Positions 1 through 64,000 of a stretch of DNA of 64,000 nt are shown in pieces. Position numbers and translations under genes: made by a program. This stretch comes from a virus. The first letter of the stretch is position 1. Every line of letters begins with the position of its first letter. A model generated the notes under the pieces. The model was not told the origin of the DNA. It saw only the letters and a program-made list of their open reading frames with translations, and did no database searches. The DNA lies in IMG/VR virus record IMGVR_UViG_3300049489_000321, positions 62,001-126,000 of that record. One strand, written 5' to 3'.

Positions 1-264
1 AAGTCTTTCGAAGGCGCTAAATGGGTAGACGGTTCTGAAGAAGAGGACAAAGCTATGACAACCGCGTCAGCCGGCGCTCTCTTACCAGAGTCATTAGAAG
101 GCAGTAAAAAGCCTCAAATATATAAAAGTTTTAGTGAAGTACCTGACGGTGTGGAACTGTCCTTTGAAGATTGCGTACGGACGCTGCAATTGGAGAAGGG
201 GTGGTCTAAATCAACAGCTGAGGCTGTGATGGACTGTGTTTTCATACAAAAAGGGCTTAAGTAA
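1..264 (+). CDS. C-terminal end of a head-region protein (5' partial)
   Basis: The reading frame is open from base 1, so the gene begins outside the window; the in-frame ATG at 55 is probably internal. The visible 87 residues are mildly acidic and hold three K-S dipeptides (at the very start, in YKSFSEV and in WSKST). The same dipeptide is strikingly enriched in the next gene, which suggests related roles in head assembly. No known domain is recognised. It sits 42 bases upstream of the next gene in what looks like the same operon, two genes before the major capsid protein, so a portal, protease or scaffold-type protein is possible, but this is inference only. Confidence 0.75.
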   Translation, partial: KSFEGAKWVDGSEEEDKAMTTASAGALLPESLEGSKKPQIYKSFSEVPDGVELSFEDCVRTLQLEKGWSKSTAEAVMDCVFIQKGLK

Positions 265-306
265 GGGCCTGTACAAGAGGCGAGTTCAAATAATCAAGGA
301 GGAATC

Positions 307-1272
307 ATGAGCAATAAAATTAGTAAAGATGCCGTGCAGAAGAGTATCGCCAAGCTACAGGATTTAGCTAAGAGCCAGCTGCACCACACTCCGTCTAACT
401 CGGAGCCTGGCGTTTGGGCCGGTACTTCGGCTGAGGCGCAGGATGAACACGAAGATGATATCAAGAATGGAACCGATTACGCTGGCGTGCGTAAGTCACT
501 TGCGAATAAAGTTCGTAAGTCACTAGCGCTAACCCCTGCGGAAGTCGCCATTGCGGAAGGTCGTAACCCACTTCCACTAATCGGAGCGAAGCTAGCGAAG
601 TCCGAATCGCTAACTTCAGCCGAACAGTGGGCGATGAAGAGTGGTTTTGCCGGCATGAACAAGTCAGCCGGGCAGCCAACCGACGCCGTTAGCGCTCCTG
701 GCGAAGACGACAGCGCGGAAGCTGTCCCAGAGAGTCACGCTGGTGAAAAGGAAGACGAAGTTATGGCGGATGCCAAAAAGTCACTTCGCTCTGCTATTGC
801 TGCTAGCGACGAACTATCGAAGGGTCTGGAGCTTTCTCCATTCCTAGCCGAACTAGCCGGTGCGCTAACTGCGGCTCTAGATGGCGTTGAAGCGCGCATC
901 ACCAAGTCATTCCAGGCGCAGCTAGAAGGCGTTAAAGCCGACCTAGCCAAAGGCCAGAACGATCAGACCGAATTCAACAAGTCACTAGCTGACGCTGTTG
1001 TCGGTATTGGTAAACTAACTCAGGCTCAACAGGAAGTTGTTGCGGCGGCTGCTTCGGCTCCTGCTCGCGGTCCAAAGAGCACTATCGTTGCTAAGTCGTT
1101 CGCTGGTCAACAGCCGTCCGACATGACGAAATCACAAATCGTTGAAGTAATGGGTGACCTTGTTAAATCAAACAAGATCCCTGCTATGGAACTAATTAAA
1201 TACGAATCGACGGGTCATATGTCAGAGAGTGCTCGCCAGGCTGTCCAGGCGCACTTAGCTGGCACCCGCTAA
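307..1272 (+). CDS. K-S-rich head assembly protein, scaffold candidate
   Basis: A 321-residue protein immediately upstream of the major capsid gene and preceded by a near-perfect ribosome binding site (AAGGAGG, 298-304). It contains 14 K-S dipeptides spread through the whole length, well above what its composition would give. The middle (residues about 120-160) is acidic and Ala/Glu rich, and the part after residue 165 looks helical with Ala-rich coiled-coil character. Position, helicity and low complexity fit a scaffolding or internal head protein, which in many phages lies just before the capsid gene. I do not recognise a family. The regular K-S motifs could be cleavage or binding sites. 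A minor capsid protein is the main alternative. Confidence 0.8.
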   Translation: MSNKISKDAVQKSIAKLQDLAKSQLHHTPSNSEPGVWAGTSAEAQDEHEDDIKNGTDYAGVRKSLANKVRKSLALTPAEVAIAEGRNPLPLIGAKLAKSESLTSAEQWAMKSGFAGMNKSAGQPTDAVSAPGEDDSAEAVPESHAGEKEDEVMADAKKSLRSAIAASDELSKGLELSPFLAELAGALTAALDGVEARITKSFQAQLEGVKADLAKGQNDQTEFNKSLADAVVGIGKLTQAQQEVVAAAASAPARGPKSTIVAKSFAGQQPSDMTKSQIVEVMGDLVKSNKIPAMELIKYESTGHMSESARQAVQAHLAGTR

Positions 1273-1291
1273 ACCGGAAAAGGAGAAATAT

Positions 1292-2734
1292 ATGAACGGA
1301 GTAAGTCTAGCTCATTACAACAGCCAGCCGGTTAGCGGCTTTGGTACTGCCCCTGCTGCTGATGTACAAGAATTGTCAAAGGCCCTAGAGGCCGGCTACC
1401 AAGTGTCGTCACAGACAGGTGGTGGCGCTCTACGCGTCGAATCTCTAGAGGGTTCTCTAAAGGTTGTCTCGTACACTTCTCACCACATCAAGATGTGGAA
1501 GAAGATCCACAAGAGCCCAGCGTACAGCACGGTTGAAGAGTACAACCAGCTAACTGCGTACGGCTCAAACGCTAACGCCTTCCTACGTGAAGGCGAACTA
1601 GCGCCAACCCAGGACTCAACTTACGCGCGTAGAACCGCGTTCGTTAAGTACATCGGCGTTACCCGCGAGGTAAGTCACCCGATGACCGTTGTCCACCCTG
1701 CTCACGGCGATGTTATCGCTCTGGAAAACCAGAATGGTATTCTCTGGCTGCTACAGCAAGTCGAGAACTCACTATTCCACGGTGATTCAAGCCTAGCGTT
1801 TAGCGGTGAATCAGAGCAGTGGGATGGTCTCGATGCTCTAATTGATCCAACCTCGTACCTCGACCTCGAAGGCGACCCAATGCAGGAAGCCGATATTGAA
1901 GAGGCTACTAACCTACTAGTTGAACAGTTTGCGTACCCCACCGACCTCTGGCTCGGTACCCGCAATGCTTCTGACCTAGTTAAGACTTTCTACCCACGTG
2001 AGCGCGTATCGCTCCCAGCTCCTGAAAATGGTCGCGTTGGTATGAACGTTAGCTCGGTGATGACGCAGGCCGGCGTGATGGAACTCAACCCATCCGTCTT
2101 CCTACGTGAACTACCCTCACCTCCTTCGGCGGCTACTAGTTCTAATGCCCCAGCGCAGCCAGCGTCAATTGCTGGTGTTGCGGCGGCTACTGGTACGGGT
2201 AACTTCACTAAGGGTGCCCCATCCGGTACTGTTTACTACGGCTATGCGGTTACTTCATGTAACCGTTTCGGTGAATCTGCGCCTCGCTTCATTGCAGCTA
2301 ACAACGTCGAAATGACGCAAGCTAACGCGGAGGCTCTAGAGTCTATTGCTCTTACGATCACCAACGCGGCTTCAGTTGGAACTTTCCCACCTGAGTACTT
2401 CCGTATATACCGTACTAACGCTCTGCCGACCGACACACTAACCTCAGACGTTGCCGACTATAGTCTTGTGATGCAGGTTCCTGCTGATTCACAGGCTAAC
2501 AGCGGCGTCACTGCGGCTTCTGACGTTAACTTCCTACTACCATTTACCAGCATTGCGTACATGGGTGAAATGACTGAACAGGTTCTAACCTTCCGTCAGT
2601 TACTACCCCTAATGCGTATGGATCTAGCGGTTACTTCACCAAGCTACCGTTGGATGATTCTAATGTACGGAACTCCAATTCTGTTCGCGAATCGCAAGTG
2701 GCTACGTATTATCAACGTAGGTCGCCTAGAATAG
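1292..2734 (+). CDS. Major capsid protein with an inserted Ig/FnIII-like domain
   Basis: A 480-residue protein with a good ribosome binding site (AAAGGAG before ATG at 1292). The N-terminal two thirds read like an HK97-fold capsid protein: an N-arm, then a basic segment (IKMWKKIHKSPAYSTVEEYN) and a conserved acidic/hydrophobic core. Residues about 280-400 form a beta-rich segment (TVYYGYAVTSCNRFGESAP, YFRIYRTN) typical of a fibronectin/Ig-like insertion, after which the capsid core resumes to the C-terminus. Codons are strongly biased, with CTA the main leucine codon, as expected for a very highly expressed gene with an unusual tRNA supply. A terminator follows at 2762. Assignment rests on order, length and motif character, not on a database match. 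Confidence 0.85.
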   Translation: MNGVSLAHYNSQPVSGFGTAPAADVQELSKALEAGYQVSSQTGGGALRVESLEGSLKVVSYTSHHIKMWKKIHKSPAYSTVEEYNQLTAYGSNANAFLREGELAPTQDSTYARRTAFVKYIGVTREVSHPMTVVHPAHGDVIALENQNGILWLLQQVENSLFHGDSSLAFSGESEQWDGLDALIDPTSYLDLEGDPMQEADIEEATNLLVEQFAYPTDLWLGTRNASDLVKTFYPRERVSLPAPENGRVGMNVSSVMTQAGVMELNPSVFLRELPSPPSAATSSNAPAQPASIAGVAAATGTGNFTKGAPSGTVYYGYAVTSCNRFGESAPRFIAANNVEMTQANAEALESIALTITNAASVGTFPPEYFRIYRTNALPTDTLTSDVADYSLVMQVPADSQANSGVTAASDVNFLLPFTSIAYMGEMTEQVLTFRQLLPLMRMDLAVTSPSYRWMILMYGTPILFANRKWLRIINVGRLE

Positions 2735-2761
2735 TCTAAAAGACTAGCTTAGACTAAATAG

Positions 2762-2796
2762 CCTCCTAGAGCGGCCAACTGCTCTAGGGGGTTTTT
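2762..2796 (+). terminator. Rho-independent terminator after the capsid gene
   Basis: An 11-bp stem (2762-2772 pairing with 2781-2791, one G-T wobble) closes an 8-base loop and is followed directly by five T residues. It ends the head operon 28 bases after the capsid stop codon. Confidence 0.93.
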
Positions 2797-2832
2797 AGTA
2801 TGTTTTTAACGGTTTGTATAAACAAACATCCG

Positions 2833-2841
2833 TGATATAAT
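2833..2841 (+). promoter_or_regulatory. Extended -10 promoter for the neck/tail operon
   Basis: TGATATAAT at 2833-2841 is a perfect extended -10 element (TGn followed by TATAAT). A weak -35-like TTGTAT lies at 2814-2819 with 16-base spacing. Transcription would begin near 2848, giving a leader of about 60 bases before the TTG start at 2909. It lies directly after a strong terminator, which is where a new unit should start. Confidence 0.7.
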
Positions 2842-2908
2842 GCTAGATACTGTGTAGGTATTTGCTTAATAGGCATTGTCTACTGGTGTGGTTGTTTAGG
2901 AGTTAAGA

Positions 2909-3466
2909 TTGTCAATTGGAAAGACTGCTCAAGAGGTTTTACGTATTTTAGCAAATAATGCTATGAAAGAACCTTCTGGCAAGAAACTGAAAACTAGGAG
3001 ACCCAAAATGTTAAAAGCTTTTTCACGAAGACTAGCAAATAAAACTGTTGTTATTAAGAATACAGTGTTTGCATTTGATAAAAACGGAAATACTGTAGTT
3101 AAAGACACGGGAAATAGTGAAGAAGATTTTAAAACCCTCATTCGCGTATACAACGCAGTAGACGTAAGTGAAAGAAATTACAAAGAAGCTAAAGAAGTTG
3201 AAAAGACCGCCGAAAAACCAAAGATACTTGAAGCAGTGTCGATTCAACCACCAGAACCTGTTGCGGTGATCACAGTAGAGGAGTCCGTAGTTGAGCAAGA
3301 AACCTCCGATTCCAACAAACAAGAGGACACCTATACCGTTGAACAAGCGACAGGGACTGAAGTCGAGCCAAAGGAATTTGTCGAAACCGAATCAACCGCA
3401 GGAGACACTGTTCCTGCAAAGAAAAAGAGAAGATCTAAGAAAAAGTCTACAGAGACAAAGGAGTAA
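2909..3466 (+). CDS. Unrecognised charged protein with Lys/Arg-rich tail
   Basis: A 185-residue protein starting with TTG; the start is supported by AGGAG at 2898-2902, six bases upstream, and there is no better ATG nearby. It has three parts: a basic N-terminal third (residues 1-55), an acidic Glu/Val/Thr-rich middle, and a strongly basic end (AKKKRRSKKKS, residues about 169-179). It is the first gene after the promoter at 2833. The architecture suggests nucleic-acid or capsid-interior binding, but no family is recognised and the function is unknown. Confidence 0.72.
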   Translation: MSIGKTAQEVLRILANNAMKEPSGKKLKTRRPKMLKAFSRRLANKTVVIKNTVFAFDKNGNTVVKDTGNSEEDFKTLIRVYNAVDVSERNYKEAKEVEKTAEKPKILEAVSIQPPEPVAVITVEESVVEQETSDSNKQEDTYTVEQATGTEVEPKEFVETESTAGDTVPAKKKRRSKKKSTETKE

Positions 3467-3471
3467 AGTAA

Positions 3472-3705
3472 ATGGCTAAAACACGTAAAATTATTGATGA
3501 TTTAGGATCAGAGCAGGTAAAACTACTTCAGGAGCAAGTGAACCGCCTAACGGCTGTTGTTGATGCTCTTTCTGCTGCTGCTGTAACTGCTGCTGGGGAC
3601 GGAGATGCTCTAGCGGTTGCTATTGCTGCACTAGACGTAAGTGACCTAGAAACACTGACTAGCAAACCAACCCTACCTGCTGGTCCTCGTATTCCAACAG
3701 TCTAA
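3472..3705 (+). CDS. Small coiled-coil head/neck protein
   Basis: A 77-residue protein with a good ribosome binding site (AAGGAG inside the end of the previous gene). Residues 12-50 form an amphipathic, Ala/Leu/Val-rich helix, and the end is Pro/Thr rich. Size, helix and position between capsid and neck genes fit a small trimeric head-fibre or decoration-type protein, though this is inference and no family is recognised. Confidence 0.7.
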   Translation: MAKTRKIIDDLGSEQVKLLQEQVNRLTAVVDALSAAAVTAAGDGDALAVAIAALDVSDLETLTSKPTLPAGPRIPTV

Positions 3706-3712
3706 ATCACTC

Positions 3713-3730
3713 GTACGACAAATGTCGTAC
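3713..3730 (+). promoter_or_regulatory. Hairpin just upstream of a ribosome binding site
   Basis: Perfect 7-bp inverted repeat GTACGAC / GTCGTAC with a four-base loop, between two small structural genes and about 5 bases before the AGGA of the next gene. There is no T-tract, so it is not a normal terminator. It may tune translation or mRNA processing. Confidence 0.5.
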
Positions 3731-3745
3731 ATTTAGGATACAACT

Positions 3746-4138
3746 ATGTCTCGCAAAACCACCCGTGTCGTTACTGGCAATAAGGGAAAAATAACGCTTG
3801 TAACCAATGCACAGCCGTCTAGTGCTCCGGTTTTAATAGAAGACGGAGTTCAGCTTTCTGGGTATAATCCTGCTCCTGTTCGTTGGTTGCTTAAAATAAA
3901 AGCCTCGTCAGCCGAAGCACCCGCTACGGTTGAAGGAGCTTACATATACATATGGGACGATGGTGTTTGGCTTAAATTTATTAAATTAAACGATGGGAAT
4001 GACATAGTTGTAGGAGCGCAAGGATACGCGGAAATAATCGAGTATCCTGGCGTAGTCAACGCTGCGTCTTTTGCCTGTGATAACGTAGACAACAATATAG
4101 ACGTTATCATGTGTCCATTGTTGGAAATAGATATTTAA
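3746..4138 (+). CDS. Small beta-rich virion protein
   Basis: A 130-residue protein starting at ATG 3746 with AGGATA upstream. The sequence is beta-rich (KGKITLVTN, RWLLKIKAS, GAYIYIWDDGVWLKFI) with no signal peptide or membrane segment. Its TAA overlaps the ATG of the next gene as TAATG, so the two are translationally coupled. Its place among head-tail joining genes suggests a head decoration or completion protein, but no family is recognised. Confidence 0.72.
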   Translation: MSRKTTRVVTGNKGKITLVTNAQPSSAPVLIEDGVQLSGYNPAPVRWLLKIKASSAEAPATVEGAYIYIWDDGVWLKFIKLNDGNDIVVGAQGYAEIIEYPGVVNAASFACDNVDNNIDVIMCPLLEIDI

Positions 4139-4731
4139 TGCAACAAGTCTATCAGAACACACTATCTACGGTTATAGTTTATCTGGTGGATTCATCAAAT
4201 GAACCAGCTACTGGTCTTGCTTTTGGTGATGTATCTGTTGATTTAAAAACAAATTCTTCTTTAGTATTTGTTAGTAAACCACTAGCAATAGATACTTGGA
4301 TAGAAGTTGGATTCGGCGTGTACATGTTGTATTTGAGCGCTGAAGAACTGGAAGAAGTTGGTTCTTTGGTCGTTAAAGCCAGTGCTGTAGGAGTTCAACA
4401 GTTTGTTGAAATAATGCAAGTACTACCTTCTTCTGCCTTACCAGACATCTCTGTAGATACGTGTGCCATAACCGGGTACGTTTATGGAGTAGATGGTAAT
4501 CCCGTAGAAGGAGCATCTGTTACAGCCAGGGTACTGGGATTTCCAGCTACTTTTGACGACGTAGCTACGCTGGCTGACATAACGGTTACGGTTACTACTG
4601 ACGAAAACGGTGGTTTCTCTATATCCCTTGTTAGAAATGCTTTAGTAGATATATCTATTGTAAAAGCAAACTATCGAAGACAGCTTACCGTTCCTGACGC
4701 TTCTTCGGCGGTTCTGTTTGGCATTCCATAA
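4138..4731 (+). CDS. Virion protein with C-terminal carboxypeptidase-regulatory-like (Ig) domain
   Basis: I choose ATG 4138, which overlaps the preceding stop (TAATG), over the longer GTG start at 4111, which would bury 27 bases in the upstream gene. The 197-residue product has two beta domains. Residues about 1-100 contain an STVIVYLVDSSNEPATG segment and a WIEVGFGVYMLYL strand. Residues about 105-197 match the carboxypeptidase-regulatory-like pattern (ITGYVYGVDGNPVEGASV, then TDENGGFSISL). Such Ig-like domains are common on phage head and tail surfaces. The stop again overlaps the next start (TAATG). Confidence 0.76.
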   Translation: MQQVYQNTLSTVIVYLVDSSNEPATGLAFGDVSVDLKTNSSLVFVSKPLAIDTWIEVGFGVYMLYLSAEELEEVGSLVVKASAVGVQQFVEIMQVLPSSALPDISVDTCAITGYVYGVDGNPVEGASVTARVLGFPATFDDVATLADITVTVTTDENGGFSISLVRNALVDISIVKANYRRQLTVPDASSAVLFGIP

Positions 4732-6158
4732 TGGCCTCACCTACTGAAATAACTATAGATTCAGACAATGACGAATACTCGCGGTTTGAGTCTGATAGAA
4801 AAATACTAGGTTATACGGTATCGGTAACGGGTACTTCGTTAACCAACGAACTCATTACTATTGAGCTTGTAAAGGCACGCAGGAACAGAGACGTTGTTGT
4901 TGCGTATAATACTCTTTCTTTAACCGAAGATACCGACGGTGTTTACAACGGCTCATTTGATTTAACAAAAGTTGTAGATATTCAAGAAATTTCAAAGGTT
5001 AGACGTGGAGAATATTTTCTTCGCGCTACCTCTGTTTCTGATGAAGACGTGGTTGGTGAAAGTTCTGATTTTAAAATAAGCTTAATTACTGTAAATAGAT
5101 TAAAGAACGACTATTTATTTGGAATTGATCTAAGAGCTGAGATGCTAGGTCCCCTTGAGCAGCCTAAAGTAATTACAGGTGTTACTATATTTGAAGTTTC
5201 AAAGGATCATACACAGGACTGGATTACTCTTGGTTACACGATAGCTAGTGATGGAGGCGGCGGATTCATTCGTACGCTGTCGTGGTGCGGTGGACCTCAA
5301 GTAAAGATTGTTTCTGGAACTCATAACTATGTATTGCGCAAAGGCAATTCTGCTGATTGGATTAGGGTTAAAGTAAGTTCGGTATTAGATCTTCCGTCAA
5401 GTTCGACAGTTGAGGACATTTTAATAACATCAAAAGAATTTGACGATAATAAATTTAGAACCATTATAGATCAATCTATATCCTGGCTTGAGGATATGGA
5501 GTTGTTTATTTTTCTAGAACCTACACTAGTTACGACGCAGCCAGATTTAGGAGTGGTGCCTAATGAAAGTAGCATACCAGTATTTGTTGGTGCTGACTGG
5601 GATGAGGTAGTTAACGCAGTCACCTATAAAGCTCCTTCTTCTGGACATTGGATAAATTTTCAGCTTCCGTATAAACCGTTAATTAGGTTTAATTCTTTAT
5701 ACGGAATTGTGTCGAGCGCTCGCGTATTAGACATGAATCTTGAGTGGGTAAAGACGCACGAACGGTCAGGGTTTGTTGAGCTAATGCCGTTTAACCAATC
5801 AAGCGCTTTTAACTTCTTAGGTCTTTCGTGGGTACAATCTATTAGAGGCGCGATAGATTTACCGAACTTTTGGAATTTTGAGGCGTTATGTGGTTTTCGT
5901 GATTTACCGCCTATTTTATTAGAAATTATTGCAAAAAAAGCTGCTATAGATATTCTAACGTTTGTTGGAACAGCGAAAAGAGCCGGTATCGCCAGCCAGT
6001 CCATCTCTCGTGATGGCGTGTCTGAAAGCGTGTCGTACACAGCGTCAGCAACGTCTACTATCTATTCTGCTACTATAGGTGAGTATAAAAAGTTTATAGA
6101 AGAGAACATAAGACACTTTAAGGGCGCTTTTAGTGGTGTTCGTATGACTGTTGTATAG
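4731..6158 (+). CDS. Large head-tail junction or neck structural protein
   Basis: A 475-residue soluble protein translationally coupled to its neighbour through TAATG. The first 120 residues are beta-rich. A C-terminal helical part (DLPPILLEIIAKKAAIDIL followed by a Ser/Thr-rich region and YKKFIEENIRHFKGAF) looks like adaptor-type proteins that pack against the portal. Position between the capsid and the gp10-like neck gene supports a head-tail connector role. The specific family is not certain, so treat the role as inferred from order. Confidence 0.74.
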   Translation: MASPTEITIDSDNDEYSRFESDRKILGYTVSVTGTSLTNELITIELVKARRNRDVVVAYNTLSLTEDTDGVYNGSFDLTKVVDIQEISKVRRGEYFLRATSVSDEDVVGESSDFKISLITVNRLKNDYLFGIDLRAEMLGPLEQPKVITGVTIFEVSKDHTQDWITLGYTIASDGGGGFIRTLSWCGGPQVKIVSGTHNYVLRKGNSADWIRVKVSSVLDLPSSSTVEDILITSKEFDDNKFRTIIDQSISWLEDMELFIFLEPTLVTTQPDLGVVPNESSIPVFVGADWDEVVNAVTYKAPSSGHWINFQLPYKPLIRFNSLYGIVSSARVLDMNLEWVKTHERSGFVELMPFNQSSAFNFLGLSWVQSIRGAIDLPNFWNFEALCGFRDLPPILLEIIAKKAAIDILTFVGTAKRAGIASQSISRDGVSESVSYTASATSTIYSATIGEYKKFIEENIRHFKGAFSGVRMTVV

Positions 6159-6166
6159 GAGTACGT

Positions 6167-6496
6167 ATGTCTAGCAATAACGGGAATGGTATGCATTACG
6201 TTGTTTTCAGCGAAAAAGAAGAAATGACTGCTGAGGACCGCATTGAGAACGCTGTAGAAATTACTAAGAGAGTAAAAAGAGACAAAAATAATGACTGGAA
6301 AGCTTTAGCGGCTATTGTTGGAATATTTTTAACTTTTGGTGGAATAGTTTGGACAGGAGCTACGATGATGGCTAATAAAGCAAACAGCGCAGACGTAGTA
6401 AACCTAGATAGAACACTCTCGGAACTTAAAGTCGTTATTGAAAACATGAATAAGCAAATAGGCGAGATTAAAGACGAGATTAAAGGACGTAAGTAG
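6167..6496 (+). CDS. Single-membrane-span coiled-coil protein
   Basis: A 109-residue protein. An acidic/charged N-terminal cytoplasmic part (residues 1-44) is followed by one strong transmembrane helix (about 46-68) and a coiled-coil tail (about 74-107, LDRTLSELKVVIENMNKQI). The layout resembles XhlA/hemolysin-type phage membrane proteins, which assist holins, but the order of soluble and membrane parts differs somewhat. It lies among neck genes rather than with the lysis genes at 34-38 kb. Function is unassigned. Confidence 0.72.
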   Translation: MSSNNGNGMHYVVFSEKEEMTAEDRIENAVEITKRVKRDKNNDWKALAAIVGIFLTFGGIVWTGATMMANKANSADVVNLDRTLSELKVVIENMNKQIGEIKDEIKGRK

Positions 6497-6505
6497 AATA
6501 AAGCT

Positions 6506-7327
6506 ATGCCCGGTTCAAATAAAGGTCTTGGAGTTAAATTTACTCCTGGGTTACAGTCCGGGTTTATTAGTGAACGTGGAACAGAAATGATCCATGAGAT
6601 TTCTATTAAATGTACTTGTCTAGTTGGAGATATTTACGCTAAACAAACAAACGAAGGTAGAGACGGAAGACAAACGCCTTTTTGCGATCGTTGTGGTGGA
6701 TCCGGTTGGCTATATAGATCTCCTGTTTTACTAACCGGATTGGTTACAAACGTACGGTATCAAAAGAATTTAATAGAGTCTGGGTTTTTAACCCCAGGAG
6801 ACTTGACTTTTAGTCCTATGCCAACGGCTACGTCTACTGGCGGCGCATGCGCCGGTACTTCTGGCAGGCGCGTTGGTTCGTTCGATAAGCTAACGGCTAC
6901 CTGGCCAGAGCCTATAGACGATGGACACGTGCTTGTAAGAGGGGCTGGTACCAAGGCTAAGGCTGAGGGTATTACTACTTACTTGGCGGACAACGAAGAT
7001 CGTCTATGGTACGAACCAGCAGGGGCTATATGGTGCGAAGACGAAAACGGCGTTGTGTATACAGAAGACTCAGATTTTGAACTAGGGCCTGGTAAGGTTA
7101 TTAGGTGGACAGGAAATTCTCCTATCATTGGAACAAGATTTACTATAAAATATAATGCCTATTTTGAATGGATAGCGTTTCAACCACCCACAGAGCGGAT
7201 AGATTATCGTGGAGAGAATTTAGGCGAGTTAGTTTATTTACGAAAGAAACACGCTATGATGGTTAACGATAGTCCGTTCGCTACCAGCGAAGACAAAGAG
7301 AGTCTCCAGTCCAGGGTTAGGTGTTAA
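6506..7327 (+). CDS. Virion (neck/head completion) protein with zinc-binding CxxCxGxG motif
   Basis: A 273-residue protein with two cysteine pairs: CTC at about residues 32-34 and CDRCGGSG at about 53-60. The second matches one unit of the DnaJ-type CxxCxGxG zinc motif, so a small zinc fold near the N-terminus is likely. The rest is beta-rich (WYEPAGAIWCEDENGVVY, KVIRWTGNSPIIGTRFTIKY). It sits directly before the gp10-like neck gene, with one base between its stop and the next ATG, and is probably part of the connector or tail-completion complex. The exact role is inferred from position. Confidence 0.74.
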   Translation: MPGSNKGLGVKFTPGLQSGFISERGTEMIHEISIKCTCLVGDIYAKQTNEGRDGRQTPFCDRCGGSGWLYRSPVLLTGLVTNVRYQKNLIESGFLTPGDLTFSPMPTATSTGGACAGTSGRRVGSFDKLTATWPEPIDDGHVLVRGAGTKAKAEGITTYLADNEDRLWYEPAGAIWCEDENGVVYTEDSDFELGPGKVIRWTGNSPIIGTRFTIKYNAYFEWIAFQPPTERIDYRGENLGELVYLRKKHAMMVNDSPFATSEDKESLQSRVRC

Positions 7328-7819
7328 ATGAACATAAAAACACCAACTATTTATATAAAAAGTGTAGGTCCTGAGGCTACGTTTGCTCATTTAGGCGAAG
7401 AGTTTGAGCGCGTCATAAATGAAGGTCTAGAGATTCTTGCTGAAGAAATTGAGTGGGAAATAAGAAGAAAAGCTGCTGGCGAGCTTAACGAGTCCAGGCA
7501 AGCGTATTTAGATGGCTTATCTGTGTTGTATACTGGTGGTAAGATTGAGGTTGTGGTTGACGGAGGACTTGCTGTGGCGGTAGAAAGCGGTTCTAAACCA
7601 CACGATATTAGCGCCGGTAGTCGATTTCAAAAGACGGTGTGGTTTAAACCGCCTAATAGGCATTTCCGCAACGTGTCAGGAAAGCCCACAGTCACCGGTA
7701 AAAACTGGATTCACCCTGGTATAAAGGCGCATGATTTCATAGGTAAAGTTGCCGATGACGTTGAAAATAGATTAGCTGGTGATATTTTTGATGAAGTTAT
7801 ACAAAGGATTAAAGTCTAA
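7328..7819 (+). CDS. HK97 gp10-like neck / tail completion protein
   Basis: A 163-residue protein beginning immediately after the preceding stop. The N-terminal helical part (FERVINEGLEILAEEIEWEI) and the C-terminal NWIHPGIKAHDFIGKVADDV segment have the W-x-HPG pattern and following helix typical of HK97 gp10/neck-type tail completion proteins. These join the tail to the head. The next gene begins directly after its stop with GTG, a layout consistent with an obligate neck pair. Confidence 0.75.
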   Translation: MNIKTPTIYIKSVGPEATFAHLGEEFERVINEGLEILAEEIEWEIRRKAAGELNESRQAYLDGLSVLYTGGKIEVVVDGGLAVAVESGSKPHDISAGSRFQKTVWFKPPNRHFRNVSGKPTVTGKNWIHPGIKAHDFIGKVADDVENRLAGDIFDEVIQRIKV

Positions 7820-8833
7820 GTGTCTGTAATTCCTGAAATAATATTACAGACTATTATAAATAGAGGCATTAGAATGCTTCGTGAAGACACTAGATTTGTT
7901 GATCAATTGTTCAATAACAACAGTCAAAAAGACAAAGCTAGAATACGTAGTTTTGTAAAGAATAATACATTTGATTTAGCCATTAACTACCCTCGCACAG
8001 AACTGGCGTTACCAGCCATTGTTATTTTGCTTAAAAATGAATCAGAATCACAGGCTTATTTAGGCGATACCATGGGGTATGAACTGCCTGAGGAAATGTC
8101 TTATGACGATGAAATTGAAGATGTTTTGGGTGGAGAAAACACTGTTTCTAGTTCTGTGGGAAACGGTGGTATAGTCTATGGTCCGTTTTATATTTTAAGC
8201 GCTACAAACAACACTATTAAAGTCAGTGATAAGACGTTTGTTGTTGATGATTTCGTAGGAAAAGCGTATACTTTGAGAGTAGTTGGAGGCACAGGATCTG
8301 GCCAAGTAAGAAACATTACCGCTAACAGTAACAACTCAATTATGGTTGCAAGTAATTGGACTGTTAATCCTGATAACACTTCGATACTAGAAATACACAG
8401 ACCAGATCCAGACATTATAGGCGAACCGGACAAGCTGTACCCAAGAAGAAACGCGCCTAAGTTTCTAGAAAGAAAAGGAAGTTTATATACAAACAATTAC
8501 CAGCTTCAAGTTATAGCTGGATCTCAAGAAGATACGATTTATTTGTATACAATAGTAAAATCAATTATGACGCTTTCACGAACATTTTTAGAAAAACAAG
8601 GAATAATCAATCTTAAGATGAGTGGTTCTGACTTTTCGAACCGTCCTGATTATGTTCCTACTGTGGCGTACATGCGCACACTATCTATGCAGTTTGATGC
8701 CCCGTTTGAGGTATACGAACAAGAGTCAGAAGTAGCTACTAATTTCGTTATTTCTCTATACGATGAAGAAGACACTGAGGTGTCTCATATTGAATTAGAT
8801 GTTTCAACAGAACCAACTATTTCAGGACCATAA
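7820..8833 (+). CDS. Tail terminator/neck-type structural protein
   Basis: A 337-residue protein with a GTG start one base after the previous stop. The N-terminal 80 residues are helical with an NYPRTELALPAIVILLKNE segment typical of tail-terminator or completion proteins. Residues about 110-205 look like an inserted beta module (FVVDDFVGKAYTLRVVGGTGSGQVRNI). The end returns to the core fold. It lies just before the sheath gene. Assignment as a tail terminator is inference from order and fold-like features. Confidence 0.73.
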   Translation: MSVIPEIILQTIINRGIRMLREDTRFVDQLFNNNSQKDKARIRSFVKNNTFDLAINYPRTELALPAIVILLKNESESQAYLGDTMGYELPEEMSYDDEIEDVLGGENTVSSSVGNGGIVYGPFYILSATNNTIKVSDKTFVVDDFVGKAYTLRVVGGTGSGQVRNITANSNNSIMVASNWTVNPDNTSILEIHRPDPDIIGEPDKLYPRRNAPKFLERKGSLYTNNYQLQVIAGSQEDTIYLYTIVKSIMTLSRTFLEKQGIINLKMSGSDFSNRPDYVPTVAYMRTLSMQFDAPFEVYEQESEVATNFVISLYDEEDTEVSHIELDVSTEPTISGP

Positions 8834-8979
8834 TGTCAGACTATTTAATAACATTTGATAGATACTTTATAATGCTAAACAAACCCGCTCATCATAAGCG
8901 TGGCATGAAAGCTTATTTGAAAAGTATAAAAGGCAAAAGAACTAAAGAAGAATGGGATAACCTTTTTAAAGGATACTAA
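8833..8979 (+). CDS. Small basic protein (48 residues)
   Basis: A short gene coupled by TAATG to the upstream neck gene and ending 11 bases before the sheath start. The product is basic with a mixed hydrophobic N-terminus (MSDYLITFDRYFIML), then GKRTKEEWDNLFKGY at its end. The reading frame fills the gap exactly, and the AAAGGAG of the sheath gene overlaps its stop, so it is probably real. Its function is unknown. Confidence 0.6.
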   Translation: MSDYLITFDRYFIMLNKPAHHKRGMKAYLKSIKGKRTKEEWDNLFKGY

Positions 8980-8990
8980 AGGAGATTTAG

Positions 8991-11354
8991 ATGGCTAGAT
9001 CGTTTACATTTAATGGAAAAACTCGCTTAACACCTGGTGCTATAAGTAGAGTTACAACAAATAGTTTAACTGGAAGCGGCGGTACTAACGGCATAGTTTC
9101 ACTAATAGGTGAGGCGGACGGAGGAACGCCAGGAGAAGTACTTACCTTCGATGATCCAGACGAAGCTATCGAGCATTTCGGTTCAGGACCGCTAGCCGAC
9201 GCTGCTAGAATAGTTTTTGATCCATCTGCTGACCCAAGAGTCCCTGGTGGTGCTTTTAGAATCCTTTGTTATAAAGTAAACGCTGCAACACAAGCCAGCA
9301 CCACTCTTCCTTCTGAACAGGTTCTTCTAGGTACTACTCTTGATGGCGACTGCACTTCTACTGTTCTTAACTGGACAGGAGCACCTGTTTTAGCGGTAGA
9401 TTCCCGCATTGGTTCTTGGGTTATGGTGAATGGCGAAAAGCGCAGGATCGTATCGAACACTGCCGACAGCATTACTGTTTCACAGGCTTTCTCTACCACT
9501 CCTGCGTTAAACGACAACTTCTATGTTTTGTCAAACGCGCTAGAGATTACATCAATTGACTACGGCGCGCACACCAATCTTATCCGTGCCGAAGTAGAGC
9601 CTGGCGACGGAGATAACACCAGTGTAGTTACTATTAGTTACGACGAATCTACTGAACAATCAGGTGATTTAGGCGGTAACGCTGTTCTAGAGGTAATGTA
9701 CCTAGGCGGACCAGTACCTGATCAGGGAGATACTGGCCCTGCCGCGCAGGATGTTGTGGTTACGGCTGCGACTACTTCTACCGTATCCGCGACTTTTGTT
9801 GATGCTCCCGAACCTAACCAATACGATGGTTACGTTATTGAATTTGAAAGCGGACTTCGTAGATTAATTGCTAGCCACAATACCAGCACTTCCGCAGTGT
9901 TTACTCTTGATGGGGACACTCCTTTAACTGCTGGTGAAGCTGTAGCTGTAGTTGGCGAAACCATGACTATCCGCGCTGTAACTGCTGCAACTGCCTCAAT
10001 AGTCGGTAGCGGCGGCGTAGCAACAGGTTTTGAGACTGCAATTACGATGGAACCTGTTTCTGTTGCCGATGATCTTGATTTAGATTTTCTCCCAGATGAA
10101 ACATTAGCCGCCTTTATCACGCGCGTAAATGCTGGCGGAAAGTATCTGCTTGCGGCAGGTGAAGGTATTAATGCTAACACTACTTTAATGAAGGAGATGG
10201 ATTTTGGTACTCGCGCTACTGCTGTAGACGTTAGATTTGATCACACAATTGAATATGACGATAGAGGTACCTTCCGTGCTGATCTACAAGCCGTCGTTGA
10301 CTGGATTAACGATAACTCTTCAATCGTTACTTGCGAACGCCATGCAGTTGAAGGGTCGGAGTTACCCGCGTATACTGGTGGATCCGCGTCTATAGTTGAT
10401 GACGTTGCTACCTATTTAATTGGCGGTACTCGTGGTTCTTCAACCAACTCTGATTGGCAAGATGGTTTTGACGCCCTTCTAGAAGTACGGCACCAGCACT
10501 GCGCGCCTTTAATTAGCTATGATTTAGCTGATGATGGGCTGGGTTCAACTGCTACGTTTGCCTCCGTTGCCGCACAGGCCGCTTCTTTCGCGGATGCTGC
10601 TAATAGCGGTATGAATGCCGGTGCCGGTGAACTAGGTGTTTACCTTGGTATGGATGGTACTAAGACCGAACTTCTTGCTTTAACCAACGTCACTAATAAT
10701 CCGAACGTCCACGTTACAGGACAGAAGATGACTGTACTCGATCCCACAGGAACACTAGCGGAGAAGCCGGAATGGTCTGCGGCTGCTAACGCGGCTGGTA
10801 TGCGCGCCGGTATGCCCGATGTAGGCGAGTCACTTACCTTCAAGAAGGCCAAGTGCGTAGGAATTTCAAATGATCCAAGCTGGAGGACCAAGAGCGACAC
10901 GGATCGTAATGCGTTAGTTGAGGGCGGTGTCATGTTCCTAGAAGCGGCTCCAAATGGTGGTTTCCGCTGGGTTCGTGACTTAACTTCATACATTAGCGAT
11001 GACGACAACAATAACTACATTGATGGCGCTGTTCGTGACGCTACGCGTTACATAACATATGACCTTCGTTCTAGCGTCGAAGAACGCTTCACAGGCGAGG
11101 CGAGAGCGGCTACTGTTTCGTCAATCAGATCGTTCGTTTCAGAGAAATTGGACATATACTATAAGGCTGGAATTTTGGTTGACTCAAACGATCCAGAAGA
11201 TCCAAATAGCACCACAGTTATTCCTGGTTGGAGACGCCTAAAGGTTTCTATCGTCGGAAACACTGCAAATATTAAGGCTGAAGTATTTGTTATCAATTCT
11301 GTTGTATTCGAGGGAATTGATATTTCTGTACAAGTCCCGCAACTTGTTGGATAA
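8991..11354 (+). CDS. Contractile tail sheath protein
   Basis: A 787-residue protein with a strong AAAGGAG site. The opening (residues about 1-100, with GGTNGIVSLIGEADGGTPGEV and an AIEHFGSGPLADAA segment) is the sheath N-terminal pattern. The C-terminal third (DGAVRDATRYITYDLRSSVE and WRRLKVSIVGNTANIKAEVF) matches the conserved sheath C-terminal domain that interlocks subunits. It is long for a sheath; extra beta-rich surface domains occupy residues about 100-330. One of these, VLAVDSRIGSWVMVNGEKRR, resembles the repeated module found in the baseplate genes. Unusually, the tube gene is not next to it but about 6.7 kb downstream. Confidence 0.9.
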   Translation: MARSFTFNGKTRLTPGAISRVTTNSLTGSGGTNGIVSLIGEADGGTPGEVLTFDDPDEAIEHFGSGPLADAARIVFDPSADPRVPGGAFRILCYKVNAATQASTTLPSEQVLLGTTLDGDCTSTVLNWTGAPVLAVDSRIGSWVMVNGEKRRIVSNTADSITVSQAFSTTPALNDNFYVLSNALEITSIDYGAHTNLIRAEVEPGDGDNTSVVTISYDESTEQSGDLGGNAVLEVMYLGGPVPDQGDTGPAAQDVVVTAATTSTVSATFVDAPEPNQYDGYVIEFESGLRRLIASHNTSTSAVFTLDGDTPLTAGEAVAVVGETMTIRAVTAATASIVGSGGVATGFETAITMEPVSVADDLDLDFLPDETLAAFITRVNAGGKYLLAAGEGINANTTLMKEMDFGTRATAVDVRFDHTIEYDDRGTFRADLQAVVDWINDNSSIVTCERHAVEGSELPAYTGGSASIVDDVATYLIGGTRGSSTNSDWQDGFDALLEVRHQHCAPLISYDLADDGLGSTATFASVAAQAASFADAANSGMNAGAGELGVYLGMDGTKTELLALTNVTNNPNVHVTGQKMTVLDPTGTLAEKPEWSAAANAAGMRAGMPDVGESLTFKKAKCVGISNDPSWRTKSDTDRNALVEGGVMFLEAAPNGGFRWVRDLTSYISDDDNNNYIDGAVRDATRYITYDLRSSVEERFTGEARAATVSSIRSFVSEKLDIYYKAGILVDSNDPEDPNSTTVIPGWRRLKVSIVGNTANIKAEVFVINSVVFEGIDISVQVPQLVG

Positions 11355-11378
11355 GCGTATAAACAAGGAGCGTAATCT

Positions 11379-11837
11379 GTGACAAAGTTACTTGATCCAT
11401 ACTTAGGGATGTTACCTCCTGAGGTTAGGAGAGTACTAGAAAACGACATAGGAGTAAGTGACACAGAACTCAAAGCTTCAATCGAAGAACTTGCAACAAT
11501 AGTTGCTGGCCTTGTAGAAGATGACAACAACGAAGACGCAGATCACGCCGCACTTCGGCAGTTGATACATTTTATAGACAACGGACCCGCAGAGGGCTTC
11601 GCTTCTGCGTATAGAGAAAACACAGGTGGAGCATTTCCTAGTTCTGTAATTTGGTGGACATCACCTGCTAAAGTATCAAAAATAGTTGAGAAAAACATAA
11701 CGTATACAGGAGCATTTCCAACGTCTTTTGAATGGAAGATGTACGACACAGACGGATCAACCGTACTTGCCGTCGTAACAGATACTATAACTTATAGTGG
11801 TGCTTTTGAGTCAAGTAGAACTAGAACAATAGGATAA
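11379..11837 (+). CDS. Unrecognised tail-region protein
   Basis: A 152-residue protein with a GTG start supported by AAGGAG at 11365-11370. Residues 1-70 are helical and acidic. Residues 75-152 are beta-rich with two related repeats (NITYTGAFPTSFEWKMYD and TITYSGAFESSRTRTI). It begins the accessory island between sheath and tube and precedes a fibre-like gene by three bases. A fibre attachment or small appendage protein is plausible, but no family is recognised. Confidence 0.7.
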   Translation: MTKLLDPYLGMLPPEVRRVLENDIGVSDTELKASIEELATIVAGLVEDDNNEDADHAALRQLIHFIDNGPAEGFASAYRENTGGAFPSSVIWWTSPAKVSKIVEKNITYTGAFPTSFEWKMYDTDGSTVLAVVTDTITYSGAFESSRTRTIG

Positions 11838-11840
11838 ACA

Positions 11841-13298
11841 ATGAGCGACACCAATCCAGTATCAGTGTTACATGACTCTGACGGCGTTCCTATGGCTGTT
11901 GAGGATGGAGGAACCATACCTGCAGACACTAAGGCACTGTTGCTTGCTGGCAATGATGGCGGTACAGCTAATGTGGTTAAGGTAGATGCTGGCGGAAGCG
12001 TGGCGGTAGATGGATCCGGTGTTACACAACCTATCTCGGCGGTCGATCTTCCTCTACCTACAGGCGCTTCAACAGAAGCTACTTTAGCAGCTATTAAAGC
12101 TAAGACAGACAATATAGACGTTGCGCTAAGTACTCGTGCTGTTACCGGTCTTACAGACGCAGAATTACGTTCTTCTCCGGTAGACGTATACGGTCCACTA
12201 ACAGATGTTGAATTAAGAGCAACTCCTGTTGATGTGCTGGGTCCTTTAACAGACGCAGAACTAAGAGCCTCCGCAGTACCTGTGTCTGCAAGTTCGCTTC
12301 CGTTGCCCTCTGGAGCAGCGACAGCCGCTTTACAAACCCAGCCAGGCATAGACATCGGTGATGTTACTGTAAACAATGCTGCTGGGGTAGACGCGGTTAA
12401 TGTACAAGACGGTGGTAATAGTATAACCGTAGACGCACCAGTCGGAACACCAGTAGCAGTTAGGTTGAGTGACGGAAGTGCGTTTTATGACGGAACCAAA
12501 ACAGGACAGCTTCCTTCCGCACTAGTAGGTTCTAGACTAGATGTCAATGCTGGTGCCTGGCTAGGTTCTACTTCACCAACTGTAGGTCAAAAAACAAGCG
12601 CAGACTCAATACCGGTTGTTATATCGTCAGATCAGACCGGTGTTCAAGTACAAGGCACCGCTGCAAATGCCGCCGCTGCATCCGGCAATCCAATACAGGT
12701 TGGAGGCGTGGACTCTTCTGGAAACATACGTAGAGTTCTTACACAGATAGACGGATCTGTTCGTACTAAGGCGACAAATCACGCAACGTTTGCGGTTACA
12801 GCCAGCGATGCTGTGCTTGGTAACAATAAATCAATGATTTCCATAGTTAACGGAGTAGGGTCTACTGTGCTACTAAGATTAAGAGAAGTGTATCTAGTAA
12901 ACACACAAACTGCTAACGTTTCTGGAGTCATAGCTACTCTTGCACTGAGAAGAATAACAGGACACTCTGCCGGTACATCATTGACTCCGCTTCCGCACGA
13001 CACCGCTGATTCTCTAAACGTTAACGTTACTGCTATAACAGGGTCAACCGTAGCAGGAGAGGCGGCTGGGTTTTTAAAACGATGGGCTTTCAGTTCAGAC
13101 GAGTGGGGTTCTGGCGCGGCAGACGTAGAATCTTCTGCGCAAAATAATCAAACGTTGTTTCCTATACTTAACACAACCAACACCTCAATACGACCAGTTA
13201 CACTGCGTGCTGGTGAAGGAATTACCATTAAATGCGAAACGAATACAACAGCAGGACAGTTTGACGTGTTTGTTTTGTTTACACAGGAAAGTGAATAG
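11841..13298 (+). CDS. Tail fibre/appendage protein with LTDxELR repeats
   Basis: A 485-residue protein. Residues about 95-155 hold three tandem repeats of the pattern LTDAELRxxPVDVxGP, ending in a LTDAELRASAVPVS copy. This repeat class is familiar from phage fibre and appendage proteins and builds an extended trimeric shaft. The N-terminal part carries short glycine-rich beta turns, and the C-terminal 170 residues look like a compact beta head domain (VSGVIATLALRRITGHSAG, VTLRAGEGITIKCETNTT). It follows the GTG-started gene by three bases and is probably co-translated with the next structural gene. Confidence 0.77.
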   Translation: MSDTNPVSVLHDSDGVPMAVEDGGTIPADTKALLLAGNDGGTANVVKVDAGGSVAVDGSGVTQPISAVDLPLPTGASTEATLAAIKAKTDNIDVALSTRAVTGLTDAELRSSPVDVYGPLTDVELRATPVDVLGPLTDAELRASAVPVSASSLPLPSGAATAALQTQPGIDIGDVTVNNAAGVDAVNVQDGGNSITVDAPVGTPVAVRLSDGSAFYDGTKTGQLPSALVGSRLDVNAGAWLGSTSPTVGQKTSADSIPVVISSDQTGVQVQGTAANAAAASGNPIQVGGVDSSGNIRRVLTQIDGSVRTKATNHATFAVTASDAVLGNNKSMISIVNGVGSTVLLRLREVYLVNTQTANVSGVIATLALRRITGHSAGTSLTPLPHDTADSLNVNVTAITGSTVAGEAAGFLKRWAFSSDEWGSGAADVESSAQNNQTLFPILNTTNTSIRPVTLRAGEGITIKCETNTTAGQFDVFVLFTQESE

Positions 13299-13300
13299 TT

Positions 13301-14176
13301 ATGGGCGCTCCAAAGACTTCTGACGGAAAACCGGTAGTTTCTATATTCCCCACAGAGGGATCAAGAAAAACACTAGTATCACACAATTGGTGTGATAAAA
13401 CTACGTGGTATCAAGAATCAACTAGGGTTGTAGACGAAATTCCAGACGCATTGACTCCTGGCGTTACTTATCAACTAGACAACCAGTTTGTGATAGACAC
13501 GTACCATGGAAAGCTATGGGCAGAAGATGATTTGCTTGATGCTGACGGCAACAGCTACAGGGTTTTAGTAGAGGTAGATTCTGGTTCTGGTTTTGAATCT
13601 AAAGAAGAAAGAGATCCACACGTTGGATCAGGTGGTGATTTCACGCTAGATTACGATACCGGTACCATTACATTTGACCCACCCATAGGGTTGACGGATG
13701 ATGTACGCGTAACTTACCACTATGCCGGTTCTTCTGTATTTACGATAAAACCTACTGAGGGCAAAGTACTGCTATTAAAAAGCGCAGAAGTACAATTCTC
13801 GACTGATGTGAATATGTTAGACACTGTTAAGTTTGTGGCTTATGGATACGTTGATGTATTTGCTCCTCAATTATCTTCTGCCAACGGAGGTCCAATACCA
13901 ACTGGAACCAAAATTCCAGTAAACACAACTACTTATAAGACTATGTATGATTTTCAAGCGGAATCTAACGGTGCCATGCCTACGATGCCAACGTTAGGCG
14001 GATCTGGTTGGAGAGGAATACAGCATAGTTTTGTTGTGTTTTCTTGGAACTACGCAGCTCTTTTAGCTTTGTATAGCAACTATGGAATGGAAGTTCGTAT
14101 ATATCTAGAACATGATGATGCTTTTACCGGAGAATTCGCAACAGCTACGGTTTATGCGTTAACTGAGGACGCGTAG
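13301..14176 (+). CDS. Beta-rich appendage protein
   Basis: A 291-residue protein separated by two bases from the preceding fibre gene. Residues 100-150 include FTLDYDTGTITFDPPIGL and DDVRVTYHYAGSS, patterns found in phage structural proteins that wrap or cap fibres. There is no signal peptide or membrane segment. Given gene order it is likely a partner or attachment protein of the LTDxELR fibre. No family is named with confidence. Confidence 0.73.
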   Translation: MGAPKTSDGKPVVSIFPTEGSRKTLVSHNWCDKTTWYQESTRVVDEIPDALTPGVTYQLDNQFVIDTYHGKLWAEDDLLDADGNSYRVLVEVDSGSGFESKEERDPHVGSGGDFTLDYDTGTITFDPPIGLTDDVRVTYHYAGSSVFTIKPTEGKVLLLKSAEVQFSTDVNMLDTVKFVAYGYVDVFAPQLSSANGGPIPTGTKIPVNTTTYKTMYDFQAESNGAMPTMPTLGGSGWRGIQHSFVVFSWNYAALLALYSNYGMEVRIYLEHDDAFTGEFATATVYALTEDA

Positions 14177-14184
14177 TAACAACG

Positions 14185-14409
14185 ATGAGCCAAACATTAG
14201 TAACTATTTTTATGATTGCGTCATTGATAATTATTTCTGGCGTTGATGTTTACTTAGCCAACGACAATGTTAAAGGAAATACATACTCAGCAAAGATACG
14301 TGCTTGGAGTAGAATTTTTCCACCTTTAAAAATAGGAATATGTGTGTTTTTTGGAATGTTACTTGCCCATTGGTATTGGACTGTGGTAGAATACGTCAAC
14401 TGTAAATAA
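14185..14409 (+). CDS. Small two-helix membrane protein
   Basis: A 74-residue protein with two predicted transmembrane helices (about residues 4-24 and 49-68) separated by a basic loop (KIRAWSRIFPPLK). Size and topology resemble small holins or antiholins, but it lies in the fibre island rather than beside the lysis genes. The assignment stays open. Confidence 0.66.
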   Translation: MSQTLVTIFMIASLIIISGVDVYLANDNVKGNTYSAKIRAWSRIFPPLKIGICVFFGMLLAHWYWTVVEYVNCK

Positions 14410-14420
14410 TTTATCAACAA

Positions 14421-14438
14421 TATATATATATATATATA
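14421..14438 (+). repeat. (TA)9 dinucleotide tract before a fibre gene
   Basis: Nine TA units end at the AGGAG of the first beta-solenoid gene. Eight A residues (14451-14458) lie immediately before its start, the last being the A of the ATG. Both tracts can slip during replication. Confidence 0.95.
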
Positions 14439-14457
14439 GGAGAAACAGACAAAAAAA

Positions 14458-15753
14458 ATGGATATAACTCAATATTTTAGCGGTATGCCAGTAGAGGCTA
14501 AAAACGCTATACAAAAAGAGCTAGAAAGTACAGACGATGTATGGCCTGTGTTCGTTTTCCGTCCTGGAGACCCAGACGGAACTAGACAAAACGTTTATAC
14601 ATCGTGGACTGAGCTAATGTCTGCTTTAGACGCAACCCGCGAGAATGGCATACGGTATTTACAGTTTGACTTTGGATACACTGGCGGCACGTTTGACGTA
14701 CCTGCTGGAACTTGGGACTTTACTGATGTAAAGTGGACTGACACTATGCGGCGTGGTAACGGTGGGTTATTTGCCTTTACAGGCGGAATTTTCCTCGGTG
14801 ATGGCGTAATAATCGAAAACCTAGCATTTATAGAACTTCATGCCACAGACGTAATCTGCACCAGTGAGACAACGGTGCCTATGACATTTAACGAGACTTG
14901 GCATACTATATGTCTTGGCGGTTCGCAGACGTGGCTGTATTCGCTAACTTCTGTGCCGCTCATCCGTCTTGGTGCCACGTTTTGTCCGCCCATTACGGTG
15001 GAGAACCCAGAAGGCGCCTTCCCGCTGTACGAATCGTCGTTTCTAGGTACAGCAGGTTTGACGACGCTAGGATCATTGTACGCAGGGTACGACTACGGCA
15101 CACCTACCGTAGACCTGATGGGTCGTGGTGTTGGTTTAGTGTGTAACTGGGAACGCAACACATTCGTAAACTCGTGCCCATATCCTTCGGGAGCATACAT
15201 AGAGTCAATCAACTCTATCCCAAGTTTCGGCGCAGGTTCATTTGGTGACCCTTTTTCTGAAACTAATACGCAAGGAAATAACTACGATCTATCCGCTACT
15301 CTAGACGTGTCTATGGTCACAATCAGCGTAGCACGGTACGCCTACGCGTCAGGCTGGCAGACAGCTCCGGATCGCGGCATGCCGATCACACCTACACGTT
15401 GGCCGGACGGGTTCCACCCTCCGTACGGCGCTGTAACCAATTGTGATCCAACCACAGGACCGGTTGACGTGTACTTGGAGGGAGCTTATCCTAACTTCGG
15501 TTCTCAGTATCTAATAGCTGATTCAGTTGGAACATGTGGTGTTGGTAACGAGATCCGGATACATGCCAAACCTGGTGAGTTGATCAATGGAGTTAATCCG
15601 TACGTACTTGATACGCCATACGGGGCTGCCATGTTGGTGTCGGTTCCTGACGGTCCCGGTGCTTATGAGCCTGTAAAGGGAGACCCGGTTGGAACGTACC
15701 CAATTAAAAACACTATAATCGGACAATGGATTGTGCTTAAGGGAGGCGCGTAA
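14458..15753 (+). CDS. Beta-solenoid tail fibre/receptor-binding protein, copy 1
   Basis: A 431-residue protein, clearly paralogous over its whole length to the 434-residue protein at 15958. The N-terminus (MDITQYFSGMP) is nearly identical between the copies. The NVYTSWTELMSALDATRENG segment, then alternating short strands (GTWDFTDVKWTD, GDGVIIENLAFIEL), is typical of a right-handed beta-helix cap and rungs used in host recognition. The C-terminal beta domain ends IGQWIVLKGGA. The AGGAG at 14438-14442 is 15 bases from ATG, an unusually long spacing that includes eight A residues. The role in receptor binding is inferred. Confidence 0.8.
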   Translation: MDITQYFSGMPVEAKNAIQKELESTDDVWPVFVFRPGDPDGTRQNVYTSWTELMSALDATRENGIRYLQFDFGYTGGTFDVPAGTWDFTDVKWTDTMRRGNGGLFAFTGGIFLGDGVIIENLAFIELHATDVICTSETTVPMTFNETWHTICLGGSQTWLYSLTSVPLIRLGATFCPPITVENPEGAFPLYESSFLGTAGLTTLGSLYAGYDYGTPTVDLMGRGVGLVCNWERNTFVNSCPYPSGAYIESINSIPSFGAGSFGDPFSETNTQGNNYDLSATLDVSMVTISVARYAYASGWQTAPDRGMPITPTRWPDGFHPPYGAVTNCDPTTGPVDVYLEGAYPNFGSQYLIADSVGTCGVGNEIRIHAKPGELINGVNPYVLDTPYGAAMLVSVPDGPGAYEPVKGDPVGTYPIKNTIIGQWIVLKGGA

Positions 15754-15755
15754 TT

Positions 15756-15905
15756 ATGCCTACAATTAAGGAAAATATTACGGCTGCTGTTGTTGCGTTA
15801 AATACTGCAAAACGCACACATGGACAAGACAGTAAAGAAGCTAATGAAGCGCGCCTAGTATTGACTAATTTAATAAAACAAGCTAGAGAAGCGACTGAGA
15901 ACTAG
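15756..15905 (+). CDS. 49-residue helical-hairpin protein, copy 1
   Basis: A short gene two bases after the first solenoid gene. The product is exactly 49 residues and matches two other copies (17265 and 17650) in the pattern I-x4-A-A-x2-AL-x2-AK-x2-HG-x-DS-x-EA, followed by an AR-x2-L helix. The predicted fold is two amphipathic helices joined by the His-Gly-x-Asp-Ser turn. Because a copy follows each solenoid gene, a fibre-assembly, chaperone or capping role is suggested; this is inference. Confidence 0.75.
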   Translation: MPTIKENITAAVVALNTAKRTHGQDSKEANEARLVLTNLIKQAREATEN

Positions 15906-15957
15906 TGTATTTGTATCATTATATACAATAAATATACAACAAAGGATAAACAAACAA

Positions 15958-17262
15958 ATGGATATATCTCAATATTTTAGTGGAATGCCCGATGAAATTA
16001 AAAACGCATTTCAAGCAGAACTAGACAGCGCAGACACCTTGTGGTCTGTGTTCGTCTTCCGTCCTAGCGATCCAGGCGGTCAGCGCCAGAACGTGTACAC
16101 TTCTTGGACTGACCTAATGGCTGCTCTAGACGAGACACGCGAGAACGGCATTCGCCACCTTCAGTGGGACCTGTCTTTCCACGACAACTCATTCGATATT
16201 CCACCCGGTACGTGGAACTTCACTGATGTTAAATGGACTGACACCATGCGTAAGGGCAGAGGCGGTCTGTTCAATGCGACCCAGAGCATATTTGCTGGTG
16301 ACGATGTAATCATTGAAAATTTGTCGTATGTAGAGTTTGACGGATCTGAATTAGTCTGTACCAGTGAAACAACGGTTCCAATGACGTTCAGTCAGGATTG
16401 GCACCAGCTTTGGATAGGTGGCTGTTCAGGACAAATGTACTCGGTTTCATCTAAGCCACTCATTCGTCTTGGTGCCACGCTATGTCCTCCTATTTCGGAA
16501 GAAGATCCAGGTGGTGCATTCTTCCTCTACGAGTCAGCGATTATGGGCACTACTGGATTATCAACGTTTGGTAGCGTGTATTCGGGATACGACTTTACAA
16601 CTCCCGCTGTGGACTTAATGGGACGAGGCATTGGTCTCGTGTGTAACTGGGAGCGTAATATGTTCATGAATTCATGCACATATGCTTCTGGTGCGTACAT
16701 TGAGGCGTATATGACAGTGCCTAGCTTTGGCGCTGGATCGTTTGGTCCTCTGCCCACCGACGACTTTAAGTCGGGCAACGACCACAACTACGCTTCTACC
16801 TTGGATGTGTCGTTAGTTACGTTTAACCTCTCACGGTACTGCTACGCGGCTGGGTTCTCTACTCGACCTGACCTAGCTACCCCGGTTAATCCAACCAAGT
16901 GGCCTTTACCAAACGGATTTCACGTCGGGTACGGATCAGTAACTAACTGTGATACTACGGATGGTCCGCTAGACGTGTTTCTCCCGCTTGCTAATCCCAA
17001 CTTCGGTGCTCAGGTGCTGATTGTTGACTCGGTTGGCGCTGCTGGTGTTGGTAATGAGATCATTATTCACGCTAGAGCCGGTGAAACGATTAACGGCGCC
17101 GCGACGTACACCATTGACACTGCGCGAGGATCTGTTATGTTGGTGTCTGTTGCTGAAGGCGAAGCTGGTATCTACGAACCGTTGGCGTGGGGCGAGGGTG
17201 GAACCTACCCCGTCAAGAACCCCATCGTAGGACAGTGGATTATTGCATCAAAGGTAGTTTAA
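15958..17262 (+). CDS. Beta-solenoid tail fibre/receptor-binding protein, copy 2
   Basis: A 434-residue paralogue of the protein at 14458, aligned end to end. It has the same N-terminus, the NVYTSWTDLMAALDETRENG cap, the LVCNWERN motif, the GAYIEA and SFGAGSFG segments, and an IGQWII end. Differences cluster in the middle rungs and in the loop after SFGAGSFG, as expected if the two bind different receptors. Codons are somewhat more GC-rich than in copy 1. AAAGGA lies 11 bases before the start. The pair arose by tandem duplication together with the following 49-residue gene. Confidence 0.8.
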   Translation: MDISQYFSGMPDEIKNAFQAELDSADTLWSVFVFRPSDPGGQRQNVYTSWTDLMAALDETRENGIRHLQWDLSFHDNSFDIPPGTWNFTDVKWTDTMRKGRGGLFNATQSIFAGDDVIIENLSYVEFDGSELVCTSETTVPMTFSQDWHQLWIGGCSGQMYSVSSKPLIRLGATLCPPISEEDPGGAFFLYESAIMGTTGLSTFGSVYSGYDFTTPAVDLMGRGIGLVCNWERNMFMNSCTYASGAYIEAYMTVPSFGAGSFGPLPTDDFKSGNDHNYASTLDVSLVTFNLSRYCYAAGFSTRPDLATPVNPTKWPLPNGFHVGYGSVTNCDTTDGPLDVFLPLANPNFGAQVLIVDSVGAAGVGNEIIIHARAGETINGAATYTIDTARGSVMLVSVAEGEAGIYEPLAWGEGGTYPVKNPIVGQWIIASKVV

Positions 17263-17264
17263 TC

Positions 17265-17414
17265 ATGGCACTTAAAGAAGACATACAAGCAGCTACTGCT
17301 GCTCTGAGAGCGGCTAAGCAGGCTCACGGGCACGATAGTCCTGAGGCGGTTGCAGCGAGACTTGCGTTAGCTGCTCTAATTCAACAAGCCAAGGAAATAA
17401 AGAATGAGCAGTAA
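17265..17414 (+). CDS. 49-residue helical-hairpin protein, copy 2
   Basis: I start this at ATG 17265, two bases after the solenoid stop, rather than at an upstream in-frame ATG (17187) inside that gene, because the shorter form is exactly 49 residues like its two paralogues. Key features are AATAALRAAKQAHGHDSPEA followed by a second Ala/Leu-rich helix. Its last 11 bases overlap the start of the next small gene, so the two are probably translationally coupled. Confidence 0.75.
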   Translation: MALKEDIQAATAALRAAKQAHGHDSPEAVAARLALAALIQQAKEIKNEQ

Positions 17415-17580
17415 ACCGTTAGACGATCGTTCTATGACCGCTTTTCGTGAATTTGTAGAAGCGCAAAAGATGTACGGTGCGCAGAGCCGACCGGCGTTGT
17501 TAGCTTTAAAAAAACTACGTAAAGCAATAGGAACGCATAAAGAACCGCCACCAGGCATGATTCAAGTCGGCGGCGTATAG
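17404..17580 (+). CDS. Small helical protein (58 residues)
   Basis: A short gene overlapping the previous stop by 11 bases. The product has a helical segment (MTAFREFVEAQKMYGAQS, then LLALKKLRKAIG) and a Pro/Gly end. The Q-K-x-x-G-x-x-S spacing loosely echoes the A-K-x-x-H-G-x-D-S turn of the neighbouring 49-residue proteins, so it may be a diverged member. Function is unknown. Confidence 0.6.
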   Translation: MSSKPLDDRSMTAFREFVEAQKMYGAQSRPALLALKKLRKAIGTHKEPPPGMIQVGGV

Positions 17581-17649
17581 AAATTGCGTAGTGTTATTGG
17601 TTTCTTATTTTATTAAAATAATAAAAAAGAATCGGAGATTAAACTAAAA

Positions 17650-17799
17650 ATGAGCATTCCTAGTAAAGAAGAAGTTGAAGCAGCTGTTGCTGCACTTAGA
17701 TCTGCTAAGCAGGAGCATGGACACGACAGTCAGCAGGCCGCCGCTGCCAGAGCAGCGCTCGCTGCATTATTGCAGAGTGCGTCTGATAGACGCCAATAG
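17650..17799 (+). CDS. 49-residue helical-hairpin protein, copy 3
   Basis: The third 49-residue member: EEVEAAVAALRSAKQEHGHD, then SQQAAAARAALAALLQ. It is preceded by CGGAGA 12 bases before ATG. It has no solenoid gene directly before it, which suggests that one was lost or that this copy acts independently. It closes the fibre island; a three-hairpin 3' region and terminator follow. Confidence 0.75.
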   Translation: MSIPSKEEVEAAVAALRSAKQEHGHDSQQAAAARAALAALLQSASDRRQ

Positions 17800-17855
17800 T
17801 GTCTATAGTTTGATAGTTAAATAACTAACTCATCTACCAACGGTAGAAGAAGTCC

Positions 17856-17895
17856 AAGGGTCGCCTATAATAAAATAGGCGGCTCTTGTTTTTTT
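17856..17895 (+). terminator. Strong terminator closing the fibre island
   Basis: A 13-bp stem (17856-17868 pairing with 17875-17887, two G-T wobbles) and a six-base loop, then seven T residues at 17889-17895. Two smaller perfect hairpins precede it: TAGTTA/TAACTA at 17814-17827 and CTACC/GGTAG at 17834-17846. Confidence 0.94.
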
Positions 17896-17896
17896 A

Positions 17897-17925
17897 TTGA
17901 CAATAGTTGTATATTTTGGTATATT
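17897..17925 (+). promoter_or_regulatory. Consensus sigma70-type promoter
   Basis: A perfect -35 TTGACA (17897-17902), a 17-base spacer and -10 TATATT (17920-17925). It starts two bases after the preceding terminator. The predicted start is near 17932. It is the best promoter in the window and reads first into a structured leader and terminator, then into the tail tube gene. Confidence 0.88.
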
Positions 17926-17931
17926 AATGGA

Positions 17932-18028
17932 TAGCAAACACCAATAGGTGGCTTAGACTGGCTTTTAGGCGTTTCTAAGATGCGATTATTTAAGGCGATT
18001 TGGATATTCCAAGTCGCTTTTTTGTTTT
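17932..18028 (+). ncRNA. Candidate small RNA or attenuated leader (about 95 nt)
   Basis: The stretch between the promoter at 17897 and the terminator at 17992-18029 has no credible ORF. The RNA would hold a CACC-AATA-GGTG hairpin (17939-17950), a CTTAGA/TCTAAG pairing (17952-17957 with 17974-17979) and a 12-bp terminator stem. It may be a free phage small RNA or a leader whose terminator controls read-through into the tail tube and tail operon. No known RNA family is recognised. Confidence 0.55.
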
Positions 18029-18029
18029 T
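17992..18029 (+). terminator. Second terminator or attenuator upstream of the tail tube gene
   Basis: A 12-bp stem (17992-18003 with 18009-18020; two G-T pairs) with a five-base loop, then TTTGTTTTT. It lies only about 60 bases after the predicted transcription start and 52 bases before the tail tube ATG. Confidence 0.85.
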
Positions 18030-18080
18030 AAATGTACGTTGTTTGTTGTTACCAAATAAGTTAAGGAGAAAACAAAGACA

Positions 18081-18506
18081 ATGGCTGCTCAGACATTTAG
18101 TGGCGCTCGCGCCAGAGTACTGATTGATGGCAAAATCATTGGCTTCTGTGGCGGGTTATCCGGTTCAGAAAGCATTGATTATGAACCTGTAGACGTACTA
18201 AATCTATTAGAGGTAAAGGAATTTGTGCCGGTTGCGTATCGCGCGACACTATCAGCGCAGATGTTCCGTATTATTGGCAACTCTATCAAGAAGCAAGGTA
18301 TAATGCCTCGTGGTAACGACTTGGACATCCTAACAGCAGGCGACCTAACTGTCATGGTTGAAGACAAACTAAATCCAGGCCAGATTGCCGCGCAGTTTAC
18401 TGGTGTTAAATGCCAGGAGCATTCTTTCGATATTACTGCCAGAGGACTGGTGTCAGAGAACGTCAATTTCGTGGCGATTAGAGTGAAGGACGAGAGCGAA
18501 CTTTAA
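18081..18506 (+). CDS. Tail tube protein
   Basis: A 141-residue protein with the pattern of contractile-tail tube subunits. It opens FSGARARVLIDGKIIGFCGGL, has a VAYRATLSAQMFRI strand and a KLNPGQIAAQFTGVKCQEHS segment, and ends with a beta strand that closes the ring. Length matches the XkdM-type family. AAGGAG lies 12 bases before ATG, separated by an A-rich spacer. It is the first gene read from the strong promoter at 17897, after the attenuator. The sheath gene lies upstream beyond the fibre island. Confidence 0.85.
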   Translation: MAAQTFSGARARVLIDGKIIGFCGGLSGSESIDYEPVDVLNLLEVKEFVPVAYRATLSAQMFRIIGNSIKKQGIMPRGNDLDILTAGDLTVMVEDKLNPGQIAAQFTGVKCQEHSFDITARGLVSENVNFVAIRVKDESEL

Positions 18507-18595
18507 TAACAACTAGTTATGTGATATAGCTCGACGTAACAACAACGTTGACTTATCAGCTGTTTATAGATGAAATAGGAGATAATACTTAATAT

Positions 18596-19087
18596 ATGAA
18601 AATAAAAGGCAAGCTACATACTTTTAAAATTAACCATAAAAGCGACAATGGCGAAGACTACGAAGGTACATTCGCCTGTCGCAAACAGTCTATTATAGAT
18701 CACTCCAAGATATCTCGCCGAAAAAGCGAACTATCAGGAGGCATGTATACCGTTAAAGATGAAGACGGTAATCCTACCGGTCAGGGTATAGACGAAGAGA
18801 CCGAGACTATCAACCACATCATTGCTACGCTAGAACAGGTTTTAGTCCAGAAGCCAGATTGGTGGGACCTTACCGTATTAGATGACTACAAGCTTATAAC
18901 TTCGGTTTTTAGTGAGGTGCAGAAGTTTGAAGCGTCCTTTCGAGGACGACGAGGATCGGGCGATAGCGACACAGGACATCTATCAAGCAGCGAAGGAAGT
19001 AGCGAAGAAGAACGTGCGCAATCCAACGCTGCCAACAATGCTCCGAAGGTGGTGGACAAAAAAGTATCAACTTCCTTGGACGCATAG
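18596..19087 (+). CDS. Tail assembly chaperone (short, G-like form)
   Basis: A 163-residue protein between the tail tube and tape measure genes, the normal place of the tail assembly chaperone. Residues 1-115 look folded (KLHTFKINHKSDNGEDYEG, then a helical WWDLTVLDDYKLITSVFSEV). After about residue 115 the frame becomes low-complexity (GSGDSDTGHLSSSEGSSEE), while a second frame of good quality opens, as expected if some ribosomes shift. AGGAGATAAT precedes the ATG. The chaperone coats the tape measure protein during tail growth. Confidence 0.82.
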   Translation: MKIKGKLHTFKINHKSDNGEDYEGTFACRKQSIIDHSKISRRKSELSGGMYTVKDEDGNPTGQGIDEETETINHIIATLEQVLVQKPDWWDLTVLDDYKLITSVFSEVQKFEASFRGRRGSGDSDTGHLSSSEGSSEEERAQSNAANNAPKVVDKKVSTSLDA

Positions 19088-19484
19088 TGCTTTTCAAGAA
19101 AGTAGTTTGTTTGAACTACTTGTAGAGCGTTACGAAGATCTGTTTGAAGCAGATCCAGAAGCTTTACGCGAAGCGTCAAAGAACGAAGACGGTGAACTAG
19201 TCTTTGAAGAAACTGGTGACGAACTAATTGACAAGTGGGAACGTGAGCTTGCTCTAGGACTTGACCCGGATCTGACAGAAGGTCTGTCTAAAGACATGGT
19301 TAAGAACCTAGAGAAAAATAGTGAAAAAGCTAAACGTGCTAGAGAGATAGCAGATGGAATCGATGATTCAAATATTCTTGATCAAGTTCTCGGAAGTGGT
19401 AAAGAGCTTGATATCCTCCGCGATAATATACTTGGCAACGGCAGGAATGTTTCTGCACCTTCTAGGGTAGGTAGACGTAGGTAA
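18912..19484 (+). CDS. Tail assembly chaperone frameshift extension (T-like region)
   Basis: This frame is open from GTG 18912, but that codon has no ribosome binding site and lies inside the G-like gene. It is probably translated only as a fusion: a +1 shift at TTT C(GA), 18938-18943, would join 115 residues of the short form to 180 residues from 18942 on, giving about 295 residues. The extension carries the well-ordered segment NPTLPTMLRRWWTKKYQLPW and ends in a helical, charged part with a basic GRRR tail. It stops three bases before the tape measure start, as in other G/GT arrangements. Confidence 0.75.
   Translation: MRCRSLKRPFEDDEDRAIATQDIYQAAKEVAKKNVRNPTLPTMLRRWWTKKYQLPWTHSAFQESSLFELLVERYEDLFEADPEALREASKNEDGELVFEETGDELIDKWERELALGLDPDLTEGLSKDMVKNLEKNSEKAKRAREIADGIDDSNILDQVLGSGKELDILRDNILGNGRNVSAPSRVGRRR
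18935..18944 (+). promoter_or_regulatory. Programmed +1 frameshift site
   Basis: TCC TTT CGA G: tRNA-Phe on TTT can re-pair with TTC one base downstream while the slow arginine codon CGA waits in the A site. Frame arithmetic between the two ORFs requires +1 (or -2). Upstream residues are good in one frame and downstream residues are good in the other, exactly around this point. Confidence 0.6.
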
Positions 19485-21623
19485 ATGGCTAATAACGTTA
19501 AAATAACCACAGTATTTTCCGCAGACATAAAAGACGTAAAAGCATCTATTAAAGAAATTAATAGCCAAATGAAGGCTATTACAAAAGCGTCTACAGCACA
19601 CAATAAATCTAATGTTAAAGCACAAAAAGATCAGTTAAAAAATACACGATCTACTTATAAAGAACAGTTAAAGTTATTAGAAGCTTTTGATAAAAAACAG
19701 CAACAGATTACAAAAAAACAAAGTAATCACGCCGTTCAACAATATAAGAAGGAACTTAGAGAAAAACAAAGATTAGATAAGTCTTTTGGACGTAGTAAAG
19801 GATTATTCGGTACTGACGTTGGACGAGGCGTAAATAGAACAGACAATTCTTCTTTTGGTCGCGTAAATAGAGTGGGTGGTAACGTCGCTGGTGCAGTTGC
19901 CCGATCTGTAGCGGGCATAGCTTCTGGGTTGGCCGGCTTTTTGATGGGCGCGGCTATGGGTGGTTATCAAACCTTAAATGAATACAGAACTGCGCTGGGA
20001 CCAAACATAGGTTTAGGAAAAGGTTCTCGTGTTAAAGCTGGTATTTCAAAATCAGGTGGATCTAGACTAGGCTATTCTATGATAGAGTCTGCTCAACTGA
20101 ATCCAGCCATGGCAAGAGCTACAGGTGCTCTTGGTCCTAGAGAATTGATGCAAGGCGTTAGATCAACTGGCATGGAATCTGGCCAAGTAGCCGGAATATA
20201 CGGTTCTCTTCGTAGCGCTGGCACTAGCTTCGCAGGCGGCGAATTCAAAGGTCAATCAAAAGGTGGTAGAGAGTTTGCAAAAATAATTGCGGCTGGTATG
20301 GAGTCTGGTTTGGAAAAAGGGCGACTACCAGAATTTGCCGAGGGAGTAACTACTTTACTTGATCAACAAGCAGGACGCGCGTCTGGGGATGTGAGTGCGA
20401 CTAGTGTTTCTAGTATTTTAGCTGCTTTAGGAAAAACTGGATTATCTGGATTTCAAGGCTCTCGTGGTGCCGCTGTTACAGGTAAATTAGAACAAGCGTT
20501 TTTAAAGCCTGGTGGGGGCGAGTGGGGAGATAACTTTATTCGTATGGCTATGGGATTTGGTAAACCAGGTGGCAAAACGGGCTATTACGAATCAGAAAAA
20601 TCTCGCGAAAAAGCTTTAAGTGACCCACAAAACATGTCTAAACTTCTAGGTGAAGTTATTAGACAGTTCGGCAGTGGAAAAGAAGGCGCTTTAGGATTGC
20701 GGGAACTGACCGGTGTTTCGTTAGATCAGGCAGAGCAGCTTTTAAAGATTGAAAAAGACGGTGGTTTTACTAATGATAAGTTAGAAGAAATCAAAGGTGT
20801 AATGGACGCTGCTAAGCCGCTTGAAGAACAATCTTTAGCGGCTATGAAGGGTATTGGCGAAGGTATTCGCCATCTGGCAGGCAGAACCGATCACTTAATA
20901 GGAGTTGGTTCCAAAGTACAACAAGAAGTTGAATTGCTTGAAAAATGGCAATTCGAACTTCTCGACGCTTTGTTAGAAATTAAAAATACTCTTAAGAATC
21001 TATTTGAAGACATACATGAATGGCTGATGATTGACTCTTCTAAGGAAGCTAGAGAAAAACTTACCGCTCTTGATACTAAACGTAGAACCGATATTTCATT
21101 GCGTGGCGGCAAAACTCAAGCAGAGATTGAAAAAGACCAAGCAGCTATGCGCATGAAAGAACTAGAAGCTGGAATGAATTTGGCCAAATCTACACAAAAA
21201 GAAGATGTAGGAGGTACTTGGAAAGGCGTTGCTAAAGACGTATTAGCAGACACTTTTCTTCCTATGCTTGGCAATAGACTAATTCACGGCGGTAAGAACG
21301 TCAGCCCAGCAGATAAAGCCGGAATAAGTTTGGGATACACACAAAACGCAGATGCCGCAGCCACTGATTTGCTTTTTGGGATGTTAGGAAAAAAAGGAAT
21401 CAAGCGCGTTCCAGAAGAACTAGTTCCTTCTTATGCTAAAGCCGTTGAGGCGACTAGACTTAAGAGAGAAAATAAAACCGCAAAACCAGATCCAGAATAT
21501 CCTTCATTAGACGTAGAGGCTGCTAATGCACTTAGACACGATACTAGGGTATTTTTAAAAATTGATAATAACAGCGATTCTCGTAGTAAGCCACCTGTTG
21601 CACGAAGCCAAACGAAAAGATAA
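19485..21623 (+). CDS. Tape measure protein
   Basis: A 712-residue protein starting right after the chaperone stop. Residues 1-110 are lysine-rich coiled coil. Residues about 130-170 hold a glycine/alanine hydrophobic segment (AGLAGFLMGAAMGG) typical of tape measure proteins, which insert into the host membrane. The middle repeats Gly/Ser/Arg-rich turns and the later part is helical (GSKVQQEVELLEKWQFELLD). If helical throughout at about 1.5 Å per residue, tail length would be near 100 nm. The stop overlaps the next start (TAATG). Confidence 0.82.
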   Translation: MANNVKITTVFSADIKDVKASIKEINSQMKAITKASTAHNKSNVKAQKDQLKNTRSTYKEQLKLLEAFDKKQQQITKKQSNHAVQQYKKELREKQRLDKSFGRSKGLFGTDVGRGVNRTDNSSFGRVNRVGGNVAGAVARSVAGIASGLAGFLMGAAMGGYQTLNEYRTALGPNIGLGKGSRVKAGISKSGGSRLGYSMIESAQLNPAMARATGALGPRELMQGVRSTGMESGQVAGIYGSLRSAGTSFAGGEFKGQSKGGREFAKIIAAGMESGLEKGRLPEFAEGVTTLLDQQAGRASGDVSATSVSSILAALGKTGLSGFQGSRGAAVTGKLEQAFLKPGGGEWGDNFIRMAMGFGKPGGKTGYYESEKSREKALSDPQNMSKLLGEVIRQFGSGKEGALGLRELTGVSLDQAEQLLKIEKDGGFTNDKLEEIKGVMDAAKPLEEQSLAAMKGIGEGIRHLAGRTDHLIGVGSKVQQEVELLEKWQFELLDALLEIKNTLKNLFEDIHEWLMIDSSKEAREKLTALDTKRRTDISLRGGKTQAEIEKDQAAMRMKELEAGMNLAKSTQKEDVGGTWKGVAKDVLADTFLPMLGNRLIHGGKNVSPADKAGISLGYTQNADAAATDLLFGMLGKKGIKRVPEELVPSYAKAVEATRLKRENKTAKPDPEYPSLDVEAANALRHDTRVFLKIDNNSDSRSKPPVARSQTKR

Positions 21624-24079
21624 TGTCTACCGTTAATATGAAGACGCGAGCAATCGCAGTGGTACATTCTCACGTTATAAAAGGAGATGATAACGGAATT
21701 ATTGATCTTTCTAACGACTTAATTGCTATTCAAACCAATAAAGCGTTAAAGGGCTCTGGCGGAATGTCTTTAACGTTAGTAGCGCGTAGGAATTATCTTA
21801 ACTTGATATATCCTAACGATGTAATAAATCTATATATAGATCCAGGTGATGGTAAACGTGGATTTGTAAGAACTTTTTTTGGCTATATAGATCGTATAGA
21901 GCGGTCGGTGTCTACCGACGACAAAGGAGCCACCTCCACAGTATTTAGAATAGCCTGTACAGACATGACCAAGGTTTTTGATAGAACCGACGTTTATTTC
22001 AATCCAAATTTGGCTAATCGTAAAGATTTCCTAGAAACACGCTTTGGACAATCGCAATTAGCTGGGCACGCGCTTAGAACAGCAGGTATATATGCGCACG
22101 GTTCTCCTGCTGATATGGTAGAAAATCTTGTTACCATGTTGTTGGGATTCGGCGCGCAGTGGATACTGCCTTCGTCTTATATAAACAACGCCAAAGGCTT
22201 GGATAGAAATAAAGAAAACCGTATAAATAGAACAAAAGCGCGAGTTCCTTCTACAGAGCAACAGTGGTTTACAGATCTTGGTGGAGTACCAAACAATGTT
22301 AGTAATTTGGATAAAGAAATAGAAGATCTTTTAAAGCAACAGGACGAGTTAATAAAAACAGACGATCTAGATGCTTTAGCTAAAGTTAATACAGCTTTGG
22401 CCAACAGACAGGCAATAGCGGATCTTTTGGAAGGTTCTCCGCAATTTAGAGCGTGGTTAACAGCGCAGTCGTCCGCAGTTAATCAAAAACCTACTATTTT
22501 AGATTTAATTGATCTTTCTTTTATAGAAGCTATGTCTATTGATGGGTGGATTGCGTCCACTTCTATTTGGCAAAAGCAAGGTAGTTTAGCTTCGTTGATG
22601 TATGGTTATTCCAATGAAGTGGTAAACGAGTTGTTCTTTGACTTAAGACCAGCGATGGTAGATGGCGGCGAAGGAATGTCAGACTCTTGTTTTGGAAAGA
22701 CATATTCATACGAATCAGACGAACTTAACATAAACCTAGAAGGTACTGACGGCTTTCCGGCTGCTGTGCCTGCTGTAAAATACGTGCCTGCTATCGTTAT
22801 GCGGGAATACCCGTATTCTACTAGCGAAGGAATAGACTTAACAAATTTGTTCATTTCAGATATAGGCGGTGTTTTTGAGTTTGTACCGTTTGGACCGGTT
22901 TTTGGAATGGGGGTGTCTACTGAACCTGGTGAACCAAAGCGTGTTGTGTATGACTACAATACGGTTCCTTATGTTAAAGAGAAAGGCGGATTATCGCCTA
23001 TATCTAACCAATTTACCTCTATATCTAAGCCGTTAAAACATTTAGATGTAATACCAATTACAAACCAAGACGTAAAAGAAGACAGTCTAGGCCGAAGTGA
23101 TAATGACGTTTTTAATCTTTTTGCATTGTACGCAGAAGACAGCTTACAACAACAATACAAATATTTACTACAAGACCTTTTTCCAATAGTGACGCCGGTT
23201 AGTATAGAACGTAATGGTTTGCGCGTAATGGAAATGTCTTCTATGTTCGCTAATTTCAGTGAAAGCAATAAAGTTGAAGGTAGTGGTATAGACACTGCGT
23301 CTATTAGACAAAATCTTGCTCGTTGGGCATTTCTTTTAGATCACTGGAATCAGCACAATAATGAGTATTTAAACGGCGACATGACGTTACGAGGTATGCC
23401 TGAAATTCGCGTAGGTATGCGCCTAGATCATGTAGATAGACACGAAAGTTATTATGTAGAAGAAGTAAGACACAACTGGAGCTATCCAGACGCGATGACC
23501 ACTACGGTAACCGTTAGCAGAGGACAGAGAAACGATCCTTTTCCTGCTTACATACCTCCACTAGTAACCAGAGATTTTGGTAAACCTAAAACTTTACAAG
23601 ACATCGAATACATTGCCTCTAAAGGTGGAGCCAAAATACCACTTGGAGACAACCTTGCAGATCAAGGATTTGTTTTAAGCGACGTTAGAGACGACGTTCA
23701 GTCGGTGACTAGTTTTGCGGGCGAATCCGTGGTAACTGAAAACGGAAACACAATATTAAGTGGAGGCGACCGAACAGATGCGGGACGCTTGTCTAAGTTT
23801 TTTCACGTCAACCCAGTACGCGCTACAGAAACTAGTGAACAAGGAACTCCTGTGGATAGAGCGTTTCATAATACAAATTATATAGATTCTCCTACTGAAA
23901 TTACTAACGGTGCGTATATACCTGCTTACCCAGCTGAGGCGCCCAGAACAGGATTTACTACATCAGAGAGCGCTGAAGTAGTAGCAATACGCGACATAGA
24001 CCCTGAGGAATGGAAGACTTTGGTTGAAGAACTGGGGGAAGAAGGCGCTAGAAACGCCCTAAACTTAACAGATGAATAA
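21623..24079 (+). CDS. Baseplate hub protein (gp27/XkdQ-like)
   Basis: An 818-residue protein coupled to the tape measure gene. The first 140 residues read like the tube-like first domain of hub proteins (DLIAIQTNKALKGSGGMSLT, VINLYIDPGDG, FFGYIDRIERS). Further on, a helical segment (about 220-265) is followed by segments including HLDVIPITNQDVKEDSLG and a YYVEEVRHNWSYPDAMTTTV strand typical of hub C-domains. The family forms the trimeric hub that joins the tube to the spike encoded next. It is longer than usual, with insertions. It overlaps the spike gene by eight bases. Confidence 0.8.
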   Translation: MSTVNMKTRAIAVVHSHVIKGDDNGIIDLSNDLIAIQTNKALKGSGGMSLTLVARRNYLNLIYPNDVINLYIDPGDGKRGFVRTFFGYIDRIERSVSTDDKGATSTVFRIACTDMTKVFDRTDVYFNPNLANRKDFLETRFGQSQLAGHALRTAGIYAHGSPADMVENLVTMLLGFGAQWILPSSYINNAKGLDRNKENRINRTKARVPSTEQQWFTDLGGVPNNVSNLDKEIEDLLKQQDELIKTDDLDALAKVNTALANRQAIADLLEGSPQFRAWLTAQSSAVNQKPTILDLIDLSFIEAMSIDGWIASTSIWQKQGSLASLMYGYSNEVVNELFFDLRPAMVDGGEGMSDSCFGKTYSYESDELNINLEGTDGFPAAVPAVKYVPAIVMREYPYSTSEGIDLTNLFISDIGGVFEFVPFGPVFGMGVSTEPGEPKRVVYDYNTVPYVKEKGGLSPISNQFTSISKPLKHLDVIPITNQDVKEDSLGRSDNDVFNLFALYAEDSLQQQYKYLLQDLFPIVTPVSIERNGLRVMEMSSMFANFSESNKVEGSGIDTASIRQNLARWAFLLDHWNQHNNEYLNGDMTLRGMPEIRVGMRLDHVDRHESYYVEEVRHNWSYPDAMTTTVTVSRGQRNDPFPAYIPPLVTRDFGKPKTLQDIEYIASKGGAKIPLGDNLADQGFVLSDVRDDVQSVTSFAGESVVTENGNTILSGGDRTDAGRLSKFFHVNPVRATETSEQGTPVDRAFHNTNYIDSPTEITNGAYIPAYPAEAPRTGFTTSESAEVVAIRDIDPEEWKTLVEELGEEGARNALNLTDE

Positions 24080-25250
24080 GCTATTAGACGGTACAGCTAT
24101 CCAGTCTGGTCACGCTAGAAATAGCGATGATTATTCTAATGAACGCCTATACTATCCTGTTCTTGGTATTGTTTTAACTGTTTATTCTTCTGATGATAAA
24201 CGCAACAAATCATCAGTCACTAAACACGATGGTAGAGGATCGCGTTGGGAAGCTGAGGTTTTAGTAATAAATGATGGAAGCGATACTTATTGGAAAGTAA
24301 AAGACGCTATCATTTTATCCTCTGGTGTTACTGGAATTGATGATTTTCACGAAGAACTACCAAGAGGGTGTTCACAGATGTTAGATGGTTCTGTGTATAA
24401 AAGTAATCTTGCTTCTATCGATCCAAACAAGCTTGACGGTGATCGCTGTCTAGTTTCGTTTGTTGGAGGTAGATTGTCACAACCAGTTATAACTAACTGG
24501 TTTCCACATCCTTCAAATACGTTTGATTCAAGCACGCAAGGATTGCGAGACAGCACGCTTACTCAAGGCAAGCGTTTTGCAAAGCGCTACTCAGGAACAG
24601 AACTAGTTGTAACTCCAAAAGGTTCTGTATTCTTAGACACTAATAACAGTGGTTCCACAGTGGTGGGTACTAGTGGAGGCGTAAAACGTAAGAAAACAGA
24701 TGTTGGTGGAGATGTTTGTTTAAGCGTTAAACCAGGAAGAAAATTAGAGGTTAATTTCAACCCATCTGTTCCTACACCAACAACAGAACCGGCATTATTT
24801 CAGCCTAATCCGTCAATTGGTGAATTTACAAGAAATGTTGACAAAACTACGGTTACTTTTGATGAAGATTTTGTTAATGCAGTAGCTGGTAAAGTGGTAC
24901 AATTGATAGGAAAACAAATACAAGACAGTATTTTGTTAGGTGAAACTCCTACTGATCACGCTGTTTTGGGAGAACATTTGTTGGCTACTTTTAACGCAAT
25001 GATTTCAGTATTTAACGCAAATGTAGCGGTGTTTAACTCTCATAAACATTTAGACAGCACTGGTTCACCTACTGGTTCGCCTATTTCGGCAGCTATTCCG
25101 AATCCAGGATTTATACCATTTCCAACGCCTGGAACTGCTGGTCCACCTAGTCTAGACACTAACCCAATGTATGTAGGTACTGGTACTGCACAAACCGATG
25201 GCAGTGAAATGCCTGAGTCGGATTTATCCGAGGTGGTTAAATTACAGTAA
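24072..25250 (+). CDS. Baseplate spike protein (gp5/gpV-like OB-fold)
   Basis: A 392-residue protein. Residues about 20-150 show an OB-fold-like pattern (YYPVLGIVLTVYSSDD, RWEAEVLVINDG, DRCLVSFVGGRLSQPVITNW), as in the central spike N-domain. The later part has regular beta repeats (TELVVTPKGSVFLDTNNSG, DVCLSVKPGRKLEVNF) likely to form the trimeric beta-prism, then a helical stretch and a Pro/Gly-rich end. There is no lysozyme domain. It follows the hub with overlap, the classical order. The stop overlaps the next start (TAATG). Confidence 0.78.
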   Translation: MNKLLDGTAIQSGHARNSDDYSNERLYYPVLGIVLTVYSSDDKRNKSSVTKHDGRGSRWEAEVLVINDGSDTYWKVKDAIILSSGVTGIDDFHEELPRGCSQMLDGSVYKSNLASIDPNKLDGDRCLVSFVGGRLSQPVITNWFPHPSNTFDSSTQGLRDSTLTQGKRFAKRYSGTELVVTPKGSVFLDTNNSGSTVVGTSGGVKRKKTDVGGDVCLSVKPGRKLEVNFNPSVPTPTTEPALFQPNPSIGEFTRNVDKTTVTFDEDFVNAVAGKVVQLIGKQIQDSILLGETPTDHAVLGEHLLATFNAMISVFNANVAVFNSHKHLDSTGSPTGSPISAAIPNPGFIPFPTPGTAGPPSLDTNPMYVGTGTAQTDGSEMPESDLSEVVKLQ

Positions 25251-26974
25251 TGCGCGACACAATAACGCCTGACAGATCTAACTGGTTAGGCACAACAAAC
25301 AACAAAGATAAGAAGAGTTTCTACAGCCTTGCGCTTGTTGTAGATGGTACGCTTTCTAGTGATTTTAACAACATTCCTTTAGAATTTTTATTCAACACAG
25401 ATCCACAAGGCATAGATATTGAGGAACCTGCGGCGGTTCAAATTGTACCCACGCAGAATGGCGGACAGTTTGTTGAGAACCAAGGTACAATTTATAAAAA
25501 TATTAATATAAAAGGTACTACTGGTTTAAGACCTAACATAAATAAACCAGGTGGCTTCAGGGTTTCTCCATACACAGGAAAAGGCAAACCCGGCACTAAC
25601 GTGCCAGATAACGAACAGACTGGTTTTGATGATTTAGTAGCTTTGGTTAACTTTTTTAGAATCTATTCAGCCATTAAAAAAGACCCTATTAATGCTTATA
25701 AAGTTACGATGGTTTGGAAGAATGCCCGTGAGGGTGAGTACTATCGTGTAGAACCTATAAATTTCAAAACTTCCAGAGCTTCTAGTAGTCCTATGACCAC
25801 TATGTACGACATAACCCTTCGTACAGTTGCTGCTTTAGATTTTAAAGACAAAATAGATAAACCAGTAACTAAACTCGGGTTTACAGCTAGGCTCAAGGAT
25901 GCTACAAACGACATTGCTCGTGGATTCGCTACGTTGTCTGCAAAACAAGATACTTTAATATCTGTTGGAGCAAAGTTTGTCACCGACTTGTTGCAGCCAA
26001 TAAACGATTTATTGAATGCGCTGACGTTGTTTACTACCTCAGCTAGCAGGGTGCCTGAAATTCCGCGCTATATAGTGAGCAATCTTATTGATAACGTAAA
26101 TCGTGCTAAAATTGCTTGTGAAGATCTAGATCAAACTTACGAACAATTCAGCATAGTTGGCCCACAAAAGGCGGCTGCTAAGAACTTAAAAGACATAGCA
26201 GATGCGTTGATTAGAATATTTATAGAAGACGGTCTTTTCGGAGCAGAATCTGGGGATAAAGCCCAGCGTAAAATAAAACGCTATGAAAATACAGTAAATT
26301 CCAAAGGTACGATTTCAAGCGATTTATCGTCGCTAGGAAGCGGTGCCAGTCTTGCGGATATTAACATAGGCGAAGACATAAGAAAGGTAGCAAAACGTCT
26401 TGTAGGCGACTACAGCGCGTGGAAAGCCTTGGTCCTGCTCAATGATCTTAAGCCGCCATACATAAGTCCTACTGGCGATGGAGTAAGTGTTTTAAGACCA
26501 GGAAAAGACAGCATTCTGTATCCTTCTAGTACTGCCACAAGAAGTTCTTCTGTATCTAGAGATATTACTGCCAAAAGAGGATACGACGTACTCTACGGTA
26601 GAGACATTAAATTAACTAATAATCTTAATGGATTACGTACTATTTCTATTGATTCTAAAGGAGACATAGCGCGTGTTTCTGGTGTAGATAATGTGTCTCA
26701 AGCAATTGACATTAAATTCAACACAGAACAAGGAGAGCTTGGTGCTCATGAATCGTTTGGAATTAAGCTACCTATTGGGGTGCGTTCCAGTTCAGCGTTA
26801 TCATTGGCAGAATTTGACATAAATGCCAGAAGCACCCTGCTTTCTGACAGTAGAATCGCGGCAGTAAATAGGTTAGAATTAGAAGTGCAGGGAAATACAA
26901 CTCTTATAAAGGCAGACACCCAACTTATTGACGGTGGAGACACTCTATCACTAAGTTTGGATGTACGTAAATAA
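25250..26974 (+). CDS. Baseplate wedge protein: tail domain + LysM + gp25-like fusion
   Basis: A 574-residue protein with at least three parts. Residues 20-230 resemble tail/baseplate proteins of the XkdP/DUF type (IYKNINIKGTTGLRPN, RVEPINFKTSRASSSP). Residues about 380-430 resemble a LysM-type module (EDIRKVAKRLVGDYSAWKAL, then LRPGKDSILYP). The C-terminal 120 residues look gp25-like (YDVLYGRDIKLTNN, AIDIKFNTEQGELGAHESFG, PIGV). These are usually two or more separate genes in other contractile tails. It sits directly before the J-like wedge gene, consistent with a sheath-initiating wedge role. Confidence 0.77.
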   Translation: MRDTITPDRSNWLGTTNNKDKKSFYSLALVVDGTLSSDFNNIPLEFLFNTDPQGIDIEEPAAVQIVPTQNGGQFVENQGTIYKNINIKGTTGLRPNINKPGGFRVSPYTGKGKPGTNVPDNEQTGFDDLVALVNFFRIYSAIKKDPINAYKVTMVWKNAREGEYYRVEPINFKTSRASSSPMTTMYDITLRTVAALDFKDKIDKPVTKLGFTARLKDATNDIARGFATLSAKQDTLISVGAKFVTDLLQPINDLLNALTLFTTSASRVPEIPRYIVSNLIDNVNRAKIACEDLDQTYEQFSIVGPQKAAAKNLKDIADALIRIFIEDGLFGAESGDKAQRKIKRYENTVNSKGTISSDLSSLGSGASLADINIGEDIRKVAKRLVGDYSAWKALVLLNDLKPPYISPTGDGVSVLRPGKDSILYPSSTATRSSSVSRDITAKRGYDVLYGRDIKLTNNLNGLRTISIDSKGDIARVSGVDNVSQAIDIKFNTEQGELGAHESFGIKLPIGVRSSSALSLAEFDINARSTLLSDSRIAAVNRLELEVQGNTTLIKADTQLIDGGDTLSLSLDVRK

Positions 26975-26977
26975 ACC

Positions 26978-28810
26978 ATGGCATTTCAGCCCAAACAATT
27001 TGCAAACATACTAGAAACAATGATTAATTACATGCGTGCCAACACGGATGTAACTGATTACGAAATAGGATCTGTTGTTAGGTCAATCTTAGAAGCTTGT
27101 GCGCTTGAAGACGACGAAGCCTACTTTCAAATGGTTCAACTACTTGATTCATTTTCGATATTCACCGCTACCGGTGCTGACTTGGTGCGTCGCGTTGCGG
27201 ACTACGACGTGGTTCCTTTGCAACCAAACGCTTCTCTTGGGTACGTAACCATTAGAGATGAGCTACTGCCTACCTCTACTTTATCAATCGATAAACTAGC
27301 TGGATCTACTACTTTGCTTATCGAAGATTCTTCTGGGTTATCAACTAGCTATCCATACGACGTAAGGGTAGGTGAGGGAACTCTACAAGTAGAAGATGTT
27401 CAAGTTAGCAACAATAACACGCTTACTAACACATTAACAATTGCTCCACTAGTTAACAACCACAGCGCTGGAGAACGGGTATCTTTTGTTAGCGGTGCCG
27501 CCGACAAAACAATCACCGCAGGTCTACAAGTACAGTCACCAGCCGTTGGTAATGAGTCTGCTGTTGTGTTTTCTACTATTGAAAACGGTACTATAGTAAA
27601 CGGCAATTACTCTTCTACATCTATCAAAGCAAGAGCAGTTTTACCTGGTCTTGCCGGTAACGTAGGTTCTGGTCGTATAACACAGTTTACATCTAGTGCT
27701 CCGTTTAGCGGCGCCTCTGTAACCAATCTAGCCTCGTTTGGCGCAGGTAAGGGCGAAGAACTACCTGAAGAACTTCGATCTAGAGCACTAGGAAAGAAAC
27801 AAGCTGCGTCTAGAGGAACTCCTTTAGCTCTTAAAGAAGCCGTACGCGGCGTAACAGACGCTGTTACAAAACAAAGAGTTTCTACTTCAAATGTCTTAGA
27901 AGATTTTGAAAATGATGAAGTTATTGTTTATATAGACGACGGTACTGGATTTACACCGGATCAAGTCCAACTAGGAACTACCACCGTAGGCACAGCAGTA
28001 TTAGCTGGCGCAGGTACGGTAGAGATCGACGATGCAGTCGATTTCCCAGACGCCGGGTATATTGTTATAAGTCCTGAAAACTCGTCGCAAATAGAGCTGC
28101 TTGAATACGACGGCGTAGACAGAACAGTTTCACCAGCGGTGGTTTCCCTAATCGGAAGCACTGTTAACGCACATGATGTCGGTGATGAAGTAGTTTTGGT
28201 AGACGTATTAGATTTGTCTGCTGAAGAAGGTACTAATTACTACGAAACATCAGATTTACCGATAGTTAGAAATTCGTATAGATTGTGGATAGATAACGGG
28301 TCAGGATTGACACTTCAGACTGAAGATGTTGATTATATCTTAAAACGTGGACTAGGACGGATACAACTAATCGGAGACGGCACAGACGCGGGAGACGTAG
28401 TTGTAACTACATACACTTACTACACGGGATTAGTTGCTACGTGTCAAAAAATAATAAATGGCGATGAAACCGACGAAGTTAACTTTCCAGGTGTTTACAC
28501 CGCTGGAATTCCTCCTGTTGTAGAAACTCCTACAATTAGAAGAATAACTATTCGTTTACTAATAACTGCTATTGAAGGTAAAGATAAAGACGATTTACTT
28601 CCACTCGTAAGGACTGTCGTGGAAACATATATATCTAGCCTAGGTATCGGAAATGACGTTATTTTGTCTGAAATTATAAAAAGAGCCATGCGTGTTCCTG
28701 GTATGTATAACTGCAAGGTTATTACTCCAACATCAGACGTGGCTGTTTCTGAAAACGAACTGCCTGTTCCTTATGACACGCAAGGCGACTCTATCGTAAC
28801 TATTGTCTAA
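26978..28810 (+). CDS. Baseplate J-like (gp6/gp47-type) wedge protein
   Basis: A 610-residue protein. The N-terminus (residues 5-90, TDYEIGSVVRSILEACALED, then FTATGADLVRRVADYDVV) is the diagnostic J-like opening. The SRALGKKQAASRGTPLALKE segment and ITIRLLITAIEGKD near the end are further family landmarks. Inserted between them are two beta modules (about 100-165 and 335-400) related to modules in neighbouring baseplate proteins. J-like proteins form the iris that dimerises to build the baseplate ring. Confidence 0.87.
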   Translation: MAFQPKQFANILETMINYMRANTDVTDYEIGSVVRSILEACALEDDEAYFQMVQLLDSFSIFTATGADLVRRVADYDVVPLQPNASLGYVTIRDELLPTSTLSIDKLAGSTTLLIEDSSGLSTSYPYDVRVGEGTLQVEDVQVSNNNTLTNTLTIAPLVNNHSAGERVSFVSGAADKTITAGLQVQSPAVGNESAVVFSTIENGTIVNGNYSSTSIKARAVLPGLAGNVGSGRITQFTSSAPFSGASVTNLASFGAGKGEELPEELRSRALGKKQAASRGTPLALKEAVRGVTDAVTKQRVSTSNVLEDFENDEVIVYIDDGTGFTPDQVQLGTTTVGTAVLAGAGTVEIDDAVDFPDAGYIVISPENSSQIELLEYDGVDRTVSPAVVSLIGSTVNAHDVGDEVVLVDVLDLSAEEGTNYYETSDLPIVRNSYRLWIDNGSGLTLQTEDVDYILKRGLGRIQLIGDGTDAGDVVVTTYTYYTGLVATCQKIINGDETDEVNFPGVYTAGIPPVVETPTIRRITIRLLITAIEGKDKDDLLPLVRTVVETYISSLGIGNDVILSEIIKRAMRVPGMYNCKVITPTSDVAVSENELPVPYDTQGDSIVTIV

Positions 28811-28811
28811 T

Positions 28812-31259
28812 ATGGCCATTAAGATAAACCAGTCAGCTATAGCTGAAGCAAAAGATCAGTTGTTTTTGGACACTGCCGATGGGCAGCGCTTAAATAACGT
28901 TTCTTCTAATTTAGGGCTATTTAGACCGATCTTAGGTATAGGAAGCGACGCTGAATGGCGTGCTATTGTTAAAAAAATAGCACATAATCCTAAACTAATT
29001 CAACGCGTTTTTAGACACATTATAGAATGCTGCATAGGTCCTAGATTTACTCGCACCGCCAACTTGTCTGCACCCACTGAAGTAGGAGACAATGTTCTAT
29101 TTGTAAACAACGCAGAAGAATTAATACAGTTAGGAACATTGGTAATAGATTCTGGGCTTCCTACCGAAGAAACAATAACTTTTGATTTTGTAGACAGAAT
29201 AACGAACAAAGTCATATTAACAAGAGGACTTACCTACGCCCACCAGGTACTGTCAGATGGGTCTGGAGTTTTGGCTGAAGATAAGGCTGTTTCTTCTATA
29301 GAACTTCCTCTTTACGACTCTAGTTTGTTGCCGACCACTAACTACCCTTATCCGCTGCTGGTGGGATCAGGTACAGAGAACGAAGAGATGGTGTTGGTGT
29401 ACGACAACGACACCATTACTAATACGTTGACTATTTCTGCTTTAACAAAAGATCAGAGTGGATTTAAGAGTTCTTTTCTTCGTAGAGAACTTCTACTGGA
29501 AACGTTTGCTGGTCGAACATTTATACGTTTCGATGTTAGTGAATCTAGGTGTTTCCCATCGGAAGGATGGTTGCGTTTAGACGCGAATAGTGTTGATGAA
29601 GAAGTAGTGTATTTTACTAGCAACGACGTAGATAATGACGTTATATATTTAAAAACACCTCTTAAATTTTCCCATGTAGCCGGTACTTCTGTGGAACTTC
29701 TAAGACCGGGAGCTAGTGTTAAGTCTGCGTCTTTGACACAACCGGGTATAGGTTGGGAAATTTTTGACGCAACCAATAGAGATCTAAAAATATACATTCC
29801 TCCAACGTATAGAGAATACAGAATTCTAGACGTAACATATTTACACACTGCTTCTCCTGGAGCAGTGTCTACCACGCTTGACAGTAACGTCTCTATCGGC
29901 GACACGGTTATATCGCTTACAAGTATTGCTGGATTTCCTTCACTTGGTTTAGTACAAATAGATGGTAATGAAGTGGCTTTTTATTATGAACTAGACGAAG
30001 ATAACGCCACGATTACGTTAATAAACGGAACGCTATCTGCGTATTCGGCTGGCGATTCTGTAGACGTGTTGACCTACCCGTATTCCGGTTCTGATTTGGA
30101 AGATTCTAATGTATTTGATATATTAGGCGACATCATACTCAACGTATTCCCTGGTAAATATTTGTTTGACGCAATACAACAGTCTCCTAGCTCTGTTTTC
30201 ACAACGCTTGACGTAGCCGTACCTCCTCCGACCAGACTGCTATCAAGTCAACTTTCTGGATTTACAAACATAGAAGTTGAAGACGCTAGTATGTGGGGTA
30301 CTCCAATATTTTCTGCTAGAATAGGAAGCGGAACGGGGTCTCAAGAAGATTTGACTGTAACCGATGTTACTATAGCTAAAACTACTTCTGATCAATTAAA
30401 CGGAGCAGTTTCTATAGGTGGAACATCTTTGGTACTTGACAACACTAGCGGGTTCCCCGAATCCGGTGTTGTAAATATGGCTGGGTACAGAGTTATCATA
30501 GACGAAGGAACCGTAGATGAAGAAATTGTACGTATATTAGACAATGACGTAGGTACAAATACGTTTACTTGTGTTCCTTTAGTACTTAATCATGCGGACA
30601 ACGCTGTTGTGTCTCTTTTAAATGACACCGTGACGTTTTCCACAGGGTTAAATAACTCGCACGACGGTGACAGCGTGTCTCCCACAGTCGTTGGTGATTC
30701 TGTAGAAGTATTGACGGAGTTTCTAGAAGTCGTTTCAGTTGCAGGGTTTTCTAATTCAGGTAAGATAATAATAAACTACGGAAACGCTAGATCTCCTGTA
30801 AGAGCAGAGATTATTGCTGCAAGTCCAGGCAGCTATACCATAGCAGACAGCTCTGTGTTACCTGAAGTTTACCCTTACCAACTAGTTTTAGGGCAAGGTC
30901 TGTCTACTGAAGAATACGTGTTTGTAACCAATAACAACACAGGAACAGGTGTTTTAACGGTAACCGGCGATGTTAATACACATTTTGCTGGAGAATACAT
31001 AGAATTTAGAGTAGAATCACCGGAAGTAGTAAATTATCAAGATATCGATTCTGGTAAACTACAATTTATTCCACCGGTAGTGTTGAATAAACACGAAATA
31101 GGTGAACAAGTAATGGTAACTAATCAACCAAGTGAACCTAGCCTAGATGGGTTTGATTACCCATTCTATTTGCCACCAGACAGGTTTCTTTGCTTGACTT
31201 ACGCTTTTGGTTTAGTAAGAGGCGCTGGTATTCAAGTTTCTATTGTTAATGAACGGTAA
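28812..31259 (+). CDS. Large baseplate wedge/connector protein with repeated beta modules
   Basis: I choose ATG 28812, just after the previous stop, over TTG 28803 inside that gene; the product is 815 residues. The first 75 residues (LGLFRPILGIGSDAEWRAIV, IQRVFRHIIECCIGPRF) are helical, as in gpI-like or DUF-type wedge partners of the J protein. The rest is a chain of at least five related beta modules of about 65-70 residues with the pattern D-x-V-x-x-x-x-G-F-P-x-x-G, then E-E-x-V and N-T-L-T, ending H-x-A-G. It is probably an extended arm linking baseplate to fibres. Confidence 0.74.
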   Translation: MAIKINQSAIAEAKDQLFLDTADGQRLNNVSSNLGLFRPILGIGSDAEWRAIVKKIAHNPKLIQRVFRHIIECCIGPRFTRTANLSAPTEVGDNVLFVNNAEELIQLGTLVIDSGLPTEETITFDFVDRITNKVILTRGLTYAHQVLSDGSGVLAEDKAVSSIELPLYDSSLLPTTNYPYPLLVGSGTENEEMVLVYDNDTITNTLTISALTKDQSGFKSSFLRRELLLETFAGRTFIRFDVSESRCFPSEGWLRLDANSVDEEVVYFTSNDVDNDVIYLKTPLKFSHVAGTSVELLRPGASVKSASLTQPGIGWEIFDATNRDLKIYIPPTYREYRILDVTYLHTASPGAVSTTLDSNVSIGDTVISLTSIAGFPSLGLVQIDGNEVAFYYELDEDNATITLINGTLSAYSAGDSVDVLTYPYSGSDLEDSNVFDILGDIILNVFPGKYLFDAIQQSPSSVFTTLDVAVPPPTRLLSSQLSGFTNIEVEDASMWGTPIFSARIGSGTGSQEDLTVTDVTIAKTTSDQLNGAVSIGGTSLVLDNTSGFPESGVVNMAGYRVIIDEGTVDEEIVRILDNDVGTNTFTCVPLVLNHADNAVVSLLNDTVTFSTGLNNSHDGDSVSPTVVGDSVEVLTEFLEVVSVAGFSNSGKIIINYGNARSPVRAEIIAASPGSYTIADSSVLPEVYPYQLVLGQGLSTEEYVFVTNNNTGTGVLTVTGDVNTHFAGEYIEFRVESPEVVNYQDIDSGKLQFIPPVVLNKHEIGEQVMVTNQPSEPSLDGFDYPFYLPPDRFLCLTYAFGLVRGAGIQVSIVNER

Positions 31260-31267
31260 AGGTTATT

Positions 31268-33772
31268 ATGTCTAAGAAAAACAATTGGTTACCAAACGTA
31301 CGTGTAGATATAGTTGACATGAATCAAGCTTCTTGGGGCTACCTAGATTCTACTCAACAAGAATTATTAAATTCAGTTTTAAAAGACGATTATTCTCGTG
31401 TTTTAGATGGCTTTAGAATACAGATAGCAGATCAGGGAAGTTTCCCTGGCGTATTCACTGTATACAACGGTTCGTCCGTAGACCATGATGGTGTGTTTGT
31501 TTCTAACAAAGAAGATCTAGACGCACAACGTTCTTCTACTATAACCGCTGACGCTACGTACTACATAGAAATAGAGCATCTAGAAACTCCCAGTGACACC
31601 GACGTGCGTGGTGTGTGGGATCCGTCTTATGATAACGGATTAGACGATTCAGGTGATCAGCTACCACCTGGTAGAGAGTTTATACAAAATGTATCCACTA
31701 GAATTACAAAAGATTGGAAAATAGTAACTCCAATTTCTACGTCTGGTTTCGAGCTATCTACTAATCCTGATAGTACGAAGATTCCATTAGCTATACTGGT
31801 AGTTTCTGGCGGCGCAATCACAGGTGTAACCACTTCTCCAGCCAGAACCTGTTTACTAGAGTCCGTGTTAGCCGGTGCTACTACTTTGAAGATGGTTAAC
31901 ACAAAGTTAATGCCGGATTCGTTTACTGCTACGCTAGACATAGGTGGTCCTAATCAAGAAACGGTGTCAATCACTGCCAACGATCGTGTAAACAACCTGC
32001 TAACGGTTAGTGGCGGCGGCGTTGCCAACAACCAAGCCGCTGGTGTTAGGCTTGCGGTAGCCGGCGTGTCACCAGCACAATTTCTTGTTGAGCGTACGGC
32101 AACTCTGCCTTATCTAGAAGACACATCCGGAGACGCCAGATTACGTATATGGCAGGGCAATGAAGACCGTGGTTATGTTCTAGGACAAGATCCTTCCGTT
32201 ACTACAGGAAATTCAGATTCTCAGATTGCTAGTTTAAAAGATCGGGTAGATTTTCTTGCCGCTCAAATAAGAGAACTAAAGTTTGGTGCGCAACGCACTG
32301 ATGATCTAGGTAGAATAGCCCCACCAAATTCATATAACGCTTCTCCGAGGTATTTTGACAGCGTACCAGGACTAGTAGGTGCGAAAGCGTTTTCTATCAC
32401 CATTGGTGATGGAGTCACTCAATGGGGTGATTTTAACAGAACGTCTTACGCTAGCGATGATTTGTTATTAGCAGACGCCATTGCTGCTTTGCCCGCTGAT
32501 GGTGGAACTGTTTTTATTAAACAGGGTGTAGTTTTAGATAATTTTGCTGCTACCGTCGATGTTCCCGCAGATACTAAAGTATTGTTCAAATCAGAAAATT
32601 TTAGAAACACCTCCGTGGTAAACATTGATTGTACTGATGTTAGTCCTCTTTTTAATTGCTTAACCGCTAATACTACTGGATTTATTGGTTTCGAAAACAT
32701 AACCATAAACACAGACAACGCCGCAACATCGGTGGTTGTTCTAAGAGATAACTGGGATTTATATGTAAGCGGATCGGCAATTGTTGCTGATGGCGAAGGT
32801 TCTAACGCTGTTATAGACTACACGAATGTAACCACAACTACAGGAAGAACTACAATTCAACACAGTAGCTTTGATGTTACGTCTGACGGAACGACTACAA
32901 CCAACGGTAGAGCGTTTATTGATGCCGACAATTCACCGTTTAGTAATATAACGATATATGATTGTGATTTTGTATTTGAAAACACGCTTGGGTCTGGTTG
33001 CTTGGACACGTTAATTCAAAGTACAGAGTTGCGTGAAAACGTTAGACTCCTTAATTGCCACTTTGACATTACAGGAGACGATACCGTAGGTATTCGATTA
33101 GCAAGCAGTGTGGACTCTGGTGATACTTCAAGAGGAAGAGTAATACAAGGATGCTCTCACGTACGCAGTGGTTCCGATATCGCGTTTATTTCCTCTTCTC
33201 TGGTTACTTTAAACCGTATACATAACCACTATAGCTCGGTTGGAAGTACTACTGATAGAGTAGTTGCCGACACAGATTTTGCTGCTAATGTTGACGTTGC
33301 TGGTAATCTAACCATGGCTATTAACCAAGACATAGAAGTCAGCGGAACCGGGCTATATAAGCACGGTAGTAGATTAATGATGATTAGTCCTGTTGGCGGT
33401 TCACACAGTGGAGGAGGCACTGCAACCAGCTCCGCAGGTCAAATAACTTTAACTGACGCCACAGGTATTTGGTATGTTCCCCTTCATTTACAAGTTGGCT
33501 GGGAAGTAGAGTCTGTTTCTGTTTACCTAGAGCCTGCAGGGTCTAGTACTAAAACTCTTCGCGTCAGAAAAATAATAGAAGACGGAACAGCCACAAGTGC
33601 GGCGGTTAGAGTTTTGACTTCATCTACTGAGAGTGATTATCAAATAACACAAGGAGTTGGTACTGGTATACCGTTTATTGTAGAGGATGATGCTTCATAT
33701 TGTATTGCTTTTGAAGCAGGTGACAATGGTGATATAATTCGTATTATTAAAGTGGTTTATAATCAACCGTAA
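31268..33772 (+). CDS. Tail spike with right-handed beta-helix
   Basis: An 834-residue protein. Residues 1-330 form the attachment region, including one beta module like those of the upstream wedge protein (TLKMVNTKLMPDSFTATLDI) and a short coiled coil (DSQIASLKDRVDFLAAQI). From about residue 395, LLLADAIAALPADGGTVFIK is the standard cap of a pectate-lyase-type beta-helix, followed by regular rungs (GFIGFENITINTDN, NVRLLNCHFDITGD, RVIQGCSHVRSG). The last 120 residues form a beta sandwich-like end. Such spikes bind and often cleave surface polysaccharide; no catalytic residues are identified here. Confidence 0.8.
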   Translation: MSKKNNWLPNVRVDIVDMNQASWGYLDSTQQELLNSVLKDDYSRVLDGFRIQIADQGSFPGVFTVYNGSSVDHDGVFVSNKEDLDAQRSSTITADATYYIEIEHLETPSDTDVRGVWDPSYDNGLDDSGDQLPPGREFIQNVSTRITKDWKIVTPISTSGFELSTNPDSTKIPLAILVVSGGAITGVTTSPARTCLLESVLAGATTLKMVNTKLMPDSFTATLDIGGPNQETVSITANDRVNNLLTVSGGGVANNQAAGVRLAVAGVSPAQFLVERTATLPYLEDTSGDARLRIWQGNEDRGYVLGQDPSVTTGNSDSQIASLKDRVDFLAAQIRELKFGAQRTDDLGRIAPPNSYNASPRYFDSVPGLVGAKAFSITIGDGVTQWGDFNRTSYASDDLLLADAIAALPADGGTVFIKQGVVLDNFAATVDVPADTKVLFKSENFRNTSVVNIDCTDVSPLFNCLTANTTGFIGFENITINTDNAATSVVVLRDNWDLYVSGSAIVADGEGSNAVIDYTNVTTTTGRTTIQHSSFDVTSDGTTTTNGRAFIDADNSPFSNITIYDCDFVFENTLGSGCLDTLIQSTELRENVRLLNCHFDITGDDTVGIRLASSVDSGDTSRGRVIQGCSHVRSGSDIAFISSSLVTLNRIHNHYSSVGSTTDRVVADTDFAANVDVAGNLTMAINQDIEVSGTGLYKHGSRLMMISPVGGSHSGGGTATSSAGQITLTDATGIWYVPLHLQVGWEVESVSVYLEPAGSSTKTLRVRKIIEDGTATSAAVRVLTSSTESDYQITQGVGTGIPFIVEDDASYCIAFEAGDNGDIIRIIKVVYNQP

Positions 33773-33787
33773 TTAAAGGAGAAATAC

Positions 33788-34237
33788 ATGAGTAAGAAAT
33801 TTATAGGAATTTGTTCAACTGTTATTTTACTAGGAATGGGTCTATTTACGTTTAGCTATGCGCAAACAGATCCTGCTTCCATGGATATTGGCGGTCTTTT
33901 TGCGTTCATCCTAGAGAAGCTTAAGTTAAGTCAATGGCTTGCTGCGTTTGGCGCTGTTCTAGTTGGCGCTGTTTGGCTACTTCGTGGACTAATTGCTCCA
34001 AGAGTCAAGTGGTTTGGTAGCAAGTTGGGTGGTTGGGTACTCTCGTTCCTAACTGCTGTTGCTTTAGCTGCGGGAACGGCACTAATGGCGGGCGGATCAG
34101 TTTCTGTTGGTCTACTAATGTCTGCTGTTTCTGCTGCTTTTGTTGCTGCTGGAGGTTGGGAAGGTGTTTCCGATCTTCTTGCTGCTAAAGAAGCCGCCAA
34201 AGCCCCTGTTGCCGTAGCCAGAAGAACTAAGAAATAA
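33788..34237 (+). CDS. Holin-like multi-span membrane protein
   Basis: A 149-residue protein with a strong AAAGGAG site. The N-terminus (residues 1-25, MSKKFIGICSTVILLGMGLF, then SYAQ) is signal-peptide-like. Three further hydrophobic helices follow at about 50-70, 80-102 and 104-125, and the tail is basic (ARRTKK). Gly/Ala-rich helices and position directly before a glycosidase gene suit a holin or similar membrane protein. Codons are biased like those of highly expressed genes, which is unusual for a holin, so a virion or membrane-anchor role is an alternative. Confidence 0.72.
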   Translation: MSKKFIGICSTVILLGMGLFTFSYAQTDPASMDIGGLFAFILEKLKLSQWLAAFGAVLVGAVWLLRGLIAPRVKWFGSKLGGWVLSFLTAVALAAGTALMAGGSVSVGLLMSAVSAAFVAAGGWEGVSDLLAAKEAAKAPVAVARRTKK

Positions 34238-34258
34238 TAAGACTAGGAGATAAGGTAA

Positions 34259-35185
34259 ATGCTTCAAAAACTAGGCGCGGTATCGTACTGGTATCCAGGC
34301 GCAAAATGGGACTTGTTACTTGCGGAAGGCGACATTCAGGACATTTATCTTATCAATCCCAACTCTGGCCCAGGATACGGTACTTCGTTTGACGTAGGTA
34401 GTTCTAACCACGCTGCCTACTCAACGTACATAAACAAAGCCAGATCAGCCGGGCACATGGTTATTGCGTATGTAACCACTAATTACCACGATAAAAATGG
34501 CGTTCAAAGTGACGGTATAAAGAGAGATCCGCTTAATATAGCGAACGTATTTAAGGAAATAGACGTTTATTACACTCGTTTTCCGGGAATGATTGACGGG
34601 ATTTTCTTTGACGAGATGTCGCCTACTGGCGACGCCGTAGACATAGATTATTACACCAAGATTTTCAACTACATGCAGACTAAGCCTGGCAAACACTATG
34701 TAGTACAAAATCCAGGCGGTAACTTTCCTGAGGGCATGATTAACGTTGCAGATACGTTTATGTCGTTTGAAAATACCTATTCTTCGTACCTTACGTATAC
34801 TCCACCGACATGGCAAGCGAAGTACCCTGCTAACAAGTTTTGGCACGTAGCACACACTTGTCCTGCTACGGAAATGAAAAACGCTGTTGCTCTTTCTAGA
34901 AAGCGCAATGCAGGTAGATTCTATTGTACTGAACTAGTTATGCCAAATCCTTATTCTGCTCCAACGACATATTTGAAGGGCGAGGCAGCCGAACTTAGGG
35001 CACTTAATGCGTTGGAAAACCCAGTCGTTGTACCTGCGCCAGAACCTGTTCCTCCTGTCGTGACTATAGAGCCTGTAACGACTACTATGACAGTCCAGAT
35101 GCCGATTACGATAACTGTGGGAGTTTCGCCTACACCGGTGTCGGTAGAAATGGTTGTGCCTGTAACCATTACTATTACTAAGTAG
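34259..35185 (+). CDS. Spherulin-4 / GH114-type TIM-barrel glycosidase-like protein
   Basis: A 308-residue protein. Residues 1-235 match the spherulation-specific family 4 pattern: a strand-rich start (LGAVSYWYPGAKWDLLL), GHMVIAYVTTNYHDK, a central FPGMIDGIFFDEMSPTGD with an Asp/Glu pair at the barrel end, and YVVQNPGG. Related barrels cleave galactosaminoglycan-type polymers. The last 60 residues are a Pro/Val/Thr-rich strand tail (TVQMPITITVGVSPTPVSVE). It lies after the holin-like gene, so it could be a lytic enzyme or a virion-attached depolymerase. No signal peptide is present. Confidence 0.74.
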   Translation: MLQKLGAVSYWYPGAKWDLLLAEGDIQDIYLINPNSGPGYGTSFDVGSSNHAAYSTYINKARSAGHMVIAYVTTNYHDKNGVQSDGIKRDPLNIANVFKEIDVYYTRFPGMIDGIFFDEMSPTGDAVDIDYYTKIFNYMQTKPGKHYVVQNPGGNFPEGMINVADTFMSFENTYSSYLTYTPPTWQAKYPANKFWHVAHTCPATEMKNAVALSRKRNAGRFYCTELVMPNPYSAPTTYLKGEAAELRALNALENPVVVPAPEPVPPVVTIEPVTTTMTVQMPITITVGVSPTPVSVEMVVPVTITITK

Positions 35186-35189
35186 ACAA

Positions 35190-36551
35190 GTGCCCGCTCT
35201 GATTACAAATTCTGGCGCGGCTTTAAAAACCGCAAGTACCACTGCGTCACCCACCATGCCTACTGGGCTGAGGATTGGTGACGTGTTGTTAATGCACGCC
35301 AATGTATCGAGCGGAACTATCACAATATCCAACAATGCTACAGGCTGGGAGGAATTGTCTCACTTAAGCCAAGCTCTTACCAACGTTGTCGAGAGCTACG
35401 TATGGGCCATTAGAGTTACTGATATAGGCATGCTAGGACCAGAGCTTACTCGTACAGGCGGTGACTACATGATTGCTAGGATATGGGTGGTTAGCAGTGT
35501 CAACGGTACCACAGCAACAGACGGTATTGTCGGATCCAGAAACACTTTGTCTGGTGGCAGTGTATTTACTTTGTCACACACAACGTTTAATACTACCGAG
35601 GATGACGCCACAATCGTGTATATAGGACAGACTGGTTTTGACGGCACGGGATCCGATATGTCTAATGACGTTGATGACTCTGCGTCTAACGTTCTAGGGG
35701 CAGCGGTGCTGGCATACGACGGAACCACAACCGGAAATGGCGGTGGCTACACGGTCGCACAAGGATACCTTCGCACTGCAGGAGCCACAGGTCAGCTTGA
35801 TTGGATGCACGGATCTGCAAAAAGTTGGTGTAAACACGCTTTCGCGTTTCAGGGCACGGTACAAAACGCGGTGGCACCTGTAATAACAGAAGTAACAATC
35901 GAAGGTGCGATAGATTACAACGATCCGATAGAAGTGGGTGCGGTGGATGACGTATCACTTTCGTCTGTAATAATAACTGCTACATACGGAGCAGACTACG
36001 TAGGAGGAGCGATTACGGAGACTGTGTACGACGGTACGGCATTTTCTACCGCGTTTTTGACAGACTCCACGGTTACAGGAACTTTGGTGGCTGGTCTGGA
36101 CTTTTATCTTGATCGAGATGGCGGGTGGCCGTCAGAGGATGTGGACATAAACGTAATAGCCGTTGATGCACAAGGTAACGTCGCTACCGATACGTTTACG
36201 TACACTACAAACTTTGTGCCTGTTCCGATTGATGCTGTACCACCTACGATAACTAACTTTGTACCACCAATCAACACTGATTTAGATAAAATGGAGCCAA
36301 TTCAGTTTGATGTACTTGATGATCTGGCATTAGGTAGGATATTATTAGAAATATCGTTTCTAGGAATAGACATGCCTGAGCCGATATACAATGGTAATGG
36401 GTTTACTGCTAATTACTCTAACGGAGAAAACAGTGTTACACCAATATCTGGTGGATTTAGATTTACGGTATTGCGTAACGGTGGGTGGCCTTCTACACAA
36501 ATAACGGTTACTCCATACGCACACGATACTAGTGGAAACGAGAACACATAA
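35190..36551 (+). CDS. Appendage protein with tandem Ig-like domains
   Basis: A 453-residue protein starting with GTG, five bases after the glycosidase stop. Residues 1-220 are a beta sandwich-like domain (RIGDVLLMHANVSSGTITIS, ending HAFAFQGTV). Two Ig-like repeats follow at about 228-345 and 350-453, sharing DGGWPS/NGGWPST and NVIAVDAQGN/TPYAHDTSGN segments. Such repeats often decorate phage surfaces and bind weakly to carbohydrates. The glycosidase before it may be its partner. Confidence 0.73.
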   Translation: MPALITNSGAALKTASTTASPTMPTGLRIGDVLLMHANVSSGTITISNNATGWEELSHLSQALTNVVESYVWAIRVTDIGMLGPELTRTGGDYMIARIWVVSSVNGTTATDGIVGSRNTLSGGSVFTLSHTTFNTTEDDATIVYIGQTGFDGTGSDMSNDVDDSASNVLGAAVLAYDGTTTGNGGGYTVAQGYLRTAGATGQLDWMHGSAKSWCKHAFAFQGTVQNAVAPVITEVTIEGAIDYNDPIEVGAVDDVSLSSVIITATYGADYVGGAITETVYDGTAFSTAFLTDSTVTGTLVAGLDFYLDRDGGWPSEDVDINVIAVDAQGNVATDTFTYTTNFVPVPIDAVPPTITNFVPPINTDLDKMEPIQFDVLDDLALGRILLEISFLGIDMPEPIYNGNGFTANYSNGENSVTPISGGFRFTVLRNGGWPSTQITVTPYAHDTSGNENT

Positions 36552-36554
36552 AAC

Positions 36555-37109
36555 ATGCCGGCACCAACGTCATATACTTGGGGAGTAGTACCGGGAGCAG
36601 ATCCGCCAGAGCCTCCTCCGCCTCCTACAGTACCCGAAGAAACTGATGCAACTGTATCTAGCGTAGTGGTCGTAGCGCATGACATGGTGCAAGTATTTTT
36701 TAATATTCCAATGTTATCCAATAGTGCTATGGCACTAAAGACAAACTATACCGTCATTCCACAAGGAGATGGGATCCCTGTAAACGTCGATAAAGTATTA
36801 GTACCAAAAGGAACCGTAGTAGACTACGTACAGCTTGTTATCACTGATTTTAGTATAGGTGAAGAATATTTGGTAGTAGCAGAAAACCTAACTACACCGC
36901 AAGGTAACCCTATTTCTGAATTTAATGCAGCGCCCTTTATTGGCCGCCGAACAAAAGTCGATGCCATGATGGACAACATGCCCGCTATTTATGATTTAAC
37001 GCCAACTTCGACGTTAAGAATGTTATTTAATGCAATCGGAATGATGGATGACTTGATCGGCGGCAGCAGGAATGATACTCTAGTTGGAAGCATAGATCCA
37101 GACGCGTAA
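36555..37109 (+). CDS. Proline-rich linker and beta-domain protein
   Basis: A 184-residue protein three bases after the Ig-repeat gene. The N-terminus has a run of prolines (DPPEPPPPPTVPEETD, residues about 16-31) that looks like a rigid linker. Next comes a beta domain of about 90 residues (SVVVVAHDMVQVFFNIPMLS), then a helical end (STLRMLFNAIGMMDDLIGG). It may continue the appendage encoded upstream. No family is recognised. Confidence 0.7.
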   Translation: MPAPTSYTWGVVPGADPPEPPPPPTVPEETDATVSSVVVVAHDMVQVFFNIPMLSNSAMALKTNYTVIPQGDGIPVNVDKVLVPKGTVVDYVQLVITDFSIGEEYLVVAENLTTPQGNPISEFNAAPFIGRRTKVDAMMDNMPAIYDLTPTSTLRMLFNAIGMMDDLIGGSRNDTLVGSIDPDA

Positions 37110-37110
37110 A

Positions 37111-37530
37111 ATGAGTGTTAAAGATTCAATAGTAGGATGGTTAGCTACGCTAAAAAGCAAAGCCAACTCGTCAAGTGCCATAAAGAAGTGGATTCTTTAT
37201 ATGGTTGTAGCTATTGTTGCATTTTTTGCACTTGCATGGTTGTCTAATAGAGCGTTTCGTCAGTGGCGTGAACTTGCTGAATTAAAGCATAAAATGGATG
37301 TTCTTAAAGAAGAGAAACACCAAGCTGAGGTAGCAAAGAAAAGCGCGCAAATTAAAGAAAAGATCGATGAACTTGACGTTTCCATTCAGCGTAAGCAAGC
37401 TGAAATTGATTTAGTTGACGATAGTATTAGAAGTTTAAATGAAAAATGGGAGTTAGAACGTGAAAAAATCACTGCACTCAATGACTGGGATAGCTTGGAT
37501 CAGTACGTTCGTGATACTGAGTCTAAGTAG
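37111..37530 (+). CDS. Inner-membrane spanin-like protein
   Basis: A 139-residue protein with a short cytoplasmic start (residues 1-26), one transmembrane helix (about 27-48, WILYMVVAIVAFFALAWL) and a long charged coiled coil (about 50-125). This type II topology is that of the inner spanin subunit (Rz), which spans the periplasm in lysis of Gram-negative cells. The gene overlaps the next, secreted, gene by 71 bases in another frame, which is the classical Rz/Rz1 layout. No lipobox is seen in the partner, so the pairing is a proposal. Confidence 0.68.
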   Translation: MSVKDSIVGWLATLKSKANSSSAIKKWILYMVVAIVAFFALAWLSNRAFRQWRELAELKHKMDVLKEEKHQAEVAKKSAQIKEKIDELDVSIQRKQAEIDLVDDSIRSLNEKWELEREKITALNDWDSLDQYVRDTESK

Positions 37531-37918
37531 TGCTGCACTAGCTAATCCTTTCCCGCCAAGTCAGCGGAAAAACTTTGATGGTCAAACGTATCAGTGTTTT
37601 GACTTTGAAGGCTATAAATCTTTAGTCATTACGCACCAAGAGTTAGAGAAAACTATAGACGAAGTTGATCTGCTTGAAGAAAAAAACCAACTACTTACAG
37701 ATCAAGTAGTTAATCTACAAGAGATCCGTAAGCTAAACGAAGAAAAGATCGAACTTTTCCAGACGGAAAACGAACGCCTGTACAAGCTGTGGCAAGAAGA
37801 AAATAAGAAACGACATTTGGCTGAAGAACGTCCTACGTTTAACTGGTTGGCGTGGACCGCCGCAGGTACATTTGCCACTAGTACGCTGGTTCTATCTTTG
37901 GTACTGATCGCTAATTAA
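37460..37918 (+). CDS. Secreted coiled-coil protein with C-terminal membrane span, spanin partner candidate
   Basis: A 152-residue protein with GTG start 37460, in another frame inside the end of the previous gene. It has a typical signal peptide (residues 1-28, cleavage after LSSAALA before NPFPPS), a CFDFEGYKSL segment, a coiled coil (about 56-120) and one transmembrane helix at the end (about 130-151). The mature protein would be anchored by its C-terminus with its coil in the periplasm, facing the coil of the upstream protein. Together they could form a lysis complex. A tail-associated membrane protein is the alternative. Confidence 0.68.
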   Translation: MKKSLHSMTGIAWISTFVILSLSSAALANPFPPSQRKNFDGQTYQCFDFEGYKSLVITHQELEKTIDEVDLLEEKNQLLTDQVVNLQEIRKLNEEKIELFQTENERLYKLWQEENKKRHLAEERPTFNWLAWTAAGTFATSTLVLSLVLIAN

Positions 37919-37919
37919 C

Positions 37920-38354
37920 ATGGGATACGTTTTGGAGCTAAAGAGCCCCAAAACTGGGGATTCCGCGATCTTTATTAAATTAAAGGAGGTCTACCCAGAA
38001 TGCCTGCATTTGATTTCAGATGAAGAACAGCTGCATCCTTTGATATGTCTTAAGAGTACTTGCCACAGAAATTTTAATTGCATGAGTACCCTAGCTAATA
38101 GGGTAAAATATATATTTGATACATTCGTTAATGCTAGATTGTTGTTTCTTTACTTTAGCTACAGGGATTTTCCTAACAAACAGCGCGCTGGTATATTTAC
38201 TAAAGAACTAGACGAACCAAGATATATTACGTTTAATTTACATGCGTGGGAAAAGGTTAAGTCTTTGTCTACTATCTACGAATGGTCTTTACCTGATTCT
38301 GTGTTTTTGGCTAGTTCGGCTAATTTAGTGCAAATTGGTAAAAAGAATGGGTAA
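37920..38354 (+). CDS. Unrecognised protein before the UvsW-like helicase
   Basis: A 144-residue soluble protein one base after the spanin-like gene. It has four cysteines in its first 55 residues (ECLHL, LICLKSTCHRNFNCM), possibly a metal site, and an aromatic-rich middle (FVNARLLFLYFSYRDFPN). It overlaps the start of the helicase by eight bases, so it marks the join between the structural/lysis and DNA modules. Its function is unknown. Confidence 0.7.
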   Translation: MGYVLELKSPKTGDSAIFIKLKEVYPECLHLISDEEQLHPLICLKSTCHRNFNCMSTLANRVKYIFDTFVNARLLFLYFSYRDFPNKQRAGIFTKELDEPRYITFNLHAWEKVKSLSTIYEWSLPDSVFLASSANLVQIGKKNG

Positions 38355-39768
38355 ATGCAAAATAACCATTAAAAATAATGTAGCGTACATTACTGGTGAC
38401 TACGACACAGAAGTTGTAAAGAACGTAACTAGCTACCCTGTTGCGGGTGCTTTTTTTTCTCCGTTATTTAAGCGTAAGCTGTGGGATGGGCGTAGCCACA
38501 CTTTTAGCAAGAAAACAAAGTCCTTTCCCTTCGGCCTAACAAACGTCGTTGTAGAGGCGCTTAACGGCGTAGGTACGGAGGTAGAGGTGGTTGACGAGAC
38601 GGAGTGGCCGGAAGTATCTAACAACGGCTTCGATCTACACACCATTGAGTTTGGTAAGGGAAGATACGACTACCAATTAGAGGCTGCAAAAACGTTTGTA
38701 GAAAAGCGTCGTGGAATACTTAAGATAGCGACCAATGGGGGCAAAAGCGCAATCGCCGCTGCTATTACGCACCATCTTAATATTCCTACACTTTTCATCG
38801 TTCCCGGTATTGATCTTTTATACCAAACGAGAGCTATGTTTGCGAAATATTTAGACGTTGACGTAGAAACGCTTGGAATAATTGGTGATGGTAACTGTGT
38901 TTACGGAGACTGGATTACTTTCGCAGTAATAGATAGCTTAGCGTCTAAGGTAGATAACGAAGACGAAGAATTCCTTAAAATTAAGGACACTTGGCAACTG
39001 TTGTTCACTGACGAAGCACATACCAGTGCCAGCGAAACCGCGTTTTCTACTTTATCAAAGATTCCGGCACCTTATCGTTGTGGAATATCTGGTACCCCGT
39101 ATTCAAGGTCAGATGGAGCTAGTCTTCGCCTTACAGGACAAACTGGCGACATTATTTATGAAATAAAGAACAAAACACTAGTAGAACGCGGGATATCTGT
39201 ACAGCCTCACCTACACATACTTACACATAAAGAACCTATACTTCCTAAAGGCTCGGCATGGGCTACCGTATTAGATAGAGGTATTGTAAACAACGAATCT
39301 TTAAATAGAAAGTTAGTTTATTACGCACACGAACACATTAAAGAAGGTGCGCAATGCATATTCATGGTAGACAAAATCGCACAAGGTAATAATATACTTA
39401 GGATTATCAATAGTTTAAAACCAGATTACGAATGCTTCTTTATGAGAGGCGACTTGTCTTCGGATGAGCGCAAGCAGTGTTTAGCAGACTTCTCTTCTGG
39501 TAAAATACGCGTAATTATAGGTACTAGCGTTATGTCTACTGGTATCGATTTGTCGAACATAGACATGGTAGTGCTCTGCGGCGGAGGAAAAGCCACTATT
39601 CCCCAGCTACAAAGGATAGGGCGCGGACTACGCTCAGGCAGAGGTAGAGATAAGTGTATAATTGTGGATTTTATGAGTTTTTCACATAAACACCTTATTA
39701 AACACTCACAAGCACGCTTAAAAACATATAAAGAAGAAGATTGCTTTAATATAAGTGTCGTTGATTAG
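38347..39768 (+). CDS. uvsW: UvsW-like superfamily 2 helicase
   Basis: I choose ATG 38347 (473 residues) over TTG 38335. After an N-terminal DNA-binding-like domain (residues 1-105, with FKRKLWDGRSHTFS), the SF2 motifs appear in order: Q-like RYDYQLEAA, Walker A variant ATNGGKSAIAA (about 128-138), motif II DEAH (about 222-225), motif III SGTPYSR, motif V GTSVMSTGIDLSNID and motif VI QRIGRGLRSGRG. This is the layout of T4 UvsW, which unwinds R-loops and regresses forks to drive recombination-dependent replication. Overlap of eight bases with the upstream gene suggests coupling. Confidence 0.88.
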   Translation: MGKCKITIKNNVAYITGDYDTEVVKNVTSYPVAGAFFSPLFKRKLWDGRSHTFSKKTKSFPFGLTNVVVEALNGVGTEVEVVDETEWPEVSNNGFDLHTIEFGKGRYDYQLEAAKTFVEKRRGILKIATNGGKSAIAAAITHHLNIPTLFIVPGIDLLYQTRAMFAKYLDVDVETLGIIGDGNCVYGDWITFAVIDSLASKVDNEDEEFLKIKDTWQLLFTDEAHTSASETAFSTLSKIPAPYRCGISGTPYSRSDGASLRLTGQTGDIIYEIKNKTLVERGISVQPHLHILTHKEPILPKGSAWATVLDRGIVNNESLNRKLVYYAHEHIKEGAQCIFMVDKIAQGNNILRIINSLKPDYECFFMRGDLSSDERKQCLADFSSGKIRVIIGTSVMSTGIDLSNIDMVVLCGGGKATIPQLQRIGRGLRSGRGRDKCIIVDFMSFSHKHLIKHSQARLKTYKEEDCFNISVVD

Positions 39769-39777
39769 TGGTATAAT
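39769..39777 (+). promoter_or_regulatory. Extended -10 promoter for the J-domain gene
   Basis: TGGTATAAT, a perfect extended -10, immediately after the helicase stop. The predicted start near 39784 is only a few bases from the next gene's start codon. Confidence 0.6.
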
Positions 39778-39785
39778 TGTAATGA

Positions 39786-40217
39786 GTGGTACTAAAACTC
39801 ATAAAGAAAGACAACTGGGTTAAGTTCAAGCCCTGTTCAAGTTCATTTTCGAACCTGATCCGATCCGCTATTAAGCCGGTTAGCTATCGAAAGTTTGAAA
39901 ATGAAACAGGCTATTGGTTTGTGCATAAAGATCAGTTGTTGTCACTAATTGGATTGTCAAAGAAGTTTTACGAATCAGTAGACACTTCAGAAACTCCAGC
40001 GGAGTGGTTGATGGTTAAGAACGAAAAACAAACAGAAATCGATTCTCCGTATTCTAAATTATTTTTAACACACAAAGCACCGATAGAACTAGTAAAATTA
40101 GTTTACGAAAAATTGGTTACTACGTACCATCCTGATCATAATGAAGGTGTTGGAGATTCAGAAAGATTGCAAGAAGTAATCAAAGCTTACAGAGAAATTT
40201 GCAGGTCGAAACTGTAG
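39786..40217 (+). CDS. J-domain (DnaJ-like) protein
   Basis: A 143-residue protein. The C-terminal 50 residues contain a compact J domain: the helix VKLVYEKLVTTYHPDHNEG with the invariant HPD loop, then RLQEVIKAYREI. A J domain normally stimulates an Hsp70 (DnaK) ATPase. Here it sits at the C-terminus of a short unrelated N-terminal domain. The GTG start at 39786 has no clear ribosome binding site and lies next to the predicted transcription start, so the mRNA may be nearly leaderless. A promoter before it and a terminator after it make it an independent unit. Its client could be a host chaperone used in replication or assembly. Confidence 0.78.
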   Translation: MVLKLIKKDNWVKFKPCSSSFSNLIRSAIKPVSYRKFENETGYWFVHKDQLLSLIGLSKKFYESVDTSETPAEWLMVKNEKQTEIDSPYSKLFLTHKAPIELVKLVYEKLVTTYHPDHNEGVGDSERLQEVIKAYREICRSKL

Positions 40218-40224
40218 TCTGATC

Positions 40225-40253
40225 TTGACCAAAACGCTCATTGGGAGTAAACT
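40225..40253 (+). promoter_or_regulatory. Sigma70-like promoter after the J-domain gene
   Basis: TTGACC (40225-40230), a 17-base spacer and TAAACT (40248-40253). The predicted start near 40260 lies just before a terminator-like hairpin and upstream of the ribonucleotide reductase operon. Confidence 0.5.
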
Positions 40254-40266
40254 AGTTAGTACAAAT

Positions 40267-40291
40267 CGCCAAGGAAAGCCTTGGCGTTTTT
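40267..40291 (+). terminator. Terminator, or 5' stabilising hairpin
   Basis: A perfect 8-bp stem CGCCAAGG/CCTTGGCG with an AAAG loop, followed by TTTTT. It would end the J-domain transcript. It also lies at the very 5' end of any RNA made from the promoter at 40225, and the next ATG comes eight bases after its T-tract. Confidence 0.88.
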
Positions 40292-40298
40292 CTTATTT

Positions 40299-40925
40299 AT
40301 GCCAAAAATTTCTGCAAAACAACGAACAACAACAAACCAACAAAAAGCCAAAGAAGTAGTAAACACTAAATCAGTAAAACAATTTTCAGAAGAAGAACTT
40401 AAAGCAAACGAAATGGCACAGGTGTATGAAAAAGCACTTGGCATTTATAAGAACAAGCCTGCCCTTAGATATTTAAAAGGTTTTGTAAGACAAGACACAA
40501 CGTCGTTTAAGACGTGGTTGCGCGCTGCAACTTTTGCGGAAGAATTAGAAGTAGACTATCCGACGTACATAACCGCACAGTTTTACTACATCGATAAATG
40601 GTACAGTCGTGCGCCTAAAGTACATGAGATAGCTAGTTTTAAAAGTAATAATAACGCCAAGCACAGAGTCATGCTATACGTTGCAGAGCGTACTCATGAT
40701 AGGTATGTGGTAGGACCTGTTGATGGGCGACGATCAGAGTCTGTTGTAGTTGACACTGGTGCGTCGGAGCGCAATCTAAGAGATTTAGCACGTAATTTTA
40801 AAAAGTCTGAAGAAGAGATTTTGCGCGTGTTTGGTAAGCCGGGCGTTCGTGAGATCTATTTCGACTATAATTGGTTGCAAAGCAACGTGATATTTAAGAA
40901 ACTAACAGAATTGGGAGAACTATAG
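40299..40925 (+). CDS. Unrecognised protein before the ribonucleotide reductase
   Basis: I start this at ATG 40299 (208 residues); the TTG at 40281 lies inside a hairpin. No ribosome binding site is visible. The first 40 residues are Lys/Thr/Gln rich and probably disordered. The rest is mixed alpha/beta (KALGIYKNKPALRYLKGFV, HRVMLYVAERTHDRYVVGP, EEEILRVFGKPGVREIYFDY). It ends three bases before the ribonucleotide reductase and is probably co-transcribed with it. The function is not recognised. Confidence 0.7.
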   Translation: MPKISAKQRTTTNQQKAKEVVNTKSVKQFSEEELKANEMAQVYEKALGIYKNKPALRYLKGFVRQDTTSFKTWLRAATFAEELEVDYPTYITAQFYYIDKWYSRAPKVHEIASFKSNNNAKHRVMLYVAERTHDRYVVGPVDGRRSESVVVDTGASERNLRDLARNFKKSEEEILRVFGKPGVREIYFDYNWLQSNVIFKKLTELGEL

Positions 40926-40928
40926 ACC

Positions 40929-42686
40929 GTGTACACACCAGAAGGATTTGCGTTAGAGATATTTAAAAAAAGATACACGATTCACGAAGAAGAGACGTGG
41001 GAAGAAGCGTGTGATCGTGTTGCTTCCCACGTAGCTTCAGCGGAAGACGGCTCTAACATACCTAAATATAAGAATATGTTTGCTGATATTCTTAAGTTTA
41101 ATCTATTCATGCCTGGTGGTCGTATTTGGTACGGATCAGGTCGGTCAAAAGGACAGCTTTTAAACTGCTTTGTTGTACCCACAAAAGATAGTCGTGAGGG
41201 ATGGGGTAAGACAGTAAGCGACATGATTGTCATTTCTGGCACTGGTGGTGGTGTAGGTATGAATTTTTCCCCAGTTCGTCCACGTGGTTCTAAGATTGCT
41301 GGAACAGGCGGATTTGCCACAGGCGCGGTTAGCCTAATGTCCGTTGTAAACTCTGCTGGCGAAGAAATCAAGGGTGGTGGCGGAAGACGTACCGCGTTGA
41401 TGTTTTGTTTAAATCTTACCCATGGAGATATTGAAGAATTTTTAGACAAGAAGCTAGACCTTCAACAACTTAATAACGCTAACGTTTCTGTAGTGTTCGA
41501 CCAGAATCCAGAAGATTTCTTTAATAAAGTTAAGAATGACGAAAACATTCAACTTAACTTTAATGGTCACGTGGTAAGAGAAATACCAGCAAAACGTCTT
41601 TGGTACAAGATTGTAGAAAACGCGTTGAAGAGTGGAGAACCAGGATTGCTTAATGGGTATTTTGCCAATAAGATGAGTAATATATGGTACTACAAACCTC
41701 TTATTTCTACTAACCCGTGTGGTGAAATTTGGATGCCGGAATACGATTGTTGTTGTCTAGGCGCGCTAGTTCTACCTAGATTCCTTCAAGGACGTGATAT
41801 TCCTGGTGATAAACTCTCTGTTGATTGGCAATTACTAAAGGATACTGTACACAGTTCAGTACGTTTTCTTGACGACGTATTAACTGTAAATAATTACCCA
41901 TTACCCGAGATTTCAGAAACTTGTAAGACTTTGCGTCGTATTGGTTTAGGAATCATGGGATTACACGACATGCTGCTGATGCTGGGGCACAAGTACAACA
42001 GCCCAGCGGCTTTAGAATTTGTCAACAAGTTGATGAATTTTATTAAAAATGCTGCTTACGAAGCTTCTATAGAATTAGCGAAAGAAAAGGGACCATTCCT
42101 TAAATTTGATAAGGAATTGTTTATGAAGTCAGGTTTTGTCAAAACTCTAAAACCTACGGTTAGGGATAATATTAAGCTTCATGGTATTCGTAACTGCGCC
42201 TTGTTGACGTTGGCACCGACCGGTACCACTGCGATGACTTGCGGGGTAACATCAGGAATTGAGCCGATGTTTGCCGCCGCTTACGAAAGACGTTGGTGGA
42301 ACGGAGATAAACGCGAAATGGAAGTAGTCGTACATCCGTTATTTAAGCAATTTGTTGAAAGTGGAAAGGATGTTTCACATTTCCAGGGCTCTCATGATTT
42401 AAATATGCGAGATCATTTTGAGATGCAACGAGTGTGTCAGAAACACATCGATAACGCAGTGAGTAAGACAATTAACCTGGTGCAAGGCACGTCTGTAGAA
42501 GAGTTGTCTGAATTATACATGGAATACTTGCCAGAACTTAAGGGAGTCACAGTGTATCCTGAAGGTAGTCGAGAAAATCAGCCTTTGACGCCACTACCGC
42601 TTGAAGAAGCCATGCAGCACGCGTCTGCTGCCAGAGGTGAAGCAACGTCGCAGGATTCATGCAAAAGCGGAGTATGTGACGTATAG
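40929..42686 (+). CDS. nrdJ: Class II (adenosylcobalamin-dependent) ribonucleotide reductase
   Basis: A 585-residue enzyme that makes dNDP/dNTP precursors. GTG start, three bases after the previous stop. Landmarks: LLNCFVV (redox cysteine, about residue 79), GTGGGVGMNFSPVRP, NPCGE (about 261-265, radical-site residues), LAPTGTTAMTCGVTSGIEP and KGVTVYPEGSREN, the last typical of class II enzymes. No separate small (R2) subunit gene is seen. The C-terminus carries the redox pair C578/C583 in CKSGVCDV. A second short copy of this tail lies just beyond the TAG stop, in frame. The protein is shorter than most family members and lacks an obvious ATP-cone. Confidence 0.9.
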   Translation: MYTPEGFALEIFKKRYTIHEEETWEEACDRVASHVASAEDGSNIPKYKNMFADILKFNLFMPGGRIWYGSGRSKGQLLNCFVVPTKDSREGWGKTVSDMIVISGTGGGVGMNFSPVRPRGSKIAGTGGFATGAVSLMSVVNSAGEEIKGGGGRRTALMFCLNLTHGDIEEFLDKKLDLQQLNNANVSVVFDQNPEDFFNKVKNDENIQLNFNGHVVREIPAKRLWYKIVENALKSGEPGLLNGYFANKMSNIWYYKPLISTNPCGEIWMPEYDCCCLGALVLPRFLQGRDIPGDKLSVDWQLLKDTVHSSVRFLDDVLTVNNYPLPEISETCKTLRRIGLGIMGLHDMLLMLGHKYNSPAALEFVNKLMNFIKNAAYEASIELAKEKGPFLKFDKELFMKSGFVKTLKPTVRDNIKLHGIRNCALLTLAPTGTTAMTCGVTSGIEPMFAAAYERRWWNGDKREMEVVVHPLFKQFVESGKDVSHFQGSHDLNMRDHFEMQRVCQKHIDNAVSKTINLVQGTSVEELSELYMEYLPELKGVTVYPEGSRENQPLTPLPLEEAMQHASAARGEATSQDSCKSGVCDV

Positions 42687-42716
42687 TATTGCGCTGGTGG
42701 TGCGTGTGATGTATAG
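42687..42716 (+). pseudogene. Second, untranslated copy of the reductase redox tail
   Basis: Directly after the reductase TAG and in the same frame, TAT is followed by codons for CAGGACDV and another TAG. This mirrors the true end CKSGVCDV-TAG in cysteine spacing and final residues. It is either a relic of a duplicated 3' end or a read-through extension. Confidence 0.65.
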
Positions 42717-42742
42717 TACTTGATTACTGTTAATAGGTTTCT

Positions 42743-43195
42743 GTGTCATCTAAGTTCCTTTTTGATAATAAACTGCCTCAAAGATTTTGGGATAAAGTCT
42801 TTCCTGAACCCAATACGGGTTGTTGGTTGTGGTCTGCGGGCGTAGACAGCAAGGGATATGGACAAGTAGTTTTGTGCGGCAAGATCCATTTGTCGCATAG
42901 ACTATTGTATAAAACACTTGTAGGTGACCCTGGTAAATTGTTTTGTTGTCATAAGTGTGATCAGCCACTGTGTGTCAACCCAGATCATTTGTTTTTGGGA
43001 ACGCAAAAAGACAATATGCTGGATATGGTACAGAAAAATAGGCATGGCGGAAAGAACAAGACACATTGTCCACAAGGGCATGAATACACGGAAGAAAATA
43101 CAAGATATTCAACTTATAAATACAAAGTAAGATACTGTAGGGAATGTAAAAAGATAAAAGCACTCGCCAGATACTACGCCAAGAGGAGTAATTAA
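42743..43195 (+). CDS. HNH endonuclease, homing type
   Basis: A 150-residue protein with GTG start. After an AP2/NUMOD-like opening (FWDKVFPEPNTGCWLWSAGV, YGQVVLCGKIHLSHRLLY) comes the HNH core CCHKCDQPLCVNPDHLFLG with NP-x-H, then a C-terminal CPQGHEY and YCRECKK zinc pair. Such free-standing genes spread by cutting alleles that lack them. It sits between the reductase and DnaB-like helicase. Its start (SSKFLFDNK) resembles the helicase start (MAKFLFDRE). Its stop overlaps the helicase ATG (TAATG). Confidence 0.88.
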   Translation: MSSKFLFDNKLPQRFWDKVFPEPNTGCWLWSAGVDSKGYGQVVLCGKIHLSHRLLYKTLVGDPGKLFCCHKCDQPLCVNPDHLFLGTQKDNMLDMVQKNRHGGKNKTHCPQGHEYTEENTRYSTYKYKVRYCRECKKIKALARYYAKRSN

Positions 43196-44664
43196 TGGCA
43201 AAGTTTTTATTTGATCGAGAGTTCCAGTGCAAGATAATAAAATTAATGCACCAAGATTTTTCTTTTTTAACACTGGCAACAAGTGTAGTAGAAGCTAGTT
43301 TTTTCGAAGATAAAGTATTAATAAGATTTTTTCAAATAATATGCGAGTATTACAAAGAGTACGGTAAATGTACCACAAAAACTGCCATTATTAACGAGAT
43401 CGAAAAAGATTACGCCTCTGGTCGAATAAAAGATGAGTTAATACTCAAATTTAAAGAACTATACGATGAATTAGAAGAACCCGTAACAGATGCTGAGTAT
43501 ATAAAAGACGAAGTAATACGTTTTTGTAGGAGACAGGCGACTCGCAAAGCAATGCTAGAGTGTGCTAGTCTTACGGATTCTGAAGATGAATCGGTTTGGG
43601 ATAAAATTTACTCAAAAATAGGCGAAGCGGTGCGTGTCGGCACGGATGCCAATGACCAAGGTCTCCATTACTTTAGAGACTATGACGACCGTATCAAACA
43701 GCGCGAGGCAGGCGATGATAGAATCATTATTCCAACAGGAATGCCCGATATTGACGGATTCTTGAAGGGTGGACCACGTTCTGGTCAAATAGGCTTCTTC
43801 ATGGCAGGTTCAAGCGTAGGTAAGAGTCTTGCTTTGTCTCATGTAGGTAAAAGAGCCGTTACCGGTGGGTTTAAGGTAGTTCATTACACCTTAGAGCTTT
43901 CTGCGTTAGAAATTGCAGATAGATATGATGCTTGTCTAGCGCACGTACCGTTTCAGAGCCTAATAGGCAACTCAACCAAAATTTCTAGCGAACTTGGTAA
44001 GATGCACGATAAATATGGAGATTCTTTGGTAATTAAGGAATATCCAACCAAGTCAGCTTCGGTAGCTACGATAGAATCACATTTAATTAATTTAATAAAC
44101 AGTGGTTTTAAACCACATATGATCATAGTAGACTATCTTGACCTACTAAAACCTACTACCAATTATAACGATTTATACGCAGATCTTGGTTCGATTACTG
44201 GTGAGTTGAGGGGCTTAGGAGCTAAGTATAATTGTGTCGTATGGACCGCTACACAAACCAACCGTTCTGGCTATGCTATGGAAATTGTGGATATGGAACA
44301 AGTTGGCGACAGCTTACAAAAGATGATGATTGCGGATATAGTATTAGCCATTTGTATGAATAAAGAAGAAAGAGCTAATAATAGAGCACGCATATTCATA
44401 GCTAAGAACCGCAACGGACCAGCAAAAATTGAACGTCCAATAGCCACGGATTACGAACGCATGCGTTTCTACGATTACGTAGGCTCACAAAACTTGAAAG
44501 ACATAGCAGACAATATGCAAACTGATGAGAAAGAAAAGACTAAGAAGAAAAAACCTGTCAAACTAGGAAATGCTCCTGGGTTACCCGCGCCAGCTACTAA
44601 ATCTGCTCCACGACGTGTTCCTTTAAAGAACGTAAATTTTCCAATTGACGAAAGTGATACATAA
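43195..44664 (+). CDS. DnaB-like replicative helicase
   Basis: A 489-residue protein with GAGGAG upstream. The N-domain (1-150) is helical. The RecA-like C-domain has Walker A AGSSVGKS (about 204-211), H2-like VVHYTLELSALEIADRYDA, Walker B IIVDYLDLLKP and an ATQTNRSG segment. This is the hexameric helicase that unwinds the fork 5' to 3' and recruits primase. No primase is visible in the window. The tail after residue 445 is Lys/Pro rich and probably flexible. Confidence 0.88.
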   Translation: MAKFLFDREFQCKIIKLMHQDFSFLTLATSVVEASFFEDKVLIRFFQIICEYYKEYGKCTTKTAIINEIEKDYASGRIKDELILKFKELYDELEEPVTDAEYIKDEVIRFCRRQATRKAMLECASLTDSEDESVWDKIYSKIGEAVRVGTDANDQGLHYFRDYDDRIKQREAGDDRIIIPTGMPDIDGFLKGGPRSGQIGFFMAGSSVGKSLALSHVGKRAVTGGFKVVHYTLELSALEIADRYDACLAHVPFQSLIGNSTKISSELGKMHDKYGDSLVIKEYPTKSASVATIESHLINLINSGFKPHMIIVDYLDLLKPTTNYNDLYADLGSITGELRGLGAKYNCVVWTATQTNRSGYAMEIVDMEQVGDSLQKMMIADIVLAICMNKEERANNRARIFIAKNRNGPAKIERPIATDYERMRFYDYVGSQNLKDIADNMQTDEKEKTKKKKPVKLGNAPGLPAPATKSAPRRVPLKNVNFPIDESDT

Positions 44665-45249
44665 ATGAGTTCTGCAGGACGTACAAAAGGTGTAAGGAAA
44701 AAACTAGACTTTTACCAGACACCATCTTGGCTGACGGAATCCATTCTTCCGTACCTTAAACCACATTTACCTGAATGCACGTACATGCTAGAGCCTGGTT
44801 ATGGAGATGGAGCCATAGCGCGTGTGGTTGAACAGAGTTGGCCTAATTGTGATGTTACTGGAATTGATTTAGAGAAACGCACCGACAACAACAAAGTTAT
44901 TATCGCAGATTATCTTACTTATAATTTCGGTGATACGCGCTACAACCTGATATTGGGTAATCCGCCGTACAATCTAGCGCAGGAGTTTGTAAATAGATCA
45001 CTGCAAATTGCTGATGTGGTTTGTCTTCTAATGCGCGTAAACTTCCTTGGATCGCAAAAGAGAGCGGAATGGTGGCGTGATAAGTTACCAAGTATATATG
45101 TGACTCCAAGACGACCGCCGTTTTCTACCAATAAAAACGGTAAGATCGGAACAGATTCTACCGAATATGCGTGGTACGTATGGGGATTGCCAGATCAGGG
45201 AACGGTTCATATTCTAGAAACAGAAGATAAAAAACATAGGAGTAAGTAG
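44665..45249 (+). CDS. DNA adenine-type methyltransferase
   Basis: A 194-residue SAM-dependent methyltransferase. Motif I is LEPGYGDGAIA (about 43-53), the acidic SAM loop is TGIDLEKR, and the catalytic motif IV is NPPY (99-102), which marks amino-methyltransferases acting on adenine (or cytosine N4). It opens with FYQTP, common in phage solitary methylases. No cognate restriction gene is nearby, so it probably shields phage DNA from host restriction or marks it for phage use. It starts directly after the helicase stop. Confidence 0.82.
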   Translation: MSSAGRTKGVRKKLDFYQTPSWLTESILPYLKPHLPECTYMLEPGYGDGAIARVVEQSWPNCDVTGIDLEKRTDNNKVIIADYLTYNFGDTRYNLILGNPPYNLAQEFVNRSLQIADVVCLLMRVNFLGSQKRAEWWRDKLPSIYVTPRRPPFSTNKNGKIGTDSTEYAWYVWGLPDQGTVHILETEDKKHRSK

Positions 45250-45250
45250 T

Positions 45251-45553
45251 ATGCCTTGGAAAATGGTTGATGCAATATGCTTAAGCGCTGAATGCGGTGA
45301 AGAATTCGAGTTCTTAACAGCAGATCCTGAGGAAGTCATAGAGTGCCCGAGATGCGAGCATAGTGCCGCTAGGAAAGTCAGCGCACCAATGCTAGGGCTT
45401 ATATGTAACGACCCTGAGAGACGTAAGGAAGCACTTAAGAAGAGAAGCGCGGATCATACCGCGTCAGAGCAGCGTAAGGGTAACATGATGTCTCCAAAGG
45501 ACTTAAAAGACGGCAAGCCACCTATTATTGGTAGAAGACGTAAAAAATTTTAG
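45251..45553 (+). CDS. Small zinc-ribbon protein (FmdB-like)
   Basis: A 100-residue protein with AGGAG upstream. Cysteine pairs CLSAEC and CPRC flank an FEFLTADPEE loop, then ARKVSAP, which fits an FmdB-type zinc ribbon at residues 8-45. The second half is basic (RRRKKF end) and may bind nucleic acid. It lies between methylase and DNA polymerase genes; function unknown. Confidence 0.74.
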   Translation: MPWKMVDAICLSAECGEEFEFLTADPEEVIECPRCEHSAARKVSAPMLGLICNDPERRKEALKKRSADHTASEQRKGNMMSPKDLKDGKPPIIGRRRKKF

Positions 45554-45582
45554 TGTCATAGTTAAACGGTACAATTTGTAAC

Positions 45583-47826
45583 ATGTATCCTGGTAAAGAA
45601 TATATCGGACATGCCGGTGGAATCTACCGTCTTGTCCAAAACATGAAGCAATTTGAGTGGTTTTACGAACGTGCTCGTAAACAACCTAAACTAGCGGTTG
45701 ATACAGAAACCAGCGGTGTTAGCTGGGTTATCGATCATGTTGCTGGGATGGTCATAGGCTGGGGGCCTGATAACAACTATTATTTGCCAATAGACCACAT
45801 CGACAGCGATACAGGCGACAGGATACCCGATCAGTTGAGTTGGTTAGATATCTTCCAACAGATGAAAATTCTGTTGGAAAATCCTGACATTGTGATTTAT
45901 ACACACAACTGGAAATTCGATAACCACATGTTAATGAATCTTGGAATACACGTAACATGTTTATTCCACGATAGTCTTATATCTTCGTTTTTACTTGACG
46001 AAAACGTTAGTCACAAGTTAAAAGACTTGTCCAAGTTGTACGTACACGAAGAAGCTGACTACTATGAAGATCGAATAGATAAGTGGCGTCATGAAGAAGC
46101 CAAACGACGACGCTCAGCCTTAAACGCAATGATATCTGCACGGGCGAAGACATACAAAACGGACTTAAACTACATGTCTTCGGTAACCAAGGAAGCAGTA
46201 GATATCATAGGCTACTATCCTGATGAACACGGAGTTTACCCGGTTGATTTAAAGCGTAAGTTAACAACCACCATAACTAGGTTGTTAAAAACACGCGCTG
46301 CAACAGAATTTGAAGGTCATTGGTATAATAAGAATCAAAAAGACGACATAAGCTACGACTGTATTCCTCTAGACGAAATAGCTCCATATGCCTGCGCAGA
46401 CACTCACTATACTTGGATAATTAACGAACTACTAATTCCTATTATTGTGGAAGACGAAGCTTTATTTAGTCTATACATAGAGGAAACCACTTTGTGTAGG
46501 AATCTATGTGAAATAGAACGTGTTGGGTGTCCCATCGACAAGGAGTACCTAGAGTCATGCGGACCAGAGCTAGAGGCTGAGGCGGGTCGCCTTGAGAAGC
46601 GTATTTACGAGCAGATTGGTTATGAATTTAACATCAATTCTCCCGATCAGTTGATTAAAGCACTACTAGACGCTGGCTGCGAGTTAACCAAAATAACTAA
46701 GGGATCTAAGGAGAAGGTAGAAAAGACAGGTAACATTGATTTTGCTAAACTAGCGTCTGATTCCGAAGTATTGGAGAGCCTGGCAGCCGAGCATCAATTT
46801 GCTAAAGACATTCAAGATTATAGACGTGCCAAGAAGATTAAGGGTACCTATGTAGACGGTATTCTCGGTAAGCTAGACAAGCGCAATCGAGTACACAGTA
46901 CGATAGGACAGTTGAAGAAGACCGGTCGTATGGGTTCTTCGGATCCTAACTTAACTAACATTGACAACAAAGATACCCGTATTCGTAGAGCGTTTACCGC
47001 TCCACCAGACACCGACGATTTGTTGGTGTTTATGGACTTTTCTCAGATTGAACTTCGTTTAACGGCGCACGAGAGTCAAGATCCAGAACTTCTTGCTTGC
47101 TATCCCATGGTAGGAAAAGGTAAAGATGTTCACTCGTTAACTTGCGCAGAAGTAATCATGGGCATGGATTACGATGAATTTCTCGCAAACATGAAAGACG
47201 ACACTGGCCATGACTCAAACAACATTATTTGTGAGTGCAACCAATGTGTTTACGACTTTAAAAGAAAGATTGCAAAGCGAGTCAACTTTGGTATTATCTA
47301 TGGCGCTGGACAGTATGCAATACAGCGACAGGTATCAACTCCTCAGCGTTACGTATCTGCTCTAGAATGTAAGCACTATATTACGGGATATCTAGAAAAG
47401 TATTACGGTGTTAAGCAGTGGATGGATAGGACCGGTCGTCAACTTAGGCGAGACGGCTACGTACAGGACGCCTTTGGTAGATACCGCCGTTTACCAGACA
47501 TTCTTGTAACGACTGATACAGGTTATCAACATAGAATGATTAGGCAAGGAATCAATTTTCTAATTCAGGGTCTTGCCGCAGACATCTTTAAGGCTTCTAT
47601 TAACAGAATTAAGAAAGTTATAAGAAATACTGATATTAAATTGATTAACTTAGTGCATGACGAACTTCAATTTATTTGGCCTAGGAAAGAATTACACATG
47701 ATACCGGAAGTTAAGAAGTGTATGGAAACGTGGGATTTTAGTGTTCCAATTGTTGCAGATGTGTCGTATTCCGAAACTAACTGGGCTTCCAAATCTAAGG
47801 GAGATGTAATGGAGTTAGCAGCGTAA
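45583..47826 (+). CDS. polA: DNA polymerase I (family A) with 3'-5' exonuclease
   Basis: A 747-residue replicative polymerase. Exonuclease motifs: DTETSG (about 40-45), NWKFDNHML and YACADTHYT. Polymerase motif A is DFSQIELRLTAHES, motif B is the FKRKIAKRVNFGIIYG segment (Phe at the sugar-selecting position) and motif C is LVHDELQF. Just before motif B the insertion ICECNQC carries three cysteines (550, 552, 555), unusual for the family. There is no 5'-3' exonuclease domain. No ribosome binding site is visible; TACAAT at 45570-45575 is placed so that transcription could start at the ATG. The stop overlaps thyX (TAATG). Confidence 0.92.
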   Translation: MYPGKEYIGHAGGIYRLVQNMKQFEWFYERARKQPKLAVDTETSGVSWVIDHVAGMVIGWGPDNNYYLPIDHIDSDTGDRIPDQLSWLDIFQQMKILLENPDIVIYTHNWKFDNHMLMNLGIHVTCLFHDSLISSFLLDENVSHKLKDLSKLYVHEEADYYEDRIDKWRHEEAKRRRSALNAMISARAKTYKTDLNYMSSVTKEAVDIIGYYPDEHGVYPVDLKRKLTTTITRLLKTRAATEFEGHWYNKNQKDDISYDCIPLDEIAPYACADTHYTWIINELLIPIIVEDEALFSLYIEETTLCRNLCEIERVGCPIDKEYLESCGPELEAEAGRLEKRIYEQIGYEFNINSPDQLIKALLDAGCELTKITKGSKEKVEKTGNIDFAKLASDSEVLESLAAEHQFAKDIQDYRRAKKIKGTYVDGILGKLDKRNRVHSTIGQLKKTGRMGSSDPNLTNIDNKDTRIRRAFTAPPDTDDLLVFMDFSQIELRLTAHESQDPELLACYPMVGKGKDVHSLTCAEVIMGMDYDEFLANMKDDTGHDSNNIICECNQCVYDFKRKIAKRVNFGIIYGAGQYAIQRQVSTPQRYVSALECKHYITGYLEKYYGVKQWMDRTGRQLRRDGYVQDAFGRYRRLPDILVTTDTGYQHRMIRQGINFLIQGLAADIFKASINRIKKVIRNTDIKLINLVHDELQFIWPRKELHMIPEVKKCMETWDFSVPIVADVSYSETNWASKSKGDVMELAA

Positions 47827-48647
47827 TGTATTCTTGTAGAATAGAGAAGGATTCGGTAAACGAAAAAGGTAATCGTTTAACTACGTTTGTTTGTACATAT
47901 CCTCGTTTCGTCCACTCAGAAATGATGACGCATCGTATGTTCTCTAGAAACAGCTCTAGTAGCAGAGCTATTCCAATTGAGAAATTAATCCAACAAGTTA
48001 TAGATGATCCTGTTATGCCCGTAGAATGGGGTAAGAACCAAAAGGGAATGCAGGCTAGAGAAGAAATATCCGACACTGCCAAAAAAGCAGCAGAACAAGG
48101 ATGGCTAGGTGGAAGAGACGAGGCTGTGGCTACTGCTCGTTATTTGTCTAATCTAGGTGTACACAAACAATTAGTTAACCGTGTGCTTGAACCGTGGATG
48201 TGGATTACCGTAATTATCAGTGCCACAGAGTACGAAAATTTCTTTAAACTTCGTTGTCACGAAGACGCACAGCCTGAAGTTAAGCGCATTGCTGACATGA
48301 TGTGTAGTGCGTACGAAGCCAATACTCCTGTAGAATTGGAATTTGGACAATGGCATCTACCGTTTATAAATGACCACGAACTTAGTCATTACAGTGAACG
48401 AGAATTGTGTTTGCTAAGTACTGCAAGAAGTGCTAGAGTTTCGTACCTAACTCACGACGGAGCACACGATCCTGTTCGTGATTTTGAATTAGCAAGTTCT
48501 CTTATGGACAACAAACACTGGTCTCCTACCGAACACCCAGCCATGGCTAATCCTGGTTCAATGTATGGTAATTTCAACGGATTTACACAGTTTAGAAAAA
48601 CATTCCCAGATGAATCAGGGAAGTGTCAGAGCCCAGTGCTACAATAA
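47826..48647 (+). CDS. thyX: Flavin-dependent thymidylate synthase
   Basis: A 273-residue enzyme that converts dUMP to dTMP using FAD and methylene-tetrahydrofolate. The family signature appears as THRMFSRNSSSSR (about 35-47), a slight variant of RHRx7S with Thr for the first Arg. EFGQWHLPFI and LSTARSARVSYL are further family landmarks. It is translationally coupled to DNA polymerase and, with the reductase and dNMP kinase, supplies dTTP. Confidence 0.92.
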   Translation: MYSCRIEKDSVNEKGNRLTTFVCTYPRFVHSEMMTHRMFSRNSSSSRAIPIEKLIQQVIDDPVMPVEWGKNQKGMQAREEISDTAKKAAEQGWLGGRDEAVATARYLSNLGVHKQLVNRVLEPWMWITVIISATEYENFFKLRCHEDAQPEVKRIADMMCSAYEANTPVELEFGQWHLPFINDHELSHYSERELCLLSTARSARVSYLTHDGAHDPVRDFELASSLMDNKHWSPTEHPAMANPGSMYGNFNGFTQFRKTFPDESGKCQSPVLQ

Positions 48648-48657
48648 GGACTATTAA

Positions 48658-49188
48658 ATGCAAAATTTAGACAATTTAGAATTTACTATTAAAATAAATG
48701 GTAAAGATTATGAAAACGATGCGATTGATTCGTTAAGGGTAGACAGAACTAACCTAGATGAAGAGTTCGCTACACAGCATGTGAAGTTTGCTTATTATTC
48801 TACGCTTCATGAAATGGCGAAGGACAAGGTAAACCGATTAAAAATGGCAATTGAAACTGTATACGCGCAATTGGATCATGAAAAAAGGTCTGCGGCAACA
48901 AAACTACAGGAGGTAAATCCCAAGTTTAAATATACAGAGACGATGTGTGAAAACGAGATCAAAACAGATCCTCGTTATTTATCTAAACAAAACGAATACT
49001 TAGATGCCCAACAATTGTCTGGTATGCTAGGCGCGCTTAGAGACGCGTTTTTACAGCGAAAAGACATGTTAATCAGCCTTGGAGCTAACGCTAGAAACGG
49101 TAGCGCTGATTTACGTATAATGGGTGATAGAGCAAAATACGAAACACAAACTAAAGCGACGAGTCGTCGCAAACCCAAAGAAGACTAA
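48658..49188 (+). CDS. Possible UvsY-like recombination mediator
   Basis: A 176-residue protein, mostly helical. The segment VRVDRTNLDEEFATQ region, then coil-forming YSTLHEMAKDKVNRLKMAIE, and residues 100-145 (ENEIKTDPRYLSKQNEYLDA, then a DAFLQRKDMLI helix) follow the charge and heptad pattern of T4 UvsY, which loads recombinase on SSB-coated DNA. The gene lies directly before the ssDNA-binding protein and close to RecA, the expected neighbourhood. Sequence similarity is weak, so this is a structure-and-context proposal. Confidence 0.72.
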   Translation: MQNLDNLEFTIKINGKDYENDAIDSLRVDRTNLDEEFATQHVKFAYYSTLHEMAKDKVNRLKMAIETVYAQLDHEKRSAATKLQEVNPKFKYTETMCENEIKTDPRYLSKQNEYLDAQQLSGMLGALRDAFLQRKDMLISLGANARNGSADLRIMGDRAKYETQTKATSRRKPKED

Positions 49189-49224
49189 CTTAGTCAAATA
49201 AAGAAAGAAAAGGAAAATAAACAT

Positions 49225-50379
49225 ATGGCGATCAATTTCGACAAAATCAAAAACAAGCAGACCGAGGAAGCGTCCAAAGGGCGCAAGAGTTACGAGTATG
49301 TACAGAGATTTAAGCTAAAGACCGGCGAGAATCGTATACGTCTCATGCCTCCGTGGACTGATGAAGGCGTTAACGCCGACCAGTTTTGGGTGGAAACCTA
49401 CACTCACTGGAACGTAGGCCAGGGTGGATACGATGAAGAGAACGGACGCCGTTTTACGTGCCCGGTTAAGACTCCAAACGGTCCCGGTGGTGCCTGTGAG
49501 GTGTGTGACCTAGCGGCTACACTTCGCGCCTCAGATGACCCAGCGGATCAAGAGTTAAGCAAGCTACTATATGCTAAGCGCTCTTTTATTTCCAATGTTA
49601 TCAACCTCAAAGATCCGGTTATCAAGGATGCCGACGTTGAGGCGTGGCAGGAAGCGCAGAAGGAAGGCAGCGAAGAAGAGTGTCCCTTTGAAGTCGGAGA
49701 TACCAAGGTTCAAATGTGGAGCTACCCAGCTTCTATCTATAAGGACCTATTGGATGTATTCAGTGATGGACTAGACATTACGGATATGGAAAACGGTAAT
49801 GAGGTAATTGTTACCAAGGAAGGTAGTGGTCTAAGCACGCGTTATCGCGTACGTATTAATCCCAAGTCTAGTGCTGTTAAATTCCAAGGTGATGCTACCA
49901 AGCTGACTTACAACCTAGACAACCAGATCCGCTTCCCAGAGCCTGGTGACATGGTGCGCGCACTAAACGGCGAGACTTCACGTCCTGTCCTACCAGCCGC
50001 GAAGGCCAGCATTCCTTCCCTACCCCCAAAGAAGGCTGCCAAGGCGGTTAAAACCGCTCCTGCGGCACAGGTAGAGGAAACGTCAGACGACGAGGACCCT
50101 GAACCAGCGGTTGAAGCGTCTGTTGACGACCCGCCAGCTTGTTTCAAGGATTCTTCCGTACACAGCGCCACTGATCCACAGTGTGTGGGAGGCGTAGATG
50201 AAGATGGTAACGAGTATGATGCGTGCCCTCATTTTGAACCCTGCAAGGAAGCGGTTCAGGCACAGACGACTACTATTCGTAGATCAGCCAGGACACCCGT
50301 TACCAAGCCAAAGACTACTATTAAGCCTAAATCAGCTATTGAAGACATGGAGAAGCGTCTAAAAGACGCGTTACGCTAA
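49225..50379 (+). CDS. Single-stranded DNA-binding protein (gp32-type)
   Basis: A 384-residue protein that coats ssDNA during replication and recombination. A basic N-terminus (KGRKSYEYVQRFKLKTGENR) leads to an OB-like core with zinc-binding cysteines (FTCPVKTP, CEVCDL; about 79-96). A Pro/Ala/Lys-rich linker follows, and a second cysteine cluster occurs at about 310-348 (CFKDS, QCVGG, CPHFEPC). The end is basic, not acidic as in T4 gp32. Codons are biased as in the capsid gene, so expression is high. AAGGA lies 11 bases before ATG. Confidence 0.82.
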   Translation: MAINFDKIKNKQTEEASKGRKSYEYVQRFKLKTGENRIRLMPPWTDEGVNADQFWVETYTHWNVGQGGYDEENGRRFTCPVKTPNGPGGACEVCDLAATLRASDDPADQELSKLLYAKRSFISNVINLKDPVIKDADVEAWQEAQKEGSEEECPFEVGDTKVQMWSYPASIYKDLLDVFSDGLDITDMENGNEVIVTKEGSGLSTRYRVRINPKSSAVKFQGDATKLTYNLDNQIRFPEPGDMVRALNGETSRPVLPAAKASIPSLPPKKAAKAVKTAPAAQVEETSDDEDPEPAVEASVDDPPACFKDSSVHSATDPQCVGGVDEDGNEYDACPHFEPCKEAVQAQTTTIRRSARTPVTKPKTTIKPKSAIEDMEKRLKDALR

Positions 50380-50510
50380 TGGTAACCGTGATTCAAATTA
50401 CCCTTGGTATCTACGGCGCTGTTTGGCTAGGCTGGATTCTTGCCAATGCGTTATGTAAGCCTAAGCTACATGATCTAAAATTGGAGGATAACGATGGCTC
50501 GGAAGGTTAA
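50379..50510 (+). CDS. 43-residue single-span membrane protein
   Basis: A short gene coupled by TAATG to the SSB gene and overlapping recA by 17 bases. The product has one transmembrane helix (about residues 5-25, ITLGIYGAVWLGWILANAL) and an acidic tail. It fills a gap that would otherwise be empty. Function unknown. Confidence 0.55.
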   Translation: MVTVIQITLGIYGAVWLGWILANALCKPKLHDLKLEDNDGSEG

Positions 50511-51591
50511 GCTAGAAATAGTTGAAGGTGAAGCGTCTATTGACGATATTCTTGCTGAAATTCAAGAATCATTAAACGACGAGTTTGGCAAAGACTCCGC
50601 TCAGCGTTTAAACGATGAGTCTGCTCTTTCCAACGTATCCACGTGGTGCAGTACCGGCTCTATTATTGTAGACGCCGTTATTGCTGGTGGTCGTACGTTA
50701 CCGTGTTCCATTATTCCATTTGGTCGTCAAGTAGAGATTGCAGGACTTCCTGGCTCTGGTAAAACTACTCTTTGCGCCCAGATTGCAGCACAAACCCAGA
50801 AATTGGGTGGAATAGTAGTTATGGTAGATACAGAAGAACGCGTGGATTCTGACTATTGGACTGCGCTAGGCGTAGATTGCAGTAAAATCATCAATCTACA
50901 CGGTAAGACGTTAGAAGACGTTTTCACCAAGCAGGCACACTGTATTCAGCTTATGCAGGAAAAAGCCCCTGGAATTCCGTTACTTATGATATGGGACTCT
51001 GTTGGAGCTACGTCCAGTGACTCAGTAGCTATGCCCAATAAAGATCAAAGCTTTATGGAGGCGGCTGAAAAGAACATGGGACGCGATGCTAAGGTTATTG
51101 GTGCTGGTATGAAGGTAATCAATAAATTAGTAGCTGAGAGCAAGTGCTGTTATTTATACACCAATCACGTATACAATAAGGTCGGTGTAGTGTACGGAGC
51201 CAAGACAACAACGCCAGGTGGCGAAAAGCTAAAGTTCTTTGCTACCTTACGTTTAGAACTAACCCGTGGACAAACCATTCGTGAAGAAGACGAGTTTGGT
51301 AATGAATATGACGCTGGTTGTCACGTTTGGGTTAAATCTAACAAAAATAGCATGGCCCCTAGACTTATGAAGAAAGAGGCTATTATTATTGGTGGCAAGG
51401 GGTTTAGCAATGAACACTCTGTGTTTGAAGCTGCCAAGACTTTAAAACTAATTGAAACTAAAGGTGCGTGGTCATCTTGGGTAGCGTCCAACGGAGAAGT
51501 CAAGTTTCAGGGGCTGCAAGGTTTCTTTGACCACGTAGTTACTCACCCTGATTATCAAGTTCTTGTTGACGCTGTAGTCGCTTCGCTGTAG
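50494..51591 (+). CDS. RecA/UvsX-type recombinase
   Basis: A 365-residue ATPase that forms filaments on ssDNA and drives strand exchange. Walker A is GLPGSGKT (84-91); VVMVDTEERV contains the catalytic Glu; Walker B is LLMIWDSVGA; LYTNHVYNK and TTTPGGEKLKF are the later ATP-sensing and loop regions. Ribosome binding site TTGGAGGAT lies inside the preceding small gene. Together with the SSB, possible mediator, SbcCD-like pair and UvsW it gives a complete recombination-dependent replication set. A hairpin follows. Confidence 0.9.
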   Translation: MARKVKLEIVEGEASIDDILAEIQESLNDEFGKDSAQRLNDESALSNVSTWCSTGSIIVDAVIAGGRTLPCSIIPFGRQVEIAGLPGSGKTTLCAQIAAQTQKLGGIVVMVDTEERVDSDYWTALGVDCSKIINLHGKTLEDVFTKQAHCIQLMQEKAPGIPLLMIWDSVGATSSDSVAMPNKDQSFMEAAEKNMGRDAKVIGAGMKVINKLVAESKCCYLYTNHVYNKVGVVYGAKTTTPGGEKLKFFATLRLELTRGQTIREEDEFGNEYDAGCHVWVKSNKNSMAPRLMKKEAIIIGGKGFSNEHSVFEAAKTLKLIETKGAWSSWVASNGEVKFQGLQGFFDHVVTHPDYQVLVDAVVASL

Positions 51592-51600
51592 TGTATACCT

Positions 51601-51626
51601 AGTTAGCCACGATTTTGTGGCTAACT
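51601..51626 (+). promoter_or_regulatory. Perfect 10-bp hairpin after recA
   Basis: AGTTAGCCAC and GTGGCTAACT flank a six-base loop. No T-tract follows on either strand, so it is not a standard terminator. It lies in the only intergenic gap before the lipoprotein gene. Confidence 0.6.
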
Positions 51627-51651
51627 GGTTAAAAACATTGAAAGGTTGAAA

Positions 51652-52125
51652 ATGCGTAACTGTCTACTGTTTCTATTTTTTGTTGTTGCGTGTACTTCGT
51701 CAAATGATTTGGTTTCTCAAGATGTTAAGGTAGAGGAGTCTCCGTGTAGTGTTGACAATGTTTGTCGCCTACCTAATGGACAGCCTGGAATCGCTATCTG
51801 TCACCTGCCACCAGGCAACGAGGATAATCCTCTAAGTCTGTGTGTAGGACAGCCGTCTGTCGCTGCAGGTCACTTTAAGAACCACGAAGGAGACTACTGC
51901 GGTGCCTGCGAACTTCCACAGGAAGATTATGGTGACGATGACGTTGGTGACGACGAACAGTGCCCAGAAGGCGTCGATGGTTGCTGGTACTGCGCAAACT
52001 GCGAGTGTGTGAATTTCTGCGAAACGCCGGACGCGGGACTAACCGATCCAGGCTGCACTGACCCGAACGGATGTGAGGAACTACCTCCGGTCGAGTGTAC
52101 AGATCCAAACGGCTGCGAGGTCTAA
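51652..52125 (+). CDS. Cysteine-rich surface lipoprotein with ICHxPPGN domain
   Basis: I choose ATG 51652, preceded by AAAGG. The 157-residue product opens with a short, very hydrophobic signal (RNCLLFLFFVVAC) ending in a lipobox with lipidated C14. The mature protein has 17 cysteines. Residues about 47-80 (ICHLPPGNEDNPLSLCVG, then AAGHFKNHEGDYCGAC) match a small domain known from secreted proteins of environmental bacteria (ICHxPPGNxxNxxTxCV...H-x-x-HGD). The end repeats CTDPNGCE twice. A phage-encoded lipoprotein made with replication genes could block superinfection at the host surface. It may have been acquired from a host. Confidence 0.78.
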   Translation: MRNCLLFLFFVVACTSSNDLVSQDVKVEESPCSVDNVCRLPNGQPGIAICHLPPGNEDNPLSLCVGQPSVAAGHFKNHEGDYCGACELPQEDYGDDDVGDDEQCPEGVDGCWYCANCECVNFCETPDAGLTDPGCTDPNGCEELPPVECTDPNGCEV

Positions 52126-52584
52126 ATGTCTATTGATCATGAGGAAGACGAGGAAGATGCTGGTCTTCCTCATGATTTAACTAAACCTTCGTGGGTCGAT
52201 GTATCTAGTTGGAATTTAAGTACAACTTGGTGCTTTGGCCCACAAGGACACCCTGCGTCGATGCGTGTTCATTTGGACGCATTTAAAGATAATGGATGGA
52301 AATTTTATCTATATGCAAACGGTCCTTTACACCGTTACGGTTTTGGTGATTTGCAAGAATTTAATGGAACTGATTATTTAATCAAATTACTTGTTTATGG
52401 TAGATCGATAGACGAGCGATTTGGGTGTGCATGGGATTGGTGGCGATGTGCGGACAAGACTTGTACAGGGTATAAGTCTGACGCTCCTCCACCTTACCGT
52501 CGCTGTATTGATTGTGAAAACACAAGTAAACAAGCGGAAATAGATACTAAAGAGTGGCTTGAAAACAATCCACCACCTACATAG
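52126..52584 (+). CDS. Unrecognised protein with zinc-ribbon-like cysteines
   Basis: A 152-residue protein starting directly after the lipoprotein stop. The N-terminus is acidic (DHEEDEEDAG) and is encoded by a strong inverted repeat. Residues about 100-130 contain CAWDWWRCADKTC and CIDC, a possible metal site. Aromatic content is high (WKFYLYANGPLHRYGF). Function unknown; the hairpin at its start suggests translation control. Confidence 0.7.
   Translation: MSIDHEEDEEDAGLPHDLTKPSWVDVSSWNLSTTWCFGPQGHPASMRVHLDAFKDNGWKFYLYANGPLHRYGFGDLQEFNGTDYLIKLLVYGRSIDERFGCAWDWWRCADKTCTGYKSDAPPPYRRCIDCENTSKQAEIDTKEWLENNPPPT
52136..52176 (+). promoter_or_regulatory. Perfect 14-bp inverted repeat at the start of a gene
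   Basis: ATCATGAGGAAGAC (52136-52149) and its exact complement (52163-52176) flank a 13-base loop containing AGGAAGATG. It lies ten bases downstream of the gene's ATG. It may be an RNA hairpin or a two-fold DNA operator. Confidence 0.7.
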
Positions 52585-52591
52585 GAGATTT

Positions 52592-53059
52592 ATGCATATT
52601 AAAGACTTTACTGTCAAACAACTTATGGTTCATGTAAACCAAGCCGCTAAACAAAAGGGCTGGTGGGATGGATGGGAAGACCTTTCTGAAGAACAGAGGT
52701 TTGACAAAGCGGCAGGCAAACTTCTTTTGGTACACGCCGAAGTGTCGGAAGCTGCAGAAGAAATGCGCAACATTAATCAGTTACGTGAGATGGAATTCGA
52801 TTTGTCCGACATCTACTACATGGATGATGTTAGGGCGGATGTTTCTTCTCATTTTGTAGGAAAAGAATACGATGACGATGGTGTTATTGTTAGAGAATGG
52901 TACAACAAGCCAGAAGGACTAGCTGTAGAATTGGCGGATGTAGTTATTAGAGTATTTGACCTTGCTGAGCAGCTTAATCTGCCTCTGGATAGAGCAATTC
53001 AGGAAAAGATTACGTTCAACAATACCAGAAGTCGCAAGCACGGCGGAAAGGCGTTTTAA
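52592..53059 (+). CDS. MazG-like nucleoside triphosphate pyrophosphohydrolase
   Basis: A 155-residue protein; ATG 52592 has AGGAG five bases upstream. The all-alpha pyrophosphohydrolase motifs are present: KLLLVHAEVSEAAEEMR (E-x-x-E metal ligands, about 48-60) and GLAVELADVVIRVFDLAEQL (E-x-x-D, about 108-127). Between them is an insertion of about 35 residues. The end (NTRSRKHGGKAF) is typical of phage members. Such enzymes hydrolyse noncanonical or excess dNTPs or signalling nucleotides. Confidence 0.85.
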   Translation: MHIKDFTVKQLMVHVNQAAKQKGWWDGWEDLSEEQRFDKAAGKLLLVHAEVSEAAEEMRNINQLREMEFDLSDIYYMDDVRADVSSHFVGKEYDDDGVIVREWYNKPEGLAVELADVVIRVFDLAEQLNLPLDRAIQEKITFNNTRSRKHGGKAF

Positions 53060-53139
53060 TGAACTGGCCAGAAACTGTTGTTGCTTGTGTGGCTATTGTC
53101 TGTGGTGCGTATCTATTTAGGGATTTTTTCGTACTATGA
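53059..53139 (+). CDS. 26-residue membrane mini-protein
   Basis: A tiny gene coupled on both sides: TAATG with the MazG-like gene and ATGA with the next. The product (MNWPETVVACVAIVCGAYLF, then RDFFVL) is one transmembrane helix. The double coupling argues that it is translated; its function is unknown. Confidence 0.45.
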   Translation: MNWPETVVACVAIVCGAYLFRDFFVL

Positions 53140-53390
53140 AGGTAAGACTAACTAGGATTATCGGTGGATCTAAGCTTCGTACTGATTCTGTAGACGGAGA
53201 GGCTACTTATCCTCCAATGGTAGGGCGCTGTTTTGAAATGTCTGGACAAGGACTAGATTTCGGAACTAGACTAGTAAGCACTTCACCAGTAGTAGAGGTA
53301 AGTGGTGACGGTAAGTTTACTACTGAATCTGGCTCTGTTTATCATATAGAACTGCTAGAAAGACCTGGAGATGTCAAACTTACCAATTAA
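53136..53390 (+). CDS. Small beta-rich protein
   Basis: An 84-residue protein overlapping its neighbours by 4 and 20 bases. It is basic at the start (MKVRLTRIIGGSKLRTDS) and ends with strands (GSVYHIELLERPGD). No cysteine cluster or membrane segment is seen. Function unknown. Confidence 0.66.
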   Translation: MKVRLTRIIGGSKLRTDSVDGEATYPPMVGRCFEMSGQGLDFGTRLVSTSPVVEVSGDGKFTTESGSVYHIELLERPGDVKLTN

Positions 53391-53709
53391 TCCGTGTCAT
53401 GGGTGTTCTCACGATATGTGGGATCATCCAAACGATAGCGGTTGCAATGCGTGGCATTATTCAAATGGTATGAGTACAATACCGGATACACACTGGATCC
53501 AAGATCAGCTTGACTGGTTAGACGGTAAGGCTGAAACTGACAATATTAGACTGCGTAAAGAACGCGATCACTATCGTGAGTTGTATTTGACCGCCAAAGT
53601 ATGTAGTTGTGAACAGTTGATTAAGCAATTTATAAAACACGGTAAATGTCTTGAAAGTTCGTGTGAAATGCACGAATGGAGATTAGTGAATCTTTTCATT
53701 GGTCCATAA
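53371..53709 (+). CDS. Small Cys/His-rich protein
   Basis: A 112-residue protein. CHGCSHDMWDHPNDSGCNAW (about 9-28) and CSCEQLI with CLESSCEMH (about 78-100) are two likely metal sites. GGAG lies directly against the ATG, so initiation probably depends on the overlapping upstream gene. Its stop overlaps the SbcD-like start (TAATG). Function unknown. Confidence 0.66.
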   Translation: MSNLPINPCHGCSHDMWDHPNDSGCNAWHYSNGMSTIPDTHWIQDQLDWLDGKAETDNIRLRKERDHYRELYLTAKVCSCEQLIKQFIKHGKCLESSCEMHEWRLVNLFIGP

Positions 53710-54752
53710 TGGCAAGAATAATAGTATTTAGTGACCTACACCTACACCCGTTCCGCCCATATAGCGAGTTAGATGAGCACGGGATGAATTCTCGACTTAT
53801 GCACGGTGTGTCGTGTATTGATCAAGTACGTGAATACGCTGACAAAGTAGACGCTAAGATGGTGCTTTTTGGTGGTGATTTTTGGCATGTAAGGCGTAAC
53901 ATAGACACCGCCGCCCTAAACGAAGGTCTGAACGCTGTTGCAAAGTTTTCGCAACCAGTAAAGATCATTCACGGAAACCATGATCAGGCGAATTCTTCCG
54001 GTAGCATACACGCTGCTAACCCGTTCAAATACCTTAGTAATGTACAAGTTATAGACAAGCCAGGCTGGATTGAATGTGACGGTGTTGATATACTAGGAAT
54101 TCCTTACACAGAGAATAAGGACGACGTTAAGCAACTATGTAGGTTAAAAGCTCCGAATAAAGACAGTGTAAAGATCTTATTAGCACATCTTGGCATTCAA
54201 GGTGCTTCTGTGGGCGCTGATTTCGTGTATAACAACGAGGCTGACTGTGAGCTTAAGGATTTAAACTCAAAATCATTTGATTACGGATTTCTTGGGCACT
54301 ATCACCTGCATCAGCAACTAGCTAAGAATATTTGCTATGTCGGTGCCCCTCTTCAACATAATTGGGGTGATAAGTTTCAAAAGCGCGGCTTTGTAGAGTA
54401 CGACACAGAAACTAAAAAGATTAAGCACATAGAGTGCGTAGCTCCTAAGTTTGTGGAAATGGACGACGTAGAAGGATGGGAAGCTGTTGTTGATCCTGGC
54501 AACTACGTCCGCTTGATTAGTGATAAAGAGTATTCTGCCGATGAACGAGAAGACATTAGGCAGAGGATTGGCGCTCGTACTTTCGAAGTGTCTACCTACA
54601 CGACCGCACCAGAAATCACTGCTAGAAGTACTTTGACTCCTAACGAATCCTACGATAAGATTATCGAGAAATATATAGAAAGTAAAGGAACTGACCTAGA
54701 TCTTGGTGTTCTAGCTGAAATGGGTCGGTCTATCCTTCAAGAAGTTTTGTGA
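53709..54752 (+). CDS. SbcD/gp47-like nuclease subunit
   Basis: ATG 53709 overlaps the previous stop; 347 residues. The calcineurin-like phosphoesterase motifs are present: FSDLHLHPFRP (D-x-H, 7-17), FGGDFWH (GD), IHGNHDQ (GNHD), LLAHLGIQ and FLGHYHLHQ (GHxH). With the next gene it forms the Mre11/Rad50-type nuclease that processes DNA ends and feeds recombination. It overlaps that gene by four bases. Confidence 0.9.
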   Translation: MARIIVFSDLHLHPFRPYSELDEHGMNSRLMHGVSCIDQVREYADKVDAKMVLFGGDFWHVRRNIDTAALNEGLNAVAKFSQPVKIIHGNHDQANSSGSIHAANPFKYLSNVQVIDKPGWIECDGVDILGIPYTENKDDVKQLCRLKAPNKDSVKILLAHLGIQGASVGADFVYNNEADCELKDLNSKSFDYGFLGHYHLHQQLAKNICYVGAPLQHNWGDKFQKRGFVEYDTETKKIKHIECVAPKFVEMDDVEGWEAVVDPGNYVRLISDKEYSADEREDIRQRIGARTFEVSTYTTAPEITARSTLTPNESYDKIIEKYIESKGTDLDLGVLAEMGRSILQEVL

Positions 54753-56689
54753 AATTTGAACTACTGAAAATTACTAATTTTCTCAGCTACAGAGCCCAAA
54801 ATCGAATATATCTAGATAACGTTGGGTTGGTTGGCATATTCGGTGTAAACACTGATAATTCCTTTGGTTCTAATGGAAGTGGCAAATCGTCCCTATTAGA
54901 AGCTATAGTTTGGGCTATTTGGGGTGAGACGCTTCGTGGTCTGAAAGGCGACGAAGTTATCAATAAGGACGAAGGCTGTAATTGCGAGGTAGAACTCCAC
55001 CTAACGGAAGGAGACACCTCGTATAAGCTCGTCAGAACGCGAGGGACGAAGGGATCGAAACGACCTAACGACCTTACGTTGATGCGTTGTAAAGCTCCTA
55101 CGCGCGGCTACATCGACTGTAGTGCCGGTATCATGTCTGACACCCAAAAGCTGGTGGACGACATCGTAGGAATGGATTTTAACACCTTTACCCAGTCTGT
55201 GTTTATTACGGATAAAACACAGTCTTTTTGCACGCTAACCGACGCTAAGCAGAAGGAATTACTAGAAGATATCCTTCAAATAGGCGTTTTATCAGAAGCA
55301 CGGAAGGTGGCAAAGAACAGAATTATAAGTGTTGAGAAAGAAATTGCCGATATCGAAGGCGAAGCGCGACAGTATAGAACTTTAATACAAAACGCTGTAA
55401 TTAATAAGAAATCCCTAACTGACAAGTCCGAAAACTGGCTTGTGTCTCAGAACACAAAGATAGATAAGCTAAAGCTAGAGATTAAACAAAAAACTGAGTA
55501 TATAAAGAAAAACGAACATCTTAACGAGATGCTGGTGAAGTCCACTAAGCAACTAGAAAACAATTCTTCAGGTAGCGAAGAATTGTATAATGAAATCAAA
55601 GAGCTTGAAAAAGAAGTATATAAAATCAAAGCTCGTACTGAACAGCATAGAAACGAAATAAGACTTAAGTCCAAGGAAATAGAAGTAACTTCTAAGGCTA
55701 TTCGTAAAGACTGCGAAAGCGTCTCTAGATTAGCCGGTACGGTTTGTACGAACTGTAAACAAAGCGTAGATACAGACGTAGCTCAAGCTCAACTTGAAGG
55801 ATGGAATGTCCAACTACTTGCGTTATCTGAAAAATACGACAAGTTACAGGAATTATTAGAACAGTTAAATGAAGCTGAGGTAGTGGACCTTGAAGAAGTT
55901 ACCAACGATTTGACACAAAAGAATAAGGAATATAGCGACAAGAAGTCTGAAAACAGTAGACTAGCTTCACAGATTCAAGTTCTTCAAAGAGACTTGTCGG
56001 TGATGAACAACGTCGCAAATGAGATAGAACGCCTCAATAGTTCTATAGAAACGATTAAATCAGAAGAAAATCCATATATTCAGCTAATTACTGAAGTAGA
56101 CGCTTCTGTGGAAGGCTGCGAAGACAAGATCGCAGCGTTATCAGCAGTAGTTGAGGAAAAGCAGAAAAAGCTCAAATATCTTCATTTCTGGGACCATGGA
56201 TTTTCCAATGCTGGTATAAAATCCTACATGATGGATAATGTCATTCCGTTTTTAAATGAGCGTGCGCAAAGGTACGCTGATATCATGAGCGGCGGTAGTT
56301 TGCGTATTAAATTCAATACACAGACTACTAATAAAGGTGGAGATACTAAAGACAAGTTTTCTGTTGATGTCATTAACGCTAGAGGCGGCGAACTATATAA
56401 AGGAAACAGTAGCGGTGAACGACGCAGAGCCGATTTAGCGATAAGTTGGGCGTTAGCAGACCTTGCTGGTTCTAGAGCCTTAAAGCCCATGCAGTTACTA
56501 GCCTTAGACGAACCGTTTGAGAACCTAGATGCAGAAGGAGTAGAGTCTGCCTTCAGATTATTAAACAGTGCCGTATCAGAACGTGGTAGTATCTTAGTTA
56601 TAACACATAATCAAGAATTGAAAGATATGTTTGCAAAGTACTGGACTGTTGAAAAACGCAATGGAGCCAGTTGGATAAAGGAAAATTAA
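54749..56689 (+). CDS. SbcC/gp46-like ATPase subunit
   Basis: A 646-residue SMC-like ATPase starting with GTG, overlapping its partner. Walker A is SNGSGKSSL (about 42-50). Two long coiled-coil arms flank a zinc hook TVCTNCKQS (about 331-339). The ABC signature is SSGERRRADLAISWALADL and Walker B is LLALDEPFENLD. It holds DNA and controls the nuclease subunit encoded just upstream. The coils are short, as in the T4-like subfamily. Confidence 0.92.
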   Translation: MKFELLKITNFLSYRAQNRIYLDNVGLVGIFGVNTDNSFGSNGSGKSSLLEAIVWAIWGETLRGLKGDEVINKDEGCNCEVELHLTEGDTSYKLVRTRGTKGSKRPNDLTLMRCKAPTRGYIDCSAGIMSDTQKLVDDIVGMDFNTFTQSVFITDKTQSFCTLTDAKQKELLEDILQIGVLSEARKVAKNRIISVEKEIADIEGEARQYRTLIQNAVINKKSLTDKSENWLVSQNTKIDKLKLEIKQKTEYIKKNEHLNEMLVKSTKQLENNSSGSEELYNEIKELEKEVYKIKARTEQHRNEIRLKSKEIEVTSKAIRKDCESVSRLAGTVCTNCKQSVDTDVAQAQLEGWNVQLLALSEKYDKLQELLEQLNEAEVVDLEEVTNDLTQKNKEYSDKKSENSRLASQIQVLQRDLSVMNNVANEIERLNSSIETIKSEENPYIQLITEVDASVEGCEDKIAALSAVVEEKQKKLKYLHFWDHGFSNAGIKSYMMDNVIPFLNERAQRYADIMSGGSLRIKFNTQTTNKGGDTKDKFSVDVINARGGELYKGNSSGERRRADLAISWALADLAGSRALKPMQLLALDEPFENLDAEGVESAFRLLNSAVSERGSILVITHNQELKDMFAKYWTVEKRNGASWIKEN

Positions 56690-56700
56690 GGAGATGTTTA

Positions 56701-57147
56701 ATGGAAAATAATAGCGATGACGACTACATGTTAGAAGATCAAACAGAATCACTAAGCAGCTTTTTAGCAGGAATGACGGAAGGTCAGAAGATGTATGATT
56801 TAACCGTGCTATACCTTCTTAAGTCGTCAAAGAGGTTCATTGATTTTGTTAATGAGAACTTTGACGTTCAACACAATATTGATAAGGAAACTAAGGCTGT
56901 AGATATTCGTGTGGTTGAAAAGCCTTTCACTCAACCACCTTTCAAGATCTCGGATGAAGCAGCCGCTAGAGTGTCTGCTATGTTAGGACGTAAGTACGAC
57001 GTAGAGAATCCTGGTCGTTGTATGATGGACGTGTTAGCTATTATCAACGGTAAGGACGTGTCAGAGCCTTCTCTGATTGCTACAGAAGCAGACATTGAAG
57101 CTGAGCTTGCTGCGAGCCGCGTTGCTTCTAAACTAATTAAGGGTTAA
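56701..57147 (+). CDS. Unrecognised replication-region protein
   Basis: ATG 56701 is supported by AAGGAG seven bases upstream; the earlier in-frame start lies in the SbcC-like gene. The 148-residue product is acidic at its start, helical in the middle (KMYDLTVLYLLKSSKRFIDF) and ends Glu/Ala rich. No domain is recognised. It may work with the neighbouring recombination genes. Confidence 0.7.
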   Translation: MENNSDDDYMLEDQTESLSSFLAGMTEGQKMYDLTVLYLLKSSKRFIDFVNENFDVQHNIDKETKAVDIRVVEKPFTQPPFKISDEAAARVSAMLGRKYDVENPGRCMMDVLAIINGKDVSEPSLIATEADIEAELAASRVASKLIKG

Positions 57148-57354
57148 ATGTCTTTAATTACGGACGAAGATAGAGAACGCATTAAATCTCTTACTAAACG
57201 TTGGAGCTTTAATGCGGTTATGATGAAGTTTGATGAGTACCAGCCTTTTGAAAACATCAAAGACGCGAAATTACACATGTTAATTAGTATCTGGCAAATG
57301 TCGTATGAATCTTTGTGTGAATACTTAGACATTGATCCGGTAACCGGTGAGTGA
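57148..57354 (+). CDS. Small helical protein
   Basis: A 68-residue protein starting directly after the previous stop and overlapping the RNase H gene by eight bases. It is mostly helical and has no cysteine motif (DEDRERIKSLTKRWSFNAVM). Function unknown. Confidence 0.66.
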   Translation: MSLITDEDRERIKSLTKRWSFNAVMMKFDEYQPFENIKDAKLHMLISIWQMSYESLCEYLDIDPVTGE

Positions 57355-57790
57355 GCTAACCGTTTATTGTGATGGTTCCGTAACAAAGTCCCGCTACGGC
57401 GATGCCGTGTCGGCGTGGTGTGTGTTTGACGAAAACAACTACGAAATAGCGTGTAACGCTAGATTCGTCCGCAGAGGTACGATAGACGCCACAGTCAACG
57501 TAGCGGAGCATTCAGCGGTACAGTTGGCTTTATATAACTGTAGAAGCCTTATTCGTCCTGGCATTACTATTAAGATAAACGTACGTACTGATAGTGATCT
57601 TGTAGTAAAACAAATAAACGGCAAATACCGTTGTTTGAACAAAACGTTACAGCCGCTGTTGCAGGATACTCTTGAATTGATTAAAGAATTCAAGAGTATG
57701 GGTATCAAGATATCTGTCGAATGGATACCAAGAGAGTTGAATAAAAGAGCGGATTTCTTATCTAAGTCATTGTACCCAAAGGAAAAATGA
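57347..57790 (+). CDS. rnhA: RNase HI-like protein
   Basis: A 147-residue protein with GTG start, overlapping upstream. All four carboxylate positions of RNase HI are visible: D9 (VYCDGSVTK), E54 (NVAEHSAV), D82 or D84 (RTDSDLVV) and D136 (LNKRADFLSK). It lies among replication genes and probably removes RNA primers or R-loops. The stop overlaps the next ATG (ATGA). Confidence 0.85.
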   Translation: MSELTVYCDGSVTKSRYGDAVSAWCVFDENNYEIACNARFVRRGTIDATVNVAEHSAVQLALYNCRSLIRPGITIKINVRTDSDLVVKQINGKYRCLNKTLQPLLQDTLELIKEFKSMGIKISVEWIPRELNKRADFLSKSLYPKEK

Positions 57791-58056
57791 ACTTCAAACG
57801 ACTACATATTGAAGCAATAGCAGACGCCATAAAACACTCACAAATTGCCTCAAATCCTAGCTTTTTACTAAAAGGTTGCCAAAGGCTATTGCAGGAAGTA
57901 CGTGATTTACTTGAATTTACACAGTATGTGGCTGATTTTGCTTGCTTTTGTGATAAATTAGAAGATAATAAAGAGTGCAGCAGTTGTTTAGCCGAAAGAG
58001 TGTTATCTGGAAATGACAAAAAACCCGACAAGAGTAGCGGCCGGCAAGAAAAGTAA
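57787..58056 (+). CDS. Small helical protein with CxxC-like pairs
   Basis: An 89-residue protein overlapping RNase H by four bases and the resolvase gene by 44. It is helical (GCQRLLQEVRDLLEFTQYVA) with cysteines near the end (FACFC, ECSSC) that could bind zinc. Function unknown. Confidence 0.62.
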   Translation: MNFKRLHIEAIADAIKHSQIASNPSFLLKGCQRLLQEVRDLLEFTQYVADFACFCDKLEDNKECSSCLAERVLSGNDKKPDKSSGRQEK

Positions 58057-58573
58057 AAATAAGGGTGCTAGTTTCGAAAGAAAGATAGCTACTCGTTTAC
58101 AAGAGTACTGGCGACAAGTTCGTCCTGAGTGTAGCTTTAAGAGGACACCAGGATCTGGCGGATGGGCTAGAGCTAACTCTACCTCCTTCAATGCCAGTGG
58201 AGACATCATTTGCGATGACAAGTCGTTTCCTTGGTGTGTAGAGCTTAAGCACTATAAGAATTTTTCATTAGATGTCCTTTTGTCAAACGATGCTGCCCCT
58301 ATATTAGAGTGGTGGAAGCAAGCAGTTGATGAGACTCCACCAGGAAGTTTTCCGCTCGTAATATGTAAGCGTAATTCTGTGGAAGAAATGGTTATTTTTG
58401 ATTACTTATTATTTCCGACAGCGGACAAGTCTGTAGCTGAGTTGATTTATGGATTTAATCACTACAAGTTCGTAAGACCAGGAGTCAACTCATTGATAAT
58501 GATGACACTAAACGATTTTCTTCGTATTCCGCCAACTGAAATAGATTGTCGAGTTAACAATGGACACATGTAA
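58013..58573 (+). CDS. Holliday-junction-resolvase-like PD-(D/E)XK nuclease
   Basis: A 186-residue protein. The archaeal-type resolvase pattern is present in order: basic start NKGASFERKIATRLQEYW (Glu in helix 1), RTPGSGGWARANS, then SGDIICD (Asp) and WCVELKHYKN (E-x-K). These are the catalytic residues of the fold. It would cut branched DNA from recombination before packaging, which fits its place just before the terminase genes. Confidence 0.8.
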   Translation: MTKNPTRVAAGKKSKNKGASFERKIATRLQEYWRQVRPECSFKRTPGSGGWARANSTSFNASGDIICDDKSFPWCVELKHYKNFSLDVLLSNDAAPILEWWKQAVDETPPGSFPLVICKRNSVEEMVIFDYLLFPTADKSVAELIYGFNHYKFVRPGVNSLIMMTLNDFLRIPPTEIDCRVNNGHM

Positions 58574-58661
58574 GACATGTAACCAGATACTTTTGAAGTG
58601 TACCTGTCAAAAAAAGGATTTAAATAAAACTTTTAAATGCAATTTGAATCTCCGAACCTAA
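58560..58661 (+). CDS. 33-residue zinc-binding mini-protein candidate
   Basis: A short frame overlapping the resolvase end (14 bases) and the next gene (25 bases). The product has CKTCNQILLKCTC (C-x2-C-x6-C-x-C) near its start, which could bind one zinc. It fills the gap between two genes but lacks a strong ribosome binding site, so it is tentative. Confidence 0.4.
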   Translation: MDTCKTCNQILLKCTCQKKDLNKTFKCNLNLRT

Positions 58662-59248
58662 GAATCTCATTAAACAAACTAGATTTTGGGCGCTGGTCTA
58701 ATCAGCTAAGCAGCGTCAGAGACAACGATCAGATTCTATCCGTCTCTCAAACAAAGGGAGACAACGTGTATTGTCCTAACGGGCACGAATTGCATAGTTG
58801 GGACTATCTTGAAGGTAAAAATACTTTAGATTTTCCTAGTGCTACCTATGACCTTGTTTATCTTTGGAAGGTTCTAGAACACAGAGATTGGGATGCCCAA
58901 AAAGCGCTAGTTAGAGAATCGCTTAGAGTAGTTAAGCCGGGCGGCAAAGTGTTTGCCTTATCCGTAGCGTGTAACGACCAAGAAGAGGTATTCCTTTTTT
59001 TACAAAAACACGGTTTTGATACAAAACAGTTTGAACAAACGAGGCTAAGCAACCGATGTATAGCACAACTGGGTCCACACGGAGCAGCCTTCTTCCAGTC
59101 CCATATTATAATTCCTAATAGAAAAAGGTTCGTTAGTTATCTGGCGGAACAGGGATTCACTGCTACGTTAGAGCAGATGTGGCATGTAAGAGATAACTTC
59201 GGAATAAATCGGTTACACGTGGGGTTGTGTTGGGTGCGTGATGTCTAA
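58637..59248 (+). CDS. Methyltransferase-fold protein lacking SAM motif I
   Basis: A 203-residue protein. Residues 55-115 match the second half of a type-11 SAM methyltransferase: LDFPSATYDLVYLWKVLEHR, then RESLRVVKPGGKVFALS. The glycine-rich SAM motif that should precede it is missing; residues 35-55 instead hold a CPNGHELHSW segment. It may be an inactive or redesigned relative, or may bind another ligand. It overlaps the large terminase gene by eight bases. Confidence 0.74.
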   Translation: MQFESPNLRISLNKLDFGRWSNQLSSVRDNDQILSVSQTKGDNVYCPNGHELHSWDYLEGKNTLDFPSATYDLVYLWKVLEHRDWDAQKALVRESLRVVKPGGKVFALSVACNDQEEVFLFLQKHGFDTKQFEQTRLSNRCIAQLGPHGAAFFQSHIIIPNRKRFVSYLAEQGFTATLEQMWHVRDNFGINRLHVGLCWVRDV

Positions 59249-61088
59249 AAACACCGATAAAACTTCCGATAAAAAGGATAAGAAAAAACCCGTGCCTGGC
59301 AAGCCTAGACAAGCTCCTGCTATTGTCGAAGGCATAAAGCCTTTGGACACGGCTTCCTTACTCAGAGCCGCTGGAGACGAAGAACTACGCATCCTTCAGT
59401 CCAAGAGCTTAGCTGTATGGGCGCAAACCGCTGGACTTAAGGTAGACGGACACTTATTTTCGTTTGACGAACACCGTTACTTACTTCCTATTTACTTGGA
59501 TCGTTCACCTGAGATGGTGTGGCAGAAGGCCGCTCAGCTAGGTGCTACGGTTTATCTACTTTTAAAACTACTTCATTACTGTCGTTACAAGACCGTCAAG
59601 ACCGCTCTGTATTTTCCTACCTCAGACGGCGTAGAAACGCTTTCTAAGGACCGTTTAGGACCATTACTGCGGTCTAACGAGGAGTTGTTTAGAAACGTCT
59701 CTGACGGTAAAGACGGAGGCGTAGATACACTAGGTCTTAAGCACATACGTAATATTAACGACGAAATAAGTTCACTATACATGTTGTTCATGGGTGGTAG
59801 GGCGTCTAAGGACTCTGTTCCTCTAGACGTTCTTGCGTTTGACGAGGTGCGTCTAGTCGAAGAACGCGACATCGACCAGTGTATGGAGAGAATCAGCCAC
59901 AGCACAGTAAAAAATAGAACGTTTATGAGCACTTCTGGTCTTCCATCCAGAGATATTAACAAGCGGTTTATCCACGGTACTCAACTTACCTGGCACAGTA
60001 AGTGTAATTGCACTGATGGTGTCGTTTTAGCAGATAATTGGCCGGATTGCATAGTTGAGCGAAAAGGTGAGGTATTTTACCGTTGTCCAAAATGTAAATA
60101 CATCATTACAGATCCACAAAACGGTTGTTATGTAGCACACAACCCAAGGGGTGACTATCCAAGCTACTCCGTTTCTCAGCTAGAGTCTAAGTTTATCAGC
60201 GCTAAGGACATTTGGACGTTCTACAAGAGAACAACAAATATGCAGGAGTTTTACAATGCTAAGCTTGGTAGACCTTATATTGACGAGAAGGCGCGTCCCA
60301 TTACTGAAGACGTGTTCAATTCTTGCATAAATCCTGATATTAACTGGGCTGTTCATGACCGAGGAAACAAGGCTGTTAGGGCCATGGGCGTAGACCAGCA
60401 CAGCGGTAACTGCTATGCAACCATCTTAGAAAAAGGCAAAGACGGTAAAAAGAAGATTGTCCATTTCGAGATAATTGAGAGTGATAACCCTCGTTATTGG
60501 AAGACAAATAAGGTAACTGGTGCGGTTGGTCCTACCTCTCCGTTTGGAAGGTTGTACGAGATGATGCACGAATTTAACGTAGGTATTTGCGTAGTAGACG
60601 CTATGCCTAACGCTAATGAGGCACAAGAATTTGCACGTAGCTTTCCTGGCAAGGTCTTCATTGCCTGGTACCGAGACACCGGAGCCGACCTAGTATTGTG
60701 GCAGGATAAGACAGTTACCAAGGAAGCAATTCGTAAGGGTTCCAGGGAGTTACGCCTAAAATGGCAAGTAACAATCAACAGATTCATGGCCTTGGATTAT
60801 GCTTTACGTATGTTTGCTGAGGGTGTGTTGCAACTTCCGCCGCCTGGTAAACTACTTCAGGTAGTTAGAAGTGAAGAATCTGGTATGTTTGAGACCGAAG
60901 CTATTATAGAGCGCTTCAAAAAACACGTATGTAGCGTAGTTAAACAGGAAAAAGTGCTTAATGACGAAACCGGCAAATTTAAGATGGAATTTGTCTATTT
61001 ATCCGGCGACCCACATTCCCTTCATTCGTACAGCTACGCTAATATTGCGTTAGAAAGAGTTAAGAATAATTCCATGTGGGTGTTATAA
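59241..61088 (+). CDS. Terminase large subunit (GpA-type)
   Basis: I choose ATG 59241 (615 residues) over GTG 59238. The ATPase domain has a degenerate Walker A, KAAQLGATVYLLLKL (about 96-110), and Walker B VLAFDEVRLVEE. A zinc-like insertion lies between domains (CNCTDG and CPKCK, about 254-285). The RNase-H-fold nuclease carries the three acidic sites: GVDQHSGN (about 384), CVVDAMPN (about 453) and SGDPHSLHS (about 588). It drives DNA into the head and cuts the concatemer. The small subunit follows rather than precedes it. Confidence 0.86.
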   Translation: MSKNTDKTSDKKDKKKPVPGKPRQAPAIVEGIKPLDTASLLRAAGDEELRILQSKSLAVWAQTAGLKVDGHLFSFDEHRYLLPIYLDRSPEMVWQKAAQLGATVYLLLKLLHYCRYKTVKTALYFPTSDGVETLSKDRLGPLLRSNEELFRNVSDGKDGGVDTLGLKHIRNINDEISSLYMLFMGGRASKDSVPLDVLAFDEVRLVEERDIDQCMERISHSTVKNRTFMSTSGLPSRDINKRFIHGTQLTWHSKCNCTDGVVLADNWPDCIVERKGEVFYRCPKCKYIITDPQNGCYVAHNPRGDYPSYSVSQLESKFISAKDIWTFYKRTTNMQEFYNAKLGRPYIDEKARPITEDVFNSCINPDINWAVHDRGNKAVRAMGVDQHSGNCYATILEKGKDGKKKIVHFEIIESDNPRYWKTNKVTGAVGPTSPFGRLYEMMHEFNVGICVVDAMPNANEAQEFARSFPGKVFIAWYRDTGADLVLWQDKTVTKEAIRKGSRELRLKWQVTINRFMALDYALRMFAEGVLQLPPPGKLLQVVRSEESGMFETEAIIERFKKHVCSVVKQEKVLNDETGKFKMEFVYLSGDPHSLHSYSYANIALERVKNNSMWVL

Positions 61089-61089
61089 T
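61081..61089 (+). promoter_or_regulatory. Extended -10 element before the small terminase gene
   Basis: TGTTATAAT overlaps the terminase large stop codon. A start seven bases after it would fall at the next ATG (61097). No clear -35 is seen. Confidence 0.4.
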
Positions 61090-61096
61090 AGGACAA

Positions 61097-61762
61097 ATGT
61101 CTGACGACGACGTAATTACTGCTTTGGAAAAGAAGCTAGAAGAAGGTCTAGAAATAGACGAGCAAACTATTATTGATCCTGATGATCGGCGTATGGTGGC
61201 GTATAAGCTACGTCTTAGAGGCCATAATTTTAAAGACATAGGTATAATGCTTAATGTGACTCCTGCGACTGCAAGCAAGTACGTGGATTCTGCCGCTAAG
61301 GCCACTAAACTAAGCATAGATAACTACGATCCAAAGCAGCACGTAGCGGAAATGGCACAATCATTAGAAGACATTATCCATACTGGGTGGGACATAGTGA
61401 ACAACACTGCCGATCCAGAGGTTAAATTAAAAGCACTACAAGAAGTTAGAAAAGCTATAAACGACAAGCAAAAAGCAGTAATGAACGCTGGTTTGATTAG
61501 TGGAGCGGCTCCCACCACTAATAATACGTTGAATTTCAATCTAATGGGAGATTGGACTGAGGACAACATAGACAACGCAATCGCGGCTGTTTTAGGACTA
61601 AGACTAACGACTCCTTTAAAACCGCCTCAGCCTGATTTAGAAGAGGTTGTTGAAGAATCTGCTGTAACTAAAGTTATTGATATTGCTGATGTTGTCGAAG
61701 TGATACCTGTTAAAGTGTCTACTGATGTTGAAGACGAAGATGAAGACGAATATGAGGATTAG
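61097..61762 (+). CDS. Terminase small subunit-like protein
   Basis: ATG 61097 is chosen over an earlier in-frame start inside the large subunit gene; 221 residues. Residues about 25-65 contain a helix-turn-helix (RLRGHNFKDIGIMLNVTPAT, then SKYVDSAAKA), the usual DNA-recognition element of small terminases. A helical oligomer part follows (DPEVKLKALQEVRKAINDKQ), then an asparagine-rich link and an acidic tail (VEDEDEDEYED). It recognises the packaging site and recruits the large subunit. Confidence 0.75.
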   Translation: MSDDDVITALEKKLEEGLEIDEQTIIDPDDRRMVAYKLRLRGHNFKDIGIMLNVTPATASKYVDSAAKATKLSIDNYDPKQHVAEMAQSLEDIIHTGWDIVNNTADPEVKLKALQEVRKAINDKQKAVMNAGLISGAAPTTNNTLNFNLMGDWTEDNIDNAIAAVLGLRLTTPLKPPQPDLEEVVEESAVTKVIDIADVVEVIPVKVSTDVEDEDEDEYED

Positions 61763-61765
61763 CTT

Positions 61766-61942
61766 ATGGATGATAAAAACGACGGCCGTATATGGTTAAA
61801 TTGTAGATCTTGTAAAAAAGAATTTTATCTAGCTGAAAAAGAGATTAATTTCTTAAAAGAACGTAATTGGGCTTTACCAGCGCGTTGCTTTGGGTGTAGA
61901 CAGTTTGAGAAGGCCCTAAAAGAACGCGACAAGCAAGGCTAG
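61766..61942 (+). CDS. Small zinc-ribbon protein
   Basis: A 58-residue protein three bases after the small terminase stop. CRSCKKEFYLAEKEINFL and ARCFGCRQFEKAL give a CxxC-x24-CxxC zinc ribbon like the widespread probable zinc-ribbon family with the C-x2-C-x-x-F-x-x-x-x-x-E-x-x-F pattern. Possibly a transcription or nucleic-acid-binding factor. Confidence 0.72.
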   Translation: MDDKNDGRIWLNCRSCKKEFYLAEKEINFLKERNWALPARCFGCRQFEKALKERDKQG

Positions 61943-61956
61943 TATAGATTTGTCAT

Positions 61957-62595
61957 ATGATAAGTGCTAACACAGATTTAATAGTCATTTTAGTTATTGG
62001 TCGTATAGGTGCAGGGAAATCGACTTTTTGTCGATTAGCTCAAGAAGAATTTGGTGCGCACGTTATCTCTATGGCGGATCCGCTAAAAGAGTTAACTAAG
62101 AATGTATTTGATTTTACTCATGATCAAGTTTATGGTGATTTTACTTCTAAAGAAACGATAGATCCTAGATACGGCGTCTCTCCTAGACATATGCTTCAAA
62201 AACTTGGAGAGCAAGCCAGAGCTTGTATATCAGAAGATGTATGGGTTAATGCTGTTTGGAAACGTATTATAGATATAGATAGACACGGTTATAAAGAAGG
62301 AAAGAGATCATTGGTTGTGGTAGATAGTGTTCGGCACTACAACGAAGTAGAATCCTTTGAAAGACTTCAAAATAGAGGTGCATTAGATCTACAGGTCGTA
62401 AAACTGGTGCCTCTCAATCATGGGCGAGAGTACGGTACCATAGACGCTCACACATCGGAAGCGGCTGTGGACGAAATTCCTAACCATAGCATAAATGCTG
62501 TTTTTGCAAATGACCATGCCATAGGCATAGATGTGTTCCACCATAGCATAAGATCTTGGCTTTTAAGAACCTTGGCGGTGTGGAACCATGCGTAA
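61957..62595 (+). CDS. Deoxynucleoside monophosphate kinase
   Basis: A 212-residue P-loop kinase: Walker A GRIGAGKST (15-23), then ADPLKELTKNVFDFTHDQVY, PRHMLQKLGEQARACI and a VVVDSVRHYNEVESF segment. These match phage dNMP kinases (T4 gp1 class), which turn dNMPs into dNDPs. It complements ThyX and ribonucleotide reductase in the same window. It overlaps the Nudix gene by eight bases. Confidence 0.82.
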   Translation: MISANTDLIVILVIGRIGAGKSTFCRLAQEEFGAHVISMADPLKELTKNVFDFTHDQVYGDFTSKETIDPRYGVSPRHMLQKLGEQARACISEDVWVNAVWKRIIDIDRHGYKEGKRSLVVVDSVRHYNEVESFERLQNRGALDLQVVKLVPLNHGREYGTIDAHTSEAAVDEIPNHSINAVFANDHAIGIDVFHHSIRSWLLRTLAVWNHA

Positions 62596-63010
62596 GATGG
62601 TGTTGGGATTTATGCTTGACCATAAGCATGAATTCGTCGCTATGATTAGAAAGCCAAATTCTACAAAATGGAATGGAATTGGTGGAAAAGTGGAAGATAA
62701 CGAATCTTTCCACAACGCCATGGTTAGGGAGTGTAAAGAAGAGACTGGTTTGGATATTCCTTTCTGGATGTACGCTGGTAAGATGTATAAACTCGGTACA
62801 ATGCTTGATATTCACGTTTTTGTAACCGCTACTGACGACGTGTTCAAGGTATTAAGCCAAGAAGAAGGCGTAGTACACTACCAAAGCGTAACCAGTGTTA
62901 TAGACAACACGTTAGAAACAACAGATCATACTCCTGATTTACTTAAAAGAAGTTTAGCTTGTTTTTATTTTGCGCGCCGAATCCCGTTTGACATATTTGT
63001 GGACTGGTAG
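62588..63010 (+). CDS. Nudix hydrolase
   Basis: A 140-residue protein with a complete Nudix box G33-x5-E39-x7-R47-E48-x2-E51-E52-x-G54, the catalytic metal-binding loop. Substrate cannot be read from sequence; oxidised dNTPs, NAD-type compounds or RNA caps are the usual options. Coupled to the dNMP kinase by overlap, so a nucleotide-pool role is likely. Confidence 0.88.
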   Translation: MRKMVLGFMLDHKHEFVAMIRKPNSTKWNGIGGKVEDNESFHNAMVRECKEETGLDIPFWMYAGKMYKLGTMLDIHVFVTATDDVFKVLSQEEGVVHYQSVTSVIDNTLETTDHTPDLLKRSLACFYFARRIPFDIFVDW

Positions 63011-63014
63011 TAGT

Positions 63015-63311
63015 GTGAGCGAGTACCCAGACAGATTTTGTGGTCACTGTGGACGCAAGATGCTGTTGCTGTATCAGTTTTATTATTGTCCAAAGTGTGA
63101 TCCACCAAGATCAGGTAAAAGTGACTGGGACGACGACGAAGTTACTCCGGTAATATCATTTGATTTGAAATGGGAAGAAGACGAAGACGAATATGATTGG
63201 CTACCTCTTAAATCGCCAAAACCCACTCTTCCCTTAGTTGCGTGTACGACGTGCGGAACTGTAGGATACGCAGGCAGTATGTGTGTGAATTGCGGATTAT
63301 TTAGACCATGA
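63015..63311 (+). CDS. Double zinc-ribbon protein
   Basis: I start at GTG 63015 (98 residues), just after the Nudix stop, rather than TTG 62970 inside it. Two zinc ribbons are visible: CGHCGRKM with CPKCDPP (about 9-36) and CTTCGTVG with CVNCGLF (about 78-98). An acidic linker joins them. The stop overlaps the next ATG (ATGA). Probably nucleic-acid or protein binding. Confidence 0.7.
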   Translation: MSEYPDRFCGHCGRKMLLLYQFYYCPKCDPPRSGKSDWDDDEVTPVISFDLKWEEDEDEYDWLPLKSPKPTLPLVACTTCGTVGYAGSMCVNCGLFRP

Positions 63312-63508
63312 AAAATTTTCCAATAAGTGATAGGCTTCAAGAAGCTATAAGAAATCTTGCCATTATTGCTATGGAAGAAAACTATAGAATCCTAAAAGGA
63401 ATTCAATTAGTAAAAGGATACCATGGACTTAGGGATCAAGACAGTTTGTATGATGAAATCGAGCTATATGTAGATACTGGGATTGTTAAAATAATGCTTG
63501 AATATTAA
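63308..63508 (+). CDS. Small unrecognised protein
   Basis: A 66-residue protein coupled to the previous gene by ATGA. It has a helical first half (SDRLQEAIRNLAIIAMEENY) and an acidic end. Function unknown. Confidence 0.62.
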   Translation: MKNFPISDRLQEAIRNLAIIAMEENYRILKGIQLVKGYHGLRDQDSLYDEIELYVDTGIVKIMLEY

Positions 63509-63538
63509 TCCAATAATTTTGTAGATGATTCTTGATAT

Positions 63539-64000
63539 ATGAAACCTGCCGCTGCAAAGAAGCATTCTCTCGATCTTCACGATTCTGTTGATCTTGTTGA
63601 CACTATTGTCAGCAACACCGACCGTCTGACTGCAATTCAGGCCGATATTGCAGAAGCTAGGGCTGTCCTGGACGAACAGGTGTCGTCTATGCGTAGGCTT
63701 GCTTCCTATAGCGGCGTACTGATTGGTACGGTCAACGTCCGTGGAAGTAATCGATCTGTAAGCTATACTTTTTCTAATCACCTGACCCGCACCTCTGTTA
63801 CGGCAGAGGACAAGATCCGCGCGGATCTTGGCGAGCACTATGAAACCCTTTTCACCCGTGAGAAGACGGTTAAGGTTCGTGAAGGTGCGATGGACACTCT
63901 TAGAGAGCTACTTGGTGACAGGTTTAACGACCTTTGCGAAGTGACGGAGACCATCGTTCCTAAGCCGGAATTCCGTCAAAACGTTCACGAAATTCGTCAA
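63539..64000 (+). CDS. Unrecognised highly expressed protein (3' partial)
   Basis: An open frame runs from ATG 63539 to the window end without a stop, 154 residues so far. The first 70 residues look helical (SLDLHDSVDLVDTIVSNTDR, then LTAIQADIAEARAVLDEQ). Base and codon use is more GC-rich and biased than in the small genes before it (for example CGT, GGT, CTT and CTG), as in abundant phage proteins. No domain is recognised; the rest lies outside the window. Confidence 0.75.
   Translation, partial: MKPAAAKKHSLDLHDSVDLVDTIVSNTDRLTAIQADIAEARAVLDEQVSSMRRLASYSGVLIGTVNVRGSNRSVSYTFSNHLTRTSVTAEDKIRADLGEHYETLFTREKTVKVREGAMDTLRELLGDRFNDLCEVTETIVPKPEFRQNVHEIRQ

Follow-up and report, generated by a model that had tools for sequence, protein, structure and literature searches.

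We identified a strong promoter, a short folded leader and an intrinsic terminator lying together upstream of the first gene of a phage tail operon. Judged from the sequence and its relatives, this island probably supplies the tail operon with its promoter and with a cis-acting leader, an attenuator, and an RNA of about 93 nt would be its terminated product. The sequence-only reading had offered either a discrete small RNA or a tail operon governed by attenuation or antitermination. Since the promoter and a folded leader are kept in place in relatives, a control switch is probable over a stand-alone small RNA. Attenuation is favoured by the relatives whose leaders read into the tube gene, and in one group of them (group F) the leader pairs with the Shine-Dalgarno sequence; the discrete small RNA is the less likely half of the proposal.

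The window (the whole 64,000-nucleotide stretch analysed) has a myovirus-like gene content, and its features are collected in Table 1. The gene order runs from the tail sheath through two paralogous fibre-like genes and the island to the tube-like gene and the tail assembly chaperone. The closest tail tubes belong to uncultured viral contigs (47-71% identity); no DNA-level match to the window was found among named phages, and no relatives were found in bacterial genomes. The two fibre-like genes (14458-17262) are tandem paralogues, 62% identical and without a Pfam match. Between them and the island, two 49-aa open reading frames (17265-17411 and 17650-17799) have the segment KEx(I/V)xAAxAALRxAKQxHGHD in common (71% over 21 aa), and no family match was found for either.

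Table 1 Features of the window and of related loci; positions are those of the window unless a locus or record is named.
Feature	Position	Strand	Remarks
Window	G000:C1:62001-126000		part of a 147,530-base virus record
Major-capsid-like gene	1292-2734		43-46% identity to SPO1-like and Lysinibacillus phages
Tail sheath gene	8991-11354		phrog_279
Intrinsic terminator of upstream unit	17855-17896	+	14 bp stem (17855-17888), T7 tail
Sigma70 promoter	17897-17925	+	TTGACA-N17-TATATT, TG before -10 (extended -10)
Predicted leader RNA / terminated product	17932-18026	+	about 93-95 nt; 5' end placed by its distance from the -10
Hairpin 1	17939-17950	+	CACC-AATA-GGTG; in register with relatives
Hairpin 2	17952-17979	+	CTTAGA...TCTAAG, 16-nt loop; on its own not above chance
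Intrinsic terminator	17992-18029	+	13 bp stem (17992-18020), 3-nt loop, tail TTTTTTGTTTTT
Tail-tube Shine-Dalgarno	18064-18069 (approximate)	+	AAGGAG
Tail-tube-like gene	18081-18506	+	phrog_985; first gene of tail operon
Tail assembly chaperone-like gene	18596-19087	+	phrog_25000, phrog_1038; next after tube in operon
Group A loop hairpin	L010-L021, L040-L067		upstream of tail tube
Head-operon promoter, short leader and terminator	L082:1405-1530 (G000 61405-61530)		TTGACT-17-TATTAT; 595 to 482 bases upstream of window start

The promoter had been called the best in the window, and it holds that rank on a wider scale. It matches the sigma70 consensus at 11 of 12 positions, the top match between 12 and 26 kb, and is the best of the 147.5-kb record once spacing and the extended -10 are counted; when the 270 nt 5' of the tube start codon were shuffled 200 times, its score was never reached. 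The stretch from the terminator to the tube ATG has no other sigma70-like site (6/12 at best), so that 17897 is the sole plausible tube promoter among sigma70-like sites. The sequence leaves room for a phage-specific late promoter of the tube gene. Late genes of SPO1-like phages are usually attributed to phage sigma factors. In this lineage the tail and head operons appear to lie behind ordinary strong promoters with attenuator-like leaders, kept across divergent relatives.

The terminator is as strong as had been claimed, and its U-tract ends 52 bases upstream of the tube ATG at 18081. A further terminator, absent from the earlier reading, closes the upstream unit directly 5' of the promoter, with a predicted fold of -22.4 kcal/mol. 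Terminator-like sites are frequent between 12 and 26 kb (25 found, against 10.1 +/- 3.7 expected), and these two are the clearly strong ones.

For the RNA at 17932-18024, the predicted fold has -30.8 kcal/mol (z -4.45), a stability that none of 200 shuffles reached. When the terminator is removed, the remaining leader (17932-17991) has a z of only -1.37, with 23 of 200 shuffles as stable. The fold signal of the RNA thus comes mainly from the terminator and not from the leader. The earlier prediction of a structured RNA of about 95 nt is therefore sustained as a prediction, at about 93 nt and driven by the terminator, whereas the two leader hairpins are of ordinary stability. Pairing of 17934-17936 with 17981-17983 closes hairpins 1 and 2 into a weak three-way junction. 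Pairing between the leader and the 5' arm of the terminator, as expected of an antiterminator, was equalled by 285 of 1000 shuffles. Searches with Rfam release 15, at gathering and permissive thresholds, gave no credible match; viral contigs yielded no exact match to the leader's 18-nt core, and the phage record no second copy of hairpins 1-2.

The evidence for conservation comes from alignment with relatives. When their -10 boxes are superimposed, the window sequence and that of L001 (a group F relative) are collinear and gap-free (CACCAATAGGTG and CACCCATAGGTG, both at a 19-base offset), and hairpin 1 is identical at 11 of 12 positions. Hairpin 1 of L035 reads CGCCCATAGGCG, its second pair altered in a compensatory way. 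Among the 294,906 12-mers of the record, only 2, one of them hairpin 1, resemble one of the seven relatives' sequences in that position as closely; the comparison point was picked after the alignment had been seen, so this evidence is strong but not pre-registered. The covariance model of group F (R2) found no match genome-wide in the phage record, and on a 600-base region with filters off its best match was the -10 box plus hairpin 1 (E 0.013). On this evidence position, promoter and hairpin 1 are conserved. Hairpin 2 has the same layout as in relatives (6 bp, 16-nt loop), a resemblance of layout only. Of the two hairpins proposed as the regulatory part, hairpin 1 thus stands, being conserved in register with a compensatory change, while hairpin 2 and antiterminator pairing remain at chance level. 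By this comparison, the predicted tail leader keeps its promoter, hairpin 1 and position but not its terminator, which is the window's own putative expression platform.

The region 5' of the tail tube was compared in about 33 distinct relatives, all uncultured SPO1-like myophages and several of them fragments. Across these loci the gap carries structured RNA in several forms, which were assigned to groups visually; models back the grouping for group F and the head leader only. In 12 of the 13 relatives in groups D, F and G, all except L068, the ATG is preceded at 117-214 nt by a TTGAC[N]-17/18-TAnnnT promoter; L036 and L029 (with TTGATT) also belong to that part of the tree. Taken singly, most of these promoters are weak against shuffles, so the argument rests on their common position. 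The relatives' leaders run straight into the tube gene, often without a terminator; the short-loop terminator is found in the window only, and hairpins with a large loop and a U-tract occur in L031 and L053.

Group A comprises 16 distinct loci. All of them have the same 12-nt hairpin loop, GTCGTCCCCTCC, without variation, on stems that are divergent yet still pair. The stems fold with their own arms at a mean of -29.3 kcal/mol, against -15.0 for swapped arms (32 of 240 swaps are as stable as the weakest real hairpin), and flank identity is 37%. The covariance sought in related phages is thereby found both in these stems and in the compensatory pair of hairpin 1. The motif occurs once per genome, at the tube, in the ten records searched whole, and scanning viral contigs revealed no additional type linked to the tube. 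Searches inside phage genomes for a trans target of the loop gave chance-level matches only. Pairing of the loop with 16S rRNA 1180-1194 (11/12, one G-U) was rejected, as about 0.6 such sites are expected by chance on a rough hand estimate.

In group F (L001, L032, L034, L035, L037 and L068), hairpin 1 is followed by a loop, CGCGAYYCUCCGUC, whose sequence complements the GACGGAGG Shine-Dalgarno of the tube itself; that Shine-Dalgarno is predicted to be buried (unpaired probability 0.00-0.28). Both pairing partners change in L035 (CUCCAUC/GAU-GGAG against CUCCGUC/GACGGAG). In L001, the tail leader is separated from the tube gene by an open reading frame (9139-10000) that looks HNH-endonuclease-like by eye, and the leader's Shine-Dalgarno now stands 5' of this frame. 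Group D, with six loci, has a conserved three-hairpin leader.

A sister promoter-leader-terminator lies directly upstream of a prohead-protease-like gene in the same phage record. Its motif, CUCC-AAUAAA-GGGAG followed by a terminator with the 3' arm CUCCC-U(n), is present in 14 of 16 relatives, one copy per genome. Three strands co-vary (UUCC/GGGAA/UUUCC in L111, ACUC/GAGU/ACUCC in L109), which on these sequences is the signature expected of a terminator/antiterminator, and for roughly half of the relatives the upstream strand pairs with GGAG better than shuffled sequences do, at about the 5% level or below. The head leader looks like a new attenuator RNA family. A model of it (R1, the motif plus the CUCCC-U terminator) gave no match to the tail island; head leader and tail island are by this comparison different RNAs. 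A candidate repeat, ACTGGYTTTTARG, is common to both (12/14 match, p about 0.01). The sister leader makes leader-based control of structural operons likely in this lineage.

Under the attenuator reading, RNA polymerase would start near 17932 and make the folded leader, and part or most of it would stop at the terminator, releasing the RNA of about 93 nt. The tube and downstream genes would be made by read-through polymerases only, read-through thus feeding the tail operon. Regulation of termination may come from a phage or host factor that binds the leader, or from the state of transcription late in infection. Given that antiterminator pairing stays at chance level in the window, a protein or another trans factor on hairpins 1-2, or leakiness, is likelier than a self-contained switch.

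The terminator could alternatively be constitutive and partial, setting a fixed dose of tail proteins without sensing, with the hairpins incidental or stabilising the mRNA 5' end. The ordinary stability of the leader hairpins, the chance-level antiterminator pairing and the lack of conservation of the terminator itself all agree with this, but we regard it as unlikely, as hairpin 1 is conserved in register, structured leaders covary in relatives and the three-strand head leader suggests a regulated element. Somewhat less probable still is a discrete trans-acting small RNA, with tail-operon transcripts originating at another site, either at a late phage-type promoter or by read-through from upstream. 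The strong promoter and terminator of its own, the compact predicted fold of about 93 nt and the terminator on the upstream side would suit such an RNA, and the terminated product would itself be one; against it stand the lack of a sigma70-like site between terminator and ATG, the continuation of relatives' leaders into tube mRNA without a terminator, and the failure to find another copy in the record or an exact viral-contig match to the core. Translational control as in group F, where the leader or U-tract would mask the Shine-Dalgarno of the read-through RNA, is strong in L032, L035, L068 and L037, and pairing of the window's U-tract to the A-rich ribosome-binding site is possible, but it is very improbable here, as 90 of 500 shuffles match that pairing, 470 of 500 match leader:Shine-Dalgarno pairing and the Shine-Dalgarno is mostly open (0.71).

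The attenuator reading has partial parallels in known systems. In phage lambda, late control uses the pR' promoter, the 6S leader RNA and the tR' terminator, which is opened by Q. The arrangement here is similar in placing a strong sigma70 promoter, a short leader and an intrinsic terminator before a late structural operon, with a free short RNA as by-product; it differs in that the first gene follows after about 50 bases, the leader is about 93 instead of about 190 nt, and head and tail operons each have their own leader. As in lambda nut/N and HK022 put, an RNA element lies between the promoter and the first terminator and could by analogy modify the polymerase, but no NusG-family antiterminator gene was found in eight records. 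A search of the phage record (G000) for sigma70 region 4 likewise gave no match. Like riboswitches and attenuators, the tail leaders combine a common position and hairpin 1 with different platforms, a terminator in the window and Shine-Dalgarno sequestration in group F, and covary in relatives (the compensatory pair of hairpin 1 and the group A stems); they differ in having no ligand-binding core recognised by Rfam and, in the window, no antiterminator pairing above chance. SPO1 and cultured Herelleviridae have the same order of sheath, tube, chaperone and tape measure and a major capsid 43-46% identical, but in SPO1 the sheath-tube gap is 3 nt and without a leader. In Myxococcus phage Mx1 this gap is 58 nt. 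In Listeria phage CKA15, terminators follow the tube and chaperone genes (PMC12282133).

Through leader control a phage could plausibly adjust, at the RNA level, how much head and tail protein it makes relative to each other and when, and two candidate RNA families absent from Rfam come out of the comparison, the hairpin with the invariant GUCGUCCCCUCC loop and the CUCC-AAUAAA-GGGAG head leader. More tentatively, and with the odds against it, this lineage of SPO1-related phages may time head and tail assembly by two unrelated leaders that sense trans partners (a phage assembly protein, or a host RNA or protein), the tail leader keeping its sensor position and swapping its platform among terminator, Shine-Dalgarno sequestration and loop-only forms.

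Two other promoter-terminator arrangements were observed. In L080 (8447-8560, - strand), a promoter-like site is followed about 90 bases on by a terminator whose U-tract abuts the AAGGAGAAAATG of a non-structural open reading frame. In L081 (8992-9235), where no open reading frame is assigned, a perfect TTGACA/TATAAT pair with a 19-nt spacer is followed first by about 200 bases of repeat sequence and then by a strong terminator.
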